This document shows, one piece after another, positions 1 to 64,000 of a stretch of DNA of 64,000 nt (position 1 is the stretch's first letter; each line of letters opens with the position of its first letter). The notes beneath the pieces are model-generated. The model was given only the letters and a program-made list of their open reading frames with translations. It was not told where the DNA came from and did no database searches. The position numbers and the translations under genes were made by a program. The stretch lies in the NCBI GenBank assembly GCA_963205185.1, contig CAUJHZ010000007.1, positions 62,001-126,000 of the forward strand, read 5' to 3'. Source of the stretch: Planctomycetota bacterium (GTDB taxonomy: Bacteria > Planctomycetota > Phycisphaerae > Phycisphaerales > UBA5793).

Positions 1-117
1 CGGCGGCTTGGCGGCGCTGGCAAGGGACTCTGTCCCCTGTCAGAAGAGACGCCGGTACAATTGAGCGGTATGCCGCTGGTGTCGCAGCGGCGCGCCACGA
101 CGGGAAGGAGTGTCAAG

Positions 118-930
118 ATGAGGCCTGATCCCGCCCACAGACATTCGCTCCATCGCCCCTCGCCGCATTGGCGACCGGGTTTCACACTCATCGAACTGCT
201 CGTGGTGATTTCGATCATTGCGCTGCTCATCTCGCTGCTGCTGCCGGCGCTGAGCCAGGCGCGCGAGCGGGCCAAGCAGATCGGATGCCTCTCCAACCAG
301 CGCCAGCTTGGCCTCGCTTTTTTGAATTACGGTAACGATTTCGGGCAGATTCCGGGGTGCACGAATCAGGGTCCGCGCGACAACCTCGATTGGTCCGGGT
401 ACGCCAATCGGCACCCTCCGAATGAAGCGGCGTTTCCATACGGCCGCATCTATCCGTACGTGAGTCGCTCCAACAGGGCCGTTGAGTGCCCGAAGGCCAA
501 GCGACTCGCCAATAACGAGTTCGATTACACGTTCGTGGCCGGCATGGCGGGAGCTCGCGTCGATCTTCAGTGGCGCACCATGTATCCGATCGAACCAACA
601 AGTCCCGGCCGTAATCTGAAGGCCTTCCAGGCGATGCCCGTGCTCATCGAGGAAGATGAGACGTGGTACAACAACTCCGTCCCGGACGGCACGTGGGCTT
701 GGTATGACCAGTTCTCGACGCGCCATGGAGGAACGTGCAACATCGCCTACCTCGATGGATCGGGCGGAGAGTTCAAGAGCCCCAAGGGACTCAACGACAG
801 CCTGGAGGAGCCGGCTGATCTGAAATCGCTCCATCTGCTCGTCGAGACCACACCCGGTAAGAACTACAACGGTCTGTACAAGTCGAACTTCGACAAGTAC
901 GGATGGGTGAACCACCCGTTCAACTGGTGA
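118..930 (+). CDS. Type II secretion pseudopilin-like prepilin (H-X9-DG family)
   Basis: Exported pilin-like protein of 270 residues, of the large planctomycetal family with a GspG/PilA-type N terminus and unknown specific role. A short basic leader ends in the prepilin peptidase site G21|[12 protein letters not shown] (Glu at +5), followed by the hydrophobic assembly helix to about residue 45. The C-terminal domain carries His203-X9-Asp213-Gly214, the hallmark of this family. The ATG at 118 is preferred over the upstream TTG/ATG because GGAAGGAG (103-110) lies 7 nt before it. A TACAAT box at 56-61 could be a -10 element. It stands alone; a GspE-type ATPase lies 5.4 kb downstream. Confidence 0.88.
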
Positions 931-1104
931 CACATCCGCGCGAGCCGCGCGCTCGCCCCACCCGCCCCCCGCGCACCCGCAACTTGAGACTCTCTCGCGC
1001 CGCCCCTGCGCGCCGCGACGAACGCGCTCCATTGAGGGAATTCCCCGTAAATGGTGCGCGGCGGCACTCTTTCGAGCGGTCGGCTCTGGAGCCGGGTCGA
1101 TAAT

Positions 1105-1120
1105 CGGATATCGTTATCCG
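1105..1120. promoter_or_regulatory. Perfect palindrome upstream of the multiheme operon
   Basis: CGGATA-TCGT-TATCCG, a perfect 6-bp inverted repeat with a 4-nt spacer, lies 34 nt before the start of the tetraheme cytochrome gene, in an AT-rich pocket of an otherwise GC-rich gap (931-1154). Its position fits an operator for a dimeric regulator or a 5'-UTR hairpin. No regulator gene is adjacent. Assignment as an operator is inference. Confidence 0.4.
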
Positions 1121-1154
1121 TATTTTGGGTCCGGCGGCTTTGCGGGTGGCCGTG

Positions 1155-1922
1155 ATGAAGCAGTCCCTGACGAGGCAGATCTCCGACTACGCCACGACCT
1201 GCGTCTTTTTGGCGCTGCTGGCGTACTTCCTGATCCAGCCGGTTGAGCCCAACTGGCCCGAAACTTCGCCACCGCTCATTGCCGCCGAGGCGCTGCCGCG
1301 CGGCCCGTTGCGGACGGGAGCGCTTCTCACCGCGCCGCCGCAGGCGCTCATCAACGGCTTCGTGCGCGACTGCAACGACTGCCACGCGCTCATGAAGCCG
1401 CCCGCCGAAGCCGCACGCCGCCTCACCCAGCACACCCATCTCGTGCTCGACCACGGCATGAACGATCGCTGCTTCAACTGCCACGCGCGCGAAAACCGCA
1501 ACCGGCTCGCCCTGCGCGGCAGCGAGACCGTCGGCTTCGATCAGGTCGAGCTGCTCTGCGCCCAGTGCCACGGCCCGACGTTTCGCGACTGGGAGCGCGG
1601 CGTGCACGGCAAATCGCTGGGCTCGTGGATCATCGGCAGTGCTGCACGGATCCGGCTGACGTGCGTGCAGTGCCACGACCCGCACGCCCCGCGCTACGCG
1701 CCCATGCAGCCGCTGCCGGCGCCTCACACGCTGCGCATGGGCCCGCAGGATCCGCGTGGCGTTCACGGCCGCGAGAGCGAGGAGAACCCGCTCAGGCGCT
1801 ATCCGTACGAGGAAGACTGGCCCTACGAGCCGGTGCGCATCGGCGTGGAGGAAGAGCCCGGCCCATATGAGTCGGATTCGGCGCCGGAAAAGTCGCCCGC
1901 CCACGGAGAGGATGAGCACTGA
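1155..1922 (+). CDS. Membrane-anchored tetraheme cytochrome c
   Basis: Periplasmic electron carrier of 255 residues tethered by one N-terminal membrane segment (about residues 12-33). Four CXXCH heme sites start at C73 (CNDCH), C106 (CFNCH), C135 (CAQCH) and C170 (CVQCH); the tail is acidic and proline-rich. First gene of a four-gene operon; its TGA overlaps the next ATG by one base (TGATG). By position it should carry electrons between the Fe-S/NrfD quinol module and the octaheme protein, as NrfB does in the Nrf system, though NrfB is pentaheme. Start chosen as the ATG (MKQSLT) just before the membrane segment; a GTG lies one codon upstream and no strong ribosome site is visible. Confidence 0.85.
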   Translation: MKQSLTRQISDYATTCVFLALLAYFLIQPVEPNWPETSPPLIAAEALPRGPLRTGALLTAPPQALINGFVRDCNDCHALMKPPAEAARRLTQHTHLVLDHGMNDRCFNCHARENRNRLALRGSETVGFDQVELLCAQCHGPTFRDWERGVHGKSLGSWIIGSAARIRLTCVQCHDPHAPRYAPMQPLPAPHTLRMGPQDPRGVHGRESEENPLRRYPYEEDWPYEPVRIGVEEEPGPYESDSAPEKSPAHGEDEH

Positions 1923-2974
1923 TGCGCATCTTCGATTCATCTCAGTCGAAGTGTTCACACGGCGAGTGTTCATCCGCCTGCTCCGGTCCGGGGCCGCACC
2001 GCCTCGGCAGCACGCGCCGCAGTTTCCTTCGCAAGGGGGCCGCGGCGATCGGCGGCATGGCGGCGCTCGTCGGGGCCCTGAGCCCGCTTCGCGAACTCGA
2101 TGAAAGCGACCTCGGCTCCGTCGAGAAGTTCATCCAGAAGCACTACAAGGAGATGGACGGCGAGGAGATGCGCCAGGCTCTGGAGCGCATTTCCCGCGAG
2201 GTCGAGAAACGCTACGACCTGCGCCCCGACATCCGCGATGTGCGCCCGATGGACGGCGTTGAGTTCGTCTACGCGCTGAATCTCTCGCGGTGCATCGGGT
2301 GCCGCAAGTGCGTGTACGCGTGCGTGGAGGAGAACAGCCAGAGTCGCGAACCGGAGATTCAGTACATCCGCGTGGTCGAGATGCCGCGCGGCACGCTGGA
2401 CATCGAAAAAGGCAACCACCACTACGACCGGCCGACCGTGCCCGACAGCGAGCACTACTACATGCCGATCCAGTGCCACCAGTGCGCCAAGCCGCCGTGC
2501 GTGAAGGTGTGCCCGGTGGGGGCGACGTGGCAGGAGCCTGATGGCATCACCGTGATCGATTACGACTGGTGCATCGGCTGCAGGTACTGCGAAGCGGCGT
2601 GCCCGTACTGGGCGCGACGGTTCAACTTCGCCGAGCCGAAGATCCCCAAAGAAGACATCAACCCGCGCATGAGTTACCTCTCCAACCGGCCGCGCCACAA
2701 GGGCGTCATGGAGAAGTGCCACTTCTGTCTGCACCGCACCCGCGTGGGCGAACTGCCCGCCTGCCTGGAAGTGTGCCCGACAGGCGCGCGCAAGTTCGGC
2801 AACGTCCTCGACCCCAGGAGCGAAGTCTCGGAGATTCTCAAGACCAAGCGCGTGTTCGTTCTCAAGGAAGAGGCGGGAACGCTGCCTCGCTTCTTTTACT
2901 ACTTCGACGAGCGCCATCCGCGCAGCGACGGCGATCGCGAGGCGGCCGCGCCTGGCCGGGAGGCGACCGCATGA
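1922..2974 (+). CDS. Tat-exported 4x[4Fe-4S] ferredoxin-like electron-transfer subunit (NrfC/HybA type)
   Basis: Iron-sulfur subunit of 350 residues that relays electrons between a quinol-reactive membrane partner and periplasmic cytochromes. A twin-arginine motif TRRSFLRKG (residues 31-39) precedes a hydrophobic stretch to about 56, indicating folded export. Four cysteine clusters are visible: C124/127/130/134, C185/188/193/197, C217/220/223/227 and C266/269/281/285, the full set for four [4Fe-4S] clusters. The N terminus before the Tat motif is long and has three extra cysteines, so a later start is possible. It overlaps the NrfD-like gene by ATGA, implying translational coupling and a complex. 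Confidence 0.9.
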   Translation: MRIFDSSQSKCSHGECSSACSGPGPHRLGSTRRSFLRKGAAAIGGMAALVGALSPLRELDESDLGSVEKFIQKHYKEMDGEEMRQALERISREVEKRYDLRPDIRDVRPMDGVEFVYALNLSRCIGCRKCVYACVEENSQSREPEIQYIRVVEMPRGTLDIEKGNHHYDRPTVPDSEHYYMPIQCHQCAKPPCVKVCPVGATWQEPDGITVIDYDWCIGCRYCEAACPYWARRFNFAEPKIPKEDINPRMSYLSNRPRHKGVMEKCHFCLHRTRVGELPACLEVCPTGARKFGNVLDPRSEVSEILKTKRVFVLKEEAGTLPRFFYYFDERHPRSDGDREAAAPGREATA

Positions 2975-4254
2975 GAGACTACGCCGTCTTTCTCTGGCGA
3001 TGCTTCCGGCTGAGTTTCGTCGGCGACTGGCGCTACGGCGCCTGGATGCTCACGCTCACGGCGATCGCCCTGCTCGGGCTCAACGCCTATTGCCGGCAAC
3101 TCGTCTTCGGCCTGGCCACGACCGGCATGACCGACCAGGTGTCGTGGGGGCTGTACATCGCCAACTTCACGTTCCTCGTGGGCATGGCGGCAGCCGCGGT
3201 CATGCTCGTCATCCCCGTGTACATCTACCGCAACAAGGAACTGCACGATCTGGTCATCTTCGGCGAACTTGCGGCCGTCTCGTTCATCATCATGTGCCTG
3301 CTTTTCGTGACGGTGGATCTCGGCCGGCCGGACCGCATGCACCACCTCTTCCTGCGCTTCAACTTCCCGCTGTCCATGCTGACGTGGGACGTGATCGTCC
3401 TCAACGGCTATCTGCTGCTCAACCTGCACATCTGCGGTTATCTCATCTACTGCGCGTATCGCAAGCGCGAGCCGCGCAAAGCGCTGTTCGTCGTGCCGTT
3501 TGTGCTCATTGCGATCGTCTGGGCGGTGAGCATTCACACGGTTACGGCATTTCTCTACGTGGGCCTTGGCGCCCGGCCGTTCTGGAACAGCGCCATCATC
3601 GCGCCGCGATTTCTCGCGTCGGCGTTCGCCGCCGGGCCGGCGTTCATCGTTCTGGCCCTGCAGGTGATCCGGAGATTCACCGACTACGACGTGCCGTCCA
3701 AAGCGCTCATGACGCTGCGGCAGATCATCCTCGTGGCGCTGACCATCAACGTCTTCCTGCTGATGAGCGAAGTCTTCACCGAGTTCTACGCCGACACGGC
3801 CCACAGCGCTTCGACGCACTACCTCTTCTTTGGCATCGGCGAAAACCGCGCGCTGGTGCCGTGGATCTGGACGTCCCTGGGGATGACGGCGGCAGCGCTG
3901 CTCATTCTCTACCTGCCCCTGGCGCGCAGCCTGCGCTATCTCAACATTGCGTGCGTTCTCATCATCATCGGCGTCTGGATCGAAAAGGGCATGGGGCTGA
4001 TCGTCCCCGCGTTCATCCCGACACCGATCGGCGAGATCGTCGAATACCGGCCGACCATCAACGAGATCCTCGTCTGCCTGGGCATCTGGGCCGCGGGGAT
4101 ACTTCTGTTCACCATTTCGGTTCGAATTACCATTCCGGTTCTTTCCGGTCGTCTCACCATCGATCACCCGTACGCGACCGAGCCGGATACGGAAACAGAA
4201 TCGAACGGATCGCCACGCGCGACAGCACTCGCATTCGAAAGGAGCACGTCGTGA
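2971..4254 (+). CDS. NrfD/PsrC-family quinol-interacting membrane subunit
   Basis: Polytopic inner-membrane protein of 427 residues with about eight to ten hydrophobic segments, matching the NrfD/PsrC/HybB family that exchanges electrons between quinones and an Fe-S partner. The conserved first-helix region (GMTDQVSWGLYIANFTF) and the long central loop with DLGRPDR are typical. The ATG overlaps the preceding stop by four bases, and its TGA is shared with the GTG of the next gene. It should anchor the Fe-S subunit and connect the quinone pool to the multiheme proteins. The C terminus is hydrophilic and Ser/Thr-rich. Confidence 0.9.
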   Translation: MRDYAVFLWRCFRLSFVGDWRYGAWMLTLTAIALLGLNAYCRQLVFGLATTGMTDQVSWGLYIANFTFLVGMAAAAVMLVIPVYIYRNKELHDLVIFGELAAVSFIIMCLLFVTVDLGRPDRMHHLFLRFNFPLSMLTWDVIVLNGYLLLNLHICGYLIYCAYRKREPRKALFVVPFVLIAIVWAVSIHTVTAFLYVGLGARPFWNSAIIAPRFLASAFAAGPAFIVLALQVIRRFTDYDVPSKALMTLRQIILVALTINVFLLMSEVFTEFYADTAHSASTHYLFFGIGENRALVPWIWTSLGMTAAALLILYLPLARSLRYLNIACVLIIIGVWIEKGMGLIVPAFIPTPIGEIVEYRPTINEILVCLGIWAAGILLFTISVRITIPVLSGRLTIDHPYATEPDTETESNGSPRATALAFERSTS

Positions 4255-5702
4255 CACGGTTCATGCCGTCTGTAATTGGAACTCTGGCTCTGGCGATCAG
4301 CGCGAGCGCGGCGTGGGGCCAGGCGTTTGGCCTGCCTGAACTGAGCACCGAGTCGCGCGCCTGCATCGACTGCCACAAGAAAGAGAGCACCGCGCTCTAC
4401 CAGCAGTGGGGCGACAGCAAGCACTTCCGCGGCAACGTCGGCTGCTTCGAGTGCCACGCCGCGGATAAGACCGACCCCGACGCCATGGAGCACGAAGGCC
4501 AATGGATAGCCGTGCTCGTGACTCCGCGAGACTGCTCGCGCTGCCATAGCAAAGAGGTGGAGGAGTTTCAGGGCAGCCACCACGCCAAGGGCGCGCGCAT
4601 ACTCGGCTCACTCGACAATCGCCTGGCGGAGATCGTCGAGGGCAACAGCGCCTTTGTGACGCCGGCATTCCCGCACGGCAACAGCGCCGCGGCGGTCAGC
4701 GGCTGCTGGCAATGCCACGGCTCAGAGGTCAAGGTGCTCGACGGCGGCAAACTCGACCCGGCCACCTGGCCCAACACCGGCATCGGCCGCATCAACCCCG
4801 ACGGTTCCGAAGGCTCGTGCGCCGCGTGTCACAGCCGGCACTCCTTCTCCGCCGCCCAGGCCCGCCACCCGGACACCTGCGGCAAGTGCCACATGGGCCC
4901 CGATCACCCGCAGAAGGAAATCTACGAAGAGTCCAAGCACGGCATCGCGTTTTTTGCCAACATCGACGAGATGAACCTCGACGCCGAGAAGTGGATCGTC
5001 GGCGAGGACTACTTCAAGGCCCCGACCTGCGCCACCTGCCACATGAGCGCGACCAAGGACCAGGATGTGACGCACGACATCGGCCTGCGCATCAGTTGGA
5101 ACAACCGGCCCGTACTCTCCGTGCGTCCTGAGGTATCCGACGCCAAGATGAACCTGCCCGCGCAGCACATCAACTGGGAGACGCGCCGGGCCAGCATGCA
5201 GAACGTCTGCCTCAACTGCCACAATCAGAACTGGGTGGACAACTTCTACGTGCAGTACGATGCGCTGATCGAGTTGTACAACGAGAAATACGCCAAGCCC
5301 GGCGAGGCGCTGTACAACCTCGCCAAGCCGCTGCTTCGCGCCGAGACCTTCTCGAACAAGGTCGATTTCATCTGGTACGAACTGTGGCACCACGAAGGCC
5401 GCCGCGCCCGCCACGGCGCATCGATGATGGGGCCGGACTACACGCACTGGCACGGCACCTACGAGGTCGCCAAGCACTGGTACTCCGAATACATTCCCGA
5501 GCTTGAGGAACTCATCGAGCAGGGCCGGGCATCAGGCGATCCGGAGAAGCAGAAGGTCGCCGAGGCGCTCGCCGCCAAGCTCGAAGAAGTCCTCAACAGC
5601 GCCGACCACCGCTGGTACCTGGGCAAGATGGATCCGGAGGAGGCGGCGCGCCGCAAGGCGGCCGCAGAGGAGTTCCAGAAGCGCTACGAACAGAAGAAGT
5701 GA
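4251..5702 (+). CDS. Octaheme cytochrome c of the hydroxylamine oxidoreductase (HAO) family
   Basis: Periplasmic octaheme protein of 483 residues with a signal peptide (about residues 1-24, cleavage near AWGQA). Eight CXXCH sites start at C38, C65, C95, C152, C190, C210, C260 and C320. The CGKCHMGPDHPQ segment (210-221) and the C-terminal MMGPDYTHWHG (392-402) are HAO-family signatures; the Asp-His of GPDH (218-219) is where that family places its catalytic pair. Family members either oxidise hydroxylamine or hydrazine through a Tyr-crosslinked P460 heme, or, without the crosslink, reduce nitrite. Which applies is unresolved, though Tyr397 sits at a plausible crosslink position. The GTG start has AAAGGAG six bases upstream (4238-4244). 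Confidence 0.87.
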   Translation: MTRFMPSVIGTLALAISASAAWGQAFGLPELSTESRACIDCHKKESTALYQQWGDSKHFRGNVGCFECHAADKTDPDAMEHEGQWIAVLVTPRDCSRCHSKEVEEFQGSHHAKGARILGSLDNRLAEIVEGNSAFVTPAFPHGNSAAAVSGCWQCHGSEVKVLDGGKLDPATWPNTGIGRINPDGSEGSCAACHSRHSFSAAQARHPDTCGKCHMGPDHPQKEIYEESKHGIAFFANIDEMNLDAEKWIVGEDYFKAPTCATCHMSATKDQDVTHDIGLRISWNNRPVLSVRPEVSDAKMNLPAQHINWETRRASMQNVCLNCHNQNWVDNFYVQYDALIELYNEKYAKPGEALYNLAKPLLRAETFSNKVDFIWYELWHHEGRRARHGASMMGPDYTHWHGTYEVAKHWYSEYIPELEELIEQGRASGDPEKQKVAEALAAKLEEVLNSADHRWYLGKMDPEEAARRKAAAEEFQKRYEQKK

Positions 5703-5711
5703 CGGCAGAGA

Positions 5712-6149
5712 ATGGAGCGACGACTCACTGAAGCAGATGGCCGCATCGCGCTGCGCGATCACATCGTGGGGCGGGCCATGCAGGCGCGCCTGCGCTACGG
5801 GTTGTACATCGATACCGAGGCGATCATGCGCATACTCGATGACCGGCAGGTGACGCGCTACCCCTGCGGCCTGCGCTATGACGCCGCCGGGCTCGAGCCC
5901 GGCGAATTCGCGCACGCACAGCCGCTGGGCGACCGCCCGGCTGACGGCTACTGCCTCTTCATCCACCCGGCGCTGGAGCAGCAGGCCGACCTCCTGCCGC
6001 TGGTGATCGCCTATCACCTGGTGACGATCAACTACGGCGAGATCGCCACCAGCGACGAAGCCGAACTCTTCGGCGCGACTCTGCTTGGCCTGGAGGTCGA
6101 AGAGTACTACGAGGCTCTGTGCGAGATAGCGGATCACCTCTCGCAGTGA
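5712..6149 (+). CDS. Conserved hypothetical protein next to the multiheme operon
   Basis: A 145-residue soluble protein, mixed alpha/beta in appearance, without signal peptide, membrane segment, or metal-binding cysteine pairs. I do not recognise the family. It begins 9 nt after the octaheme gene on the same strand, so it is probably co-transcribed, and could be an accessory factor or simply the operon's last gene. The ribosome site is weak. The 173 nt after it (6150-6322) show no gene. Confidence 0.6.
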   Translation: MERRLTEADGRIALRDHIVGRAMQARLRYGLYIDTEAIMRILDDRQVTRYPCGLRYDAAGLEPGEFAHAQPLGDRPADGYCLFIHPALEQQADLLPLVIAYHLVTINYGEIATSDEAELFGATLLGLEVEEYYEALCEIADHLSQ

Positions 6150-6309
6150 CCCACCCACCCGGCGCAGCGCCTACTGGAACTCGTGTACCACCGGCCGGCT
6201 GATGGCGAACTTGGAACGGGGGTGCAAGAGAGGGCAAACGGGCCGTGCGAGGCCCTCCCGAAGGCGGGTCATTTCAGCCGTCCGCCGCCGCGCCGCCGCC
6301 GCTGGCCGG

Positions 6310-6315
6310 TACAAT
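6310..6315 (+). promoter_or_regulatory. TACAAT -10-like box, possible leaderless promoter
   Basis: TACAAT ends 7 nt before the ATG at 6323 of the GspE-type gene, the geometry expected if transcription began at or next to the start codon. No Shine-Dalgarno precedes that ATG, consistent with a leaderless message, and no good -35 box is visible. An identical CCGGTACAAT string occurs at 52-61 before the prepilin gene. Confidence 0.35.
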
Positions 6316-6322
6316 GACGTAC

Positions 6323-8008
6323 ATGGGAATCGGCAGCATACTTGTCGAGCGGGGGGTCATTACCCGCGAGCAACTCGAGGAAGCCCTGACGCTCCAGAAG
6401 CAGACGGGCGAGCGGCTGGATCGCACGCTCGTGCGCCTGGGCTACTGCCGGCAGGGCGACGTCCTGAAGGCCATCGGCGACCAGTTCGACATGCCCATCG
6501 TCGATCTGACCGACTTCGAGCCCGAGCCCGAAACGCTGGGCATGCTCCCGGCCAAACTCGTCTACAAGCAGAATTGCGTGCCCATCAGCCGCTCCAACGG
6601 CACGCTCCGTGTCGCCACTAGCGATCCTTTTGAACTTTCCGCGTTCGATGAGTTGCGCCTGCTCACCGGCACATCCATCGAACTCGTCCTCGCCGACGAG
6701 GAAGACCTGCACCGCTTCATCCGCGAGCACTACGGCGTGGCGGGCGACACGCTCGACGCCCTGGCCTCTTCGGCCGAGTTCAACCTTGACGAGCAGGCGA
6801 GCCTCGCGGCCGCAGACGAAGAGACCAAGAACGAACTCGAGCAGGCGCAGCAGGCCTCGGTCATCAAGTTGGTCAACGACCTGCTCATCGAGGCGATCTC
6901 CGAACGCGCGACGGACATCCACATCGAGCCCTACGAAGGCAGCCTCGACATCCGCTATCGCGTGGACGGTGTGCTGTTCAAGCCGTCGATGTCGGCGTCG
7001 ATCCGGCGCTTTCGCAACGCGATCATCAGCCGCATCAAGATCATGGCGAATCTGAACATCGCCGAGAAGCGCAAGCCCCAGGACGGCCGCATCAACCTGC
7101 GCCACAAGGGCAACGAATACGACCTGCGCGTGTCGATCATTCCCATGATCTTCGGCGAGGGCGTGGTGCTTCGCATCCTCGACAAGACTTCGGTGCGCTT
7201 CGGCCTCGACACCTTGGGCATGACGCAGCAGATTCTGACCGGGTGGGATCATCTCATCGCCCGGCCGCACGGCATTCTCCTTGTGACCGGCCCGACCGGC
7301 TCGGGTAAGTCAACGACGCTCTACGCCTCTCTCAACCGCATTGTTTCGGAAGAGATCAAGGCCGTGACGGTCGAAGACCCCGTCGAGTACAACCTGAGCG
7401 GCGTGAACCAGATCCCCGTCAATCACAAGATCGGATTGACGTTCGCGGCGGGCCTTCGTGCGATCCTGCGCCATGACCCTGACGTCATCATGGTCGGCGA
7501 AATCCGCGACAAGGAAACCGCCGACGCCGCGATCCAGGCGTCGCTTACCGGCCACCTCGTGTTCTCGACGCTGCACACCAACGATGCGCCCAGCGCGACG
7601 ACGCGGCTGCTGGACATGGGCGTCGAGCCGTATCTCGTGGCCAGTTCGCTTGAAGGCGTGCTGGCCCAGCGGCTGGTGCGGCGACTGTGCCCGCACTGCC
7701 GCAAGCCGGTGGAGATTCCCGAGGCGCCGCTGCCGCCTGAGGCCGGTGACGATCGCGGCGCGTGGCATGAGCCGGGCGGGTGCCGGGAGTGCCGGGGCAC
7801 GGGATACCGCGGGCGCGTGGGCATTTTTGAACTGTTCACGGTGAGCAACGACATCCGCGAGATGATCATGGCGCACGAGAACGCGGCGCGCATCACGGAG
7901 CGGGCGAAGGCCGATCACCTGCTCATCCGCCTGATCGAGGATGGGCTGGCCAAGGCGCGGCAGGGGATCACGACGGTGCGCGAAGTGATGCACGCCGCGG
8001 CGACGTGA
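6323..8008 (+). CDS. GspE/PilB-type secretion or pilus assembly ATPase
   Basis: Cytoplasmic hexameric ATPase of 561 residues that powers pseudopilus or type IV pilus extension. The N-terminal MshEN-type domain (about 1-150) is followed by the secretion ATPase domain with Walker A GPTGSGKS (323-330), the Asp box, the Walker B region DPDVIMVGEIRD and the His box (STLHTNDA). A zinc-binding CPHC (from C456) pairs with CREC further on, usual in this family. Start chosen at the second ATG (MGIGSILVERG); an in-frame ATG lies three codons earlier. No pilC or pilT neighbour is present. The hydrophilic spacer after the first domain is acidic. Confidence 0.93.
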   Translation: MGIGSILVERGVITREQLEEALTLQKQTGERLDRTLVRLGYCRQGDVLKAIGDQFDMPIVDLTDFEPEPETLGMLPAKLVYKQNCVPISRSNGTLRVATSDPFELSAFDELRLLTGTSIELVLADEEDLHRFIREHYGVAGDTLDALASSAEFNLDEQASLAAADEETKNELEQAQQASVIKLVNDLLIEAISERATDIHIEPYEGSLDIRYRVDGVLFKPSMSASIRRFRNAIISRIKIMANLNIAEKRKPQDGRINLRHKGNEYDLRVSIIPMIFGEGVVLRILDKTSVRFGLDTLGMTQQILTGWDHLIARPHGILLVTGPTGSGKSTTLYASLNRIVSEEIKAVTVEDPVEYNLSGVNQIPVNHKIGLTFAAGLRAILRHDPDVIMVGEIRDKETADAAIQASLTGHLVFSTLHTNDAPSATTRLLDMGVEPYLVASSLEGVLAQRLVRRLCPHCRKPVEIPEAPLPPEAGDDRGAWHEPGGCRECRGTGYRGRVGIFELFTVSNDIREMIMAHENAARITERAKADHLLIRLIEDGLAKARQGITTVREVMHAAAT

Positions 8009-8018
8009 TGGAGAGGCT

Positions 8019-8053
8019 TTAGGCATTTGGCACTAGGCACCAGGCATCAGGGC
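8019..8053. repeat. Degenerate 7-bp tandem repeat (YYAGGCA)
   Basis: Four to five copies of a heptamer in a row: TTAGGCA, TTTGGCA, CTAGGCA, CCAGGCA, TCAGGGC, beginning 11 nt after the GspE stop. It is followed at 8056-8082 by two offset copies of a GAAGCGxGAGCGAG-like unit. Together they fill the convergent gap before the zinc-ribbon genes and look like inserted repeat debris. Confidence 0.6.
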
Positions 8054-8141
8054 GCGGAAGCGAGCCCGAAGCGTGAGCGAGGTGTTTTCACGTTTCTCTG
8101 TTGCCGCCTGTGGTTTGAGTGCGCGCCATTTTACGCGTTCC

Positions 8142-8500
8142 TCACTCGTGCCGGACTCGCAGTGCCGTTGGCGACTCAGCGCCGCATTCGGGGCAGACGC
8201 CGCTGGTGTTGCCGCGGAGGTTGTAGCCGCAGTTGGCGCAGCGGGTGGTGGAGGGGATGGCCGTGCCGGGAAGCCGAGCAGGAAGGTGCCGCCGATCCAG
8301 AGCAAGAGGTAAAGTGCGCAGGCCCAGTCGGGTGGCCCGACGTTGAACATGTAACCGGGGAATACGAAGAACAGAATCCAGGCGAGCGGGAACGCCAGCA
8401 CAAACGCGAGAGCGGGCGCCATAATGAGCGTCCAGAGGATGATGCACACCCAGCGCGAGACTGCTTGCACTTCGCGACGGGTTTTGGGATCATCGGCCAT
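8142..8500 (-). pseudogene. Frameshifted zinc-ribbon membrane protein
   Basis: Relative of the two genes upstream of it. The N-terminal part (start ATG at 8500, MADDPKTRREV) has two hydrophobic segments and is open in one frame until about 8265. The expected C-terminal zinc ribbon (RCANCGYNLRG...CPECG) is open only in another frame, ending at 8142. Adding one base to the G-run at 8268-8270 restores a single reading frame of about 119 residues. The start overlaps the stop of the preceding gene by 11 nt. It is either a real frameshift mutation or a one-base sequencing or assembly error in a homopolymer. Confidence 0.7.
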
Positions 8501-9146
8501 GACCGCACTCCGGGCAGATGGCGGTGGTGGCTCCGCGCAGGTCGTAGCCGCAGGCAACGCAGCGGCCGTGCCTCTTGCGTCGCCACGCTCTGAGTACGCG
8601 TGGCGCGGTGAGCGAGAGCGTGCAGAGCCATGCCACGCCACTGTAGAGGATTGAATCGAGCAGAAAACCCCACCACAACGGACGGAGTGGGAGGTACCAG
8701 GTTATCGAAACTCCATCCAAACTTTCCGTCCGAAGCCACGGTCCGTTGGGCTCAAATTCAACGTGCTCTTTGAATTCCCCGGAGCCATCGTCGTACGTTG
8801 TAGTGTACCAGACGTCGCCAGTCATGCTCTTGAAGGGCAACCCCGATTCAACGCGGAAGAACTCGACATGACCCCCCTCGAGTGACGGATCGGAGCCGAG
8901 CCACGTCCATTCGAAGCCCAGCCCCCACGCTTTGCTGCTAAGGCCAAACTTGTCTTCCCACCCGACTGGAGCATGATGCGACCACCACTCCAGGTCCTTC
9001 TCATGCTGATCGGAGAGCCCCAACCCAAGGGCCCCCGTCCCAGCAAATGCGCACCCCCACGCTACCGCAACATTTATGATCGCACCGAGTAGCAGGAGGA
9101 TGCTCGCTCGCACGATTACCCGGCGGTTGAGCCAGCGCATGCGCAT
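8490..9146 (-). CDS. Membrane protein with C-terminal CGYDLRG zinc ribbon
   Basis: A 218-residue protein with an N-terminal membrane segment (about 10-35), an extracytoplasmic region rich in Trp and acidic residues, a second membrane segment (about 155-180) and a cytoplasmic tail with the zinc ribbon CVACGYDLRG...CPECG. This architecture is a frequent paralogous family in Phycisphaerae; function unknown. It is the middle gene of a three-gene minus-strand tandem array (9156-9623, this gene, 8142-8500) with near-zero spacing, suggesting duplication and co-transcription. Confidence 0.75.
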   Translation of the reverse strand: MRMRWLNRRVIVRASILLLLGAIINVAVAWGCAFAGTGALGLGLSDQHEKDLEWWSHHAPVGWEDKFGLSSKAWGLGFEWTWLGSDPSLEGGHVEFFRVESGLPFKSMTGDVWYTTTYDDGSGEFKEHVEFEPNGPWLRTESLDGVSITWYLPLRPLWWGFLLDSILYSGVAWLCTLSLTAPRVLRAWRRKRHGRCVACGYDLRGATTAICPECGHGR

Positions 9147-9155
9147 CGCCTGATC

Positions 9156-9623
9156 CTATGTCGGCAGGCGCGAAGGCGACGCATTGCCGCACTCCGGACA
9201 GACGCCGCTGGCGTTGCCGCGCAGGTCGTAGCCGCATTTGCGGCACAGGCCCGGTTTGCGGCGGCGATCGCGGTCCCAGAGCCAGACCGCCGGCGCCGCG
9301 GTAAGCAGCGCGAGAAACCAGAGGGGGATTTCGATCAGTTGATAACTTGGCATCCCACTCAGTGGCCAGTAAACCGTACTGAAACCCCACCTGAGTGTCG
9401 CCGGTTGGCGATGCAGCCCTGACCAATGCCAGTGATCGCGACGGTAAATGTCCCTTTCTTCGATCTTTATCCCGAGAATGCCACCGTATACCTCAAGAGA
9501 AACGCGCGACTGCGGCGGTCGGACAGTGCACATCGACCAGATACTGCCAATCCACACCACCAGCAGCAGCACGGTCAGGACCGTTCCACTCCACTTCAAG
9601 GTGCTTCGCGTGCGGTTCCACAT
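9156..9623 (-). CDS. Membrane protein with C-terminal CGYDLRG zinc ribbon
   Basis: A 155-residue paralogue of the downstream gene: N-terminal membrane segment (about 12-32), extracytoplasmic loop, second hydrophobic segment (about 100-118) and a zinc ribbon CRKCGYDLRG...CPECG near the C terminus. First gene of the tandem array; the next starts 9 nt after its stop. The intergenic region on its 5' side carries a dispersed inverted-repeat unit (9655-9786). Function unknown. Confidence 0.72.
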   Translation of the reverse strand: MWNRTRSTLKWSGTVLTVLLLVVWIGSIWSMCTVRPPQSRVSLEVYGGILGIKIEERDIYRRDHWHWSGLHRQPATLRWGFSTVYWPLSGMPSYQLIEIPLWFLALLTAAPAVWLWDRDRRRKPGLCRKCGYDLRGNASGVCPECGNASPSRLPT

Positions 9624-9654
9624 GGGGCGATCCTATCGCGCAGCGCAGGTCGTA

Positions 9655-9786
9655 GGTCGGGACAAGGCTCTGCGCGGGCCCGGCGATTGGGTGTGCGGGT
9701 CTTGGACCGTACTCTCAGGTCGCCTCGGACGTCGCTGCACGCTCGCATGGCCCGCGCTCGCAGAGCTTCGCTTGGACCATGGCACC
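9655..9786. repeat. Dispersed inverted-repeat unit, copy 1
   Basis: The right arm (9740-9786) is a clear copy of a roughly 46-bp repeat, beginning CGCTCGCATGGCC and ending GGACCATGGCACC. The left arm (about 9655-9685, with GGCTCTGCGCGGGCC) looks like a diverged inverted copy. The overall span, about 130 bp, matches the unit at 37024-37157. The inner sequence is not shared. The arms sit in the gap between two minus-strand genes. Confidence 0.6.
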
Positions 9787-9800
9787 TAGCAGGGCAGGTG

Positions 9801-9840
9801 GGATAACGAACGACGCCGCGCGATGAATCGCGCGGCGTCG
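9801..9840 (-). terminator. Rho-independent terminator after the PepSY-FKBP gene
   Basis: CGACGCCGCGCG (9811-9822) and CGCGCGGCGTCG (9829-9840) form a perfect 12-bp stem with a 6-nt loop. Read on the minus strand the stem is followed by TTCGTTATCC. It lies 29 nt beyond the stop of the FKBP-type gene. The T-run is imperfect. Confidence 0.6.
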
Positions 9841-9869
9841 CGGGATTGGTCGAGTGAATCAACCTGGGC

Positions 9870-10568
9870 TTACTGCTCGATCACATCAAGCAGTTCGACG
9901 TCGAACACGAGCGTCGCCTTGCGGGGAATGATGGGCGGGCGGCCCATTTCGCCGTAGGCGAGGGTGTAGGGGATGATGAGTTTGCGCTTGCCGCCGACCT
10001 TCATGGTCTGGACGCCTTCGGTCCAGCCCTTGATGACGCCGTTGAGCGGGAAGGTGATGGGCTCGCCGCGCTCGACGCTGGAGTCGAAGACCTTGCCATC
10101 GACGGTCCAGCCGGTGTAATGAACTTTGACCTGCGCCGTCGGGCCGCTGGGCTGGGCGCCTTCGCCGACCTTGAGGTCGTAGTACCGCAGGCCCGAGTCG
10201 GTCACGGTCCAGTCGCCGGTAACGGGGTCGCCCGGCAGGTTGTTCAGTTCGGTCTTGTCCTTGACTGATCCGTCTGCGTTGATGGTCACCGTCCATCCCT
10301 TCTCTGCGGTGTAAGCGTCTACGGTAAACTGAACCTTCTCGCCCGAGAAGTCGGCTGCGGCCGCACCGGCCACGCCGCCGGTGGCTTCCTGGGCGATCTC
10401 AATCGCTTTGGGCAGATTGATGTCGCCAGTGGTGAGCGAGCGGTGGATGCGCGAGAAGGGGACGGGGATGATCGAGTAGTCAACGGGCTCGAGAATCACC
10501 GCCGCGGAAATGGCGCCGGCGCAGAGCGCGACCGCCGCCGTGGAGATTGCCAGTTTGCGTGCTTTCAT
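9870..10568 (-). CDS. Exported PepSY domain-FKBP peptidyl-prolyl isomerase fusion
   Basis: A 232-residue exported protein. After an N-terminal signal or anchor (about 1-25) comes a PepSY-like unit (about 52-100: [13 protein letters not shown] then a beta hairpin ending in TINADGSV), then a complete FKBP isomerase domain (about 125-232) with [18 protein letters not shown], the GVIKGWTEG loop and the [16 protein letters not shown] strand. FKBPs speed proline isomerisation in folding proteins; PepSY domains are often protease inhibitors or sensors. The combination is unusual. AAGGAAAGG lies 8 nt before the ATG, and a strong hairpin follows the gene. Confidence 0.85.
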
Positions 10569-10694
10569 TGAACGAACCTTTCCTTTCGTCACAGGAATGC
10601 GAATACCCCTCGAAGACGCAAAGGATAGGACGGCTGTCGGCGACTCGCCGCGTGCCACAGGGCCCGGTGGAATCGCCAGAAAGGGTGGATCAAC

Positions 10695-11426
10695 ATGAGC
10701 ATTCTGGTCTTCGAACACGAGCGCGAGTGCGGCCCAGGGCGGCTGGGGGATGTCCTGCTCCGCTATGGGCACCGGCTCAACGTGCGGCGGCTCTGGGCCG
10801 GCGATGGGCCGCCTCCCGATCTCGACGATGTGGAGGCGCTCGTGCTGCTCGGAGCATTCGCAGGCACGGCCAGCCTGCTCAGCGCGCCGTGGAGCAAGAG
10901 CCAGGCGGCTCTCGTTCGTGAGGCGCACGACCGGCAGATGCCGATCGTCGGCGTGGGCAGTGGCAGCCTCCTGCTCGCGCTGGCGCTGGGCGGCGCCGTG
11001 GGGCCGCTGGCGGATGCCGCTGTCGAGATCGGCTGGCGCGAGAGCAAGCTCGCGTTCGCCGGCACGGTGGATGCGATCCTGACTGGCCAGCCGTGGCGGA
11101 GTATGCAGTTCGTCTGGCTCAGCGAGCAGGTGACCAAGCTGCCGCCCGACTCGGCAGCGCTGGCGGGCACGAAGCAGTGCCGCACGCTTGCATGGCGCGC
11201 CCGCGTGCGCACCTACGGATTCGGTCAGCACATCGGAGCGGACGCGGCGTCGATTGCGCAATGGTCGAGTCTGCGCGGCCGTGAGCGGCAGGCGGCGGGC
11301 CTGAGCCACGAGCAGTTGCTCGCCGAGACCGCGCGGTGGATACCCGAGTTCGACCGGCTCAGCGAGCGCCTGTGCCGATGCATCGCAGACTATCTGCTTG
11401 CCTCGCCAATGCGGCAGTACGCATGA
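10695..11426 (+). CDS. Glutamine amidotransferase-like protein lacking the catalytic cysteine
   Basis: A 243-residue class I glutamine amidotransferase fold of the stand-alone GuaA/YfeJ-like type: N-terminal [12 protein letters not shown]..., the VLLGAF segment, the elbow region and a C-terminal YGFGQH motif. The nucleophile elbow, normally GxCxGxQ, reads GVGSGS (86-91), so the cysteine position is Gly88 and glutaminase activity is not expected. The His partner region is partly kept. The stop overlaps the ATGATG start of the next gene, so the two are probably co-translated. Role unknown; perhaps a ligand-binding pseudoenzyme. Confidence 0.75.
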
Positions 11427-13057
11427 TGCGCGGGCGGCGGCTTGCCGGGTTTGCCGCAGCGCTGCTGGCGGGCGCGGTGATTGGCGTGCTGCTCTGGCCG
11501 ATGGTGCAGCGCGAGATGATGCTGCGCGACCTCTTCAAGGAGGATGCGGTCGCGCGGCGAGCGGCCGTGCAATGGTGGGGCCAGGCCGCGCGACTTGGCG
11601 CTTCGATCGGCGAGCCGGCGCCATCAAGACTGCAGGCGCAGCCCGACTATGCCCGGCGCGCGGCGGCGCGGATCGAGGGCGAATCGCCGCAGGCGGTCTT
11701 CGTCGATGTTGCCACGCTGCTGCGCGAAGAAGGATTCTGGCGCTTTCCCGTGATTTCAGAACGGTTGTGGGCCCGGCGGCTCAATCTCATCCTCGATTCC
11801 GAGGATCGCGCCGCCGCCGAGAGTGTCGTCGATGAACTCTCGGCGGATGATGCGCCGTGTGAGGGCGAGGAAGTCGAATCGCTCTGGCGGCGCGTCGTGC
11901 AGTGGCCTCCAGATGCCGCAGTGCGCCGCCGCGCGCTGCTGGAAGCGGCGGCGAACCTGCCGTGCGGCAAGATCGAGCAGATGGCGGCGGGGGCTCGCCC
12001 CGACGGAGACACCGATGTGCGGCGGCTGGCGTGGCTGCTTCTCGGGCATCTCCAGCCTGAATCGGGCTACGCGGGGCAGTGGCGCGATGAAGCACCGCCA
12101 GTCGTCGAGGCGATGCTCTGGGCGGCGCTGGTCACGGACCCCAATGACGCAACGGCGCTGCTGACCGCGTGCGACGCTTCGCCCTGGCCGAGCGCGACGC
12201 TGCCCTGGCTGCTGGCGCGATCGGATGATCCGCGCGCCCGGCAAAGGCTCGAAGCGATGGTGCGCGATGTCAATCGACCGGCCCTGCAGCACGCCGCGGA
12301 GCGCTGGGGGCTCGAGCTGGAACGGTTGCAGCCGATGCAGCGGGTCTGGCTCGGTGTGCCGCCGGATGATGAAGCGCAGGCGTCGATGCGGCTGCGGCGA
12401 TGGGCTGCCTGGCGAACACAGCCGGCGGATGTGGGTGATCTGCTCGACGACCCCGTCGCGGGAGATGGCAGTGCGTGGGCTGCGGTGCTGCTTGCAGAGC
12501 GGCTGCTCGACCCCGAGCATTACGCCGGATTGGCGCGGCAGTGGCTCCGATCACTTGATCCGCAAGCGCGGCGAGCCGGCGCCTTGCTCTATGGTCTGAC
12601 ATCGCGCGATGCAGGGAGACTCAGCGAGGGGTACGAAGAGAGTTCGGATCCTTCATTTCGCCGCGCGGCAAGGCTGGGCGCCATGATGGCGGGCCTCGAC
12701 AGCGCCGGCGCCGCGGCGGAGCGCGCATACGCATGGACCATCGTCACGACACAGCCCGGAGAGCGCCTCGATGCGCTGATGGCCCTGCTCGCCGTTGGGG
12801 ATGCGCAGGCAGCCGAGGCGGTGCTCACCGCTCCGCAACAAAACGCGGGAGATGCCATGCTCGAGAGAGCGTGGCTCATCGAGCGCTTTATGCCCGAGTA
12901 TGCGGCGATGGTGTCGCCGGCGTGCCCGTGGGACGACAGCGTGGCGACGCTCCAGTTCGACGTCATGCGCACCGCTTTCGCCCTTGATCGCGCGGCGGGC
13001 GGCTTCGACAGCGAGTCCCGCACTTTTAGGCGAGACGCGTCTCGCCCGATGCGGTAG
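11423..13057 (+). CDS. Large single-pass membrane protein, alpha-helical repeats likely
   Basis: A 544-residue protein with one N-terminal membrane segment (about 8-26) followed by an Ala/Arg/Leu/Trp-rich helical region, resembling HEAT- or TPR-like solenoids although no clean repeat consensus is seen. No catalytic motif was recognised. It starts at ATG 11423 or the next codon 11426, overlapping the preceding amidotransferase-like gene, and probably acts with it. The last coding stretch contains a perfect 18-bp palindrome (13029-13046), which encodes the terminal Arg-rich residues and may be an invading repeat that extended the C terminus. Confidence 0.65.
13029..13046. repeat. Perfect 18-bp palindrome at the end of a coding sequence
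   Basis: GGCGAGACGCGTCTCGCC is fully self-complementary. It lies within the last ten codons of the membrane protein gene ending at 13057 and just beyond the convergent gene ending at 13068. Preceded by CTTTTA, it could form a strong hairpin in either transcript, but no proper T-run follows on either strand. Confidence 0.55.
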
Positions 13058-13067
13058 AGTGCCTGCG

Positions 13068-14594
13068 CTATGACGCCGGCAGGCGCTGCATCGCCAGGAG
13101 GATGTCGCGCGCCGGGTCGTCCTGTTTGGCACTGGTGATGGCTCGAAACAGGCCCGTGACGAGCATTTGCGTGGCGAGTTGGTGAAACTCGTAGCGGTGC
13201 TCGCGGTCGTGAGGCACTTCGACGCCCGGTTTGCCGCGCTTCGAGATGAGCAGGACGATGCCGCCGGGCTCGAGCAGCCGCGCCGTCTCCTTGAACAGAC
13301 CGACGGGGTTGGGATGGTGTTCGACCACGTCAAAGAGCAGCACGAGATCGGCGCGCCCGCCCTGCACCGGCAGGCGCCGACGATCCTCAATCACATCGAA
13401 TCGCGGCGGCTCGCCGGCATAGGTTTCCTGCTCGACCTTTGCGCGGGCCAGGCGGATCATCGCGGGCTGCTCGTCGAGGCCCAGGTACGGAACGCCGCGC
13501 GAGGCGAGGTGGTGGCCGATGAGCCCGCTGCCGCAGCCCACGTGCACGACGAGTCGTCGAGGGCCGGCTTGTTTGATCACATCCAGCGCGACTTTCACGC
13601 GCAGATCGATGGCTGTGCGCAGGGCGGCGTCGGTGCGGTAGCGATCCCATTCGGTTGGCTCACTCGGTACCGTGGCGGTCCCTGACTGATCCTCCGAAAA
13701 CGCCGACGGCGGCGCAGCAACCCATTTCGGATTCCACAGCAGCGGCGTGCCGGCGAAGCGCTCGCGCACATAGTCGAGATCGGGTGCAAGGCGGCTGAAG
13801 CCCCATTTCTCCTCGAATCGGTCGATGGACTTCTGTAGACCACCGCTGGAGTCTGCATCGGTTTGCCGCTCGCCGCGCTCCGAATGGGCGTGGATGTACT
13901 CGATATCTGGCACGGCCCAGCAGCGCCAGCCGGCGAGTCGGGCTCGAACGCCGAAATCGACGGTCTGTCCGCGCAGGAAGGTCTCGTCGTAGCCCCCGAT
14001 CTCGTCGTAGACCTCTTTGCGGCAGCAGTAGAAGCAGCCCATGGCGTCATCGACCTCCATGGCGCTGCTGACAGCATCGCGCGGCAGGCCGTGCGCGTTG
14101 TGGTGGTATCCCTTGGGATGCAGGAGCCAGTCGCCGAATTCGTGAATCTGGCCGAGCACGTTGAGCTGTTTGGGCCCGATGATGCCGAGATTGGGCGGGC
14201 CGACATCGAAGATGGCGCAGAGCCGACTGACCCAGTTGCGAGTGAGGCAGATGATGTCGCCGTCGAGTCGCGCCAGGATGTCGCCGCGCGCTGCGCGGCT
14301 GAGCTTGTTGGCGGTGACGGCGAGTACGCCGCAGTGCGGCGCTTCCATGAGCGTCAGAAATGGGCGGCCGTCGGGCCAGGTTCGGTTGGCCGCCCAGTCG
14401 CGCAGGGTGTCGATGCTGTCGTCAGTAGAGCCGTCATCGAAGACGAGAATCTCGAAGGGCGTGGGATCGTCGCGAAGCGTGGCGTGCAGCGACTCGAGCA
14501 GGTCGCGGATGAAATCGCGCTGACCGGTGCGCGATGAAGCGCGGCCGTTGTTGAAGTTGGGGATCAGAATGGAAACGCGGGGCGGCGCGGACAT
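13068..14594 (-). CDS. GT2 glycosyltransferase fused to a SAM-dependent methyltransferase
   Basis: A 508-residue two-domain enzyme. Residues about 6-230 form a GT-A family 2 glycosyltransferase: VSILIPNFN, the nucleotide-binding DDGSTDDS, DGD as the DXD-type metal site, and the MGCFYCCRKEVYDEIGGYDE acceptor region. Residues about 320-505 form a class I methyltransferase with VVHVGCGSGLIG (motif I), the acidic strand-2 end (LDEQ) and LLFDVVEHHPNP. It likely transfers a sugar and then methylates it, or methylates a linked lipid or glycan, in envelope polysaccharide synthesis. No other polysaccharide genes are adjacent. Convergent with the preceding gene, 10 nt apart. Confidence 0.87.
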   Translation of the reverse strand: MSAPPRVSILIPNFNNGRASSRTGQRDFIRDLLESLHATLRDDPTPFEILVFDDGSTDDSIDTLRDWAANRTWPDGRPFLTLMEAPHCGVLAVTANKLSRAARGDILARLDGDIICLTRNWVSRLCAIFDVGPPNLGIIGPKQLNVLGQIHEFGDWLLHPKGYHHNAHGLPRDAVSSAMEVDDAMGCFYCCRKEVYDEIGGYDETFLRGQTVDFGVRARLAGWRCWAVPDIEYIHAHSERGERQTDADSSGGLQKSIDRFEEKWGFSRLAPDLDYVRERFAGTPLLWNPKWVAAPPSAFSEDQSGTATVPSEPTEWDRYRTDAALRTAIDLRVKVALDVIKQAGPRRLVVHVGCGSGLIGHHLASRGVPYLGLDEQPAMIRLARAKVEQETYAGEPPRFDVIEDRRRLPVQGGRADLVLLFDVVEHHPNPVGLFKETARLLEPGGIVLLISKRGKPGVEVPHDREHRYEFHQLATQMLVTGLFRAITSAKQDDPARDILLAMQRLPAS

Positions 14595-14601
14595 GCGGAG
14601 G

Positions 14602-15435
14602 TTAGAGCGTATTCAATACCGGCGAGTCGGTCGATTCGGCGGCGACGCTGAGATTGCGAAGTTCTCTCCTGCCTGCACGCAGAACAGAGATGGCGAGGAT
14701 CGTCGTCAGCAGCCATGAACCGCAAACGATTGCCAGAACTGCCAGGAACTCAATCGCAACGGGAGTCGGCGCGCCGATCGCATGCATCACTGTGTACATG
14801 CCCGCCGCAGTCGAAAGCAGCAGCGAGATGGCGGACATCCACTGGACGAGATGCACGCTGCCGCTGGTGGATAGCCTCGTTGCCTGCTGGATGCGCCTGG
14901 AGTACAGGCTCCAGAGTAGCAGAATCCCTACTGAGAGAATGCACATCGCCGCAATGCAGATGACAATCACAAGTTGCAAAGAAACTAGCTGGGCCAGCAG
15001 AGCGACGATTCCCAGGAGCAGGGAGGCGCCGATGACGCGGCCAGCCATCGTCTCCCGCTCCTCGCCTGCGAGCGGACGGGCGTACGGTGACCCGAGTTCC
15101 ACGGCGGCGCCCAGCAACAAGAAGATAAAGACGCAGAATCCCAGCACCAGCAATGGGAAGATCACCACGCCGACCAGCAAAACGTAGTGTGCCCCGAGCA
15201 TGGACTGCACGCCGGCTTCCAATGCAACGAGCCAGGCCTTTGAAACTGTTCGTGCTTCGATAGTGCGGGCAATTGCGCAGCCGCACTCAGGGCACCTGCC
15301 GTCAGCGGGGAGCCCGTGCAGGTCGTAGGCGCACTGCATGCATGAGAGATGCTCGCAAAACGGCACAACTGCTTCCGGGGAAGCAGGCGACTTCCCAGGC
15401 GGGCGTGTTTCAGCGGCAGGAGGGCCGCCGATCAT
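14602..15435 (-). CDS. Polytopic membrane protein with N-terminal zinc ribbon
   Basis: A 277-residue protein with an N-terminal zinc ribbon (CMQCAYDLHG...CPECG, about 32-52) and about five or six membrane segments from residue 80 on. Same family as the upstream gene, with which it shares a 4-nt ATGA start/stop overlap, so the pair is translationally coupled. Here the ribbon precedes the membrane part, unlike 8490-9623 where it is C-terminal. Function unknown; the ribbon may bind nucleic acid or protein at the inner membrane face. Confidence 0.72.
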   Translation of the reverse strand: MIGGPPAAETRPPGKSPASPEAVVPFCEHLSCMQCAYDLHGLPADGRCPECGCAIARTIEARTVSKAWLVALEAGVQSMLGAHYVLLVGVVIFPLLVLGFCVFIFLLLGAAVELGSPYARPLAGEERETMAGRVIGASLLLGIVALLAQLVSLQLVIVICIAAMCILSVGILLLWSLYSRRIQQATRLSTSGSVHLVQWMSAISLLLSTAAGMYTVMHAIGAPTPVAIEFLAVLAIVCGSWLLTTILAISVLRAGRRELRNLSVAAESTDSPVLNTL

Positions 15436-16226
15436 GACCCTGAACGGCCCGGCCGATCGCGCAGCTCACGGAGCGATATCCCCGCGATGTGCAGCGTGAT
15501 GATCGACGCGAAGAACCACACGACCAGCGCCAGCAGCCAGAGCAGGCGCAGGCCCGCCGAGACGCGGCTGATCAGCGACGAGGGCAGCACCTCCCACAAC
15601 AGGGGCGGTAGCACGGCCAGCACGCCGACAACGATCGTCAGCGCCGCGAGATTGCGGGCGATTATCGCCGAGCCGGGCGCGATGCCCTGGGCGAACACCT
15701 GCTGAATGCGCCACCACAGCGTCGCCAGCGCGGCAGCGTGCACCGCGGCGCCGATCGACGCGATGAACCAGCCGACGTACGAGTCCATCATCCAGCGCGA
15801 TGAACCGAGCAGGTACGCCGCGCAGGCGCCCAGCAGCAGGATCAGCGGCCAGCGGCCCAGCGGCGTGTCATCGGGTCGATTCGGATTCGGCGTCAGCAGA
15901 CTCAGCGCAGCGCCGAGATGCATGACAGCCAGCGCCAGGAACTCCATCGATTCAACGTAGCGCGTCGCGGCAAAAAAGGCGAGTACGTACATGCTCGCCA
16001 GTAACCAGCGCTGGCCCGTGCGCACCGTAGCGAGCCACTCCGGATCCAGTTGCGAAGCGCGGATGGTGGCGCCGATCTCCCAGCCGCACTCCGGACAATT
16101 GCCCGCTGCATCCAGACCGTGCAGGTCGTAGCGGCAACCGACGCACTGGAGGTGCGCCGCCACGCTCTGGCTACCGATCAAGTCGCGGGCTGCAGCGGCT
16201 GCGGTTGATGGAGCGTGCGTGTTCAT
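15432..16226 (-). CDS. Polytopic membrane protein with N-terminal zinc ribbon
   Basis: A 264-residue paralogue of the next gene: zinc ribbon CVGCRYDLHG...CPECG (about 28-48), then a DPEWLATVRTGQ-type amphipathic stretch and about six membrane segments. The ATG at 16226 is preferred because AGAGG precedes it by 7 nt; an in-frame start eight codons earlier is possible. It follows the ribBA-like gene by 33 nt on the same strand and may be at the end of the long minus-strand run beginning with nuoJ. Function unknown. Confidence 0.72.
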   Translation of the reverse strand: MNTHAPSTAAAAARDLIGSQSVAAHLQCVGCRYDLHGLDAAGNCPECGWEIGATIRASQLDPEWLATVRTGQRWLLASMYVLAFFAATRYVESMEFLALAVMHLGAALSLLTPNPNRPDDTPLGRWPLILLLGACAAYLLGSSRWMMDSYVGWFIASIGAAVHAAALATLWWRIQQVFAQGIAPGSAIIARNLAALTIVVGVLAVLPPLLWEVLPSSLISRVSAGLRLLWLLALVVWFFASIITLHIAGISLRELRDRPGRSGS

Positions 16227-16259
16227 GACCGATCCTCTTGTGCCGCGCACCTTCAGAGC

Positions 16260-17456
16260 CTAGACGCCCGGAATCGGCACGCTCTCGACGATCTCGAGGC
16301 CGAACGCGCTGAGCCCGTGCAGTTTCAACTGGTGGTTGGTCAGCACGCGCAGCCGGGTGAGGCCGAGATCGCGCAGGATCTGCCCGCCGACACCGAAGTC
16401 GCGCCGATCCATCGGCATGGCCTTGCCGCCGACTCCCTGTGGATTGGTGAGATCGGGCTGCGAATCGATCTTGACGTGCGCCGCTGCTGAAAGCGTCTGC
16501 AGCCGGCCGAGCAGGCCTTCTCCAACGCCAGATGGTCGAAGGTAAACCAGCGCGCCGGCTCCCTCGCGCTGGATTTCCAGCAGCGATGCAGCGAGGATGC
16601 GATTGGTCGGCTGGCTGCGGTCGCCGAAGATATCGCCCAGCAGGTTGCGGCGGTGCATGCGCACGAGCACCGGCTCGGCACGTTCGAGCACCCGCCCCGA
16701 CGCATCAAGATCGCCCACGCCGCCGACTGTCAGCGCGATGTGCGGCAGCGGATCGACCACGCTCTGGTAGGCGAACAGGCGAAACTGGCCGTAGTCGGTG
16801 TCGATGAGCGAACCATCAACGGGATCGAGGCGGTGCACGAGCCGTTCGCGCTCGAGCCGGTAGTGAATGATCTCTTCAACCGAGCAGATCTTCAGGTCGT
16901 GCTGCTTTGCAAAGACTTCGAGATCCGGCATCCGGGCCATCTCGCCATCGTCGCGGCTGATTTCGCTGATCACTGCGGCGGGCCTCAGGCCGGCGAGACG
17001 GACGAGATCCACCGAGCCCTCGGTCTGGCCGGTCCGCACCAGCACTCCTCCGTCGCGGGCCCTCAGCGGCACCATGTGGCCCGGCCGCACGAGATCGCCC
17101 GGCCCGCTGGCCGGATCGACCGCGACACGCACGGTCCGAGCCCGGTCGGACGCGGAGATGCCCGTTCCTACGCCGTGCCTGGGATGGCCGTCGATCGAGA
17201 CGGTCATGGCAGTATGGCGCAGCGAGGTGTTGATCGCGGTCTGCGGGTGCAGTTCGAGGCGGTCGCAATCGGCGCCCGTCAGCGCCAGGCAGAGATAGCC
17301 GGGCGTGTGGCGGGTCATGAAGTGGATGATTTCGGGCGTGATGCGCTCGGCCGCGCAGACGAGGTCGCCCTCGTTCTCGCGATCTTCGTCGTCGACGAGG
17401 ATGATCATTCGCCCCTGGCGGAGGTCTTCGAGGATCTCGGGAACCGGAGAGAGCAT
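16260..17456 (-). CDS. RibBA homologue with both active sites degraded (RibBX-like)
   Basis: A 398-residue homologue of the bifunctional DHBP synthase/GTP cyclohydrolase II of riboflavin synthesis. The RibB half (1-200) keeps [10 protein letters not shown] (22-31) and [10 protein letters not shown], but the metal-binding His of the GHTEA motif is Gln144 (GQTEG). The RibA half (about 220-398) has lost all three zinc cysteines: HSECLTGD reads HRRNLLGD (Asn271), and SLRCDCG reads DRSQPTN (279-285). RQEGRGIGL is also altered. It is probably inactive as a cyclohydrolase and doubtful as a DHBP synthase; a regulatory or stability role is possible. ATG 17456 is preferred over a TTG three codons upstream. 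RibD is at 42924-44048. Confidence 0.85.
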
Positions 17457-17493
17457 GTGCGGCAATCGTATGCTGGGGCGGCCGCTGCGAGGC

Positions 17494-18000
17494 TCATGCG
17501 GCCGCGAGTCGTGCCTGCCACTGCTCGAGCACGACCAGATCGGCCCGGTTTTCTTCGATCAACTCGGCCACGATCGGCGCCGATTCCGCGCCGCCGGGCA
17601 GGTTTCGGATCGCCTTGAGCACCACGTCGCCTCGCGCGATCATGTCCTTCTTGGTGGCGATGAAGCGAGGCACCAGGTTCACCCAACTCGTGTAGTTGGC
17701 ATCGCTGCTGCTCTTGGAATAGGCGCCGGTGATGGTGACGCCGCCGAGCGACTCGATGAGTTTCGCCAGCCGGTCGGAGTGCCGGAAACTGGTCTGCATC
17801 ATGCGGCGGCAGAGCGTGCGCAATTTGATTGTGCTCGCGTCGGTGTAGGGCTCCCACGATTCAAGGTAGCGAAAGAAGCTGCGCGATTCGGCGATGTAGA
17901 GTTCGTTGAGCAGGGCAATGGCTGCAGACCGATCAGGCTCGCCCCCGCCGGGCACCACCAGGAACGCATCATCGAAGCGGATGTCTTCTGCGGCGTTCAC
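17494..18000 (-). CDS. Ferritin-like four-helix protein, degenerate metal site
   Basis: A 168-residue all-helical protein. [19 protein letters not shown] (helix 1) and [16 protein letters not shown] (helix 2) match bacterioferritin/rubrerythrin-like folds, with a helix near the C terminus ([16 protein letters not shown]). Some of the carboxylates expected at the di-iron site appear replaced (TSFRH instead of an E-x-x-H), so iron oxidation is uncertain. The GTG start overlaps the nuoN stop as GTGA, making it a coupled downstream gene of the complex I operon; ribBA-like follows 37 nt later. Confidence 0.55.
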
Positions 18001-19616
18001 TGTCCGGCCTCCGTATCGATGCGCGCGGCGATCGCCTCCGGCGTGCGCTCACCCTCCGCCGTAGTAGACCGGTCAGGCGCCGCGGCAAAGACAAGATCAG
18101 CGTTGCGCTTCGCCCAGGCCGTGGAAGGATCGGGCGCCAGGCCGGTGATGAACACGCCAAAGAGAGCCAGGGCGATAACGCCATACATTGCCGGGGCGAC
18201 GGACAGCGCCCGCGAACTGGTCGGTTGCTTCCACACCATGATGATGATGGGTTTCAGGTAGAAGTAGAGGCTGAAGACCGTGTTGATGATCAGCGCGACC
18301 ACCAGCCACCACATTCCCTCGTTCCACATCTGGAAACCAAACCGAACCTTGCCCCAGAAGCCTCCGGTGAGCGGCATGCCGAACAGACTCAGCAGGAAGC
18401 AGCCCATCGCGACGGCGAGGAAAGCGTTGCGCTGGCCCAGCCCGGCGTATTCATCGAGCGATTCGCTGCCGGTCTCCCGGGCGATGACCGAAGCAACTGC
18501 AAACGCGCCGAGATTCATGCACGCGTAGACAATGAGGTAGAACAGCAGGGCATACGCGACCTCGGTCGGCTGCATGTTGTCCATGGAGGCGGTGAGCAGC
18601 CCGGCGAGCATGATCATGTACCCGGCGTGCGCGATCGACGAGTACGCGAGCAGGCGCTTGATGTTGGTCTGGTAGTAGGCGGCGAGGTTTCCCCAGGTGG
18701 CGGTAATCACGCCGACGAGCCCGACAAACGTGCCGATGCCGATCAGGATCTGCCGCGCGTGCTCGCCGCTGGAGAAGTGGCCCAGCGTCATCATGATGCG
18801 CACGAGCAGGGCGATGGCGCCGGCCTTGGACGCGACGCTGAGGAACGTGGTGATCTCAATCGATGCGCCTTCGAAGACGTCGGGGCACCAGAAGTGAATC
18901 GGCACCGCCGAGAGTTTAAAGCCGATGCCGATCAGCAGGCCGAACACTCCCAGCAGCAGGCCCACGCTCATGCCTTCGGCGGCGACGCGCTGGGCGATGG
19001 GCACGAGATCGAGCGTGCCGTAATACCCATAGAGCATCGACAGGCCGTAGAGCATCAGCGCCGAAGATGCAGCGCCGATGAGGACGTACTTGAGACTCGC
19101 CTCGCTGCTGCGATAGGTCTGCTTGTTGAAGCCAGCAAGGGCGTAGCTCGGAAAGGACGCCGCCTCGATGGCGAGGAACACCATCAGGAAGTTGCTCGCC
19201 GACGCCATCAGGCTCATGCCCAAAGCGCCGCTGAGTACGAGCGAGACGTAGTCGGGCCCGTCGGTGAGGCGCACCTGGTTCCGCGTCACGTTGGACCAGA
19301 GGATGATGACCAGCAGTGTGAAGAAATAGATGATGATCTTGACGCTCAGGGCGAACTGATCGACCACCACCATGCCGCCGAGCACCGCGTGGTCAGGCGG
19401 CGTCAGCCGGCCGACGCCGGCAAGCAGCGCGATGGCGGAGATGATCGACGCGAGCAGCGCCACGATCGCCAGGGCCGTGAGCGGGCTGTGCGAGGCGCGG
19501 AACATCGCCCGCAGCGGCGGCAGAACCGGTGCGACCAGAGCCACGCAAACCGCCACGAGCAGGCACAGCTCAGGCAGCAGCGTCAGCGTCTCGGACCAGG
19601 ACATTCCAACCAGCAT
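17997..19616 (-). CDS. nuoN: NADH-quinone oxidoreductase subunit N
   Basis: Antiporter-like membrane subunit of complex I, 539 residues, about 14 membrane segments, which translocates protons in the membrane arm. Recognised by the Mrp/Nuo core motif with conserved Lys/Glu (for example [14 protein letters not shown] and the [20 protein letters not shown] segment). It starts at ATG 19616 (MLVGMSW; the second Met is possible), 43 nt after nuoM. Last nuo gene; its stop overlaps the ferritin-like gene. Confidence 0.95.
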
Positions 19617-19659
19617 GGTGGACTAACACTCCAGGCGGCCGGGTCGCCGCCGATGCAGT

Positions 19660-21318
<1,659 letters not shown>

Positions 21319-21364
21319 TGCAGTCTCCGGCCCGCGTGGGCCGCGTCAGGTCCTTTCCATCGCG

Positions 21365-23503
21365 TCAATGCTGCGGCAGGCCGAACCACACCCAGCCCAG
21401 CGCGAAGGGCGTCGCAATTGCCAGGGCGGTGAAGACGCCGACGAAGAGTATGAGCACGTACATGCGGATGTTGCCCGCCTGGGTGCGGTGCAGGATCGAC
21501 CCCAGCCGCACGGCCGCGCGTCCGCTGCCGCGCACCGTGCCATCCACGTACCGGTAGTCGAAGCCGCCGATGAGGAAGCCAAGCTCCCTGCCGACCCACG
21601 CCGTTCCGTTGACGATGCCGTCCACCACGAGTCTGTCAAAGGCGCCCATGAGGCCAGCCAGCGCCTTGAAGATGTTGACGATGATGATGTCGTACAGGCC
21701 GTCGAAGCCCATCTTGTTGTAGAGCCACCAGTGGATCTGCGCGATGCCCGGGATGGCGGCGATCTTCGAACTGATCGAAAAGCCGTTGATGTAGATCACG
21801 AACCCCAGCGCGATCGAGAGCATCCAGCCGAAGCCGTGCAGAAGCGCGCCGTGCACGAAGTGGTAGCCGTGCTCCATCTCGTGCTCTTCGAAGGGCTGGG
21901 CCATGGCCGGCGCCGTGTCATGCAGGTTGGCGCCGACTTTGAAGAAACCCCAGCCGATGAAGATGGCGAACGCGGCCAGCACGACCTGCGGCGCCCACAT
22001 GGTCCAGTTCACTTCGTGCGCGTGATCGTAGAGGTGCTTGTCGCGCGGCTTGCCGAGGAAGGTGAGCACGAACGCGCGCGTCATGTAGAACGCGGTGATG
22101 TAGGCGACGATCGTCGGTCCCCAGTAGAAGACGGCGCCCCAGTTCATCCCTGCGGCGGCCAGCGCATCGCCGTAGTTCACCGTGGAGGCGATGATGCCGT
22201 CTTTCGAGTAGTAGCCGGAGAACGCGATCGCCTCGCCCCCGATGCTCAGGAACGGGATCGAAGCGCCGGCAATCGCCAGCGTGCAGATGGCAAAGCACGC
22301 CGCCGTGATGGGCATCTTTTTCATCAGCCCGCCGTACTTGGTCATTTCCTGCTCGTGATGAGCAGCGACGATGACCGAGCCCGAGCACTGGAACAGGCAG
22401 CACTTGAAGAATGCGTGCGTCACGAGGTGGAAGATGGCGAACGTGTAGGAGCCCGCGCCGAGGCCGAGCACCATGTAACCCAGTTGCGAAAGCGTCGAGT
22501 AGGCGAGCACCCGCTTGATGTCGGTCTGCACGCAGGCAATCAGCGCCGCCATCACAAGCGTGATGAGGCCGATGGTGGCGACGAACAGGTGCGCCGCGGG
22601 CGTGAGCAGGGGGAAGATGCGGGCGGTGAGGTAGACGCCGGCGGCGACCATCGTCGCGCTGTGGACGATCGACGAAACGGGCGTCGGGCCTTCCATCGCA
22701 TCAGGTAGCCAGGTCTGCAGCGGGAACTGGGCGCTCTTGCCCATCGCGCCCATGAACAGGCCGATGCCGGCGATGGTGAGCCACCACTCGTTGGCGCCCG
22801 CGTGCAGCGCATCGATGGCGCCGCCGGGATAGTTGAGCAGCAGCGACCCGAAGACGCCGCCGCCTTCGCGATCGGCGGCGCGCAGGACCAGATCGCCGCC
22901 GAACTTGACGAACAGGATTCCCATGCCCACGAGGAATCCCATGTCGCCGATGCGGTTCATCACGAAGGCCTTCTTGCAGGCCAGTTGCGGGCCGCGCTTC
23001 TCGTACCAGAAGCCGATGAGCAGGTAGCTCGAGATGCCCACGAGTTCCCAGAAGATGAACAGTTGCAGCAGGCTGTTGCCCAGCACGATGCCGAGCATCG
23101 AGAACGTGAACAACTGCATGTAGGCCATGAAGCGGTTCTTGCGCGAATCACCCTCCATGTATCCGATCGAGTAGATGTGCACGAGTGTGGAGATCAGTGT
23201 GACCATGGCAAAGAGCAGCACGGTCATCTTGTCCACGTACGGCCCGATCTGAAGATACCGGGGGCTGCCGTCAGCGTGCGAACCGATCTGCAGCCAGTTC
23301 CACGCGTGCACTTCGACCGCGCCGTCGCCGCTCATGAATGTGACATAGGCGATGGCCGAAGCCACCAGCGATGCGCCGACCATGCCGACGGTGAACCACG
23401 GCCAGAACCGGGGCGATCCGATGCGCGAAGACAGCAGCACCACGATCGCAAAGCCGATCAGCGGGAGCACCGTTGCCAGTACCAGAAGATTCGCGGGAGT
23501 CAT
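21365..23503 (-). CDS. nuoL: NADH-quinone oxidoreductase subunit L
   Basis: Largest antiporter-like subunit of complex I, 712 residues, with the usual 16 or so membrane segments and the long lateral helix near the C terminus. Motifs include FWELVGISSYLLIGFW, KSAQFPLQTWLPDAMEGPTPVSS and STLSQLGYMVLGLG. Starts at ATG 23503, 53 nt after nuoK. Pumps protons at the distal end of the membrane arm. Confidence 0.96.
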   Translation of the reverse strand: MTPANLLVLATVLPLIGFAIVVLLSSRIGSPRFWPWFTVGMVGASLVASAIAYVTFMSGDGAVEVHAWNWLQIGSHADGSPRYLQIGPYVDKMTVLLFAMVTLISTLVHIYSIGYMEGDSRKNRFMAYMQLFTFSMLGIVLGNSLLQLFIFWELVGISSYLLIGFWYEKRGPQLACKKAFVMNRIGDMGFLVGMGILFVKFGGDLVLRAADREGGGVFGSLLLNYPGGAIDALHAGANEWWLTIAGIGLFMGAMGKSAQFPLQTWLPDAMEGPTPVSSIVHSATMVAAGVYLTARIFPLLTPAAHLFVATIGLITLVMAALIACVQTDIKRVLAYSTLSQLGYMVLGLGAGSYTFAIFHLVTHAFFKCCLFQCSGSVIVAAHHEQEMTKYGGLMKKMPITAACFAICTLAIAGASIPFLSIGGEAIAFSGYYSKDGIIASTVNYGDALAAAGMNWGAVFYWGPTIVAYITAFYMTRAFVLTFLGKPRDKHLYDHAHEVNWTMWAPQVVLAAFAIFIGWGFFKVGANLHDTAPAMAQPFEEHEMEHGYHFVHGALLHGFGWMLSIALGFVIYINGFSISSKIAAIPGIAQIHWWLYNKMGFDGLYDIIIVNIFKALAGLMGAFDRLVVDGIVNGTAWVGRELGFLIGGFDYRYVDGTVRGSGRAAVRLGSILHRTQAGNIRMYVLILFVGVFTALAIATPFALGWVWFGLPQH

Positions 23504-23556
23504 GCGGTCCAGATCCGATCGCGATGCATGGGATCACACTCGACGGCGGCGGGTGC

Positions 23557-23892
23557 TCAGCCGCTAAGCATGCGGGCACGCTCGATGTCGATGGTCGAGA
23601 AGTGGTTGTAGAAATTGAGGAAGATCGCCAGCGCGATAGCCGCCTCGGCCGCCGCGAGCACGATGATGAACATGGCGAACATGAGGCCGTCCACCGCCGG
23701 AACCCCGCCTTGCGCCACCGCCTCACCCGCCCAGCTGAAGCGGTTGAAGGCGACCAGATTGACGTTGGCCGCGTTGAGGATGAGTTCGACGCCCATGAGG
23801 ATGCCGATGGCGTTGCGCTTGGTGAGGATGGTCGCCACGCCGCAGCCGAAGAGGATCGCCGAAAGCGTGAGGAAGTGACCCAGGCCGATCAT
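23557..23892 (-). CDS. nuoK: NADH-quinone oxidoreductase subunit K
   Basis: Small complex I subunit, 111 residues, three membrane segments. The two functionally important membrane glutamates are visible in GVELILNAANVN and AAAEAAIALAIF. It overlaps nuoJ by four bases (ATGA), so the two are coupled. Slightly longer than the usual 100 residues through a small insertion between helices 2 and 3. Confidence 0.95.
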   Translation of the reverse strand: MIGLGHFLTLSAILFGCGVATILTKRNAIGILMGVELILNAANVNLVAFNRFSWAGEAVAQGGVPAVDGLMFAMFIIVLAAAEAAIALAIFLNFYNHFSTIDIERARMLSG

Positions 23893-24485
23893 GGCGTCTC
23901 CTCGCCTTTGGCCAGATCCGCATGCCGCCCCTTGGCGATGTAGGCCGCGCCGATCATCACCACGAGCAGCAGCACGCCGGCGAGTTCAAACGGCAGGGCG
24001 TACTTGCCCAGCAGGTTCTGGCCGAGTTCGGCCACGCCGTAATGTTCGACGCGCCCGCCCGGGCTGGTCGGGGCGAATCCGCCTGCCAGTTCGACGACGC
24101 CGAGGAAGATCATGAGAAGCGCCAGCAGGCCGCCGATGGCCCAGCCCGCGATCCGCTGGCCCAGAGGCACCGTCAGTCGGATGAAGGGGTTCTTGCTCGT
24201 GAGCATCACGCCGAAGATGATGAGAATCAGCGTTCCGCCGACGTAGACGATCAACTGGATTGCGGCCAGGAACTCGGCGGCGAGGAAGAAGTACAGCATG
24301 GCCACGCTGCCCAGCGTGAAGAGCAGAAAGACCGCCATGCGGACGATCTGCTGGGACAGGACCACGCCCAGGGCCCCGAGCACCGCCACCCCGGCGAAGA
24401 GGTAAAACAGCCACGGCGCGACCGGATCAAGCGTCGGAGGTTGCTGTGCCAGGAGCACCCGGACCACCCTTGTGAAAAAGGACAC
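23889..24485 (-). CDS. nuoJ: NADH-quinone oxidoreductase subunit J
   Basis: Complex I membrane subunit of up to 198 residues with five membrane segments, including the conserved AAIQLIVYVGGTLILIIFGVML helix. First gene of the minus-strand nuoJKLMN run; nuoA to nuoI are not upstream in this window. The start is uncertain: GTG at 24485 has no ribosome site, whereas GTG at 24458 is preceded at about 8 nt by AAGGG. The upstream 476 nt contain palindromes and a possible plus-strand small RNA. Confidence 0.92.
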   Translation of the reverse strand: MSFFTRVVRVLLAQQPPTLDPVAPWLFYLFAGVAVLGALGVVLSQQIVRMAVFLLFTLGSVAMLYFFLAAEFLAAIQLIVYVGGTLILIIFGVMLTSKNPFIRLTVPLGQRIAGWAIGGLLALLMIFLGVVELAGGFAPTSPGGRVEHYGVAELGQNLLGKYALPFELAGVLLLVVMIGAAYIAKGRHADLAKGEETP

Positions 24486-24773
24486 AATATGAGGGGGTCA
24501 AGATAGCGGTGATGCACCATCCGGTCAACTTGATGAACGCTCCGGAATCGCCCTCAAGTCCACCCCCGAGCCCGTTTGCGAGGCCGCAGGGCCGCGGCCG
24601 CGACCGCTGGGCGGAAGGCGCCAGGTGCGGCGGCCAAAGGCGAGCCCGGCCGCTGGCGACATCAGGTCTTTGGGGGACCCCGCATGGGCGACGTTTGTTC
24701 GCATTACGATCGGGTGTCGAAGATGGCGGGCCCGAAATCCGGCTGTCCGGAAAGCGCCCAAGTTGAGGTATTT

Positions 24774-24818
24774 TGCAAGTCCTTGCAGTACAATATGTTG
24801 CGCTATTTCGCCCAACAT
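24774..24818. promoter_or_regulatory. Two adjacent palindromes upstream of the small-RNA promoter
   Basis: TGCAAG-TC-CTTGCA (24774-24787) is a perfect 14-bp palindrome. ATGTTGCGC-TATTTC-GCCCAACAT (24795-24803/24810-24818) has 9-bp arms with one mismatch. Both lie just upstream of the TTGACT/TATGGT pair and could be operators for it, or act on nuoJ, which reads away on the other strand. Confidence 0.4.
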
Positions 24819-24830
24819 CTGATTTCTCGA

Positions 24831-24860
24831 TTGACTTGGGCTTCATGTCGCGGCTATGGT
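24831..24860 (+). promoter_or_regulatory. Sigma-70-like promoter facing a small hairpin RNA
   Basis: TTGACT (24831-24836) and TATGGT (24855-24860) are separated by 18 nt, close to the vegetative consensus. Transcription would begin near 24867 and meet a strong terminator about 85 nt later, with no open reading frame of note between. Confidence 0.45.
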
Positions 24861-24866
24861 CAGTCC

Positions 24867-24951
24867 GACTGTCTATCCTTGGACATCGCGGTTTGTCACC
24901 GCGGTCTTCTTGCCGCCGTGCGGGTGTCGGAGCTTCGCACGGCGGTTTTTT
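24867..24951 (+). ncRNA. Candidate small RNA of about 85 nt
   Basis: Inferred transcript bounded by a promoter-like pair (24831-24860) and an intrinsic terminator. It contains one hairpin with a perfect 6-bp stem (CGCGGT-TTGTC-ACCGCG, 24887-24903) and the terminator hairpin (24912-24945) followed by six T. It lies between two minus-strand genes, so it is neither a leader nor a trailer of a plus-strand gene. I do not recognise a known RNA family. Expression is unproven. Confidence 0.4.
24912..24951 (+). terminator. Rho-independent terminator
   Basis: CCGCCGTGCG and CGCACGGCGG (24936-24945) form a 10-bp perfect stem with a 13-nt loop, followed by TTTTTT (24946-24951). On the minus strand the stem is followed by a mixed sequence, so it acts on plus-strand transcription and not mainly on cstA, which ends at 24962. 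Confidence 0.75.
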
Positions 24952-24961
24952 CATGCGCGCC

Positions 24962-27691
24962 TCACATGCCCACGATGAGCGAGTCTTCGAGCGATTCGTG
25001 GGATGTGTTTCCCATACCTGCGCGCTCGAGCGCCGCATCAGTCGCCCCGTGTTCAATCACGCCGCGCACGCGAGGCCACACGAGCAGCGCTTCGACGATC
25101 ATCCAGACTTCGATGATGATGGAAGCAACGCCGATGAGCGCCAGCGGCCACTTCGTCGCGCCGCCGTCGGGCATGAGCCAGCGCGGCGAGTCGGCGCTGC
25201 CGATAAACACCTGCCAGGTCATCGCCCACATCGGCATGATGAGCATGAACACCATCGGCACGATGAGGAACCACAGCGGTTTGCGCCGCCGCCAGAGATA
25301 CATCGTGATCACGATGAACGACAAGCCGGCGAGGAGCTGATTCGTCGCGCCGAAAAGCGGCCAGAGGATGAGGCCGCCAATTCCGCCGTTGGTGGTCATC
25401 CACGTCCAGGCGCCGCCTGGCCCGTCGGTGAACAGGATTGACCAGAAGCCGGGCGTGATCGGCTTTGTGGGCAGGGCCGCGAGTACGGTGGCGATCACGA
25501 TGGCAAAGACGGTGGCGCCGTGTTTATTGGTCAGCCAGTGAATGGGGTTGAGGATGTTCAGCGCGCCGGGCGTGAGGGACTCGCCCGCGCGTTCGATCTC
25601 TTCGGGGGTGATCATCTCGCCGCACTCCGGGCATTGGATATCGCTGGTCGGCGGCTTGTTGCGTTCCGTTCGAGCAGAGCGAAGCGACGCAGCGTCTTCG
25701 GCCCCGGAGGGGCCGGCGAGCGTAGCCACGGGTGGAGCGATGCTGCTCTGGGCATCGCGGAACCCGTGGGAAGTGTGCGCGCGATCATCATCGCCCCGGA
25801 GGGGCGAAGGAGTTGTGTGTCCTTCTCGCGCGCCGGTTTCTGTCACCCCTTCGGGGCTTGGGAGTTTCTGCGCGTCGTGTCCACGGGTTCCGCTCATCCC
25901 TGGGGGATTCGCTCCACCCGTGGCTGCATTCTCGCGCCCCTCCGGGGCGGAAGTGGCGTCGCTTCGCGACTGCGGTGTCGACGTCGCGTGCTGCCAGAGT
26001 GTGTAGCCGCACTTGGGGCAGGCGTTTGCGGGGCGAGACGGAAGGAACGTCGCGGCGAGTTCCTGCACGACGTAGCGCTGGAGGCGGCACGCGGTGTCGA
26101 GTGTGGTGCCGGCGAAGGAGGCGACGAGCACACCCATCAGCGCGAGTGAAACACCCAAAGGCAACCCTAAGGCGCGAAGCAGATTCGCCGAGCCATCGAC
26201 GAACGCGGCGACGGTCCGCGCGAGGCCGCCGGCGGCGGCCCAGGATTGGTAACGGGTGTTGAATGCGGCGGAGCCAACAAGGCTTGCGTGGAGTTCTTCT
26301 CGACTCATGTCGAGTTTTGCAATCAACACCCCATCCTGCTTCGTTGAAGGGGCACCGCTGCCAGCAACTTCGTCCCGTTCACTCGTCGTCGCACCGTTCC
26401 ATCGCTCGATAACAGAAGAGCCGTCGTCGAACGTGACGAGGGCTCTGGCATTCCCATCGGGTCCGATGAAGTTTGTGGTTACTCCGTGAGGTCTCTGTGG
26501 CTGAACCGTCTCGCCATCGAATGCAGTTGCCGAACCCCTTGGAATAGGAATTCCCAATCCCAAACCCGCCACACACGCGATGATGACCAGCGTTGCGAGG
26601 AAGCCTTCGGTGAGCATCGACCCGTAGCCGACGAAGCGCGCATCCGGCTCGGCGTCGATCTGCTTGCTGCTCGTGCCGCTGCTGACCAGGCAGTGAAATC
26701 CGCTGACCGCGCCGCAGGCGATCGTGATGAACAGAAACGGAAAAATCGGCAAGGCCCCGATCGGGTGCGGATTCCACATCGGCGCCACGACTTCGAGCGG
26801 CTGCCGTGCCGCTCCTTCGACCGGAGGCGCTCCACCAATGAATGCGGCAACGATCAGGCCGACCACGATCAACCCCATCGCCGAGAGCAGTTGCAGGCTG
26901 TTGATGTAGTCGCGCGGCTGCAGGAGAATCCACACCGGCAGCACCGACGCCACGTACGAGTAGATCAGCAGCACGATGACCCACGTCATGTTCGACCACG
27001 ACGCCATCCAGGCGTTCGCCGCGTGCAGGCCGTGCATGACGTGGGCCAGCACCTGCAGATCGGTCGTGAAGTTGTCATCGCCGATCACGACGGTGAGATA
27101 CATGATCGCCAGCGCGATGATCGAAGGCAGAAGCAGGCTCGCGCCGCGCCGATGCAGCCAGACGCCGATGGCCACGGCAATGGGGATCTGCACCGTGCAG
27201 GGGAAGATCGACGCCGGGTACTGTCTGAATACCGTCGCGATCACCAGGCCGAAGATCGCCAGCACGATCGTCAGACCCATGAAGAGAATCAGCAGAAAGA
27301 GCACGCGCACCCGCTTGTTGAGAACGCGGCCGGCGACGTCGCCAATGGTCTGTCCGCTGTGGCGCATGGACACGACCAGCGCGCCCAGATCGTGCACAGC
27401 GCCGATGAAGACTGAGCCGAGCACGACCCAGATCAGCGCGGGCAGCCAGCCCCACATCACGGCGATGGCCGGCCCGACAATCGGCCCGGTCCCGGCGATT
27501 GACGTGAAGTGATGGCCGAAGATGATCGCCTTCTTGGTGGGCACGTAATCGCTGTCATCGCGCAGGCGGTGTGACGGGCAGACCGCCTGCGCGCTGAGCG
27601 CGAAGATGCGCCGGCCGAGCCAGCGCCCGTAGATGTGGTAGGCGATGATGAACCCAAGCCCGGCCGCGATCGCGATGAGCAGCGTTGCCAT
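24962..27691 (-). CDS. cstA: CstA carbon-starvation/peptide transporter with zinc-ribbon and repeat-derived insert
   Basis: Polytopic CstA-family peptide (or pyruvate) transporter, 909 residues against about 700 usual. The conserved FGHHFTSIAGTGPIVGPAIAVMWGWLPAL and DLGALVVSMRHSGQTIGDVAG segments and the C-terminal GGLILWPLFGATNQLLAGL are intact. An insert at about residues 560-700 begins with CPKCGYTLW and ends with CPECGEM, a zinc ribbon. Its two knuckles are separated by about 120 residues of low-complexity sequence encoded by two inverted repeat copies (25679-25806, 25844-25967). The reading frame is kept throughout. A second small insert (about 390-450) precedes a membrane segment. Alone on its strand. 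Confidence 0.9.
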   Translation of the reverse strand: MATLLIAIAAGLGFIIAYHIYGRWLGRRIFALSAQAVCPSHRLRDDSDYVPTKKAIIFGHHFTSIAGTGPIVGPAIAVMWGWLPALIWVVLGSVFIGAVHDLGALVVSMRHSGQTIGDVAGRVLNKRVRVLFLLILFMGLTIVLAIFGLVIATVFRQYPASIFPCTVQIPIAVAIGVWLHRRGASLLLPSIIALAIMYLTVVIGDDNFTTDLQVLAHVMHGLHAANAWMASWSNMTWVIVLLIYSYVASVLPVWILLQPRDYINSLQLLSAMGLIVVGLIVAAFIGGAPPVEGAARQPLEVVAPMWNPHPIGALPIFPFLFITIACGAVSGFHCLVSSGTSSKQIDAEPDARFVGYGSMLTEGFLATLVIIACVAGLGLGIPIPRGSATAFDGETVQPQRPHGVTTNFIGPDGNARALVTFDDGSSVIERWNGATTSERDEVAGSGAPSTKQDGVLIAKLDMSREELHASLVGSAAFNTRYQSWAAAGGLARTVAAFVDGSANLLRALGLPLGVSLALMGVLVASFAGTTLDTACRLQRYVVQELAATFLPSRPANACPKCGYTLWQHATSTPQSRSDATSAPEGRENAATGGANPPGMSGTRGHDAQKLPSPEGVTETGAREGHTTPSPLRGDDDRAHTSHGFRDAQSSIAPPVATLAGPSGAEDAASLRSARTERNKPPTSDIQCPECGEMITPEEIERAGESLTPGALNILNPIHWLTNKHGATVFAIVIATVLAALPTKPITPGFWSILFTDGPGGAWTWMTTNGGIGGLILWPLFGATNQLLAGLSFIVITMYLWRRRKPLWFLIVPMVFMLIMPMWAMTWQVFIGSADSPRWLMPDGGATKWPLALIGVASIIIEVWMIVEALLVWPRVRGVIEHGATDAALERAGMGNTSHESLEDSLIVGM
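25679..25806 (+). repeat. Dispersed repeat inside cstA, copy A
   Basis: Conserved blocks in order: GCGAAGCGACGC (25679-25690), GGCCCCGGAGGGGCC (25700-25714), GCCACGGGTGGAGCGA (25725-25740), GCGGAACCCGTGG (25757-25769), CGCCCCGGAGGGGCG (25792-25806). The same five blocks recur inverted in copy B with matching spacing. The copy is translated in frame (antisense to the strand shown) as part of the CstA insert. Confidence 0.85.
25844..25967 (-). repeat. Dispersed repeat inside cstA, copy B (inverted)
   Basis: Reverse-complement copy of A: GCGTCGCTTCGC (25956-25967), CGCCCCTCCGGGGCG (25935-25949), TCGCTCCACCCGTGGC (25909-25924), CCACGGGTTCCGC (25881-25893) and CACCCCTTCGGGGC (25844-25857). Block spacing differs from copy A by at most one base in the central part. 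A 37-nt spacer separates the copies, so the pair could form a long hairpin in the cstA message. Confidence 0.85.
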
Positions 27692-27734
27692 CGCTCAAAG
27701 CATAAGCGATTCGCCGCGCCCGAGTCAGCCGCAG

Positions 27735-27776
27735 AAAAAAGACCACGCCCGGCAGTTGTGGCGAAGCCAGGCGTGG
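27735..27776 (-). terminator. Rho-independent terminator after the M28 peptidase gene
   Basis: Read on the minus strand, CCACGCCTGGC and GCCGGGCGTGG form an 11-bp stem with one T-G pair and a 12-nt loop, followed by TCTTTTTT. It lies 41 nt beyond the peptidase stop and 44 nt before the cstA start, insulating the two. Confidence 0.75.
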
Positions 27777-27816
27777 AAGAGGAGAGCCAGGGTCGAAGCG
27801 CGCCGAGCGCGCGGCG

Positions 27817-29013
27817 TTACTCAAACTGGTGCCAGTCGGCGTTGCTGATCTTGCACGACGTCGGCTGCACCGCCTGCAGTCCAATGCTGCGGCCCGAAGC
27901 GCCGGCCGGAACGAATCGAGCAAACGTGCCGTCGCCGTTGGCATCCGTCATGATCGAGCCGGCAATAATCGGCGCGGCCATCTCAACCATCACTCCCGGA
28001 CAGCCGGGCACTTCGCGCGAGCCGTTGGCCATGCTGTAGACGAAGTAGGTTCGGGAGTCGGGCGTCGCGCCGGTGATGGTCCACTGGTTCATCTGGCCGG
28101 CGATGCCAGGCACGGGGCCCGCGAGCACGGCGTCAATCGGAGTGGCGGCCGTCGCCAGCCAGCCGAGCACGCCGCGCGTCATGTCTGCCGCGAAGTCATA
28201 GTCGATGTAGTCGAGCGTATCGACGCTGTCCGTCGAGCGGTGGTAGTGGGGATTGGAGCCCCACTCGTCCTCGATGAGCAGGGCTGCTTCGAAACCTTCC
28301 CACTCGAACGGGGCGTGGTCGCTACGATCCATGGAGCCGTGGTAGATCGGCTCGATTCCAGTCCACTGCGTGAGCGCGTCTCCGAGCGCCTGTTTGCACG
28401 GATCGGATGATGTCCTGCCGTAAATCGAGGCGCGGTTCGCTCCGTCCGGATTGAAAGCGATCATGTCGGTGGAGATCATCCCTCGAATGTCATCGCCGGA
28501 GTGGGACTGCGCGTACGCCTTGGAGCCGTAGAGACCCTGCTCCTCGCGATCAAAGGCGACGAGCACGATGGTGGCTTCGAAACGGTGCGATGCGATGACG
28601 CGGGCCAGTTCCATCACGCAGGCCGTGCCGCTGCCATTATCATCGGCGCCGGGTGTGTTAGCCGAATCGAAGTGCGCGCCGACGATGTAGATCTGCTCGG
28701 GCCGGACGTAGCCCTCGTGGACTCCGACGACGTTGTAGTAGGTGCCGCCGTATTCGAACGGCTCGAGCGAAGTCGAGAGGCCGAGGGACTGGAAGTGGTC
28801 GAAGATGTTCTGGCGCGCGAGGTCGTGCTCGGGGCCGTAGCCGCGACTCTGGCCCATGTGCGTGTAGAGCAGATCGTCGAGGTAATGCCGGTAGGTCGCG
28901 GCGCTGACCTGGGCGACGAGTTCATCGACCGGTCCGGCGAGAGTGGCCGGCGCGGCGAGCCAGGTGGTGGTGCAGGCGAGCAGGGCAAGGGTGAAGTGTC
29001 GGTACGCGCGCAT
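27817..29013 (-). CDS. Exported M28-family zinc aminopeptidase
   Basis: Secreted metallopeptidase of 398 residues with a signal peptide (about 1-26). The M28 ligands are visible: the His and Asp of GAHFDSANTPGADDNGSG, the Glu pair of FDREEQG, the Asp of STDMIAFNPDG and the late His of NPHYHRSTDSVDTLDY. A C-terminal beta-rich domain (about 300-398), with a TDANGDGTF-type motif, may aid cell-surface or substrate binding. ATG 29013 is chosen because GAAGGAGG ends 5 nt before it. A TATATT box (29063-29068, minus strand) is a possible -10. Likely supplies amino acids from extracellular peptides, which suits its neighbour CstA. Confidence 0.88.
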   Translation of the reverse strand: MRAYRHFTLALLACTTTWLAAPATLAGPVDELVAQVSAATYRHYLDDLLYTHMGQSRGYGPEHDLARQNIFDHFQSLGLSTSLEPFEYGGTYYNVVGVHEGYVRPEQIYIVGAHFDSANTPGADDNGSGTACVMELARVIASHRFEATIVLVAFDREEQGLYGSKAYAQSHSGDDIRGMISTDMIAFNPDGANRASIYGRTSSDPCKQALGDALTQWTGIEPIYHGSMDRSDHAPFEWEGFEAALLIEDEWGSNPHYHRSTDSVDTLDYIDYDFAADMTRGVLGWLATAATPIDAVLAGPVPGIAGQMNQWTITGATPDSRTYFVYSMANGSREVPGCPGVMVEMAAPIIAGSIMTDANGDGTFARFVPAGASGRSIGLQAVQPTSCKISNADWHQFE

Positions 29014-29186
29014 GTGGCCTCCTTCGAGTTGGTGTGCCGATCGCCGCCTCAAATACATGACTAATATATCCGATTTTCCGATGGCGTGCCGGGGTTTGAT
29101 GCGGGGCGGTTTCCCTGTTTTCGTTCCGGCCTGCCGTCGGGCGGCGAAATCGCCACTCGCGCCTGCTTCACCTACCCTTGGCTCTC

Positions 29187-31211
29187 ATGATCATCACCGC
29201 CCAATGGCTCAACGAGTACCTGGATCGCCCGCTGGAAGTCGATGCCCTGATCGACGCCCTGGCCGGGGCAGGCTTCGGCTGCGAATCACGGGAAGACCTG
29301 CCAGGCGGCGACACCCGCCTGGACATCGAGATCACTTCCAATCGCGGGGATTGCGTCAGCGTGGTCGGCCTGGCCCGCGAGGCCGCGGCCGTGACCGGCC
29401 GGCAGCTTCGTCTTCCCCAACTCTCAGGGGCCATACCACAGTCCGCATCTGCAGCGTCCGTTGAGAATATCGAGCACGACCTCTGTCCGTACTACAGCGC
29501 CCGCGTCATTCGCGGCGTCAGGGTCGGCCCGAGTCCCGACTGGCTGCGGCAGCGCATCGAGTCGATCGGCCAGCGCAGCGTGAGCAACGTCGTCGACATC
29601 ACCAACTTCATACTCTTTGAACTCGGTCAGCCGCTGCACGCATTTGACCTGGCGAAACTGCGCGGTCTGAAGGTCGTCGTGCGACGGGCCCGCACGGGTG
29701 AAACCATGATCGCCATCGACGGCTCCAAACTGATGCTTGACGAATCGATGCTCGCTATCGCCGACGGGCAGCGGCCCGTGGCTCTGGCCGGCGTAATGGG
29801 CGGGCTGGAGACCGAGGTCAGCAGCACTACGACCGACATCGTCCTCGAGGCCGCGTCGTTCAGCGGCGCCAGCGTGCGCACCACAAGCCGGCGACTCAAA
29901 CTCATGTCGCCATCGAGTTATCGCTTCGAGCGCGGCGTGCACCCGGCGACGGTCGCCGCAGCCGCGGACCGCGCCGCGGCGATGATTGCAGAAATCTGTG
30001 GCGGCTCGTGGGATGGAAACGCCACCGTGGCCGCCGCCCCTATGCCCGAACAGCCCGTCGTGACCATGCGATGCGAGCGATGCCGGCAGGTGGCAGGTAT
30101 CGACATCGACGCCGGGGAGATGGTCAGTGTTCTTGCGCGGCTTGGGCTGAATCCCGAGTTGAGCGGCGACAATTCCCGCATCGAGTGCACGATCGCGCCG
30201 CATCGACTCGATCTGACGCGCGAGATCGATCTGATCGAGGAAGTCGTGCGGGTTTACGGCCTCGATCGCATCGCGCCGCGCGAGCGGATCGAGATCGACG
30301 TCGTTGGACTTCAGGAATCGGTGCAGCGCCGCCGAACGGTCGAGCAGGCGCTTACGGCGAGCGGTTTCTTCGAAGTCGTGACATTTTCATTCCTGCCGAT
30401 GAAGGACGCGGAGGCGTTTCTGCATCCCGGCTTCGAACTGCTCACTTTGCAGGATGATCGCCGCAGGGCCGAGCCGGCGCTTCAGGCGAGCGTCCTGCCC
30501 GGCCTGCTGCGCTGCCGCAAGCGCAACCAGGATCTCGGCCAGAAAGAAATGCGCCTCTTTGAGAAGGCGGCGTGCTTCGCGACGATCGATGGGAAAAAGG
30601 TCGAGCAGGTCATGCTCGGCCTGTGTCTCGACGCGACGGATCGGCAGCAGGGGCTGCGCGCCATGCGCAGCGCGCTTGATGCCGTCGCGACGGCTCTGCT
30701 CGGACCAGCCGGGTCGGTGCGCGTCGCCGCCGAGGACGTCTCGTGGTTCGAGCCGGGCGCGGGGGCGGTGGTGAGCATCGGCGATACGCGGTTGGGCATT
30801 ATGGGGCTTCTGAGCAGTCGTCAGCAGGCCGGCTTCGATCTCGAAACGCCGCTGATCGTCGCCGAACTCAACTTCGACGCTCTGCTCGGGCTCGAGCGCG
30901 CAGAGAAGGCGGTAGAGACCCTCTCGACCTATCCCTCAATCCAGCGGGATTTGTCGCTCGTCGTCGAAGAGGCGGTGCCTTGGACGCAAATCGAGAGCGG
31001 CGTCGAAACACTCCGGCTGGCGAATCTCGAGTCGATTCGGTTCGTGGGTGCTTATCGGGGCAAGCCCATCGAAAAGGGTCGAAAGAGCGTGACGCTGCGC
31101 CTGACGTTCCGCGATTCCAGTCGAACGCTTCGCCACGATGAAGTTGACCCCCAGATCGCGTCGGTCGTGGCGGAAATGGGCCGGCGGGTGGGAGCGGTTT
31201 TGCGCGAATAG
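29187..31211 (+). CDS. pheT: Phenylalanyl-tRNA synthetase beta subunit lacking the tRNA-binding OB domain
   Basis: Beta subunit of PheRS, 674 residues instead of about 800. The N terminus runs directly from the first helix (AQWLNEYLDRPLEVDAL) into LDIEITSNRGDCVSVVGLARE, so the EMAP-type OB domain (about residues 40-150 in E. coli PheT) is absent. The B3/B4 editing region (about 110-270), B5, the catalytic-like core and the C-terminal FDX-ACB anticodon-binding domain (about 582-674, YPSIQRDLSLVVEE) are present. The ATG at 29187 gives the native start. pheS is not adjacent. Confidence 0.93.
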   Translation: MIITAQWLNEYLDRPLEVDALIDALAGAGFGCESREDLPGGDTRLDIEITSNRGDCVSVVGLAREAAAVTGRQLRLPQLSGAIPQSASAASVENIEHDLCPYYSARVIRGVRVGPSPDWLRQRIESIGQRSVSNVVDITNFILFELGQPLHAFDLAKLRGLKVVVRRARTGETMIAIDGSKLMLDESMLAIADGQRPVALAGVMGGLETEVSSTTTDIVLEAASFSGASVRTTSRRLKLMSPSSYRFERGVHPATVAAAADRAAAMIAEICGGSWDGNATVAAAPMPEQPVVTMRCERCRQVAGIDIDAGEMVSVLARLGLNPELSGDNSRIECTIAPHRLDLTREIDLIEEVVRVYGLDRIAPRERIEIDVVGLQESVQRRRTVEQALTASGFFEVVTFSFLPMKDAEAFLHPGFELLTLQDDRRRAEPALQASVLPGLLRCRKRNQDLGQKEMRLFEKAACFATIDGKKVEQVMLGLCLDATDRQQGLRAMRSALDAVATALLGPAGSVRVAAEDVSWFEPGAGAVVSIGDTRLGIMGLLSSRQQAGFDLETPLIVAELNFDALLGLERAEKAVETLSTYPSIQRDLSLVVEEAVPWTQIESGVETLRLANLESIRFVGAYRGKPIEKGRKSVTLRLTFRDSSRTLRHDEVDPQIASVVAEMGRRVGAVLRE

Positions 31212-31247
31212 CGCGGCTCGGATCGAACCCGGCCGGCCGAATGGCGG

Positions 31248-31253
31248 TATACT
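31248..31253 (+). promoter_or_regulatory. TATACT -10 box for the small lipoprotein gene
   Basis: TATACT within GGCGGTATACTCG, 112 nt before the lipoprotein start, in a gap after pheT; no clear -35. Transcription from about 31260 would give a roughly 105-nt leader and end at the terminator at 31625-31654. Confidence 0.35.
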
Positions 31254-31365
31254 CGTCCAGATTGCAAACAGCATTCCACCGCCGGCGCTTGGGGCGCCGC
31301 GCAGTTGCGGATGCGTCAGCCGCCTGATCCGATGAGGTGGGGCGGACCAGAAGGAGTTGACTCCC

Positions 31366-31593
31366 ATGAAGAAGATGTTCCTGATCGGCGCCTCGGTGGC
31401 GTGCTTTGCGTTCATTGGCTGCAGCAGCAACGACAAGGACGTGGCCATGTCCGAGACGTCCGATTCGTGCTGCGCCAAGGCCGAGCCCTGCGATGACTGC
31501 GCCGAAGCCAAGGCCAGCCCCGCTGTGGTCGGCGAGAAGTCGCACTGCGAAGGCCAGACCGGCGAGTGCCCCTTCAGCAAGAGCGAGAACTGA
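31366..31593 (+). CDS. Small cysteine-rich lipoprotein
   Basis: A 75-residue exported lipoprotein. The signal peptide ends in a lipobox FAFIGC with the lipidated cysteine at residue 19. The mature part holds further cysteines in CC, CDDC and C-x7-C patterns among acidic residues, suggesting metal binding or disulfides. AAGGAG (31351-31356) lies 9 nt before the ATG; a strong terminator follows, so it is a single-gene unit. Function unknown. Confidence 0.75.
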   Translation: MKKMFLIGASVACFAFIGCSSNDKDVAMSETSDSCCAKAEPCDDCAEAKASPAVVGEKSHCEGQTGECPFSKSEN

Positions 31594-31624
31594 TTCGATC
31601 TGCACATTTGACCTGATTTGTCTG

Positions 31625-31654
31625 AGACCGCCCGGCCCGCGCCGGGCGGTCTTT
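31625..31654 (+). terminator. Rho-independent terminator
   Basis: AGACCGCCCGGC (31625-31636), loop CCGC, GCCGGGCGGTCT (31641-31652): a perfect 12-bp stem followed by TT and the lipoprotein gene upstream by 31 nt. Confidence 0.8.
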
Positions 31655-31681
31655 GCATGCATCGCATAACATCGCACGCGC

Positions 31682-31930
31682 ATGGCCGAGTACCGCGCCA
31701 AACCCGGACAGGAAGACCGTCACGGCGAGATGACGGGCGCCATCTCGTTCAACATGATCTTCGTCATGGGGCCGCTGATTGTCTGGTGCGTCATTCTCGG
31801 GCCGATCTGGTTCGAACTGAAGTGGACGCTGATCATCGGCCTCTCGATGGGCGTGGTGTTGACACTGATCGGCATGCCGCTCAGTCGATGGGCTTGGGCG
31901 CGATTCAGCGATTGGTCCGATCGCGTCTAG
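31682..31930 (+). CDS. Small two-segment membrane protein
   Basis: An 82-residue protein with a hydrophilic N terminus and two membrane segments (about 22-42 and 47-68). Unknown family. It starts 28 nt after the terminator at 31654 and overlaps the convergent YcaQ-type gene by 4 nt at the stop. Confidence 0.55.
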   Translation: MAEYRAKPGQEDRHGEMTGAISFNMIFVMGPLIVWCVILGPIWFELKWTLIIGLSMGVVLTLIGMPLSRWAWARFSDWSDRV

Positions 31931-33186
31931 GCGTCCAGCCGTTTGCTTCTGCTGACGCTGGTGCGGCCGATCGACCATGAGTCTGCCCCGACAAACCGCG
32001 CGAGACGATCGATGGCGGCTTCAACTCGACTGGCCATCGATTCGCTGACATCCACATCCGGCTCCCACCACAGCCGTGCGATGCGCAACACTCCCTTGTC
32101 GCGATGGAACTTGGGATCGACCCGAGCCACAAGCCGATCGCCGTCGAGTACCGGCATGACGTAATAGCCAAAGCGGCGCTTCGCCTCGGGCACGAACGCC
32201 TCAAAGCGGTAATCGAAATTGAAAAGCCGACCCGCGCGAGCCCGGTCGCGCAGCACCGGGTCGAACGGGCACAGCAGCCGGGCCCGCCGGGGCGGCCGCG
32301 ATGCGCCTTCGAGACGGGCTTGCCAGTCGTGCAGTGCCACCGAGAGGCGCGGCTTGGAATCATCCGCAGGTTGCACCTCGACCGGGACGGCGCGACCGGC
32401 GCGAAGCGCGCCATCGCACCATGCGCGAGCCTCGGCGATGGAGATCGCGTTCCAGAACCTGGAGAGTTCGCTGGGTGTCGCGCAGCCGAGGCGCTCCAGC
32501 GCCGTGCCGCAGGCCCACTCGATCTGCTCGTCACAAGTGGGCGGCGCGGCTTGCGTGATTTCGCCCAGCACGCGCGGCGCCAGGTCGTAGACCTTCTGAA
32601 ACCGGTCCCGCCGCGCGATGAGCAGATCGCCGGTCCGCCAAAGGTGCTCGAGCGCGGCTTTCTGCGGCTTCCAGCCCCACCACGCGCCGGATTCCCCCTG
32701 GCGATCGTGCTCGAAATCGCGCGACAGCAGCGGTCCTTCCGCGGCGATGCGATCGCGCACATGCGCGACGACTTCGCCAAACTTCGGGCCCATGCGCTCG
32801 CGCCACCACTTGCCGGTGCGCTGGCGATTGAAGCGCGGCAGCCAGTGGCGGTACCACTTCGTCGGAATGAGCGACGCGTCGTGCGTCCAGTGCTCGAAGA
32901 GCAGGCGGTCCTGTTCGACGAGGCGGTCGAGCATGGCCGGCCGAAACCGGTCGAGACGCGAAGCGAGGATGAGGTAGTGCGCGCGATCGACGATGTTGAT
33001 CGAATCGATCTGCACAAAGCCCATGCGTTCGACGAGTTCGTACAAGCGCGAGGCGTCGGCAGCGCCCGTGGGCGCGGCGACGAGGCCCTGCGCGTCGAGC
33101 AGCAATAGGCGCGCCTGTGGGGCAGTGATCTTCTGGTGTCGGCGATGCTGACCGGGCGACATGGCGGAGATTAGCATCGGGGTCAT
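31927..33186 (-). CDS. YcaQ/AlkX-family DNA glycosylase (HTH_42 superfamily)
   Basis: A 419-residue DNA repair protein of the winged-helix HTH_42 family; the characterised members remove alkylated bases or unhook interstrand crosslinks. The diagnostic stretch MGFVQIDSINIVDRAHYLIL carries the Q-x-D motif of the YcaQ (AlkX) branch, rather than the Q-x-Q of AlkZ. A C-terminal YYVMPVLDGDRLVARVDPKFHRDKG region matches family members. Start uncertain among Met 1, 4 and 9. Divergent to the antiporter gene. Confidence 0.85.
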   Translation of the reverse strand: MTPMLISAMSPGQHRRHQKITAPQARLLLLDAQGLVAAPTGAADASRLYELVERMGFVQIDSINIVDRAHYLILASRLDRFRPAMLDRLVEQDRLLFEHWTHDASLIPTKWYRHWLPRFNRQRTGKWWRERMGPKFGEVVAHVRDRIAAEGPLLSRDFEHDRQGESGAWWGWKPQKAALEHLWRTGDLLIARRDRFQKVYDLAPRVLGEITQAAPPTCDEQIEWACGTALERLGCATPSELSRFWNAISIAEARAWCDGALRAGRAVPVEVQPADDSKPRLSVALHDWQARLEGASRPPRRARLLCPFDPVLRDRARAGRLFNFDYRFEAFVPEAKRRFGYYVMPVLDGDRLVARVDPKFHRDKGVLRIARLWWEPDVDVSESMASRVEAAIDRLARFVGADSWSIGRTSVSRSKRLDA

Positions 33187-33285
33187 GCGAGTCGAGCCCG
33201 CGGGATGCGCCGGCGAGCGCGGCTATCCTTGCCTTCACTCACGACCACGCGGCCACACGCGACCAGGAGAGAGTTCAACGTCGAG

Positions 33286-34293
33286 ATGCTGGTTCCGCTG
33301 CTGCTGCTCATTCTCGGGCTGGTGATGCTGATCGTCGGGGGCGATCTGCTCGTGCGCGGCGCCTCCACGATGGCGCGCGTCCTGGGCGTCTCTGAACTGG
33401 TGGTTGGTCTCACGGTCGTCGCGTTCGGGACCAGCGCGCCTGAACTGGCCGTGAACGTGCTTGCGGCCTGGGAGGACAAGGGCGACATCTCGTTTGGCAA
33501 CATCGTCGGGAGCAACATCGCCAACATCGGGCTCATCCTTGGCATCGCCGCGCTGATTCGGCCGCTGCAGATCCGCAGCCAGGTCATTCGCCGCGAACTG
33601 CCCATGAAGCTATTGGCCACGATCGCCGTGTGCGTGATGGCGGCCGACGAGTGGCTCCGCGGCAGCGGCGGCGCGTTCGATCGCAGCGACGGGCTCATCA
33701 TGCTCCTGCTGTTCTGCGTTTTTCTTTACTACACCGCGGCCGAGGTGCTCTACAAGTCGAGTCCGGAGGATTCGATCCGAACCGAATCGGCGGAAGTGCT
33801 CGAGTACGTTGCGCCAGAGAGCAAAGACGGCTCGCTGGTCGTGAGCGCCGCCATGGCCATCGTCGGCCTGGGGCTGCTGATCGGCGGCGGGCAGGTGACG
33901 GTGGAGCAGGCGACGAACCTGGCGCTGTCTTTCGGTGTGCCGCAGGTCGTCGTCGGGCTGACGCTCGTGGCCGTGGGCACCAGCCTGCCGGAACTGGTCA
34001 CGTCGGTCGTGGCGGTCTACCGGGGCCAGTCCGACATCGCCGTGGGCAACGTGATCGGCTCGAACATCTTCAATCTGCTGCTCATCATGGGAGTGAGTTC
34101 AGCCGTTCGACCCATTCCGGTTCCGGATGGCGGGTGGTTCGATCTCATCTGGCTTGGCGCGCTGTCGCTGATTCTCGTGCCGATGGTGCTCACGGCCAAC
34201 CAGCGCCTGATCCGGCGCGAAGGGCTCATCCTGCTGCTCGCGTACGCGGCGTACATCTCCTGGCGTGTGCTCCTGGTGCTCAATGGAAGCTGA
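33286..34293 (+). CDS. CaCA-family calcium/sodium antiporter (YrbG-like)
   Basis: Inner-membrane cation/Ca2+ exchanger of 335 residues with about ten membrane segments in two inverted halves. Each half carries the alpha-repeat: VVAFGTSAPELAVNVLA...GNIVGSNIANIGLIL and LVAVGTSLPELVTSVVA...GNVIGSNIFNLLLIM. The ATG at 33286 begins right before the first helix; AGGAGA lies 16 nt upstream, farther than usual. RarD follows 12 nt after the stop. Confidence 0.92.
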   Translation: MLVPLLLLILGLVMLIVGGDLLVRGASTMARVLGVSELVVGLTVVAFGTSAPELAVNVLAAWEDKGDISFGNIVGSNIANIGLILGIAALIRPLQIRSQVIRRELPMKLLATIAVCVMAADEWLRGSGGAFDRSDGLIMLLLFCVFLYYTAAEVLYKSSPEDSIRTESAEVLEYVAPESKDGSLVVSAAMAIVGLGLLIGGGQVTVEQATNLALSFGVPQVVVGLTLVAVGTSLPELVTSVVAVYRGQSDIAVGNVIGSNIFNLLLIMGVSSAVRPIPVPDGGWFDLIWLGALSLILVPMVLTANQRLIRREGLILLLAYAAYISWRVLLVLNGS

Positions 34294-34305
34294 CCGCGCT
34301 GCGCC

Positions 34306-35241
34306 ATGAGTGACGCAGCCGCTGACTCTCTGGTTTCCAGAAGCGATGCCGCGGCGCGGGCTCGCGCGGGCGTCGCCTACGGCCTTGCGGCCTACCTCTG
34401 GTGGGGCGTGGCCCCGCTCTATTTCAAGATCATCGTCGCCCGCGCGCCTGGCCGTGAGGTTCTGGCGCATCGCATTCTCTGGTCCGCGGTGTTTCTTGTC
34501 TCGCTCGTGCTCATCCGCCGGCAGGGGCCGGTCTTGTGGCGGGTGCTCTTTCGCACGCCGCGCGTGCTCGTCGTGCTCGTGGGAACGGCGGCGCTGATCT
34601 GCGTCAACTGGTACCTCTTTATCTGGGTCCACGAAACGGGCCAGGTGCTGCAGGCGAGCCTGGGTTACTTCATCAACCCGCTCATCAGCGTGGCGATGGG
34701 CTATCTCATTCTCGGCGAGCGCCTTCGGCGCCTGCAGGTGTTGGCCGTGGCGATTGCGGCCGTCGGCGTGATCTACCTCTCCATCGCCTCGCGCGAAGCG
34801 CCCGTCATCGCCCTGGCCCTGGCGTGCACGTTTGCGGCGTACGGCCTGATTCGCAAACTCGTTCCCGTCGAAGCGATGGTCGGGCAGACGGTCGAGACGC
34901 TGCTGCTCGCCCCGCTGTGCATCGGCTATCTCATCTGGACGGGGATGAACGGCGGGGGAGCGTTCGGCGGCGGATCAACGCTCACCGACGCGCTGCTCAT
35001 CGCCGGCGGCGTGATCACCGCGCTGCCGCTGCTGTGGTTCACCTGCGCAGCGCGCCGCCTGCCGCTGGTCACGGTCGGCTTCCTGCAATACCTCGCGCCC
35101 TCGGGCCAGTTCCTGATCGCCTGGCTCATCTTTCACGAACCACTGAGCACGCCCCGGCTCGTGTGCTTTGTCATCATCTGGATCGCCCTGGCAGTCTATT
35201 CGTTTGACGCGATTCGAGGCGCAAGAACAAAGCCCAGGTAA
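34306..35241 (+). CDS. rarD: RarD-type EamA-family transporter
   Basis: Ten-segment drug/metabolite transporter of 311 residues. YGLAAYLWWGVAPLYFK at the first helix and the VLAHRILWSAVF and NWYLFIWV...QASLGYFINPL segments are characteristic of RarD. The substrate is not established for this protein. Likely co-transcribed with the antiporter. A hairpin overlapping the stop separates it from the convergent ahcY. Confidence 0.88.
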   Translation: MSDAAADSLVSRSDAAARARAGVAYGLAAYLWWGVAPLYFKIIVARAPGREVLAHRILWSAVFLVSLVLIRRQGPVLWRVLFRTPRVLVVLVGTAALICVNWYLFIWVHETGQVLQASLGYFINPLISVAMGYLILGERLRRLQVLAVAIAAVGVIYLSIASREAPVIALALACTFAAYGLIRKLVPVEAMVGQTVETLLLAPLCIGYLIWTGMNGGGAFGGGSTLTDALLIAGGVITALPLLWFTCAARRLPLVTVGFLQYLAPSGQFLIAWLIFHEPLSTPRLVCFVIIWIALAVYSFDAIRGARTKPR

Positions 35242-35255
35242 CGCCTTACCTGGGC
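35224..35255 (-). terminator. Hairpin terminator between rarD and ahcY
   Basis: GCCCAGGTAA (35232-35241), loop CGCC, TTACCTGGGC (35246-35255): a perfect 10-bp stem. On the minus strand it is followed by TTTGTTCTTG, so it should terminate ahcY; on the plus strand the tail is weaker. It includes the rarD stop codon. Confidence 0.6.
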
Positions 35256-35282
35256 CTTGAGTAGAGACCAGCTTGCCACCGC

Positions 35283-36782
35283 TCAATACCGGTAATGCTC
35301 GGGCTTGTATGGCCCTTCGACCGGGACGCCGATGTAGGCGGCCTGCTTATCGGTGAGTTTGGTCAGTTTGGCGCCGAGTTTGCCCAGGTGCAGGCGGGCA
35401 ACCTCTTCATCGAGGATCTTGGGCAGCGTGTACACCTTCTTCTTGTACTGCTGCTGGTTCCGCGCCAGTTCGATCTGCGCGAGCACCTGGTTGGTGAACG
35501 AAGCGCTCATCACAAACGACGGATGGCCCGTCGCGCAGCCGAGGTTGAGCAGGCGGCCTTCGGCGAGAATCAGCACGCTGTGGCCGTCGGGGAAGGTCCA
35601 CATGTCGTACTGCGGCTTGATGTTCGTCTTGCTGATGCCCTTGGTCTTCTTGAGCCCGGCCATGTCGATCTCATTGTCGAAGTGCCCGATGTTGCCGACG
35701 ATGGCTTTGTCTTTCATCCTGGCCATGTGCGCTGCGGTGATGATGTTGAAGTTGCCCGTCGTTGTAATGAAGATGTCGGCCTTGTCCACCCAGTCTTCGA
35801 CGGTGCCGACCTGGTAGCCTTCCATCGCCGCCTGCAGCGCGCAGATGGGATCGATCTCGGCGATCACAATGCGGCAGCCCTGGCCCTTGAGCGCCTGGGC
35901 GCAGCCCTTGCCCACGTCGCCGTAGCCGCAGATCATCGCGACCTTGCCCGAGAGCATGACGTCGGTGGCGCGGTTGAGGCCATCGACAAGCGAGTGGCGG
36001 CAGCCGTAGAGATTGTCGAACTTGCTCTTGGTGACCGAATCGTTGACGTTGATCGCGGGGAAGAGCAGCGTGCCGGCCTTCTGCATCTCGTAGAGGCGAT
36101 GCACGCCGGTGGTCGTTTCTTCCGACACACCTTTGATCTGCGGCGCGATGCGCTTCCACGCGCCGGCGTCGCTGGCGGCGATCTTGCGCAGCAGGTCGAG
36201 AATGACGCCCCATTCCTCGGGATCGTTCTCGGCGTCGAAGTCGGGGATCTTGCCGGCCTTTTCGAATTCGAGTCCTTTGTGGGCCAGCAGCGTCGCGTCG
36301 CCGCCGTCATCGACGATCTGATCGGGGCCGGAGCCATCGGGCCAGAAGATCGCCTGTTCGGTGCACCACCAGTACTCTTCGAGCGTCTCGCCCTTCCACG
36401 CGAACACGGGAACGCCCTTTGGATCGTCAGGCGTGCCGCCGGCTTCGGGCCGGCCGACGACGACTGCGGCCGCGGCGTGATCCTGGGTGCTGAAGATGTT
36501 GCACGAAACCCAGCGCACATCGGCGCCGAGTTCGGTCAGCGTCTCGATGAGCACGGCGGTCTGGACGGTCATGTGCAAGCTGCCCATGATCTTGAGACCC
36601 TTGAGCGGCTTGCTCGGGCCATACTTGGTGCGGCAGGCCATGAGGCCGGGCATCTCGTCCTCGGCGAGCATGATCTCCTTGCGGCCCCACTCGGCGAGAC
36701 TGAGGTCCTTGACCTTGTAGGCGGGGCGGTTGGCAGCCTTGGCGCCGGTGGAACCGGGGCGGGTCGCGATGGCGGTGGTCAT
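35283..36782 (-). CDS. ahcY: S-adenosylhomocysteine hydrolase
   Basis: Cytoplasmic enzyme of 499 residues that splits S-adenosylhomocysteine to adenosine and homocysteine, keeping methylation running. Typical segments: [24 protein letters not shown], the substrate loop [22 protein letters not shown](L)YGCR with the catalytic Lys and Asp, the NAD+ site [14 protein letters not shown], and the C-terminal KPEHYRY with the Lys/Tyr that close the NAD pocket of the neighbour. It carries the roughly 40-residue insert of the long bacterial form. ATG 36782 has AAAGGA 10 nt upstream. Promoter at 36896-36924. Confidence 0.97.
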
Positions 36783-36895
36783 GGGGAAGAGGTCCTTTCG
36801 AGAGCGTTCTGGTGTGGTTTTCTCGGCGTATCTGGGCGAGTCGGGACAGTCGGGCGGCAATGAGAGAGCCGGCATTCATCCGTTCATCCGGATAG

Positions 36896-36924
36896 AGTGT
36901 AGAAGCAGAATCGGCGGCGGACAA
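36896..36924 (-). promoter_or_regulatory. Sigma-70-like promoter of ahcY
   Basis: On the minus strand TTGTCC (36924-36919), a 17-nt spacer and TACACT (36901-36896). Transcription would start near 36888, giving a leader of about 106 nt. Confidence 0.45.
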
Positions 36925-37023
36925 GGGGTATCTGGATGGGAGGAATCGGCGCCAACCGGCCGTTGCTCGGATCAGCCGCAAAGAGGCACAGAAGGCGCAG
37001 AAAGTCGGAAGGCGTGTGGTTCT

Positions 37024-37157
37024 GGTGCCGTGGTCCAGAGGTCGGCTCTGCGACCGGCGGGCCACGCCGCTGGCGCGGAGGTGGTGCGATGATGTTCGTT
37101 CAACTGCCGCGCGCTCGCATGGCCGGCGCTCGCAGAGCCTTGCTTGACCGTGGCACC
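37024..37157. repeat. Dispersed inverted-repeat unit, copies 2 and 3
   Basis: The left arm (37024-37067, GGTGCCGTGGTCCAGAGG ... GGGCCACGC) is the reverse complement, diverged, of the right arm (37112-37157, CGCTCGCATGGCC ... GACCGTGGCACC). The right arm matches those at 9740-9786 and 37613-37659. Whole unit 134 bp. It ends 3 bp before the stop codon of the small membrane gene. Confidence 0.7.
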
Positions 37158-37160
37158 CGG

Positions 37161-37523
37161 CTACAAACGAGCCCACTCCGCATCGACACGATGTAGTCCC
37201 CAAGCCACCATGGCCATTACGGTTTCCACAATCGTGCAAGCGAGCGGCGCACCGAAGGAGATGCCCTGCTCGTGCGCGCCGGCGGTAACCATCCATGCCG
37301 TTACCGCATGTAGAAGAAAGTACCAGATGATGGCAAGGCTTGTCATGCGAACGGCCTTTACCCACACCCCTCGTTCGATCAAATGACCTGCGATGAGTGA
37401 AACAATGAGGGTGAAGGCGCCGTAAAGAAGAGGATGGTACCAACTTGTTCCCATCAGGAGCAGCCAGCTCTCCAGAAATGGAAAAACGGTAACCGATCTC
37501 GGAAGTTGGGACACGACGATCAC
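37161..37523 (-). CDS. Small four-segment membrane protein flanked by repeats
   Basis: A 120-residue hydrophobic protein (GTG start) with about four membrane segments; no family recognised. Its base composition is visibly poorer in G and C than its neighbours. Same-direction copies of the 46-bp repeat lie directly after its stop (37112-37157) and 90 nt before its start (37613-37659), so the gene sits in a repeat-bounded cassette and may have moved in. It could also be a chance frame, but its hydrophobic periodicity argues for a gene. Confidence 0.5.
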   Translation of the reverse strand: MIVVSQLPRSVTVFPFLESWLLLMGTSWYHPLLYGAFTLIVSLIAGHLIERGVWVKAVRMTSLAIIWYFLLHAVTAWMVTAGAHEQGISFGAPLACTIVETVMAMVAWGLHRVDAEWARL

Positions 37524-37612
37524 GAATACACTCTACGTTCCAGATATGATTCTACTACACCGTCAAGTCAGCACCATACTTCTTCAGGCAATCATCATAC
37601 GCTTTGAGAACC

Positions 37613-37659
37613 GCGCCCGCATGGCCTGCGCTCGCGGAGCCTCGCTTGACCATGGCACC
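37613..37659 (+). repeat. Dispersed 46-bp repeat, copy 4
   Basis: CGCCCGCATGGCC, then GCGCTCGCGGAGCC, then GCTTGACCATGGCACC: same order and direction as 9740-9786 and 37112-37157. No inverted partner was seen beside it. Confidence 0.75.
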
Positions 37660-37681
37660 GCTGTGAAACATTCGGCGAGGG

Positions 37682-38635
37682 TCACGCCTCGCGCGAACCG
37701 GCCATCACGAAGAGGTCCGGGCCCTTGGCCTGCGGGTCAGACGGCAGGTGGACGGTCCGGAGATGGCCCAGGCCCGCGCTGGTGAACCATTCGCTCATCT
37801 CAGCCGGCTTGAAGCCGAGCCATTTATGGCCCATCGTCTGGCGGTACTGCTCGCGGTCGTGTTCGAGCATGTCGATGACGAGCAGGCGGCCGCCGGGTTT
37901 GAGAATGCGCGCGGCTTCGCGAATCGCCGTGGCCGGGTGGTTCACGTGGTGCAGCACGAGCGAGATGATCGCCGCATCCACGCTGGAATCATCGAGCGGC
38001 AATCCCGTGAGATCGCTGTGGTGGAAGTGGACATTCTTGTGCTGCGCGAGACGCTTGCGCGCGGCGGCGAGCATCGCTTTGCTCATATCCACAAGATGCA
38101 CCGTCTCGACCAGCGTGGCCAGGCGCACGGCGATGTCGCCGGTGCCGCATCCCAGGTCGGCCACGGTCCACTGCGGCGGCAGGAGAGCGAGCAGCGCCTC
38201 ATCGACGAAACTCGAGCCGAACAGCTCGCCGCGGATCGCGTCCCACTCGCCGCCGACGCGGCCGAAGTAGGCGATCGTGTCCGTCTCGCGCTTGGCGAGG
38301 ATCTGCTTGAGGCGGTGCTCATCCTGGCGCACCTGCGGCGGCTCGCCGAGCTGCCTGCGGGCGAGTTGCCACAGTTCGCGCGCTTCCTCGCTCAGCGATT
38401 CGTTCACGAGGCGGTACATGCTGGCCGTGCCTTCGGAGCGGCGCACGATCCAGCCGCCTTCGAGCAGCGACTTGAGGTGCCGGCTGACGGTGCTCTGGGG
38501 CAATTGCAGGATCGAAGCCAGTTCGCCGACGCCCAGTTCCTCAGTTTCGAGCAGGCGAAGCAGGCGCAGGCGCGTCATTTCGCTAAGCAGCGCGAGGCGG
38601 TCAGTCAGGCGTTGGCGAGAGGCAGTGGAAGCCAT
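37682..38635 (-). CDS. ArsR-type regulator fused to a SAM-dependent methyltransferase
   Basis: A 317-residue two-domain protein. Residues 1-90 form an ArsR winged helix-turn-helix (ELASILQLPQSTVSRHLKSLLEGGWI); the metal-binding cysteines of classical ArsR are absent. Residues about 140-310 form a class I methyltransferase with VADLGCGTGD (motif I), DMSKAM and LVLHHVNHP. Such fusions usually lie near methionine-cycle genes; here ahcY is 0.9 kb away on the same strand. A role sensing SAM or SAH and controlling ahcY is plausible but inferred. It starts at ATG 38635; a TPR lipoprotein precedes it by 35 nt. Confidence 0.87.
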   Translation of the reverse strand: MASTASRQRLTDRLALLSEMTRLRLLRLLETEELGVGELASILQLPQSTVSRHLKSLLEGGWIVRRSEGTASMYRLVNESLSEEARELWQLARRQLGEPPQVRQDEHRLKQILAKRETDTIAYFGRVGGEWDAIRGELFGSSFVDEALLALLPPQWTVADLGCGTGDIAVRLATLVETVHLVDMSKAMLAAARKRLAQHKNVHFHHSDLTGLPLDDSSVDAAIISLVLHHVNHPATAIREAARILKPGGRLLVIDMLEHDREQYRQTMGHKWLGFKPAEMSEWFTSAGLGHLRTVHLPSDPQAKGPDLFVMAGSREA

Positions 38636-38670
38636 GACGATCAGTGTCGCGCATCGAACGGCGGCGCTGC

Positions 38671-39339
38671 TCAGCGGTCGGGCGCGAGTTTCAGGCTCGG
38701 GCCGACCACGGCGAAGTACGTTTCGAGTTCTTTGATGACCTGCTCATTGTTCGGCTCGATCCAGTAGGCCTGGCGCAGGCGTTGCGTCGCCGCCTCGGTC
38801 TTGCCGATCGATTCGTAGAACATCGCCAGTTTCCAGTAGGGCAGCACCGTGGGCGTGGGTTCGATGCGGATGGCGGTGCGGTAGGCGAGTTCGGCTGAGT
38901 CCGGGTCGCCGTATTTCGCGGCCATGTCACCCCAGAGGAGGTAGTCGCGCACCTCTCCGCGGCTCTGGGCCGCATCCTTGAGGAACAGCACCATGCCCTG
39001 CTGATCGCCACTCTCGGCCATGGCGCGGGCCAGCTGCTCGCCGATCTGGAACGTCAGGTCGGGGTTGTGGCTCGACTGCTGGTACGCGATGCCCAGATGC
39101 GTGCGGGCCCGCATCGGATCGCCCAGTGCGAGGTACGCCTTGCCGAGGCCGTAGTTGGCCTCGGTGTCCTCGGGTTTGGCTTCGAGCACCTGCTGGTATG
39201 CGACTAGCGCATCCTGGAAATGCTCGTGGTCGAGGGCGTATTGCCCGTCGGCGCGCAATTCAGGGAGCGATCTCTTGTTCGAGCAGCCGATCGACCAGAG
39301 CGAGGCGGCAATGAGCAGGACGGCCATCCACCGTGCCAT
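38671..39339 (-). CDS. TPR-repeat lipoprotein
   Basis: A 222-residue exported lipoprotein: signal peptide ending in lipobox WSIGC (Cys at 19), then four to five TPR units (for example ALDHEHFQDALVAYQQVLEAKPED and DPDSAELAYRTAIRIEPTP). Probably a periplasmic-face scaffold in the outer envelope; partner unknown. Reads toward the ArsR fusion with a 35-nt gap. Confidence 0.82.
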   Translation of the reverse strand: MARWMAVLLIAASLWSIGCSNKRSLPELRADGQYALDHEHFQDALVAYQQVLEAKPEDTEANYGLGKAYLALGDPMRARTHLGIAYQQSSHNPDLTFQIGEQLARAMAESGDQQGMVLFLKDAAQSRGEVRDYLLWGDMAAKYGDPDSAELAYRTAIRIEPTPTVLPYWKLAMFYESIGKTEAATQRLRQAYWIEPNNEQVIKELETYFAVVGPSLKLAPDR

Positions 39340-39450
39340 GCGTGGACTCCTTGTGTCGCAGGGTTCGGGGGCATCATATCACGCTCCCGGCCGCAGTGGT
39401 GGCGACCGAGATTCGCGGTGGACGGCTGCGAGGGGACGTATCCTCGAGAG

Positions 39451-39825
39451 TTGAGACTGAGAACAGTCATCCTGCGACACGAACTGCCCGATGGCGCTGC
39501 GCACTTCGACTGGATGCTCGCCGTGGACGACCCGGCGATCAAGCGACTGCGGACGTGGAGGGTCGCCCTTCGGCCCGACGAAGTTCCGCCGGGTGAGGAG
39601 ATCGCGATCGAGCCGCTGGCCGACCACCGCCCGGCGTATCTCGATTATGAGGGCCCCGTCGGCGACGACCGCGGCGTCGTCGCGCATGTTCGATCCGGCT
39701 GGTGGACGCCTTCGTCCGACATCGAGCCGACCGCCGAGCACCTGCTGCTCAGTGTGCACTGGGACGGCGATCCCGCTCCACAGCAGTGGTCGATCAGGTA
39801 TCAGCAGGCCCATCGGCTGAGCTGA
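39451..39825 (+). CDS. LigD 3'-phosphoesterase-like protein
   Basis: A 124-residue soluble protein resembling the stand-alone or LigD-linked 3'-phosphoesterase fold of DNA repair: RHELPDGAAHFDWMLA aligns with the H...HYDFRLE signature, LRTWRVALRP with the KSWAVPKGP strand, and DHRPAYLDYEGPV with DHPLEYLDFEG. The basic and Arg residues of active LigD domains are only partly kept, so activity is uncertain. Start: TTG 39451 (or CTG 39457); no ATG is available after the divergent lipoprotein gene. Neighbours show no Ku or ligase gene. Confidence 0.5.
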   Translation: MRLRTVILRHELPDGAAHFDWMLAVDDPAIKRLRTWRVALRPDEVPPGEEIAIEPLADHRPAYLDYEGPVGDDRGVVAHVRSGWWTPSSDIEPTAEHLLLSVHWDGDPAPQQWSIRYQQAHRLS

Positions 39826-39922
39826 TTTCGCCGCGAATCCGGATTTCGCTTGCACGATCGTCCCGGTCGTGGTAGGCTGTATGAGCCGCGGTCATGTCCC
39901 AATTCTCGAAACGGGGGTTTCC

Positions 39923-40360
39923 ATGAGCGGATCACAGGACCACAACCCGCAGCACCCCAAGATCCGGTTTTCTGAACCGACGGGCTTTGGTGCGTCATCG
40001 TCATCTGCTTCGAGCGGATCCTCGGGCTTCGAGGTCGAGCACGAAGAACTGAGCCCCGTTGATCTGCCCAATCCGGCGCCGCTGGTCGAAGGCAGCAAAA
40101 AGATTCGCACGTTTGAACGCCACGGCGGGGGCCCCGAATCCGAGTGGAATCGTCGCCCCAACGTGACGGGCGCCGGCGCGATTCACGTCCGGACGTTCCA
40201 TTCGAAACTCAATTCCGACTCTCTGGCCTTCATGGATCAGACGATCAACGAATGGCTTGATGCCCACCCTGAGTACGAGGTGAAGTTCGTTACCTCGACG
40301 ATCGGCGAGTTTACGGGCAAGGTGCGCGAGCCGGCGCTGATCTGCCAGGTCTGGGTCTGA
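39923..40360 (+). CDS. Hypothetical protein with Ser-rich linker and a Cse60-like C-terminal domain
   Basis: A 145-residue soluble protein. The first half is disordered and Ser/Gly-rich (ASSSSASSGSSGFE). The last 60 residues (GAIHVRTFHSKLNSDSLAFMDQTINEWLDAHPEYEVKF...) form one compact alpha/beta domain, resembling the small Cse60-type proteins. Function unknown. A GGGGG run ends 5 nt before ATG 39923. asnB follows 66 nt later on the same strand. Confidence 0.6.
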   Translation: MSGSQDHNPQHPKIRFSEPTGFGASSSSASSGSSGFEVEHEELSPVDLPNPAPLVEGSKKIRTFERHGGGPESEWNRRPNVTGAGAIHVRTFHSKLNSDSLAFMDQTINEWLDAHPEYEVKFVTSTIGEFTGKVREPALICQVWV

Positions 40361-40426
40361 CACCGAGTTCGTGGCCGCGAAGCCTCCGCTCAGCCGATAG
40401 ATTGCTGACGGCTTCGGAGGCTTGGA

Positions 40427-42385
40427 ATGTGCGGCATCCTTGGAATCATCGCCCCACCCGGGCAGCGGCCGAGCGTCGCAGCCGACGCGGCGCTGCGCAT
40501 GCGCGACTGCATGACGCAGCGCGGGCCCGACGACGCGGGTCTGATCGAGCACCGCAACGTGCTCTTTGCCCATCGCCGTTTGAAAGTGATCGACCCGGAC
40601 GGCGGCGCGCAGCCCATGTGGTCGCCGGATCGGCGCTACCTTCTCGTCTACAACGGCGAACTCTACAACGACGCGGAGATTCGCCGCGAACTGGAGCGGC
40701 GCAATCGGGCGGACTTCCGAACCCGCTGTGACACTGAGACGCTGCTGCACGCGCTCATCGACTGGGGAAACGAAGCGCTGACGCGGCTGCGCGGCATGTT
40801 CGCCTTTGCGCTGTACGACTTTCTCGAGAATCGCCTCCTGCTGGCCCGCGATCCCCTGGGCATCAAGCCGCTGTACTACGCGACGATCGGACGCGAAATC
40901 GTCGTCGCGAGCACGCCCACCGCCATCCTCGGCCACCCCGGCATGACGAGCCAGCCCGATGCTGCCGCGATGTCGGCGTACCTCTCGACGATTCGTACGA
41001 CGCTGGGCCGTCGGACGATGTTCGCCGGCCTGCAGACAGTCATGCCAGGCGAATGCATCGACGTGTCCTTCGCCGGCGGAGAGGCGCGCTGGAACATGCG
41101 CGAATACTGGTGCGAGCCGTCGCAGGAACGAACGGATCTCGACTTCAACGACGCAGCGCATCTCGTTCGCGAGGCGGTGATCGATTCGGTTGCGGCCCAT
41201 CTACGCAGCGATGTGCCGCGCTGCCTGCTGCTGTCCGGCGGGCTGGACAGCGCGATCATCGGGTCAGTCTGCCGCGATCTGGGCGCCAGCGACGTGCTGC
41301 GAACCTGGTGCGCCGCGGATCCCGAAGACTGCGGCGAGGATCGGCGCTTTGCATCCGGCGTGGCAGCGCATCTCGGCGCACGGCATCACGACACGAGGAT
41401 GGACGCCGACCGCTTCACCAGTGCGTGGCTCGATCTCATCGCCCGCAACGCCGTTCCCGTCAGCACGCCCAACGAAACGGCGATTCGCGCCGTCGCCGCG
41501 GCGCTCAAGCCGCACGCGACTGTCGCCCTCAGCGGCGAAGGCGCCGATGAACTCTTCGGCGGCTACGCGCTTCCGATCCTCTGCGGCCTCGACGCGATCC
41601 ACGCGAGGCAACCGGATGCGCCCGCGCGGTTTCGCGCTGAACTTACAGCGCAGTACGGCTCGCCATCGCTGGGCACCGAGGCGGAGCACTACCTGAGATC
41701 CAACTCGTGGATTCACACCGCGCGCAAGGGTTCGCTGCTGACCGACGGCGTACTCGGGGCCGCCCAATACGACCGGCTGCTGCACGAAGAGATCGCCGGG
41801 CAGTTCAGCCGTGCTGACGAAAGTCACATTCGATCCGAGCAGCGCCTGCTGCGGGTGCACCGGCGCATCAACCTGTCGGGGCTGCTGAGCCGGCTCGACA
41901 CCTCCACGATGGCAGAGAGTGTCGAAGGTCGCACGCCATTTGCCGACGCTCGATTGGCTGAACTCGCCGCCTCGCTTCCCTTCGAGTACAAGTTCCGCGC
42001 CCGGCCGGCGGCGGATGAAGGCTGGTCCAGCGCTGCGCAGACCCTGGCGCGGGGCGGCGTTGAAACCAAGTGCATCCTCCGAGCCGCATTTGCGCGCGAT
42101 GTTCCTCTCGACGTGTTGCAGCGCCCCAAGGCGAGCTTCCCGCTCTCGTTCCAGCAGTGGCTCGCGCCGATGGCCTCTTGGCTTTCGCGGGCGGCGGCGG
42201 TTGGCGAAGTGTTCCGCCGACAGGAGGCCCTGGTGCTGGCGGCCGACCCGAGCGGCCAGTGGTTGACCCTCTGGCCGGTGCTCAACGTCGCGCTCTGGTT
42301 CGAGCGGCACTGGGGGGCGGGACTGCCTGCGATTGATGACCTTGCGGCCGGCTCGGCCCTCGCTACCGCCTCCGAACTGGGGTGA
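40427..42385 (+). CDS. asnB: Glutamine-hydrolysing asparagine synthase
   Basis: A 652-residue class II amidotransferase making asparagine, or amidating another acid, from glutamine and ATP. The N-terminal nucleophile domain begins MCGILGII with Cys2 as catalytic residue; RGPDDAG, NGELYN and SAAL-type segments are standard. The synthetase domain has the P-loop LLLSGGLDSAII (about residue 268-280) and GEGADELFGGY. GGAGG lies 6 nt upstream of the ATG. Members with this architecture also serve in exopolysaccharide clusters, but no such genes surround it. Confidence 0.93.
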   Translation: MCGILGIIAPPGQRPSVAADAALRMRDCMTQRGPDDAGLIEHRNVLFAHRRLKVIDPDGGAQPMWSPDRRYLLVYNGELYNDAEIRRELERRNRADFRTRCDTETLLHALIDWGNEALTRLRGMFAFALYDFLENRLLLARDPLGIKPLYYATIGREIVVASTPTAILGHPGMTSQPDAAAMSAYLSTIRTTLGRRTMFAGLQTVMPGECIDVSFAGGEARWNMREYWCEPSQERTDLDFNDAAHLVREAVIDSVAAHLRSDVPRCLLLSGGLDSAIIGSVCRDLGASDVLRTWCAADPEDCGEDRRFASGVAAHLGARHHDTRMDADRFTSAWLDLIARNAVPVSTPNETAIRAVAAALKPHATVALSGEGADELFGGYALPILCGLDAIHARQPDAPARFRAELTAQYGSPSLGTEAEHYLRSNSWIHTARKGSLLTDGVLGAAQYDRLLHEEIAGQFSRADESHIRSEQRLLRVHRRINLSGLLSRLDTSTMAESVEGRTPFADARLAELAASLPFEYKFRARPAADEGWSSAAQTLARGGVETKCILRAAFARDVPLDVLQRPKASFPLSFQQWLAPMASWLSRAAAVGEVFRRQEALVLAADPSGQWLTLWPVLNVALWFERHWGAGLPAIDDLAAGSALATASELG

Positions 42386-42466
42386 ATCTCCCATGCGATC
42401 GCCGCTGCGTTGACCGTTTCCCACCCGGGTCTACACTCTGCTCCCACTCTCCGGAGACCGCTGAGC

Positions 42467-42883
42467 ATGGCCGAGACGTTCCGCTGCACCCTGGTGACCC
42501 CTGAAGCGCAGGTGCTCGACGAGCAGGTGACCTACGTGACCTTTCCCGCCTGGGATGGGCAGGTGGGCATCGCGCCCGGGCGCAGCGCGCTTCTTGCCCG
42601 CGTCGGCATCGGCTCGATGCGGCTGGATTTCGCGAGCGGCGCCAGCCGGTGGTATCTGCTCGAAGGTGGCTTCGCCCAGATGCTCGGCGACCAGCTCACG
42701 ATCCTCAGTGACAAGTCCACGCCGGCGGAGAATCTCATCGCGTCGGATGCCAACAAGGAACTCGAAGCCGCCCTGGCGATGACCGCCACCGACGAAGCAT
42801 CCCAGAAGGCGCGCACCGCCGCCCTCCAGGCCGCACGCGAGAAGCACCGCATGGCGCGCGCTGCCAGCACGCGCGGCATCTGA
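42467..42883 (+). CDS. atpC: F-type ATP synthase epsilon subunit
   Basis: A 138-residue central-stalk subunit linking rotation to catalysis in F1. The N-terminal beta sandwich (FRCTLVTPEAQVLDEQVTYVTFPAWDGQVGIAPGRSALLARVGIGSMRL) is clear; the C-terminal helical pair is present. CGGAG lies about 10 nt before ATG 42467. It is alone: beta subunit and other atp genes are not within at least 20 kb on either side, whereas atpD-atpC is the usual pair. Confidence 0.9.
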   Translation: MAETFRCTLVTPEAQVLDEQVTYVTFPAWDGQVGIAPGRSALLARVGIGSMRLDFASGASRWYLLEGGFAQMLGDQLTILSDKSTPAENLIASDANKELEAALAMTATDEASQKARTAALQAAREKHRMARAASTRGI

Positions 42884-42923
42884 ACCGACGAGCATCCAGG
42901 CAGCGAGGCTTCAGGGCGTCGCT

Positions 42924-44048
42924 CTACGCTTGTTGAGGCGCCGGCCGATAGATCGCCTTGATGTCGTTGCCGATCTGCCGCGTGCGCACGAGTCGCAGAG
43001 CCGCGGCCGCATCCATCGACTTCGGATCAAGACCGCGCACGGGTCCGATCGCCTCCGCGTCGCCAAGGATTGTGGGCGCGATGTAGGTAATCACTTCATC
43101 GACCAGGCGCGAGCGAAGAAGTTTGCCCACCAGACCGCCGCCGGCTTCGACGAGCACGCGCGTGGCGTTGTGCCGGGTGCTGAGCGCTTCGAGCAGTTCG
43201 GTGAGATCAATGTCGCCCTGCAGCGGCGTCACGGACAGGACTTCGATGCCTCGCTCCTGAAACTGCTCGACGAGCGGGACGTGGCTCGCCGCCACCGTCG
43301 CATCCACGGCGATGGTCGTCGGCGCCTCGGCGGCGGTTCGCACGATCTGCGCCTCGATCGGCGTGATAAGCGATGGATCGACGATGACGCGGCGGACCTG
43401 CCGGACGATGCGGCGCGTGTTGCGCGGCGTGAGCATCGGGTCGTCGCTGAGCACCGTGCCCACGCCGGTCATGATGATGTCCATGCGGGCTCGCAGGCGG
43501 TGCACGGCAGCGCGGCTGGAAGCGTTGGAGATCCATCGGCTCTTTCCATCGCGCGTGGCGATGGCGCCGTCGAGCGTCTGGGCCCACTTCACGATGACCC
43601 ACGGCCGCTTGGTAGTCACGCGATGCACGAACGAGTCGGTCAGACGGGCGGCGCGGGGGCAGTCGATCCACTCGACTTCAATGCCCGCTTCTTCAAGGCG
43701 AGCCGCTCCGCCGCCGGCCGGACTGGGGTCGGGCCGGGCAATGACGCATCGCGCGACGCCGGCGTTGATGATGGCCTCAGTGCACGGCGGGGTTTTGCCG
43801 GTGTGATTGCAGGGTTCGAGGGTGGCGTACAACGTCGAGCCGCGCGGATCATGGCCGCGCTGCCTGCAGTCTCCGAGGGCGTTGACTTCGGCGTGTGGGC
43901 CGCCGAAGCGCGCATGCCAGCCGCGGCCGATGATCTCGCCAGACGGGTCGGTGATGATGCAGCCGACGAGGGGATTCGGCTCGACGCGGCCAATGCCCCG
44001 CGCCCCGAGGCGCGCAGCGCGATTCAGCATGTCGAGGTGGCGATTCAT
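42924..44048 (-). CDS. ribD: Bifunctional riboflavin biosynthesis deaminase/reductase
   Basis: A 374-residue enzyme catalysing the second and third steps after GTP cyclohydrolase. The N-terminal deaminase domain has the zinc site HAEVNAL (His) and PCNHTGKTPPC (two Cys). The C-terminal reductase domain (about 160-374) shows KWAQTLDGAIATRDGKSRWIS, TGVGTVLSDDPMLTPR and VEAGGGLVGKLL. Start chosen at ATG 44048 (MNRHLDMLNRAARLG); an upstream in-frame Met is 17 codons away. Convergent with atpC, and alone among rib genes here apart from the degenerate ribBA at 16260. Confidence 0.95.
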   Translation of the reverse strand: MNRHLDMLNRAARLGARGIGRVEPNPLVGCIITDPSGEIIGRGWHARFGGPHAEVNALGDCRQRGHDPRGSTLYATLEPCNHTGKTPPCTEAIINAGVARCVIARPDPSPAGGGAARLEEAGIEVEWIDCPRAARLTDSFVHRVTTKRPWVIVKWAQTLDGAIATRDGKSRWISNASSRAAVHRLRARMDIIMTGVGTVLSDDPMLTPRNTRRIVRQVRRVIVDPSLITPIEAQIVRTAAEAPTTIAVDATVAASHVPLVEQFQERGIEVLSVTPLQGDIDLTELLEALSTRHNATRVLVEAGGGLVGKLLRSRLVDEVITYIAPTILGDAEAIGPVRGLDPKSMDAAAALRLVRTRQIGNDIKAIYRPAPQQA

Positions 44049-44149
44049 GCGGCGAATGCTAGGGCGAGAATAACGCCCGAAACGCGGCGCGTCCCGCATG
44101 TTTGCGACCGGGACAAGTCACATTTGATGACTTCGGTTAGTATTCAAGA

Positions 44150-44923
44150 ATGGCGACAACTGCAGATCCGATTTGCATTCGAATGAAGCCGTCCGTCAAA
44201 GCGACGGGATGGTTCGCTGTCATTGTTTTTGGAGCGGCCTCGATCGGGGCGTCGGTCAGTGCTTTGGTATCGAGTTCACCCGACGAGAGCTTCGACGGGT
44301 GCGTCGGCGGTGTCGGATTTGGCGCCTTCACTCTGCTGGGAGTACTGGTTCTGGCGATGGCCTCGCGGCATGCTGTCATTGTCGGTGCGGATAGCATTGA
44401 ACGCCGTGATCTTTTTCGAATCCGTAAGATGCAGTTCGCGGATCTCGTTCTGGTTATTTGGCGACATCCGCCACGTAGCGGTAAAATCGTGCTGAGCGAT
44501 GGAGCGTACAGAGTTCCGATCGGCCTCTATGACTACTGCCCGGCGGACCGAGCGGCGATTGTTGGCGCTCTTCGTGATTTGATTCCCGACCGAGTGGAGC
44601 AAACTGGGTGGGATGCGGATGTCTTTCGTCGGAAGCCTCAAATTCGCTCGTCCGCCGAATTGAAGCGACTCGTACGATTCACAATTTTTGCGTCGTGTTG
44701 CGGCTGGCTTGGTTCGATGGCGATTGCGGCGTGGTCGATCCAACTTGGCGAGCCAATGCCTCCGCTCTGGAGCTTAGCGCTGAAAGGGATTCCGCTGTGG
44801 GGCATGTTGCCGTTGTTGATCGCGCTGATTGGCTGGATTGAGTCACTCGATCAAAGAGAGATTGAAGCAGAACCTAGCAGCAGCGCACCAGATGCTCGCG
44901 CGGCAGGCGATGCTCGGCAATGA
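44150..44923 (+). CDS. Membrane protein with PH-like or ligand-binding domain
   Basis: A 257-residue protein with two membrane segments near the N terminus (about 20-40, 55-75) and two near the C terminus (about 185-205, 220-240). The middle (about 76-165) is a beta-rich cytoplasmic region with alternating hydrophobics (VIVGADSIERRDLFRIRKMQFADL). I do not recognise a family with confidence. Its codon use looks AT-richer than its neighbours. The last 50 nt overlap the convergent RNase HII-like gene. Confidence 0.55.
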   Translation: MATTADPICIRMKPSVKATGWFAVIVFGAASIGASVSALVSSSPDESFDGCVGGVGFGAFTLLGVLVLAMASRHAVIVGADSIERRDLFRIRKMQFADLVLVIWRHPPRSGKIVLSDGAYRVPIGLYDYCPADRAAIVGALRDLIPDRVEQTGWDADVFRRKPQIRSSAELKRLVRFTIFASCCGWLGSMAIAAWSIQLGEPMPPLWSLALKGIPLWGMLPLLIALIGWIESLDQREIEAEPSSSAPDARAAGDARQ

Positions 44924-45875
44924 GATCCTCAATGTCGGCGAGGAAGCGGCGGCCGTCCTCGACGTAGCCGGCCGTGGGCTTGAGTTCCGGCCGCAGTGCT
45001 GCAAAGTAGCGGTTGAAGCGGATCATGAGCAGTTCGCGCACGTACTTGGCCAGCATCGATGCCAGGGCCACCGGCAGGTGCGCCTCCTCAGCCTTCTCGA
45101 CAAACGTGACCGTCATGCGCCGGCCATCCGATGCGAGTTCGTAGCGGCTGAGTGATTCCTCCTCGTCGAGGATGCGGATCATCGACTCGGGAAACAGCAT
45201 CTGCAACTGCTCGCGGTAGCGCATGCGCCCGCCCTGGCGGTCGACGACGACGCGCGGGTGGTGCTCGCCGTGCTGGTCGAAGATCGCCGCGAGGTGGCGG
45301 CCAACGAGATGGAAACTGGCAGCCGCCTTGGTGCGCACGCGGCCGACGGCTTCGTTGAATTGCGCTTCCGTGAGCGGGTGGCAGCAGAGGGAATCGACGG
45401 TCACGCCATTGCGCTTCAAGGCGTTTCCAAGTACGTTGGCGTCGATGCGCAGGCGGCTTGCATCATTGCCCACCGGCAGCGGCACATCGGCGCCCGCGTA
45501 CCACGGCGTGCGCTCGAGGGTCATCCACGCGCCTGACGAGACGATCTCGAGCAGCGCTCGGTCATGCGCCGGCAGGGCCGCGCGCCGATTCGCCGCGAGA
45601 AACGTCATCACGCCTCGCTCGAGGTGAGTGAGCGGGTGTCGGTCTCGATCGTCGGGGTCGCCGTTGGAGCGCTTGAGTTTCTTGGAGTCGCAGACGACGA
45701 TGCGGCCCTTGGATGAAGTGAGTTGCCGCGCCACCGCGCCGCGGAGGATCGACCACAACTTCGGCGCGCCGATGGCGGGCTCGTGGTTGCTGAGAATCAG
45801 CGTGGCGCACGCGACGGTGAGGGGGCCGAACATCGGCCCGTATCCCGCCTCGTCAATCCCCGCGTAGACCAGCAT
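44874..45875 (-). CDS. RNase HII-like ribonuclease with planctomycete-type insert
   Basis: A 333-residue protein with the RNase H fold of the HII type. YAGIDEAGYGPMFGPLTVACA carries the catalytic Asp-Glu pair; a third Asp lies in RVVVDRQGG (about residue 205-213), and further acidic residues follow. A large insert (about 40-140) separates the first strand from the rest, making it longer than RnhB (about 200). It likely degrades RNA in RNA-DNA hybrids. Convergent overlap of 50 nt with the preceding membrane gene; divergent from mnmA, starts about 43 nt apart. Confidence 0.7.
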   Translation of the reverse strand: MLVYAGIDEAGYGPMFGPLTVACATLILSNHEPAIGAPKLWSILRGAVARQLTSSKGRIVVCDSKKLKRSNGDPDDRDRHPLTHLERGVMTFLAANRRAALPAHDRALLEIVSSGAWMTLERTPWYAGADVPLPVGNDASRLRIDANVLGNALKRNGVTVDSLCCHPLTEAQFNEAVGRVRTKAAASFHLVGRHLAAIFDQHGEHHPRVVVDRQGGRMRYREQLQMLFPESMIRILDEEESLSRYELASDGRRMTVTFVEKAEEAHLPVALASMLAKYVRELLMIRFNRYFAALRPELKPTAGYVEDGRRFLADIEDLIAEHRLPREHLVRCC

Positions 45876-45917
45876 GGGCGTCAGTCTAGCGACGGCCGAC
45901 TATCCTTGCGAACTGAA

Positions 45918-47153
45918 ATGAGCGGCAGGCGCGAAAAGGTGCTGGTGGCCATGTCCGGCGGCGTTGACAGCAGCGTCGCCGCCGCGCTGCTGCTGCGCGA
46001 AGGCTACGAAGTCGTTGGCTGCTTCATGCGGCTGGGCTCGCCGGGCGAAACGTTTGACGAGTTGAGGGAGGCCAACGAGCCGCGCCCGTCAGGAAGCGGG
46101 TCTTGCGGCAGCGGGCGTCCAACTCCGCTTCTTCACGGGCGCGGTTCGTCCGGAGAATCAAAGATCCGCATCGGGCACCAGGGCTGCTGCTCGATCAACG
46201 ATGCAGCCGACGCGCGGCTGGTCGCCGCGAAACTAGCCGTGCCCTTCTACGTCGTGAACTTCAAGAAGGACTTCGGCCGCATCATCGACTACTTCGTCGG
46301 CGAGTACAACGCGGGCCGCACCCCCAACCCCTGCGTGCGCTGCAACGACTGGCTCAAGTTCGGCCGGCTGCACGAGTACGCGAAGCAGATCGACGCGCAG
46401 TTCGTCGCCTCGGGCCACTACGCGCGCATCGATCGCAGCCAGATGTCAACGCCCGGGGATGGCCGTCCCTGGGCATCGCCGCGTCTGCTGCGCGGCGTCG
46501 ATCGCGACAAAGACCAGAGTTACGTGCTCTTCGGCGCCCCGCGATCAAGGTTGAACGAGATGCTCCTGCCCGTCGGCGGCTATCGCAAGAGCGAAATTCG
46601 CCGACTCGCGCGCGAGTTCGACCTGCCGGTATTCGACAAGCCCGATTCGCAGGAGATCTGCTTCGTGTCCGACAACGACTACGCCGGCCTGGTCAAGCGG
46701 CGCACGCCCGGGCAGGTGCAGGCCGGGGCGATTCTCGATCCCGACGGCCGCGAGATCGGCGAGCACGCGGGTCACCAGCACTTCACCATCGGCCAGCGTC
46801 GCGGCGTCGGCGTTGCGCTGGGCTATCCGATCTACGTCGTCGATCGCAACCCGCAGGACAACACCATCACCGTCGGCCCGCGCGAGATGCTGCTTTCAGC
46901 CGGCTGCTCGGCGCGCGAGACAAACTGGCTGGTTGACGAGCCGGGCCTCGGCGAGTGGCGAGCGTGCCTGGCGAAGATCCGCTACAACAGCGAGCCGGCG
47001 CCCGCGCGCGTGCAGCGGACCGGCAATGACGCGATCGAAGTGCGCTTCGACGAACCGCAGTTTGCGGTCGCTCCGGGTCAGGCGGTCGTCTGCTACGACG
47101 CGCTCGAGCCGGATGTCGTCATGGGAGGCGGCTGGATCGACGCAGCCACGTAG
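45918..47153 (+). CDS. mnmA: tRNA-specific 2-thiouridylase MnmA with repeat-derived insertion
   Basis: A 411-residue enzyme that thiolates U34 of Lys, Glu and Gln tRNAs. Motifs: PP-loop AMSGGVDSSVAA, GCCSINDAADA, TPNPCVRCN with the catalytic Cys, SGHYARI, KDQSYVLF, SQEICFV with the second Cys, and HQHFTIGQRRG. Between the strand ending CFMRLGSPGE and GCCS, about 27 residues rich in Ser/Gly/Pro are added, encoded by a palindromic repeat (46077-46147). ATG 45918 begins the domain directly. Confidence 0.94.
   Translation: MSGRREKVLVAMSGGVDSSVAAALLLREGYEVVGCFMRLGSPGETFDELREANEPRPSGSGSCGSGRPTPLLHGRGSSGESKIRIGHQGCCSINDAADARLVAAKLAVPFYVVNFKKDFGRIIDYFVGEYNAGRTPNPCVRCNDWLKFGRLHEYAKQIDAQFVASGHYARIDRSQMSTPGDGRPWASPRLLRGVDRDKDQSYVLFGAPRSRLNEMLLPVGGYRKSEIRRLAREFDLPVFDKPDSQEICFVSDNDYAGLVKRRTPGQVQAGAILDPDGREIGEHAGHQHFTIGQRRGVGVALGYPIYVVDRNPQDNTITVGPREMLLSAGCSARETNWLVDEPGLGEWRACLAKIRYNSEPAPARVQRTGNDAIEVRFDEPQFAVAPGQAVVCYDALEPDVVMGGGWIDAAT
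46077..46147. repeat. Palindromic repeat element inside mnmA
   Basis: Arms 46077-46098 (GAGCCGCGCCCGTCAGG then AAGCG) and 46126-46147 (inverted) match at 19 of 22 positions, with a 27-nt spacer. The element is translated in frame as a Ser/Gly/Pro-rich loop in a surface position of the enzyme, before the GCCS motif. Not related by sequence to the repeat in cstA. Confidence 0.8.
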
Positions 47154-47204
47154 GCGCATCGCGCGCCCCTTGATCGCGTCTGCATTGCGTTGCAGCCTCG
47201 AGGC

Positions 47205-48326
47205 TCAGCCATTCCACTCCCGCCGCTCCGGGCCGACGTACGTGCTCAGCGGGCGGATCAGGCGGTTGTTCTCGTGCTGCTCCATGATGTGCGCGCACCA
47301 GCCGGTGATGCGCGAGGCCACGAAGATCGGCGTGTATTGCGGCACGGGAATGCCCATGGTGAAGTACGTCATGCCGCACGGGAAGTCCACGTTGGGGTGG
47401 ATGTGCTTCTCGTCGAGCATGATCTTCTGCACCGCGTCGCCGATGTCGAACCACTTCTTGAACTCCGGCCGCTCCTTGGTGAGTTTGAGTCCCCAGGAGC
47501 GAAGGATCGGAGCGCGGTGGTCTCCGTTCTTGTAGACGCGGTGGCCGAAGCCCATGATTTTGCGCTTGGTCGCGAACGCGTTGTCCATGAAGGGCCGGAC
47601 GTTATCAAGCGCGCCGACTTCCTTGAGCATGTCCATGGCCGCTTCATTGGCCCCGCCGTGCAGCGGTCCCTTAAGCGCGCCGATGCCGCCAACGACTGCC
47701 GAGTGCATGTCGCTGAGCGTTCCTGCGATCGTGCGGCAGGTGAAGGTCGAGGCGTTGAACTCATGCTCGGCGTACAGAATGAGCGACACGTCCATTGTGC
47801 GCGCGAAGAGTTCGCTCGGCCTGTTGCCGGTCATCATGTAGAGCAGGTTTGCGGGATGGTCGAGCGCCGGATCAGGCGCGACGATCGGCTTGCCGTCGAT
47901 GGCCCGCTGCCCGGCGCCGATGATCGTTGGAATCGCGGCCAGCAGCCGCTTGGCCTTGGCGAGATTGTGCTCGGGTGAATTGCTGGCGATGTGCGCATCG
48001 ACGTGGCTGAGCAGGCTGACGCCAGTGCGCAGGGTATCCATCGGGTGCGAGTTGGGCGCGATGCGGCGGACGATGTCGATGATCCAGTCCGGGACGCTGC
48101 GCAGGCTGACGAGTTCGCTCTTGAATCGCTTGAGTTCATCCGCGCTGGGCTTGTGGCCGACGAGCAGCAGGTGCGCCACCTGCTCGAACGTGGCGTTGTC
48201 GGCCAGGTCGTGGATTTCGTAGCCCCGATAGAGCAACTGGCCCTGGCCGACGTTGCAGATGGTCGTTGAGCCGGCTTCGATGCCTTCGAGTCCTGAACTG
48301 GCGGCCGTGGCTTGTGCTGGTGTCAT
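47205..48326 (-). CDS. prpC: 2-methylcitrate synthase / citrate synthase
   Basis: A 373-residue citrate-synthase-fold enzyme, most likely 2-methylcitrate synthase because it follows prpD and prpB. Visible: GLEGIEAGSTTICNVGQGQLLYRGYEIHDLA, the catalytic His in SSEHEFNAST-like EHEFNASTFTCR, GPLHGGANEAAM and GFGHRVYK with catalytic His, and the Asp in DFPCGMTYFTMG. It condenses propionyl-CoA (or acetyl-CoA) with oxaloacetate. ATG 48326 chosen; GGAGG lies 10 nt before it. 40 nt after prpB. Confidence 0.9.
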   Translation of the reverse strand: MTPAQATAASSGLEGIEAGSTTICNVGQGQLLYRGYEIHDLADNATFEQVAHLLLVGHKPSADELKRFKSELVSLRSVPDWIIDIVRRIAPNSHPMDTLRTGVSLLSHVDAHIASNSPEHNLAKAKRLLAAIPTIIGAGQRAIDGKPIVAPDPALDHPANLLYMMTGNRPSELFARTMDVSLILYAEHEFNASTFTCRTIAGTLSDMHSAVVGGIGALKGPLHGGANEAAMDMLKEVGALDNVRPFMDNAFATKRKIMGFGHRVYKNGDHRAPILRSWGLKLTKERPEFKKWFDIGDAVQKIMLDEKHIHPNVDFPCGMTYFTMGIPVPQYTPIFVASRITGWCAHIMEQHENNRLIRPLSTYVGPERREWNG

Positions 48327-48366
48327 GGATGTCGAACCTCCACATGATCCGTCTGAATGCGGGTAG

Positions 48367-49260
48367 TCAGTCCGTGGCTGGGCCGCGCAGGTCACTTCCG
48401 CTGCGGCCGGGATAGTTCCATTGGCGTCCGGGCGTGTAGTCGAGCAGTTCGTAGAGCTGGGCGCGGGTCTGCATCTCGTCGATGAACGCCGCAGCAGAGC
48501 CATCGCGCTTGAGCGTTTCCAGACCGCGCACGACGTGCCCCAAAGCCAGCCGCATCATACTGAGAGGATAGATGATCAGCGCGTAGCCGAGCCGGGCAAA
48601 GCGGTCGGCGGTGATGAGCGGCGTCTTACCGAATTCGGTCATGTTGGCCAGCAGGAGCCCGGGCGATCGCTGGGCCATCTCGCCGAACTGCTCCTCGCTC
48701 GTGAGTCCTTCCGGGAAAATCATGTCCGCTCCGGCAGCGCGGTAGGCATTGGCCCGCTCGACCGCTGCATCGAATCCGCTCACGCCCGCGGCGTCGGTTC
48801 GGGCAATGACGATGAAATCCTGCGAGAGCCGATGCTGCGCCGCCGCCGCGATCTTGTCGCACATGGCGTCGATTGAAATGAGTTCCTTGCCATCGAGGTG
48901 TCCGCAGCGCTTGGGAAAGACCTGGTCTTCGATGTGCATGGCCGCAGCGCCGGCGCGCTCGTACTCGATCGTGGTGCGGATGACGCACTCGACCTCGCCG
49001 TAGCCCGTGTCGGCATCGACGATCGTCGGCAGTCCGGATGCCTGGCTGATCTCGCGGATGTTGCGCGTCATCTCGCTGAGGGTGATGAGGCCGATGTCGG
49101 GATAACCCGCGACGTTGGCTGTGGCGCCGCCGGAGATGTAGACCGCCTCGAAGCCCGCGCGGCCAACGGCCCGCGCCACCAGCGCATCAAACGCGCCCGG
49201 CGCCATGACCGCAGCCCGTTGCATTCGATCCCGCAGCACTCGTCCCGGGTGGGTGGTCAT
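48367..49260 (-). CDS. prpB: 2-methylisocitrate lyase
   Basis: A 297-residue isocitrate-lyase-superfamily enzyme splitting 2-methylisocitrate to pyruvate and succinate. Signature KRCGHLDGKELI with the catalytic Cys of K(K/R)CGH, plus DADTGYGE (Mg2+ Asp) and IARTDA. Starts at ATG 49260, one base after the prpD stop, so coupled. Completes propionyl-CoA oxidation with prpC and prpD. Confidence 0.94.
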   Translation of the reverse strand: MTTHPGRVLRDRMQRAAVMAPGAFDALVARAVGRAGFEAVYISGGATANVAGYPDIGLITLSEMTRNIREISQASGLPTIVDADTGYGEVECVIRTTIEYERAGAAAMHIEDQVFPKRCGHLDGKELISIDAMCDKIAAAAQHRLSQDFIVIARTDAAGVSGFDAAVERANAYRAAGADMIFPEGLTSEEQFGEMAQRSPGLLLANMTEFGKTPLITADRFARLGYALIIYPLSMMRLALGHVVRGLETLKRDGSAAAFIDEMQTRAQLYELLDYTPGRQWNYPGRSGSDLRGPATD

Positions 49261-49261
49261 C

Positions 49262-50827
49262 TCATTCAAACTTCCCGCGATCGAGGATCTCAAAATCGTA
49301 CAGCCCGGCGACGTCTTCAGCCGTCTTATCGGCCAGATCGAGCCGTCGCAGAAGAGCGTCCGGTTCAGGCGTCGCCAGCTCGCCAAGCATGCGGAATTTG
49401 TGATCGAGAATGCTCTCCAGGTGGGCGGTGATGTTGCGGGCGTGCCCGGCGGGGTACATGACCAGGCCGCTGTCGTGCGAGCGGCCGGCGTCGTCGGTAA
49501 TCACCACCGAAGTCGGGATGCCGTCGGGATACTTCGCGTCGTACTCCGGTCCGCCGTGCTCGAAGGTGATGCGCTCCATGAGGCGGCGCGTGTCGCTGTT
49601 GAAGATCGCCTGCTCGTTGTAGTCGAACGGCGAGAGCATGAGCGCTTTCCAGTAGCCGTCGTTGTCCCCAGCCAAGTGCGTCGATCCCTTGCTCGCGGCG
49701 AGTTCGAGGGCTTTGCGCAGTTTCGTTGCGACGATGTAGACCATGGAGTGATCGGCACTCTGGCGCGTGTGCGGGTCGCGCTTGGCCGGATCGCCAATGA
49801 TGCCAAACGCCGGCTGATACGCCTTGATGACAATGGACCGGATGTGCCTGCCGGTCGGATCGTTGAGCAGCGCCGGCGACGCCTGCAGCAGGTTGAGGAG
49901 CCCCTGCAGCGCGCCCGCGGACTGATGTTCGTAGAGGCCGAGTTTGAAGTGCATGCCCATCACGGCGAATTGGTCGCCGCTGTGGCACAGGATGATGTCA
50001 AACGGCGAGCGGTCGCCATCCGTGGGCTCATTAAGGCGGAAGATGGCTTCTTTGTTGCGGAAAACGTCACGCGGCCCGACGAAGCCGCGCATCGAGCGCA
50101 GCATCGACAGCACCGCGACCTCGGCGCTGATTGCCGCCGACGCGCCCTTTGAATCGCTCAACTGCTTCCCGGCACGTATCGCGCGGAAGGGAATGTAATG
50201 CGCGACGACCATCCCGATGGCCGACTCGATCTGCTCGGGCGTGGCGCCCATCATCGCGCCGAACGTCGCGGCGGAGGCGATCGCCCCGTGAACGACATGG
50301 TCGATCTTGTAGGACTTGAGCGAGAAGACCTCGGCAAGCCGGCCGCGGATCTCGTCGAGCAGGATCATGCCGCGCAGCGCCGTGCGCCCGTCGAGGCCGC
50401 GCATCTGGGCTGCGGCGATCACCACGGGGTAGAAGTCGTTGTGTCCGAATTCTCCGGCGGTGTGGCCGAGGTCGGGGTTATACCCGAAATTCGTGCCGTT
50501 CGAATCCCACTCGCGCACGGCGGAACTGTTTGCCACCACTGCCTTTTCGGCGTGCACGCGCGTCGTCGAGCCGAAGACGCACGCGCCCTGGGCGTCTTCG
50601 TACGTCAGCGCTTCAAGGCGCAGCACCGTCGGTGCATTCGTGCCCAGTGCCAGCGCGGACACGCCGCAGAGCACCGCGTCGGTGTGGAACCTGCTGACGC
50701 GGTCAAAGACGCTTTCCTCGGGCTTGCCGATCTTCCCGGCCATGAAATCCACGGCAAAGCGGCCGATTCCCAGCGCCTGGTTCGTGTTGTGCTTCAGGGT
50801 GACGCGATGATGGAGATCGACGGTCAT
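49262..50827 (-). CDS. prpD: 2-methylcitrate dehydratase (MmgE/PrpD family)
   Basis: A 521-residue member of the iron-independent MmgE/PrpD dehydratase family, first gene of prpDBC. Recognised by the N-terminal GIGRFAVDFMAGKI region, GEFGHNDFYPV, ASAATFGAMMGATPEQIESAIGMVVAHY and PTDGDRSPFDI-type central segments. Converts 2-methylcitrate to 2-methylaconitate. No acnD/prpF replacement pair is present, so PrpD presumably does this step. ATG 50827. Confidence 0.9.
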   Translation of the reverse strand: MTVDLHHRVTLKHNTNQALGIGRFAVDFMAGKIGKPEESVFDRVSRFHTDAVLCGVSALALGTNAPTVLRLEALTYEDAQGACVFGSTTRVHAEKAVVANSSAVREWDSNGTNFGYNPDLGHTAGEFGHNDFYPVVIAAAQMRGLDGRTALRGMILLDEIRGRLAEVFSLKSYKIDHVVHGAIASAATFGAMMGATPEQIESAIGMVVAHYIPFRAIRAGKQLSDSKGASAAISAEVAVLSMLRSMRGFVGPRDVFRNKEAIFRLNEPTDGDRSPFDIILCHSGDQFAVMGMHFKLGLYEHQSAGALQGLLNLLQASPALLNDPTGRHIRSIVIKAYQPAFGIIGDPAKRDPHTRQSADHSMVYIVATKLRKALELAASKGSTHLAGDNDGYWKALMLSPFDYNEQAIFNSDTRRLMERITFEHGGPEYDAKYPDGIPTSVVITDDAGRSHDSGLVMYPAGHARNITAHLESILDHKFRMLGELATPEPDALLRRLDLADKTAEDVAGLYDFEILDRGKFE

Positions 50828-51095
50828 GGTGAGGGGTTCTCGCGAAGGCCGGGTTGCGGCACGAATCATGGACGGCGGGGGGGTATCCGGACGTGGCGCC
50901 AACATGGCGGAAGCGTCATCCGAAACAAGGGCAGTTTAGACGCGCCCTCGGGCAAACGCTTGCGGGCGAAATCCCCAATCCGGCGCCGCGCAGCGCCGCG
51001 CGTCGGGACAGCGCCAAACGCCTTGTTCTATGATCTCGCGGTCGTCGAAGCGCTTCGACGCGACACGCTGCTGATCAGTCAAGGATGGACGACAC

Positions 51096-52277
51096 ATGCC
51101 CACCGCCACACCCGTCATCGTCTCCGCCAAGCGCACTCCCATCGGCCGATTCATGGGAGGACTGTCGCGCGTGCCGACCACGGAACTGGGCGCGCTGGCC
51201 ATCAAGGCGGTGCTCGCCGATGCGCCGGCGCTGAAAGAGAAGGTGGATGAGGTCATCATGGGCGTGGTGCTGCAGGCCGGGCTGGGCCAGAATCCGGCGA
51301 GGCAGTCGGGGCTCAAAGCGGGACTGTCCAACAGCCTCAATGCCTTCACCGTCAACAAGGTCTGCGGTTCGTCGCTCAAGGCGGCGATGCTCGCGGCGCA
51401 GGCGATCAAGGCCGGCGACGGCGATTCGTTCATCGTGGGCGGTATGGAGAACATGTCGCTCGCGCCTCATCTCACCTACATCCGCGCCGGGATCAAGTTC
51501 GGCGACGGACAGCTCATCGACCACATGCGCGCCGACGGCCTGCACTGCCCGTTCTGCGACTGGGGAATGGGATCGGCCGCGGAGTGGATCGCCAAGGAGT
51601 ACAACATCTCGCGCGCCGAGCAGGACCGCTTTGCCGTGCAGTCGCACCAGCGGGCCGCCCGGGCGCAGGCGAACGGGTGGTACGGCAGCGCGATCGTTCC
51701 CGTCTCCGCCGCCGACGCCAGGCAGAAACAGGACATCACCGTTGATGAGGGCGTACGCGCCGACACCACTCTGGAATCCGTCAGCAAACTCAAGCCGGCG
51801 TTCGACAAGGCCGGCTCCGTGACGGCTGCGAACTCGAGCCAGATCTCCGACGGCGCCGCGGCGCTGGCCGTGACATCCGAGAGTCGTGCGCAGGCGATGG
51901 GCCTCAAGCCGCTGGCGCGCATTCTCAGCTACCACACGCACGGCGTCGATCCGAAGGAACTGTTCATCGCGCCCGTTGAAGCCATTCGCGGCTGCGTCTC
52001 CAAGGCGGGCCTCGGTGTCGAGGATGTCGATCTGTTCGAGATTAACGAAGCGTTTGCAGCGCAGATGCTCGCCGATCTCAAGTCGCTCGAAATCTCCGAG
52101 GACAAAGTCAACGTGTGCGGTGGAGGAGTGGCGATCGGGCACCCCATCGGTGCTTCGGGCGCCCGCGTGCTCGTCACGCTCGTGCACCAGCTCAAACGGC
52201 TCAACCTCAAGCGCGGCGTGGCGTCGCTGTGCCTCGGCGGCGGAAATGCCGTGGCGATGCTCATCGAGCGCTGCTGA
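51096..52277 (+). CDS. Acetyl-CoA acetyltransferase (thiolase)
   Basis: A 393-residue thiolase. The acyl-enzyme Cys is in NKVCGSSLKAAM (about 90), the His in GHPIGASG (about 349) and the base Cys in SLCLGGGNAVAM (about 380). Condenses or cleaves acetoacetyl-CoA; the phaA/atoB-type branch is likely, but beta-oxidation or branched substrates are not excluded. AAGGA precedes the ATG by about 12 nt; a TATGAT box at 51029-51034 is a possible -10. Divergent from prpDBC, suggesting a shared propionyl/acetyl-CoA theme. Confidence 0.92.
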   Translation: MPTATPVIVSAKRTPIGRFMGGLSRVPTTELGALAIKAVLADAPALKEKVDEVIMGVVLQAGLGQNPARQSGLKAGLSNSLNAFTVNKVCGSSLKAAMLAAQAIKAGDGDSFIVGGMENMSLAPHLTYIRAGIKFGDGQLIDHMRADGLHCPFCDWGMGSAAEWIAKEYNISRAEQDRFAVQSHQRAARAQANGWYGSAIVPVSAADARQKQDITVDEGVRADTTLESVSKLKPAFDKAGSVTAANSSQISDGAAALAVTSESRAQAMGLKPLARILSYHTHGVDPKELFIAPVEAIRGCVSKAGLGVEDVDLFEINEAFAAQMLADLKSLEISEDKVNVCGGGVAIGHPIGASGARVLVTLVHQLKRLNLKRGVASLCLGGGNAVAMLIERC

Positions 52278-52382
52278 AGATTGCCGGATCGGACCTCCAA
52301 CGCTGAAGATCTTTCGTCGTGATCCCTGTGTGACCTGGTGCTCTTTGTGGTGAGCGCTTGCCATCGCCCGCAGGCAGGGGCA

Positions 52383-53882
52383 TCACACTTCGATCTTCGC
52401 CCAGCCGCCGTGGAGGTAGCGGGCGAAGTAGAACAGGCCGCGGACGACGAGTTCGCCGCTGAGCGCGATCCACACGCCGACAAAGCCATAGCCGAGCACG
52501 TAGCCGAGAATCCATGACGCCGGCACGCGCACGCCGTAGGTGCTCGTCCAGGCGAGGATCATGCTCATGCGCGTGTCGCCCGCGCCGCTCAGCGCGCCGC
52601 GCAGCACCATCGACATGGCGAAGAACACCTGCACGAATCCGCCGATGAACAGCGCCTTGGGCGCCAGTTCGAGGTGCACCGGGTCGCGGCTGATGAGCAG
52701 CGTCAATTGGTCGCCGGCGAGAATGAACGTCAGCCCGGCCAGTCCCATGATGGCCATGGCGACGTAGAGACACGCGCGGATTGCCCGCCGAGCCATTTTG
52801 GGGTTTCCCGCGCCGAGATACTGGCCCGCCAGGGCCCCGGCCGCAACGCCCATCGCGTAGCCGGGCAGGAAACTGAACGACTCCCATTGGATCGCAATCT
52901 CGTGAGCGCCGATCATGCCCTCATCAAGGTTCGACCGCTTCACGATCGCGCCGAGGACCCACAGCACGGCGAACAACTGGCCCAGCCAGATCCCCAGACC
53001 GTCGATGAATCCTGGCCCGCCGATGCGCACGATGCGCCGAAACAGATCGCGGTCGAAGCGCAAGAACGCGAGGTGGAACTTCAGATCGGCAATGCCGTGC
53101 CGCATGAGCAGGTGTATCAGCACGGCCCCACAGGCCTGAGCCGTGATCGTGCCGAATGCAATGCCCTGCACGTTCGCGTTGATGCCGACGGGATTGTGGA
53201 TGACGCTGCCGGCGACGGTGATCTCCACGCCGGAGTAGGCCCAACTCGCGATGACGTTGATGATGTTGACGACGACGAGGATCAGAAACGGCCGCGCCGT
53301 CTCGCCGGCGCCCTGCAGGCAACTCATGCTCACTAGCAGGTAGGCCGTGGCAGGCAGGCCCGCGGCAAGAATGCGGATGTACGAGACGCAATCGGCGGTC
53401 GCATCCGGGCTGAGGTGCGCCAGCCTCGCCATCGCAGGGCACGTGATCCACAGCGCCGCCCCGACCACCGCGCCCCAGAGCACCGAGAGCAGCCCGCACT
53501 GCGCCAGAGTTCGCTCGGCCAGTTCCCGATCGCCGCTTCCGACGGCGCGGGCGATGATCGCCATGCCCCCGACGCCGATGGCCATCATGGAGATGCTGAT
53601 GAACCACGTGACGTACCCGGCCAGGCCGAGGCCGTCCAGAGCGGGTTTGACGAGGTCCGCGGGCAGGAAGCCGGCGAAGATCTTGTCCACCAGACTGACC
53701 ATCGCGTTGGCGCACTGGCCGAGCAGAACGGGTAGAGCGATGATCCAGATCGCCGAGTAGAGCGAGCGGCCAGCGAGTTTGCCCGAGCGGATGGTCGGAC
53801 CGTCGCCGACGTCAGCGCGTTTGCCCGCCTGAGCGGATGCGGCGATTGTTCCAGGGTTCTCCTTCTCTGGTCGTGAGGACAT
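52383..53882 (-). CDS. MATE-family efflux transporter
   Basis: A 499-residue inner-membrane multidrug exporter with about twelve membrane segments in two homologous halves. The first helix (SAIWIIALPVLLGQCANAMVSLVDKIFAGFL) and the GAGDTRMSMI region in the second half are typical. A polar N-terminal extension of about 40 residues precedes it. Convergent to the thiolase gene, divergent from the zinc-ribbon gene at 54022. Confidence 0.93.
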   Translation of the reverse strand: MSSRPEKENPGTIAASAQAGKRADVGDGPTIRSGKLAGRSLYSAIWIIALPVLLGQCANAMVSLVDKIFAGFLPADLVKPALDGLGLAGYVTWFISISMMAIGVGGMAIIARAVGSGDRELAERTLAQCGLLSVLWGAVVGAALWITCPAMARLAHLSPDATADCVSYIRILAAGLPATAYLLVSMSCLQGAGETARPFLILVVVNIINVIASWAYSGVEITVAGSVIHNPVGINANVQGIAFGTITAQACGAVLIHLLMRHGIADLKFHLAFLRFDRDLFRRIVRIGGPGFIDGLGIWLGQLFAVLWVLGAIVKRSNLDEGMIGAHEIAIQWESFSFLPGYAMGVAAGALAGQYLGAGNPKMARRAIRACLYVAMAIMGLAGLTFILAGDQLTLLISRDPVHLELAPKALFIGGFVQVFFAMSMVLRGALSGAGDTRMSMILAWTSTYGVRVPASWILGYVLGYGFVGVWIALSGELVVRGLFYFARYLHGGWAKIEV

Positions 53883-54021
53883 GGCCCGGACTATATGACA
53901 TCAGAGTCGCCGCGCTCGATGCGATTCCTGCCCCGTTCCGTCGCATGGCAAGACGTTACAATTCCGGACCGGCGAAGTGACTGTTGAGCGCCGACCCCAA
54001 ATCAAAGCGTCCGTCCATTCG

Positions 54022-54969
54022 ATGAATTCACCAGAACAGCGCGAAGAGTCGGCGCCTGCACTCCCCGAGGGCACGATCCTGTTGACCGTGCGCTGCCAGC
54101 AGTGCGGCTACAACCTCAGGGGCGTTGATCCGGCCGGCGTCTGCCCGGAGTGCGGCGCCGCGGTGTGGCCTTCGCTGCGCCCGATCGTCGATCCTTCTGA
54201 TGTGCGATTGGCGCTGCTTAGTCGCCCGCGGCGCCTGGGCATCTGCCTGGTGATGGTCACCATCGCGATGCTGGGCAGTGCAGCGCTGCTCTGGTGGCCG
54301 TACCTGCTGGTGCTGGTGCGCCGAATCCGACTGCCGGGCGCGCCGCTCATGGCGGAGGTTTCCATCTGGCAGTATGTCCTCATCGGTCTGCTGGCCGGGG
54401 CCGCTCTGATCGCGACGATGTGCCTGCAGCAGCCCACCGGCGCCGCGGCGCCGATGGAGTATCGCAGGGGTTTGAGACTCGCGCGAATCGGCCTGATCTT
54501 CTGGGCGCTGCTGCACGGCGTTCTGCTGTTCTTCGACGCCCGCTCGCATCAGCCCGTGAACGAGTGGGTCGATCTCGTGCATGCCGATGTGGTGCGGTCC
54601 GTCCTCCGACTCGCGCTCGATGGGGCAGCACTGGCGATGATCATCGGCTTTCGACCCGTCGTGCTCCTTCTGGCCCGATACAGTGTGCCGCACCGGCTTG
54701 GAGGCGCCAGCCGCCAGGGGTTCCTCGCAATCTTTGCCCTGCTCGGCGTCATCCTGCTGGGCGACTCTGTGCGGCTGCTTTCGGCGGCACTGGAGACGGC
54801 CGGTCTCGCCGGTGCTGTCGTGGACAACGCTGCCCTCACGGGTTCGATGTTCGTCCTTATCGGCTCGGCCATGCTCCTGCTGGCGCTGCTCAACCTGGTC
54901 ATCGACTCGATTCGCATGGCCCACAACCTCGCCCGGCCCTTGCGCCGCCTGGACGAGGTGGTCGGATGA
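54022..54969 (+). CDS. Polytopic membrane protein with N-terminal zinc ribbon
   Basis: A 315-residue member of the family at 14602 and 15432. An N-terminal zinc ribbon (CQQCGYNLRG...CPECG, about 26-45) is followed by about six membrane segments. ATG 54022 (MNSPEQREE) preferred; an upstream GTG at 53977 is in frame. A TTACAATT string at 53955-53962 could be a -10. Function unknown. Confidence 0.72.
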   Translation: MNSPEQREESAPALPEGTILLTVRCQQCGYNLRGVDPAGVCPECGAAVWPSLRPIVDPSDVRLALLSRPRRLGICLVMVTIAMLGSAALLWWPYLLVLVRRIRLPGAPLMAEVSIWQYVLIGLLAGAALIATMCLQQPTGAAAPMEYRRGLRLARIGLIFWALLHGVLLFFDARSHQPVNEWVDLVHADVVRSVLRLALDGAALAMIIGFRPVVLLLARYSVPHRLGGASRQGFLAIFALLGVILLGDSVRLLSAALETAGLAGAVVDNAALTGSMFVLIGSAMLLLALLNLVIDSIRMAHNLARPLRRLDEVVG

Positions 54970-55249
54970 CCACCCGGCCGCCTGCCATGCTGGCAGGCCG
55001 TGACCGGGAAGCGCCGAGTCCTGACAGGCCGGCGGACGGGTGGCGGGCGGAGCCCGGTCGTGAAACCCGCCATAACGGCCTGTGAACCCGTAATTTGCGC
55101 GCTCCCGCGTCGGCGCGGGTCCGAGGCGATCCCGGCATGGGCATTGCGGTAGGCAGAGACCGGCGCGGAGGGTCCAGATCCGCCGCGACGTCATCCGTTG
55201 GCCGACGCCTGCTCAACCCACCTATCAGAGACAACCGGAGAAACGGTCC

Positions 55250-56941
55250 ATGGCTACCAAGGAACTCTCGTTCGACATCGAGGCTCGACAGCAGTTGCTC
55301 GCCGGCGTGCAGAAACTTGCCGCCGCAGTCAAGAGCACCCTCGGCCCGCGCGGCCGCAACGCCGTGCTCGACAAGTCCTGGGGCGGACCGACCGTGACCA
55401 AGGACGGCGTGAGCGTCGCTGAAGAGATCGAACTGCGCAACAAGTTCGAAAACCTCGGCGCTCAACTCGTCAAGGAAGCCGCGAGCAAGACGAGCGACGA
55501 TGCAGGCGACGGCACCACGACCGCGACCGTGCTCGCGGAAGCCCTGTTCAAGGAAGGTCTCAAGTTCATCGCCGCTGGTGCGGATGCCAATGCCCTGGTG
55601 CGCGGCATGCGCAGGGCCGTCGAAGCCGTCACCGCGGAAATCGGCAAACTCTCCAAGCCCGTGCGCGGCAAGGACGACATCCAGTCCGTCGCAACGATCA
55701 GCTCCAACAACGATCCCGAGATCGGCAAAATCATGGCCGACGCCTTCGAGAAGGTCGGCAAGGACGGCGTCATCACCGTCGAAGAGGGCAAGAGCCTGGA
55801 GACCTACGTCGATGTCGTCGAAGGCATGCAGTTCGATCGCGGTTATCTGTCTCCCAACTTCGTGACCAACGTCGATGAGATGAAGGTGCAGTTCGAGAAG
55901 GCGCTGGTCCTCATCTACGAAGACAAAATTGACTCGCTGACCAAACTCGTGCCGTTCCTCGAGAAAGTGCAGCAGGCCAAGAAGCCGCTGGTGATCATCG
56001 CCGAGGACGTGACGGGCGAAGCGCTGAGCACGCTCGTGATCAACAAACTGCGCGGCGTGCTGAACGTCGCGGCGGTCAAGGCGCCAGGATACGGCGACCG
56101 CCGCAAGGCGATGCTCGGCGACATTGCCGTGCTCACCGGCGGCACCGCGATCATGAAAGATCTCGGCATCGATCTCGACCAGGTGCAGATCAGCCAGCTC
56201 GGCCTGGCCAAGAAGCTCGAGATCACCAGCGAGAACACCATCATCATCGAAGGCGCCGGCTCCACCAAGGAAATCCAGGCCCGTATTGAGCAGATCCGCA
56301 CCGAGATCGGCAACACGACGAGCGATTACGATCGCGAAAAACTCGAAGAGCGCCTGGCCAAACTCGCCGGCGGCGTGGCGCAGATCAACGTCGGCGCCGC
56401 ATCGGAAGCCGAACTGAAAGCCCGCAAGGCGATGGTCGAAGACGCCCTGCACGCCACCCGCGCCGCGGTGGCGGAAGGCATCGTTCCCGGCGGGGCGGTC
56501 AGTTTCGTGCGGTCCATCCCGGCGCTCGAAAAGGTCCGCAACTCCTGCACGGGCGATGAGCAGCACGGCGTCGATCTCGTGCGCAACGCGCTGAGCATTC
56601 CGCTTCGCACTATTGCTGACAACGCTGGCAAGAAGGGCACCGTCGTGGTCGCCAAGGTCGCCGAAGGCAAGGGCTCATTCGGCTACAACGCGCTCACCGA
56701 CGAATACGGCGATCTTGTGAAGATGGGCGTCGTCACCCCGACAAAGGTTGACCGTACGGCGCTTCAGAATGCCGCATCTGTCGCATCGCTGCTGCTCACC
56801 ACCGACTGCATCATCACTGACAAGCCCGAGGCGAAAGACGATCATGCGCACGCCCACGGACACGGCGGGGGCATGGGAGGCATGGGTGGGATGGGTGGCA
56901 TGGGCGGCGGCATGGGTGGAATGGGAGGCATGGGATTCTGA
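55250..56941 (+). CDS. groEL: Chaperonin GroEL, copy 1, with His- and GGM-rich tail
   Basis: A 563-residue 60-kDa chaperonin. Standard sites: [29 protein letters not shown] (ATP site), GYLSPNF, the apical [22 protein letters not shown] and [15 protein letters not shown]. The tail has [10 protein letters not shown] then GGM repeats, the usual flexible tail plus added histidines. A GGAGA precedes the ATG at about 9 nt. The 280 nt before it contain CCCGCG-TCGG-CGCGGG (55104-55119) but no CIRCE element. An unknown gene, not groES, follows. Confidence 0.97.
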
Positions 56942-56971
56942 CCGCCGTTGCGGGCTTGATGAAAGGAACCG

Positions 56972-57442
56972 ATGCCCTCACCCGGCAAGAAGAAATCGAA
57001 GGCAAAAGCAAAGCGCGGTGCGGACCAGACGCCGCCGAGCCGAAAGCGCCCCGCGTCGCTCAAGCCGCCGCCATTCGCGCCGGCCGGGGTCGACTGGGCC
57101 GAGGAGATTGAACTGCTGTTTTCCGATCTGGCGCACGAGATGTGCGACACGCCGGACAAATGCAAAATGCTCGTGGTGCGCGTCACGCTGCGTGACGGTT
57201 CGGAGTATCTCATCTCCGGGCACGGCAAGCGCGTGGTGACCCACCCGACGGGATGGCAGGAGATCGTCTGCATGCACTTCATCGGACAGGATTCGCGCAA
57301 GCGCAATGTGGCCCTGTCGGTGCGGCCGGGCGATATCCTGAAGATCGAACTGGTCGACGTGCCGGAAAAAGAGGAGCGGCCTCCCTTTGGATTTGCAACC
57401 AGAATTCCGCGCGAGAAAGCGCTGGCGACAATCACATCGTGA
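56972..57442 (+). CDS. Uncharacterised basic-tailed protein between groEL1 and groES
   Basis: A 156-residue protein. The first 35 residues are Lys/Arg/Pro-rich and probably disordered; the rest (VDWAEEIELLFSDLAHEM...) is a compact beta-rich domain with pattern VVRVTLRDGSEYLISGHGKR. No family recognised. It begins 31 nt after groEL1 and stops 32 nt before groES, so it belongs to the operon; a chaperonin-linked accessory or ligand-binding protein is possible. Its presence between these two genes is unusual. Confidence 0.65.
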   Translation: MPSPGKKKSKAKAKRGADQTPPSRKRPASLKPPPFAPAGVDWAEEIELLFSDLAHEMCDTPDKCKMLVVRVTLRDGSEYLISGHGKRVVTHPTGWQEIVCMHFIGQDSRKRNVALSVRPGDILKIELVDVPEKEERPPFGFATRIPREKALATITS

Positions 57443-57474
57443 AACGAAAAAACCCCTCACAGGAGAGTGCGTCC

Positions 57475-57765
57475 ATGCAAGTTAAACCGCTCGATGATCG
57501 AGTGCTGGTCAAACCCAACGACCCGGAGCAGAAGACCGCGTCCGGTCTGTACCTGCCCGAAGGGGCCAAGGAGAAACCCCAGCAGGGCACCGTCGTCGCC
57601 ACCGGCCCCGGTCGCCTGCTCAAAGACGGCAAGCGGGCGCCCGTGGGCGTCAAGAAGGGCGAAACCGTGGTCTACGGCAAGTACGCCGGCAGCGAAATTG
57701 AGATCAAAGGCGTCAAGCACGTGATCATCGAGGAGTCCGAACTGCTCGGCGTCATCGAGAAATGA
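57475..57765 (+). CDS. groES: Co-chaperonin GroES
   Basis: A 96-residue lid protein of the chaperonin. KPLDDRVLVKP, the mobile loop EQKTASGLYLPEGAKEKP, GTVVATGPGRLLKDGK and VIIEESELLGVIEK are standard. AGGAGAG lies 7 nt before the ATG. groEL2 begins 57 nt downstream. Confidence 0.97.
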   Translation: MQVKPLDDRVLVKPNDPEQKTASGLYLPEGAKEKPQQGTVVATGPGRLLKDGKRAPVGVKKGETVVYGKYAGSEIEIKGVKHVIIEESELLGVIEK

Positions 57766-57821
57766 CCGATTGCGAGCCGCGCTCGACCACACACTCCAAC
57801 TCAAAGCGAGAATACTGAATC

Positions 57822-59435
57822 ATGTCTACGAAGCAGATGATGTTCGGCAACGAGGCCCAGGTTGAGATCCGCAAGGGCGTCACCCGCCTCGCCGATGCCG
57901 TGCGCGTCACGATGGGACCCGTCGGCCGCAATGTTCTCATTCAGAAGTCCTACGGCGGGCCGAGCGTCACCAAGGACGGCGTGTCGGTCGCCAAAGAGAT
58001 CGACCTGGCCGAGGCGTTTGAGAACATGGGCGCCAAACTGGTCATGCAGGTCGCCAAGAAGACCGCCGACAAGGCCGGCGACGGCACCACGGCTGCGACG
58101 GTGCTCGCCGAGGCCATCTTCGGCCAGGGGCTGCGCTACGTCGCCGCCGGGCACAACGCCGTTGAACTGCAGCGCGGCATCACCTCCGCCGCCGAGGTGG
58201 CGTGCGCCGCCATCGAAGGCATGGCCGTCAAGTGCAAAGGCCGCGACGATTACGAGAAGGTCGCCACCGTCTCGGCCAACCATGACCGCGAGATCGGCAA
58301 GCTCATTGCCGAGGCGATCGACAAGGTGGGCTCGGAGGGCGTCGTTGAGGTCGAGGAGGGCAAGACTTCCGAGACCGTGCTCGAATACGTCGAAGGCATG
58401 CAGTTCGACAAGGGCTACCTCAGCCCCTACTTCATGACCGATCCCGCCACGGCCGAGTGCGTGCTCGAAGACGTGTCGATCCTCATCCACGAGAAGAAGA
58501 TCAGCAACCTGTCGGACTTCCTGCCTCTGCTCAACAAAGTGGCCGGGAGCGGTCGGCCGCTGCTCATTATCGCTGAAGATGTCGAGAATGAGGCGCTGGC
58601 GGCGCTGGTTGTCAACCGTCTGCGCGGCGTGCTGCGCGTTTGTGCCGTCAAGGCGCCGGGGTTCGGCGATCGGCGCAAGGCCATGCTCGGCGACATCGCC
58701 ACGCTCACGGGCGGCACATTCTTCTCCGAAGATCTCGGTCGCAGCCTCGAATCGATCGAACTGAACGACCTTGGCAGCGCCAAGAAGATTGTTGTCAGCA
58801 AGGACAACACGACCATTGTCCAGGGCGCCGGCAAAAAGAAGGACATCCAGGCGCGAGCCGAGCAGATCCGCACTCAGTACGACCGTTCAACGAGCGATTA
58901 CGACCGCGAGAAGCTGATGGAGCGCCTGGCCAAGCTGACCAGCGGCGTGGCGATCCTCAACGTCGGCGCTGCGACCGAGACGGCGATGAAGGAGCGCAAG
59001 GACCGCGTGAAAGACGCGCTTGCCGCGACCCGCGCCGCGGCGAAGGAAGGCTACGTGGCCGGCGGCGGCGTGGCGCTGATCCGCGCCATCGACGCCGTTG
59101 TTGATGGACGCAAGAAGGCCAAGGGCGATCAGAAGTTCGGCTATGACATCGTCGCCGCGGCTCTCGAAGCCCCCGCGAAGCAGATCGCTGAGAACGCGGG
59201 CGAAGACGGCGATGTCGTCGTCGAGAAAGTCCGCGAGAGCAAGGGCAACTTCGGCTTCAACGCCGCAACGGGCGAGTTCGCCGACCTCGTCAAGGCCGGC
59301 ATCATCGATCCGGCGCTGGTGGTGCGCACGGCGCTGCAGAATGCAGCGTCGGTCGCCGGTCTCATGCTGACCACGGACGTACTGGTGACGGAGATCAAGG
59401 AAGAGAACGAGCCGACCGAAGGCGCCGTGGCGTGA
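57822..59435 (+). CDS. groEL: Chaperonin GroEL, copy 2, without GGM tail
   Basis: A 537-residue 60-kDa chaperonin, clearly different from copy 1. It has [49 protein letters not shown] and [16 protein letters not shown], but ends [11 protein letters not shown] with no GGM repeats. Directly downstream of groES, so likely the partner of GroES under the same control, while copy 1 may serve other substrates. A hairpin separates it from dnaJ. Confidence 0.97.
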
Positions 59436-59465
59436 TCGAGAGCGCTTCGCGATGGACCCAACAGC

Positions 59466-59498
59466 CCCACGGAGCGCGAAAGCGCTTCCGTGGGCTTT
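59466..59498 (+). terminator. Hairpin between groEL2 and dnaJ
   Basis: CCCACGGAGCGC, loop GAAA, GCGCTTCCGTGGG, then CTTTCG: a 12-bp stem with one bulged T (59466-59494) and a short T-run. It could attenuate read-through into dnaJ-grpE. Confidence 0.55.
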
Positions 59499-59525
59499 CG
59501 TAAGCGGACGGACCCGGAGATGAGC

Positions 59526-60689
59526 ATGGCCACCACGCGCGACTACTACGAGGTGCTCGGCGTCGAGCGGACGGCGAACGGAGATGAGATCAAGCGCTCC
59601 TATCGCCGCCTGGCCATGAAGTACCATCCCGATCGCAACCCTGGAGACGCCGAGGCCGAGTCGAAGTTCAAGGAAGCGGCCGAGGCGTACGAAGTCCTCA
59701 GCGATGACAGCCGCCGCAGGGCGTACGACCAGTATGGTCATGCCGGACTGCGCAGCACGCCGGGACATGATTTCCGTTCGATGGATCCGCAGGACATCTT
59801 TTCAATGTTCGACGAGATCTTCGGCGGAGGCTTTGGCGGCGCTGCTCGCGGCGGGGGGCGCCGACGGCAGCAGGGTGTAGCGCGAGGCTACGACCTCGAG
59901 ACCCAGGTGGAAATCACGCTCGAGCAGGTGCTGTCGGGCACCACCGCCGAGGTCGATTTCACTCGCCTCGATGTCTGCGACACCTGCCACGGCGAAGGCG
60001 CCAAGCCCGGCACCAAGCGCACGCCCTGCCAGACCTGCGGCGGTCATGGCCAGGTGGCCCAGTCGGGTCTGGGTGGGATGTTTCGCATGGTGACGACGTG
60101 CCCGACCTGCCGCGGGCAGGGCACGATCATCACCGAGCCGTGTGAAACGTGTCGGGGCCAGGGGCGCGTGCCCAAGCGCCGCCGGCTGGAGGTCAAGATT
60201 CCGCCCGGTATTCGGTCGGGTCAGGCCGTGGCCATTCGCGGCGAGGGCGAGCCGCCCGCGCCCGAGCAGGCGCCGCACGGACAGGGGATCCGCGGCGATC
60301 TGCACGTGGTGGTGCGCGTCACGCCACACAAGGTGTTTGAGCGCGATAATGACAACCTGACCATCCGCCTGCCGATCAGTTTCACGCAGGCGGCTCTTGG
60401 GGCAAAGGTCAAGATCCCGACACTCGACGGCGAGCACGAAGTCGTCGTGCCTAAGGCCACACAGCACGGCCGGGTGGTCAAGGTGGCCAACCAGGGATTG
60501 CCCAACCTGCGCAGCGGACGGCGCGGCGATCTGCTCGTTCAATTGACCATCGAAATCCCGCAGCGTCTCACGCCAAAGCAGGAGGGCCTGCTGCGCGAGT
60601 ATGCGGAGACGGAAGATCACTCGGTCCTGCCCGAGACGCAGGGCTTCTGGAATCGAATCAAGGACTTCCTGGCTGGGAAGGAAGACTGA
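59526..60689 (+). CDS. dnaJ: Chaperone DnaJ
   Basis: A 387-residue type I J-protein stimulating DnaK. J-domain with HPD (KYHPDRNPGDAE), Gly-rich stretch, zinc-binding centre with four CxxCxGxG repeats (CDTCHGEG, CQTCGGHG, CPTCRGQG, CETCRGQG) and C-terminal substrate domains. ATG 59526 has GGAG 7 nt upstream; an in-frame ATG at 59520 is also possible. dnaK is not in this window. Confidence 0.96.
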   Translation: MATTRDYYEVLGVERTANGDEIKRSYRRLAMKYHPDRNPGDAEAESKFKEAAEAYEVLSDDSRRRAYDQYGHAGLRSTPGHDFRSMDPQDIFSMFDEIFGGGFGGAARGGGRRRQQGVARGYDLETQVEITLEQVLSGTTAEVDFTRLDVCDTCHGEGAKPGTKRTPCQTCGGHGQVAQSGLGGMFRMVTTCPTCRGQGTIITEPCETCRGQGRVPKRRRLEVKIPPGIRSGQAVAIRGEGEPPAPEQAPHGQGIRGDLHVVVRVTPHKVFERDNDNLTIRLPISFTQAALGAKVKIPTLDGEHEVVVPKATQHGRVVKVANQGLPNLRSGRRGDLLVQLTIEIPQRLTPKQEGLLREYAETEDHSVLPETQGFWNRIKDFLAGKED

Positions 60690-60692
60690 ACC

Positions 60693-61226
60693 ATGAATGA
60701 ACAGGAACTTCACGAAGACGATCTCGACCGCGCGCCCGAAGACGGCGACGGCGTGGATGAAACACACGCGCTCATCGAGCAACTCAAGACCGAGCGCGAC
60801 GACGCGACGGCCAAGTACCAGCGGGCCCTGGCCGACTTTCAGAACTTCCAGCGCCGCGCCTATGCCAACGAGGAGCAGGCGCGCCTCCGCGCGCGGGCGG
60901 ACCTGATCCGTGAACTCGTGCCGGCGCTCGAGAATCTTGACCTCGTCAGCGAGCAGGACCTCGGCCCGGGCAGCGAGAAGAGCGTGCAGCAGGGGGTGCG
61001 CATGGTGCGCGATGAGATCCTCAAGGTGCTCGCCGCCCACGGCGCCGTGCGGATCGAGGTGCAGCCGGGCGATGAGTTCGACCCGAACCGGCACGAAGCC
61101 ATGATGCACATCGACGCCAGGGGGATCGAAGCCAATCACATTGCCCAGCAGATGCAGGTCGGCTATGCCGTCGGCAATATCGTCGTGCGGCCGGCCAAGG
61201 TCGCGCTGGCGCGAGGCGAACAATGA
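60693..61226 (+). CDS. grpE: Nucleotide exchange factor GrpE
   Basis: A 177-residue DnaK exchange factor. An acidic N-terminal extension, a coiled coil (about 25-75, ADFQNFQRRAYANEEQ), the four-helix bundle and the C-terminal beta wing (HEAMMHIDARGIEANHI...VGNIVVRPAKVALARG). Starts 3 nt after dnaJ, hence coupled; fmdB-type gene follows. Confidence 0.95.
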   Translation: MNEQELHEDDLDRAPEDGDGVDETHALIEQLKTERDDATAKYQRALADFQNFQRRAYANEEQARLRARADLIRELVPALENLDLVSEQDLGPGSEKSVQQGVRMVRDEILKVLAAHGAVRIEVQPGDEFDPNRHEAMMHIDARGIEANHIAQQMQVGYAVGNIVVRPAKVALARGEQ

Positions 61227-61253
61227 CGTTCGCTTTCGTCATGGAGTACACGC

Positions 61254-61604
61254 ATGCCAACGTATGACTATGTCTGCCGCGCCTGCGGCCACGAATTCGA
61301 ACTCTTCCAATCGATGACTGATCCGGTCAAGCGCAAGTGCCCCGAGTGCGGCAAGGCGAAACTTGAACGCCTCATCGGCACCGGCGCCGGCGTGATCTTC
61401 AAAGGAAGCGGTTTCTACCAGACCGATTACCGATCGGAAGGCTACAAGAAGGCGGCCGACGCGGAGAAAAAGCCGGCTGGCGAGGGCGGCAAGGAATCGA
61501 AGGACAGCAAGTCAGGTTCATGCGCCTGCGGCGGCGGCAAGGGGACGTGTGCCGCAAAGCCGGCCGAGTCCGCCAAGGGCGGCAAAAACGGCAAGGCGAA
61601 GTAG
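61254..61604 (+). CDS. FmdB-family zinc-ribbon protein
   Basis: A 116-residue protein with the putative regulatory FmdB zinc ribbon at the N terminus (PTYDYVCRACGHEFE...CPECG, residues 2-33), then a Lys/Ala-rich tail with a second CACGGG...C cluster. Regulators of this group are small and poorly characterised. Follows grpE by 27 nt in the chaperone operon. Confidence 0.82.
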   Translation: MPTYDYVCRACGHEFELFQSMTDPVKRKCPECGKAKLERLIGTGAGVIFKGSGFYQTDYRSEGYKKAADAEKKPAGEGGKESKDSKSGSCACGGGKGTCAAKPAESAKGGKNGKAK

Positions 61605-61614
61605 GGGCCTGGCA

Positions 61615-62529
61615 TCAAGCGCCGTGTGACTCAGTCTTGGCCGACAGAACGCGCGGCAGGTCTTCGTAATCTCTCAGCACGCACACGCCGCTCAGCGCCG
61701 GATTGGCTGCAGCGAGTGCGCGCACTGCGCCCTCCTGCGAGGCGGCGATCTCGAGCAGCAGCCGCCCGCCGGGGTTGATGAAGTGGTGCGCTTCGGCGAT
61801 CAGCGGTCGCAGGAAGTCCAGACCATCCGCGCCGGCGCGCAGCGCAGAGGCTGGTTCATAGTCGCGCACGTTCGGCGCCACATCTTCCCACTCCGAATCC
61901 GAAATGTAAGGAGGATTCGAGACGAGCACATCGGCCCGAATCGGAGGAATGCGGCCCGCCAGCGGCTCCAGCAACGAGCCCTCGATGAACTCGATTCGAT
62001 TGCTGACGCCATGGCGACTCGCGTTGCCGCGCGCCACGGCGAGCGCGTCGGGGGAGAGATCCGTGGCGATCAGGCGCGCCGCCGGCAGAACCGCCGCGAG
62101 TGTAATGGCGAGAATGCCGCTGCCGGTGCCGATGTCGATGACCGTCATCGCCGCCTCCTGTTGCGGACCCGCGCGGGCGATCTGCAGGACCTCCTCGATG
62201 ATCCGCTCGGTGGCGGGGCGAGGGATGAGCACGGCCGGCGTGACGGTAAACGGCCGGGTGTAGAACCATGCCTCACCCAGCAGGTACTGGATGGGCTCGT
62301 GCCGTGCCGCCCGCTCGACGAGGCCGCGCAGCATCGTGAGTTCCTCCGGCGTCGCCGGCCGCTCCGTCTCCATGTAGAGTCGCATGCGTTCGCAGCCGAT
62401 CACGTGCGCCAGGAGCAGTTCAGCGCAGAGTCTCGGCGAATCGAGGGATTTGCGCGTGAAAAACTCCGTCGTCCAATGAAGCAGGCGGCGGGTTGTCCAT
62501 GTTTCGGCGGCGCTGGTGGAGGCGGTCAC
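61615..62529 (-). CDS. prmC: Peptide chain release factor glutamine methyltransferase
   Basis: A 304-residue SAM-dependent enzyme that methylates the GGQ glutamine of release factors RF1/RF2. The N-terminal helical domain (LLLAHVIGCERMRLYM...PIQYLLGEAWFY) is followed by the Rossmann domain with DIGTGSGILAI and the catalytic NPPYI. The GTG at 62529 is taken as the start. Convergent with the fmdB-type gene, 10 nt apart. Confidence 0.93.
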   Translation of the reverse strand: MTASTSAAETWTTRRLLHWTTEFFTRKSLDSPRLCAELLLAHVIGCERMRLYMETERPATPEELTMLRGLVERAARHEPIQYLLGEAWFYTRPFTVTPAVLIPRPATERIIEEVLQIARAGPQQEAAMTVIDIGTGSGILAITLAAVLPAARLIATDLSPDALAVARGNASRHGVSNRIEFIEGSLLEPLAGRIPPIRADVLVSNPPYISDSEWEDVAPNVRDYEPASALRAGADGLDFLRPLIAEAHHFINPGGRLLLEIAASQEGAVRALAAANPALSGVCVLRDYEDLPRVLSAKTESHGA

Positions 62530-62707
62530 GTTGCGGCATTGTAGACGCGTGGCCGCGGAGCCCTGCCGGCGTCGCGGCGCTCGTGCCGGCGCGATGCGGG
62601 GACGTCGGGAATACCCCCGCATTCCGCCCGCTGAGGATGCATCGCATGGTTGGCCGCCGCTGCCGCGTCTAGTGTTCTTCTCCGAGTTTCGTCCGGAAGG
62701 ACCAGGT

Positions 62708-63175
62708 GTGGATCTCAAATCACTGCTGGAACAGGTGCAGGCGCGTGCGCGCGATGCCGATGTCTTCGACTCTGTGCGGATCAGCGGCCCGCGGCTCGAA
62801 TGCCGCGCTCGCGGCTGTGAGAGCGAGGCTTTTTTTCGCGTCGAGCCGGATGACTCTGATCCCGCGCAAGTGTGGATCAGCTTCGTCACGCCCGACCGCT
62901 GGCTGAGCGAGTCGATCGAAGCCGACCTCGAACACACCGGCGATGAACTCGAAGAACTGGTCGAGGAAGAACTGGCTGACCTTGGCGTCGAGGCCGAGGT
63001 GACCTACCAGCACTATCGCAGTGAAGACCGGCTCTTCACGTTTCGCACGCCGGTCGAAGTCGGCGGCATGGGCGACATGCGCGTCGCAGCCGAAGTCGCC
63101 GCGGCGTTTCTGCTGGCGTACGAAGCGGCGTTCCGCGAGTTGGGCGACGTGGCTGGATCACCGGAAGAAATGTAA
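62708..63175 (+). CDS. Acidic alpha/beta protein, YbjN-like in appearance
   Basis: A 155-residue acidic protein, no signal or membrane segment. It reads as a single alpha/beta unit of the YbjN/type III chaperone-like sort (strands FFRVEPDD, WISFVTP, TYQHYRSEDRLFTF followed by a helix AEVAAAFLLAYEAAFRELG); the assignment is tentative. GGAAGG (62695-62700) lies 7 nt before the GTG start. It precedes the glycosyltransferase by 67 nt. Confidence 0.6.
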   Translation: MDLKSLLEQVQARARDADVFDSVRISGPRLECRARGCESEAFFRVEPDDSDPAQVWISFVTPDRWLSESIEADLEHTGDELEELVEEELADLGVEAEVTYQHYRSEDRLFTFRTPVEVGGMGDMRVAAEVAAAFLLAYEAAFRELGDVAGSPEEM

Positions 63176-63242
63176 CTGGACGGGGCGACTGCGATCCGCG
63201 GTCGTGGCCGCCGGGGTGTGCGGCGATGAAGAGTGGTGAGAC

Positions 63243-64000
63243 ATGCGCATCCTGATGCTCGGCTGGGAGTTCCCGCCGTTCATAGCCGGCGGACTTGGGA
63301 CGGCCTGTTACGGCCTGACCAAGGCGCTCGATGCGCTCGGCCATGAGATTACCTTCGTGCTTCCCAAGGCCGTGGACCGCTCGCATGCGTCGCACGTGCG
63401 GCTGCTCAGCCCCGAGCAGGTGACCGCGGGCGATTTGGCGCGAGCCGAGCCGGTTCTGCGGCAGTACCGCGCGACGGGCGAGGTCCCGGCCGCCGGGGCG
63501 GAGCCGCGTGCCGCCGAGGCATACGACTTCCGCACCTCGGAGTTCTCGCACGTCACGTTTCGCGCCATTCCCTCAGGCGTGAGTTCGCCCTATGGCGCCG
63601 GCGCGGGGCTGACTCAGGAGCAGATCGAGGAACTGATCCGCCGGGGCGAATACGTGCGCCGTGAAAGCGCAGCGGATCAGGCGCCCGGCGGCGGGGGCGG
63701 CGCGCCGCTGGGCGAAGTGTCGGCGGCGCAGGCGAGCACGCCGGGCTTTCTCGGGCTCAACCGGCCGTCGAGCGGCGGAGACTATGGCGGTGATCTCATC
63801 GGCGACGTGCGCCGCTATGCCGAATTGTGCGTCATGCTCACGCGCGGCGAGCACTACGACGTCATCCACGCGCACGACTGGCTCACCTATCCCGCCGGCA
63901 TGGCTATCGCAAGGCTCACCGGCATCCCGCTCATCGTTCACCTGCACTCGACCGAGTTCGACCGGTCCGGCGAAAACGTCAACCGGCAGTTGTACGAGAT
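63243..64000 (+). CDS. Glycogen synthase-like GT4/GT5 glycosyltransferase (partial, runs off the window)
   Basis: N-terminal 252 residues of a GT-B glycosyltransferase. MRILMLGWEFPPFIAGGLGTACYGLTKALDALGHEITFVLP has the K/R-x-G-G-L-type nucleotide-sugar loop (here IAGGLG) of starch/glycogen synthases and related sugar transferases; HAHDWLTYPAGM and VHLHSTEFDR follow. A Gly/Ala-rich insert (about 100-175) is unusual. The C-terminal domain lies beyond the window, so the donor (ADP- or UDP-glucose) is unresolved. Confidence 0.88.
   Translation, partial: MRILMLGWEFPPFIAGGLGTACYGLTKALDALGHEITFVLPKAVDRSHASHVRLLSPEQVTAGDLARAEPVLRQYRATGEVPAAGAEPRAAEAYDFRTSEFSHVTFRAIPSGVSSPYGAGAGLTQEQIEELIRRGEYVRRESAADQAPGGGGGAPLGEVSAAQASTPGFLGLNRPSSGGDYGGDLIGDVRRYAELCVMLTRGEHYDVIHAHDWLTYPAGMAIARLTGIPLIVHLHSTEFDRSGENVNRQLYE

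Follow-up and report, generated by a model that had tools for sequence, protein, structure and literature searches.

Proteins of the HAO family are found in 65 phyla, and those outside the nitrogen-cycling clade are mostly without a known role (PMC9213671). An octaheme cytochrome of this family is encoded in a 64,000-nucleotide stretch of DNA from a Planctomycetota bacterium (hereafter the window), where its gene overlaps those of a putative quinone-linked module. We asked what this complex might reduce or oxidize. A sequence-only reading had described four genes overlapping end to start at positions 1155-5702, and when the ORFs were re-derived its coordinates, heme counts and three overlaps all proved correct. 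A fifth gene, at 5712-6149, was absent from that description. The genes are as follows.

1155..1922, + strand: tetraheme cytochrome c gene (255 aa; four CxxCH motifs; N-terminal hydrophobic anchor)
1922..2974, + strand: gene for a Tat-exported 4x[4Fe-4S] protein (350 aa; twin-arginine motif RRSFLRKG; four Fe-S cysteine groups)
2971..4254, + strand: gene for an NrfD-superfamily integral membrane subunit, assigned to the DsrP type (427 aa; PF03916, 139 bits; DsrP, 413 bits)
4251..5702, + strand: octaheme HAO-family cytochrome c gene (GTG start; 483 aa; eight CxxCH motifs, no CxxCK; PF13447, 84 bits)
5712..6149, + strand: fifth conserved gene (145 aa; starts 10 bp after the octaheme stop)

The tetraheme and Fe-S genes share TGATG (1920-1924), the Fe-S and NrfD-family genes share ATGA (2971-2974), and the NrfD-family and octaheme genes share GTGA (4251-4254). 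The sequence-only reading had suggested a search for the same four-gene order in other genomes. We took the best 80 of 235 relatives from a collection scan for locus comparison, and re-scored neighbourhood matches on all ORFs, as long reverse-strand ORFs obscure real genes in GC-rich loci. The four-gene locus is intact in 64 of these 80 (63 scored by script, plus L011, whose tetraheme ORF had been called overlong), and the Fe-S/NrfD junction is a 4-bp overlap in 51 of the 63 script-scored intact loci. Because the order is so often intact and the 4-bp overlap so frequent, the arrangement in the window is not due to chance. Five further loci have an operon cut by contig ends or lacking one gene call (L018, L027, L028, L033 and L038), and in L079 the module lies 3.5 kb from the octaheme gene. 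In ten of the 80 loci no module gene scored above the thresholds used, some of these being on short contigs (L008, L023 and L073).

The operon is common to many uncultured relatives of the window's bacterium, the best 80 belonging to Planctomycetota, Verrucomicrobiota, Hydrogenedentota, Omnitrophota, Lentisphaerota and other phyla. Octaheme proteins of the operon type form one clade in a quick tree (59 rows, SH-aLRT 99), and a wider set of related octahemes is present in a sample of Desulfobacterota. One operon, L137, resides in a genome that also encodes a true hydrazine dehydrogenase (1233 bits) and is therefore of the anammox type; the contig with the operon carries another octaheme gene of a kind common to other anammox-type genomes.

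The module had been labelled Nrf-like, with NrfCD-type subunits, and this label did not survive comparison with NCBIfam models. The membrane subunit scored 413 bits against the DsrP equivalog, above the cut-off of 350, and 20 bits against the NrfD equivalog, whose cut-off is 348. The Fe-S protein scored 175 bits against DsrO, which is under the cut-off of 200 yet the top score of all NCBIfam models, and 104 bits against NrfC (cut-off 378). With DsrP above its cut-off, DsrO the nearest model, and NrfC and NrfD far under theirs, these scores identify the module as DsrOP-type at the level of sequence. DsrM, DsrK and the triheme DsrJ are absent from the operon, in which the genes beside the Fe-S/membrane pair encode the tetraheme protein, the octaheme protein and the fifth protein. 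The tetraheme protein matched PF14522 (25 bits) and scored 16 bits against PF03264, the NapC/NirT family, below the cut-off of 24. The resemblance to NrfABCD lies in the general plan, namely quinol oxidation by an NrfD-family protein, an Fe-S relay, a multiheme relay and a multiheme catalytic cytochrome; the differences are that the catalytic candidate in the window belongs to the HAO family and carries eight hemes and no CxxCK, whereas NrfA is a pentaheme protein, and that the module resembles DsrO/DsrP in its scores.

Among Desulfobacterota, the same set of three module genes accompanies an octaheme, an 11-heme or a 16-heme cytochrome, or stands by itself. Because its partners there are so varied, or missing, the three-gene module looks like a general quinone-to-periplasm adapter, and its occurrence without an octaheme partner means that the module itself does not fix the substrate. 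The idea that the module is exclusive to the octaheme enzyme was rejected, given the solitary copies and those with 11- or 16-heme cytochromes.

Kinship of the module to DsrP and DsrO, its nearest named relatives, does raise the prospect that the complex reduces a sulfur compound such as sulfite, tetrathionate or polysulfide. There is precedent for joining an octaheme cytochrome to an NrfD-type protein in MccACD (PMC8076601), of which a DsrOP-like module with an octaheme would be the counterpart; HAO-family proteins of a different Desulfobacterota clade have been proposed to reduce sulfur compounds (PMC9213671), and a sulfur role was listed as one alternative for a similar four-gene locus (PMC5276818). 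The MccACD (SirA) sulfite reductase is like the window's system in that an octaheme cytochrome is fed by an Fe-S/NrfD-type pair, but the window operon has an extra tetraheme subunit. MccA, moreover, has a non-standard, long-spaced heme motif, and no such motif is found in the window's octaheme protein, all eight of whose hemes are bound by plain CxxCH.

The octaheme protein had been put forward as the HAO-family catalytic candidate, and its PF13447 match, its eight CxxCH motifs and its matches to HAO structures in the PDB uphold this. Its best PDB sequence match is the Ignicoccus protein 4qo5 (8.6e-49; profile 2.5e-64), followed by anammox and Nitrosomonas HAO, with N. europaea HAO at 1.7e-17. 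Profile comparison with anammox HDH/HAO gave 100% probability (E 2.9e-41); against the HDH equivalog the protein scored 56 bits, the cut-off being 900. It has eight hemes in HAO order and an Asp-His pair distal to heme 4, features that serve as criteria for the HAO family. The catalytic heme 4 is placed at C152-WQ-CH, and Asp218, His219, Met392 and Trp400 are invariant in 81 of 81 close homologues. The Ignicoccus hospitalis cytochrome, although the closest solved structure by sequence, differs at two of these sites, having Asp-Val in place of the Asp-His pair and, in the alignment, a Phe opposite Trp400. AlphaFold, given 26 close homologues, modelled the octaheme protein poorly (pLDDT 56), and no claim is built on that model.

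Residue Tyr397 had been singled out as the candidate cross-linking tyrosine. In its favour, a MAFFT alignment sets Tyr397 in the column of the HDH cross-link Tyr. Against it, residue 397 is Tyr in 73 of 81 close homologues and is replaced by Ile in seven and by Phe in one, while Trp400 is invariant. The HH alignment with anammox HDH/HAO ends before Tyr397, and from the two alignments either Tyr397 or Trp400 could correspond to the HDH Tyr. Because Ile replaces Tyr in operon-bearing relatives, Tyr397 is unlikely to act as an essential cross-link. A Trp with a Met eight residues earlier is the signature given for epsilonHao (PMC8940962), and Met392 and Trp400 supply this pair in all 81 homologues. 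The epsilonHao system of Epsilonproteobacteria (HaoCA, or reverse HURM) is comparable in its HAO-family octaheme and in having Trp at the assigned cross-link Tyr position with Met eight before it. It differs in its partner, a NapC-type tetraheme HaoC, whereas in the window the tetraheme protein does not reach the cut-off for NapC/NirT and is joined by a DsrOP-like pair. Members of the epsilonHao family reduce nitrite to ammonium in vitro, according to work cited in PMC9213671.

Indications of the substrate also come from the neighbourhoods of related operons. Among the best 80 of 235 relatives, NapA adjoins the operon in 24 loci (23 scored, plus a truncated copy in L019), as compared to a chance expectation that we estimate at about 0.3 for 20-kb windows and 5-6 Mb genomes. 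In 15 loci NapA follows downstream, on the same strand and no more than about 1.1 kb away, NapG and NapH are present in the loci examined, and in L005, L024 and L036 NapA scores above the NCBIfam cut-off. On the Desulfobacterota side, three loci (L124, L177 and L178) have an octaheme-tetraheme-FeS-NrfD set whose neighbours are a tetraheme gene and one resembling NapA. Three loci without the module (L058, L069 and L151) have a divergent Nar/Nxr-like complex in the vicinity of the octaheme gene. As two distinct nitrate-reductase-type families therefore occur next to the same octaheme gene, nitrite is indicated as the substrate. The type II complex can be called a nitrate reductase only putatively, because enzymes akin to it act on different substrates.

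These neighbours also weigh on the alternatives. The neighbours conserved time and again belong to two families of nitrate reductase, and no sulfur-pathway gene is among the annotated neighbour clusters; together with the plain heme motifs, this leaves us regarding a sulfur substrate as unlikely. The complex might alternatively run in reverse, the octaheme protein oxidizing hydroxylamine or another reduced nitrogen compound and the module feeding the quinone pool. Homology to HAO and hydrazine dehydrogenase, the Asp-His pair included, is compatible with such a direction, as is the fact that NrfD-family complexes comprise both quinone oxidizers and quinone reducers (PMC8076601). However, a cross-link Tyr is not conserved, position 397 being Ile or Phe in eight of 81 homologues, and the operon is linked to nitrate reductases, so that we consider oxidation highly improbable. 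The sequence-only reading had left the direction open; it is probably reductive, given that many genomes have a nitrate reductase beside the operon and that no cross-link Tyr is conserved. Of the broader proposal of a quinone-linked nitrogen (or sulfur) route, two parts stand: the octaheme protein does have an Fe-S/NrfD-family module linked to quinone as its partner, and the chemistry is likely to involve nitrogen. The assignment of that module to the NrfCD type does not stand.

From its gene content, order and neighbourhood, we infer that the operon probably specifies a respiratory quinol:nitrite oxidoreductase with a DsrOP-type module, and that the enzyme is probably ammonifying. The DsrP-like subunit, with its putative quinol-binding site, would oxidize menaquinol and pass electrons through the Fe-S clusters to the membrane tetraheme cytochrome and on to the octaheme protein. 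There, a non-cross-linked heme 4, with Asp218 and His219 in its distal pocket, would reduce nitrite, the most likely product being ammonium in a six-electron reaction. Where NapA is present it could supply the nitrite; other sources would be the environment or a type II molybdoenzyme resembling Nar/Nxr. In bacteria without NrfA, the octaheme complex may stand in for that enzyme.

Searches of the window's own genome identified no NapA at E<=1e-100 and no NarG at E<=1e-50, and the nitrite source there is therefore uncertain. Contig 41, away from the operon, encodes a Nar/Nxr-like type II complex consisting of an alpha subunit of 1192 aa, a beta subunit and a gamma subunit with cytochrome c and EB_dh domains, together with a Nitrate_red_del chaperone. 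Identity to the complex of the relatives is 51% for the alpha subunit (L199) and 61-63% for the beta subunit. Nitrite would probably come from this type II molybdoenzyme or from the environment. No NrfA scored above the cut-off in this genome, the sole PF02335 match being at 21.9 bits, below the cut-off, within a second octaheme protein. Across genomes bearing the operon, NapA or NarG was found in 21 of the 49 searched, a count of canonical enzymes that leaves divergent type II enzymes outside; over half of these genomes had neither, which weighs against the proposal. NrfA was found in eight of 48 (E<1e-80).

In 2017, the thermophiles Thermosulfurimonas dismutans and Dissulfuribacter thermophilus were reported to share a four-gene locus, within an 11-gene cluster with napMADGH, encoding a transmembrane multiheme HaoA-like cytochrome, an NrfD family protein, a 4Fe-4S protein and a further cytochrome (PMC5276818). 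The four-gene architecture is thus not new. By annotation, that locus has the same kinds of genes in the locus-tag order cytochrome, Fe-S, NrfD family, HaoA-like; unlike the window genome, which has no NapA, it has Nap beside these genes, as do 24 of the 80 relatives. The sequence-only reading would have yielded to a characterized clade that already had this operon: a like locus has indeed been reported, but it is known from annotation and not from biochemistry. Both organisms, which have no NrfA, convert 10 mM nitrate to about 9.9 mM ammonium, and nitrite reduction was proposed for the locus, with sulfur metabolism left possible (PMC5276818).

Rather than serving ammonifying respiration, the octaheme protein might make NO or hydroxylamine from nitrite, or detoxify nitrite, NO or hydroxylamine. 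Reduction of nitrite to NO has been reported for an anammox octaheme that lacks the cross-link (Ferousi et al. 2021, discussed in PMC10732223), and a free hydroxylamine route has been proposed in Nautilia (PMC3701875), with Hcp as its second step according to PMC8940962. However, no Hcp was found in the window genome, which leaves a free-hydroxylamine route in this bacterium with no recognized second step. In T. dismutans and D. thermophilus, moreover, ammonium is the end product, and neither nitrite nor N2 or N2O was detected (PMC5276818). We thus judge an end product short of ammonium, or a detoxifying role, to be quite improbable and retain ammonifying nitrite respiration as the preferred reading.

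If the complex is a nitrite reductase, many uncultured bacteria scored as lacking one would keep nitrogen in the form of ammonium, ammonification would be underestimated in surveys based on nrfA counts, and DsrOP-type quinone modules would gain a new partner. HAO-like octahemes in Phycisphaerae were reported in 2024 as a putative octaheme nitrite reductase (PMC11266412). In the literature searched, which had most subscription papers outside it, we found no account of the operon's spread across phyla, its DsrOP nature, its repeated linkage to nitrate reductases or its fifth gene. A further-reaching version of our proposal can be offered tentatively, and we doubt that it holds in full: a widespread, energy-conserving (ion-translocating) quinol:nitrite complex of DsrOP and an HAO-family octaheme, including a dedicated fifth protein whose fold is new, might be the main route of nitrite ammonification in many NrfA-lacking Planctomycetota, Verrucomicrobiota and relatives, and might have been transferred across phyla, an anammox bacterium being one recipient.

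Homologues of the fifth gene occur in 53 of 81 loci; most of them follow the octaheme gene immediately, and the others come after the Nap genes. The product of the fifth gene matched no Pfam family above cut-off and no PDB sequence. The AlphaFold model is confident (pLDDT 96) and depicts a small alpha/beta protein, probably cytoplasmic, for which no PDB fold matched at E<=0.001, the weak top match being selecase (E 0.31).

Two other kinds of gene recur in these neighbourhoods. An outer-membrane porin of the Alginate_exp family is found near the operon in 21 loci, and ResB/CcsA-type cytochrome c maturation genes (clusters 13 and 18) are near it in some loci. Such neighbours would suit an exported cytochrome system.

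The full four-gene operon was also present in an anammox-type genome that encodes a true hydrazine dehydrogenase (locus L137, G287), where position 397 of the octaheme protein is Trp, not Tyr. In two Desulfobacterota loci, the tetraheme-FeS-DsrP module adjoins other multiheme cytochromes, one with 16 hemes (741 aa; L179) and one with 11 (797 aa; L188).

Elsewhere in the window's own genome (G000), we identified the following features:
C67, L143 9139-10392, - strand: second octaheme HAO-family protein, 417 aa
C41, L197 4343-12316: divergent Nar/Nxr-like type II molybdoenzyme complex
C64 (L190) and C34 (L191): two similar molybdoenzymes, 748 aa each

The second octaheme protein carries the epsilonHao-like motif KHGAFMGGADFVQWHGNY, and its gene adjoins one for a DUF4932 protein; no copy of the module lies close to it. 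The C41 complex, which is preceded by a sigma-54 response regulator, comprises a gamma subunit with cytochrome c and EB_dh domains, a 1192-aa alpha subunit, a beta subunit and Nitrate_red_del. Relatives of this complex lie close to the octaheme gene in three module-less loci (L058, L069 and L151). Each 748-aa molybdoenzyme is followed by an Fe-S protein, and the nearest model of both is NasC (795 and 801 bits, below the cut-off of 1100); these enzymes may be assimilatory nitrate reductases or formate dehydrogenases.

Two further features are in the window itself:
5712-6149: gene 5, whose small product is conserved
61-930: prepilin-like protein with a 28-residue N-terminal stretch, immediately upstream of the operon

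The confidently predicted structure of the gene 5 product had no match in the PDB, the weak top match, a selecase peptidase, not being significant. The prepilin-like gene looks unrelated to the operon downstream.

Follow-up and report, generated by a model that had tools for sequence, protein, structure and literature searches.

A predicted stand-alone small RNA gene of the Phycisphaerae with a conserved promoter, intrinsic terminator and upstream dyad

The intergenic region between nuoJ and cstA in a planctomycete of the order Phycisphaerales almost certainly contains a real RNA gene. We consider it probable that the gene stands alone and encodes a small RNA of about 85 nt, that it represents an undescribed family spread throughout the class Phycisphaerae with about one copy per genome, and that its product acts in trans without Hfq. 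The locus lies in the window, by which we mean the whole 64,000-nucleotide stretch of DNA that was analysed. Across homologous loci, the RNA structure is conserved through paired changes and is accompanied by a sigma-70-type promoter, an intrinsic terminator and a dyad at a fixed distance, and the neighbouring genes change. Comparison strongly supports the small RNA reading; from the same features we infer that the RNA is transcribed, that a dyad-binding factor regulates it and that it acts in trans. Its most likely identity would be a transcriptionally controlled regulatory small RNA that works without Hfq.

The family appears to be new. No Rfam 15 model matched positions 24300–25500 of the window at E ≤ 1, and none matched above its cut-off in eight homologous loci. 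The only two sub-threshold matches in those loci, Acido-Lenti-1 (19.6 bits) and glmS (20.8 bits, over the RNA of locus L153), fell below cut-offs of 37 and were judged to be chance matches. We found no described Phycisphaerae small RNA family in the licensed PMC subset of the literature, which covers the structured-RNA-motif literature incompletely, and a 2022 review gives only eight distinct annotated small RNAs for the whole PVC group (PMC9029176). If the proposed reading is true, an RNA present in single copy, with promoter and regulator site both conserved across a class of environmental bacteria whose order has no detectable Hfq, would offer a concrete entry to planctomycete post-transcriptional control; the covariance pattern lets anyone annotate the RNA family, and the dyad offers a way to find its regulator.

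Anatomy of the locus

The initial annotation had described a promoter-like pair, a 6-bp hairpin, a 10-bp terminator hairpin and a T6 tract, in this order on the plus strand, with palindromes upstream and a minus-strand gene on either side. All elements of the predicted transcription unit are found where they had been placed, and the palindromes and both flanking genes were confirmed (Table 1). The start of the RNA is deduced from the position of the −10 element and its 3' end from the T tract.

Table 1. Features of the small RNA locus and its surroundings, in positions of the window
Feature	Position	Strand	Remarks
nuoJ	23889–24485	−	flanks the RNA locus
Palindrome TGCAAG-TC-CTTGCA	24774–24787		upstream of the promoter
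Dyad AAGTC-N13-ATGTT	24777–24799	.	consensus AAGTC-N13-GACTT, 23 bp
Palindrome ATGTTG/CAACAT	24795–24800 and 24813–24818		upstream of the promoter
−35 element TTGACT	24831–24836	+	invariant in 5/5 genus genomes
Promoter spacer, 18 nt		+	between TTGACT and TATGGT
−10 element TATGGT	24855–24860	+	genus form TAnnGT; most homologues TAnnnT
Predicted small RNA, about 85–86 nt	24867–24951	+	covariance models R1–R3, fold z
5' hairpin GUCUA-UCCU-UGGAC	24871–24884	+	third small hairpin, genus level
Core hairpin CGCGGT-TTGTC-ACCGCG (RNA: CGCGGU-UUGUC-ACCGCG), 6 bp	24887–24903	+	
Intrinsic terminator: 10-bp stem, 13-nt loop, T6	24913–24951	+	stem covaries across the order
Terminator stem arm CCGCCGTGCG	24913–24922	+	
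Terminator loop heptamer UCGGAGC	24927–24933	+	includes GGA; invariant in 62/62 order loci
Terminator stem arm CGCACGGCGG	24936–24945	+	
T6 tract	24946–24951	+	
cstA	24962–27691	−	flanks the RNA locus; CstA by NCBIfam

From its predicted start, the RNA folds into a row of three short hairpins at −41.1 kcal/mol; dinucleotide shuffles average −27.6 ± 3.25 kcal/mol, and none of 200 folds as well (z −4.15). The terminator hairpin was missed by our terminator scan because its 13-nt loop exceeds the scan's loop limit of 8. Taken alone, the promoter is weak evidence: it matches at 9/12, and 10 kb contain 4 such sites versus 1.7 ± 1.1 in shuffles, which is only modestly above expectation. This much would be compatible with hairpins and promoter-like words that arose by chance. 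That explanation is scarcely credible when set against the conservation, covariation and class-restricted distribution described below, which refute it unless the alignments are artefacts; it is the conservation seen in comparison that lifts the locus above chance.

Conservation, covariation and phyletic distribution

A nucleotide search of 41 genomes showed that each of the four further members of the genus carries the locus, at 85–92% identity; the match begins at query base 82 in one of them, and the flanks have diverged. In the genus alignment, the −35 element is invariant, most of the 18-nt spacer is variable, TAnnGT is retained in the −10 element, and toward the 3' end the transcript hardly varies at all; this reads as the profile of a transcription unit. 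In a further member of the same family (G005), the 3' hairpins are kept beside nuoJ, and the promoter lies about 200 nt from the terminator; additional sequence separating promoter and core brings the predicted RNA there to about 206 nt. A transposase-like ORF, recognized by eye, takes the cstA side of the RNA locus in this genome (L006, about 1876–3048). Across the six sequences from the genus and G005, the structure has three doubly changed pairs, and the 5' hairpin has two such pairs (in G002 a U-A pair has become C-G, in G005 a C-G pair has become U-A).

Covariance models were built from 6 (R1), 30 (R2) and 62 (R3) sequences, the search widening outward with each; all E-values that follow are rough, as they come from a short calibration. 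R1 finds one significant copy in the window's own genome (E 5.8e-24, next match 3.55) and, at E ≤ 0.01, detects the RNA in 57 of the 301 order genomes searched. With R2, a match at E ≤ 1e-3 is obtained in 196 of 400 genomes of the order, all six order families (f1–f6) being represented; with R3, 184 of 400 match at E ≤ 1e-4, 181 of them once only. About half of the sampled order genomes thus have no match at the R2 and R3 thresholds, and in these the RNA would be either absent or too diverged. When class genomes were searched with R3, 84 of 258 had a match at E ≤ 1e-4, 32 of them within the order and 52 in other orders. None of 37 genomes from outside the class matched at this threshold (best 4.8e-4); 16 of these had been picked for weak R2 matches (2e-6 to 8e-4), and 21 others were added. 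We rejected the 16 R2 matches: most of the aligned ones lack the loop heptamer and resemble ordinary terminators, and R3 recovers none at E ≤ 1e-4. When 84,980 named species genomes were scanned with a degenerate pattern, 27 stretches matched, 26 in planctomycete-labelled, uncultured or other environmental records and one in Siculibacillus (L056), which was left out of the member count; one record among the 27 is titled Vicinamibacteraceae.

The initial annotation had named a covariance search for both hairpins over planctomycete genomes as one way to check its proposal, and lack of hairpin conservation between relatives as a refutation; both hairpins proved to be conserved and are supported by paired changes. 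The 30 loci derived from R1 contain 14 doubly changed pairs, with 69 doubly changed cells versus 16.6 when shuffled. The 62 aligned order loci, which are part of the loci collected, contain 12 doubly changed pairs and 128 such cells versus 24.2 ± 5.5 when shuffled (0 of 500 as high), and sliding the structures along them lowers the paired fraction to 31–56%. Seven of the ten terminator stem pairs are doubly changed in these loci, with 97.3% of cells paired, and a T tract follows the stem in the aligned loci. In reading these figures, it should be borne in mind that fitting to the models, as was done for alignments A5, A7 and A10, favours the model structures.

The terminator loop word and the core hairpin are conserved at different taxonomic depths. 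The heptamer UCGGAGC, constant in the terminator loop of all 62 order loci, occurs there in only 3 of 20 further class loci; among these further loci, one family has GGAUCGGAGCC-like terminator loops, several have CAGUGGAUGA-like ones, and the remaining loops are unrelated. The motif CCGYGG is present in 46 of 62 order loci and in all 20 further class loci. In the latter, the core hairpin is constant, with CGGC and GCCG paired in 20 of 20, and it is followed by UGG, mostly as UGGCGC, so that the class-wide form of the core is CGGCU-loop-AGCCG and then UGGCGC. Thus, the loop word is a feature of the order and the core hairpin a feature of the class, and the heptamer, not being class-wide, is unlikely to be an ancestral seed. 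Other hairpins with a (G)UCGGAGC loop were seen outside the RNA gene in L124 (G032) and L123 (G615).

Promoter, upstream dyad and gene neighbourhood

A scripted scan of the 62 order loci picked a −35 element with TTGAC in 46 and a spacer of 18 nt in most families (16 nt in f2), and it found no promoter in three loci (L077, L098 and L106). Of the 20 loci from outside the order, 19 carry TTGACA/TATAAT-like pairs that are equalled by at most 2 of 100 shuffles; the scan found no promoter in the remaining one, L153.

Upstream of the promoter lies a dyad that is probably a transcription factor binding site. For its analysis by columns, seven of the 59 promoter-picked loci were dropped for an implausible site (L015, L040, L035, L071, L110, L031 and L069), followed by loci whose picked −35 element did not start with TTGA and then by duplicates, which left 49 distinct order loci. 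In these, columns forming AA-N4-TT-N6-AA-N4-TT stand out at −54 to −33 before the −35 element (z 9.0–20). The dyad is matched at 7 or more of its 10 positions in 27 of the 49 loci (8.6 in shuffles); of these 27 matches, 26 start at −53 to −57. In the copy of the window itself, the right half is degenerate. Loci outside the order have a mean dyad score of 6.9 versus 5.9, with 0 of 200 shuffles as high, and their commonest position for the start of the best dyad is near −63. This lies about one helical turn further upstream, a shift that would suit a factor bound to one face of the helix. Two loci (L083 and L104) carry TTATCCACA-like words upstream of the RNA, which we take to resemble DnaA boxes.

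The genes beside the RNA differ among families, as judged from Pfam domains of the flanking ORFs in selected loci. The cstA gene is convergent with the RNA in the genus, in four of eight tested f2 loci (L026, L029, L033 and L110) and in three of four f5 loci; this arrangement recurs in families f1, f2 and f5. The neighbour in f4 is cysS; in f3, a PagL-like gene follows downstream on the same strand in six loci and a PfkB-like gene is convergent in four; no constant neighbour was seen in f6. The flanking ORFs were picked from six-frame lists according to their length, and some may be in wrong frames. The RNA was found adjacent to nuoJ in the window's family alone.

Because the neighbours differ in this way, the RNA is best regarded as a stand-alone gene and not as a leader, a trailer or an element specific to cstA or nuo. 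Its independence from any plus-strand mRNA, which had been claimed earlier, is supported as well by its own promoter and terminator around about 86 nt. Could it instead be a cis element, that is, a terminator, an attenuator or leader of a neighbouring gene, or a piece of a 3' untranslated region? The same-strand PagL-like gene in the six f3 loci is what such a role would predict, but in the window, in f1 and in part of f2 and f5 the following gene runs in the opposite direction, the RNA keeps a conserved promoter of its own, and the neighbours change from family to family. A cis role is therefore unlikely, and we assign it a very small probability.

The suggestion that the RNA could regulate CstA or complex I found no support: the nuoJ side of the arrangement was seen in one family only, and neighbours vary elsewhere. 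The start of cstA was located in G000, G002 and G003 (G001 and G004 have no located cstA), and GCTCCGA (GCUCCGA in RNA), the seed match to the loop heptamer, is absent from all three start regions. Duplex energies with the cstA start are inconsistent when compared with shuffles: 11 of 100 shuffles are as good in G000 and 56 of 100 in G003, whereas the RNA of G002 beats all 100. For nuoJ, tested in the window only, 45 of 100 shuffles are as good. We give these energies little weight because they describe full-length duplexes without accessibility.

Candidate modes of action

We regard a regulatory role in trans as likely. In the mechanism that we propose, a transcription factor would bind the dyad and switch the RNA on or off, and the RNA would then act on mRNAs encoded elsewhere, probably by exposing short conserved unpaired stretches that pair with its targets. 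Candidates for these stretches are the UCGGAGC terminator loop in this order and, for most of the class, the UGGCGC-type linker that follows the core hairpin. As to base-pairing itself, the chances are about even, and it is the mode of action we favour, with binding of CsrA through the loop GGA as its main rival.

The systems that invite comparison are trans-encoded small RNAs with their own promoters and Rho-independent terminators, such as Spot 42, MicF and GcvB. Like them, the RNA predicted here is encoded by an intergenic stand-alone gene (about 75–120 nt in most loci) with a sigma-70 promoter, a regulator-like site upstream and an intrinsic terminator at the 3' end. Unlike them, it has a terminator loop that is invariant in sequence within the order, it is related to no Rfam family by either sequence or model, and it occurs where Hfq is not detected: the Hfq domain (PF17209) was found in 0 of 81 order genomes, including the window's genome, and in 5 of 14 control genomes. 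The RNA would consequently have to work without Hfq in this order.

Does the heptamer mark a pairing site that genomes avoid? Its complement AGCTCCGACA has 16 sites in the five genus genomes, five of them in the RNA genes themselves, versus 125 for the reversed word. We rejected this as a signal, since AGCT is avoided four-fold in the window (96 versus 389 expected) and the rarity of AGCTCCGACA is therefore not due to the RNA. Across the window, AGCT occurs at 0.25 and CTAG at 0.27 of expectation, which suggests that the avoidance of AGCT in this genus is restriction-driven.

The presence of GGA in the terminator loop makes a CsrA-binding RNA conceivable. In this scenario, the loop GGA (in UCGGAGC, or in GGAUAGGAGCC or CAGUGGAUGA in other families) would titrate or redirect CsrA in the manner of CsrB or RsmY. 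CsrB, CsrC, RsmY and RsmZ are CsrA-sequestering RNAs, and the RNA shares with them a GGA in a hairpin loop. CsrA (PF02599) is present in all 81 order genomes tested, and the loop GGA in all 62 order loci and in 11 of 20 further class loci (the latter by eye). On the other hand, RNAs of the CsrB/RsmY type carry many GGA triplets, whereas this one has one or two and no excess outside the loop: the mean over 51 distinct RNAs is 2.6 versus 1.5 in shuffles, and it falls to 1.6 versus 1.5 once the invariant loop copy is left out. Moreover, the UC before and the GC after the GGA are also invariant in the order, beyond what GGA binding would need, and 9 of the 20 class loci lack a loop GGA (by eye). 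On balance, we consider CsrA binding unlikely, though worth retaining as the first competitor of base-pairing.

Slightly less probable still is that the RNA binds another protein, or RNA polymerase, through the core (R)CGGCU-loop-AGCCG-UGGCGC, in which case it would represent a new functional class and not an antisense RNA. Stems constrained in sequence are typical of protein sites, and all 20 loci from outside the order have the CGGC/GCCG sequence unchanged, although the terminator covaries. Against this, the core sequence is altered in the window's own family (CCGCGGUCUUCUUG), and the RNA folds into successive short hairpins and not into a long bulged rod like that of 6S RNA. We know of no partner for the core hairpin. 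6S RNA is about 180 nt long and forms a long hairpin with a large internal bubble; the present RNA (compared with RF00013) resembles it in being usually single copy per genome throughout the lineage, and differs in its 85 nt of consecutive short hairpins and in having no Rfam match.

A broader proposal, which we offer as a tentative and rather improbable one, joins several of these elements. The RNA might define the class Phycisphaerae, be ancestral to several of its orders, stand under one conserved transcription factor and act without Hfq through its sequence-locked core (CGGCU-loop-AGCCG-UGGCGC), bound by CsrA or by another protein; it would then be a new class of ribonucleoprotein regulator. 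The reading that we prefer remains that of a base-pairing RNA acting in trans.

The neighbouring cstA gene has a peculiarity of its own. Its coding region contains two copies of a sequence of about 90 bp (25679–25769 and 25881–25967) that form an imperfect inverted repeat with 76% identity; the repeat falls in an extra insertion containing a zinc ribbon, and relatives in the genus carry related, partly diverged versions. This repeat may be a palindromic element that has turned into coding sequence.
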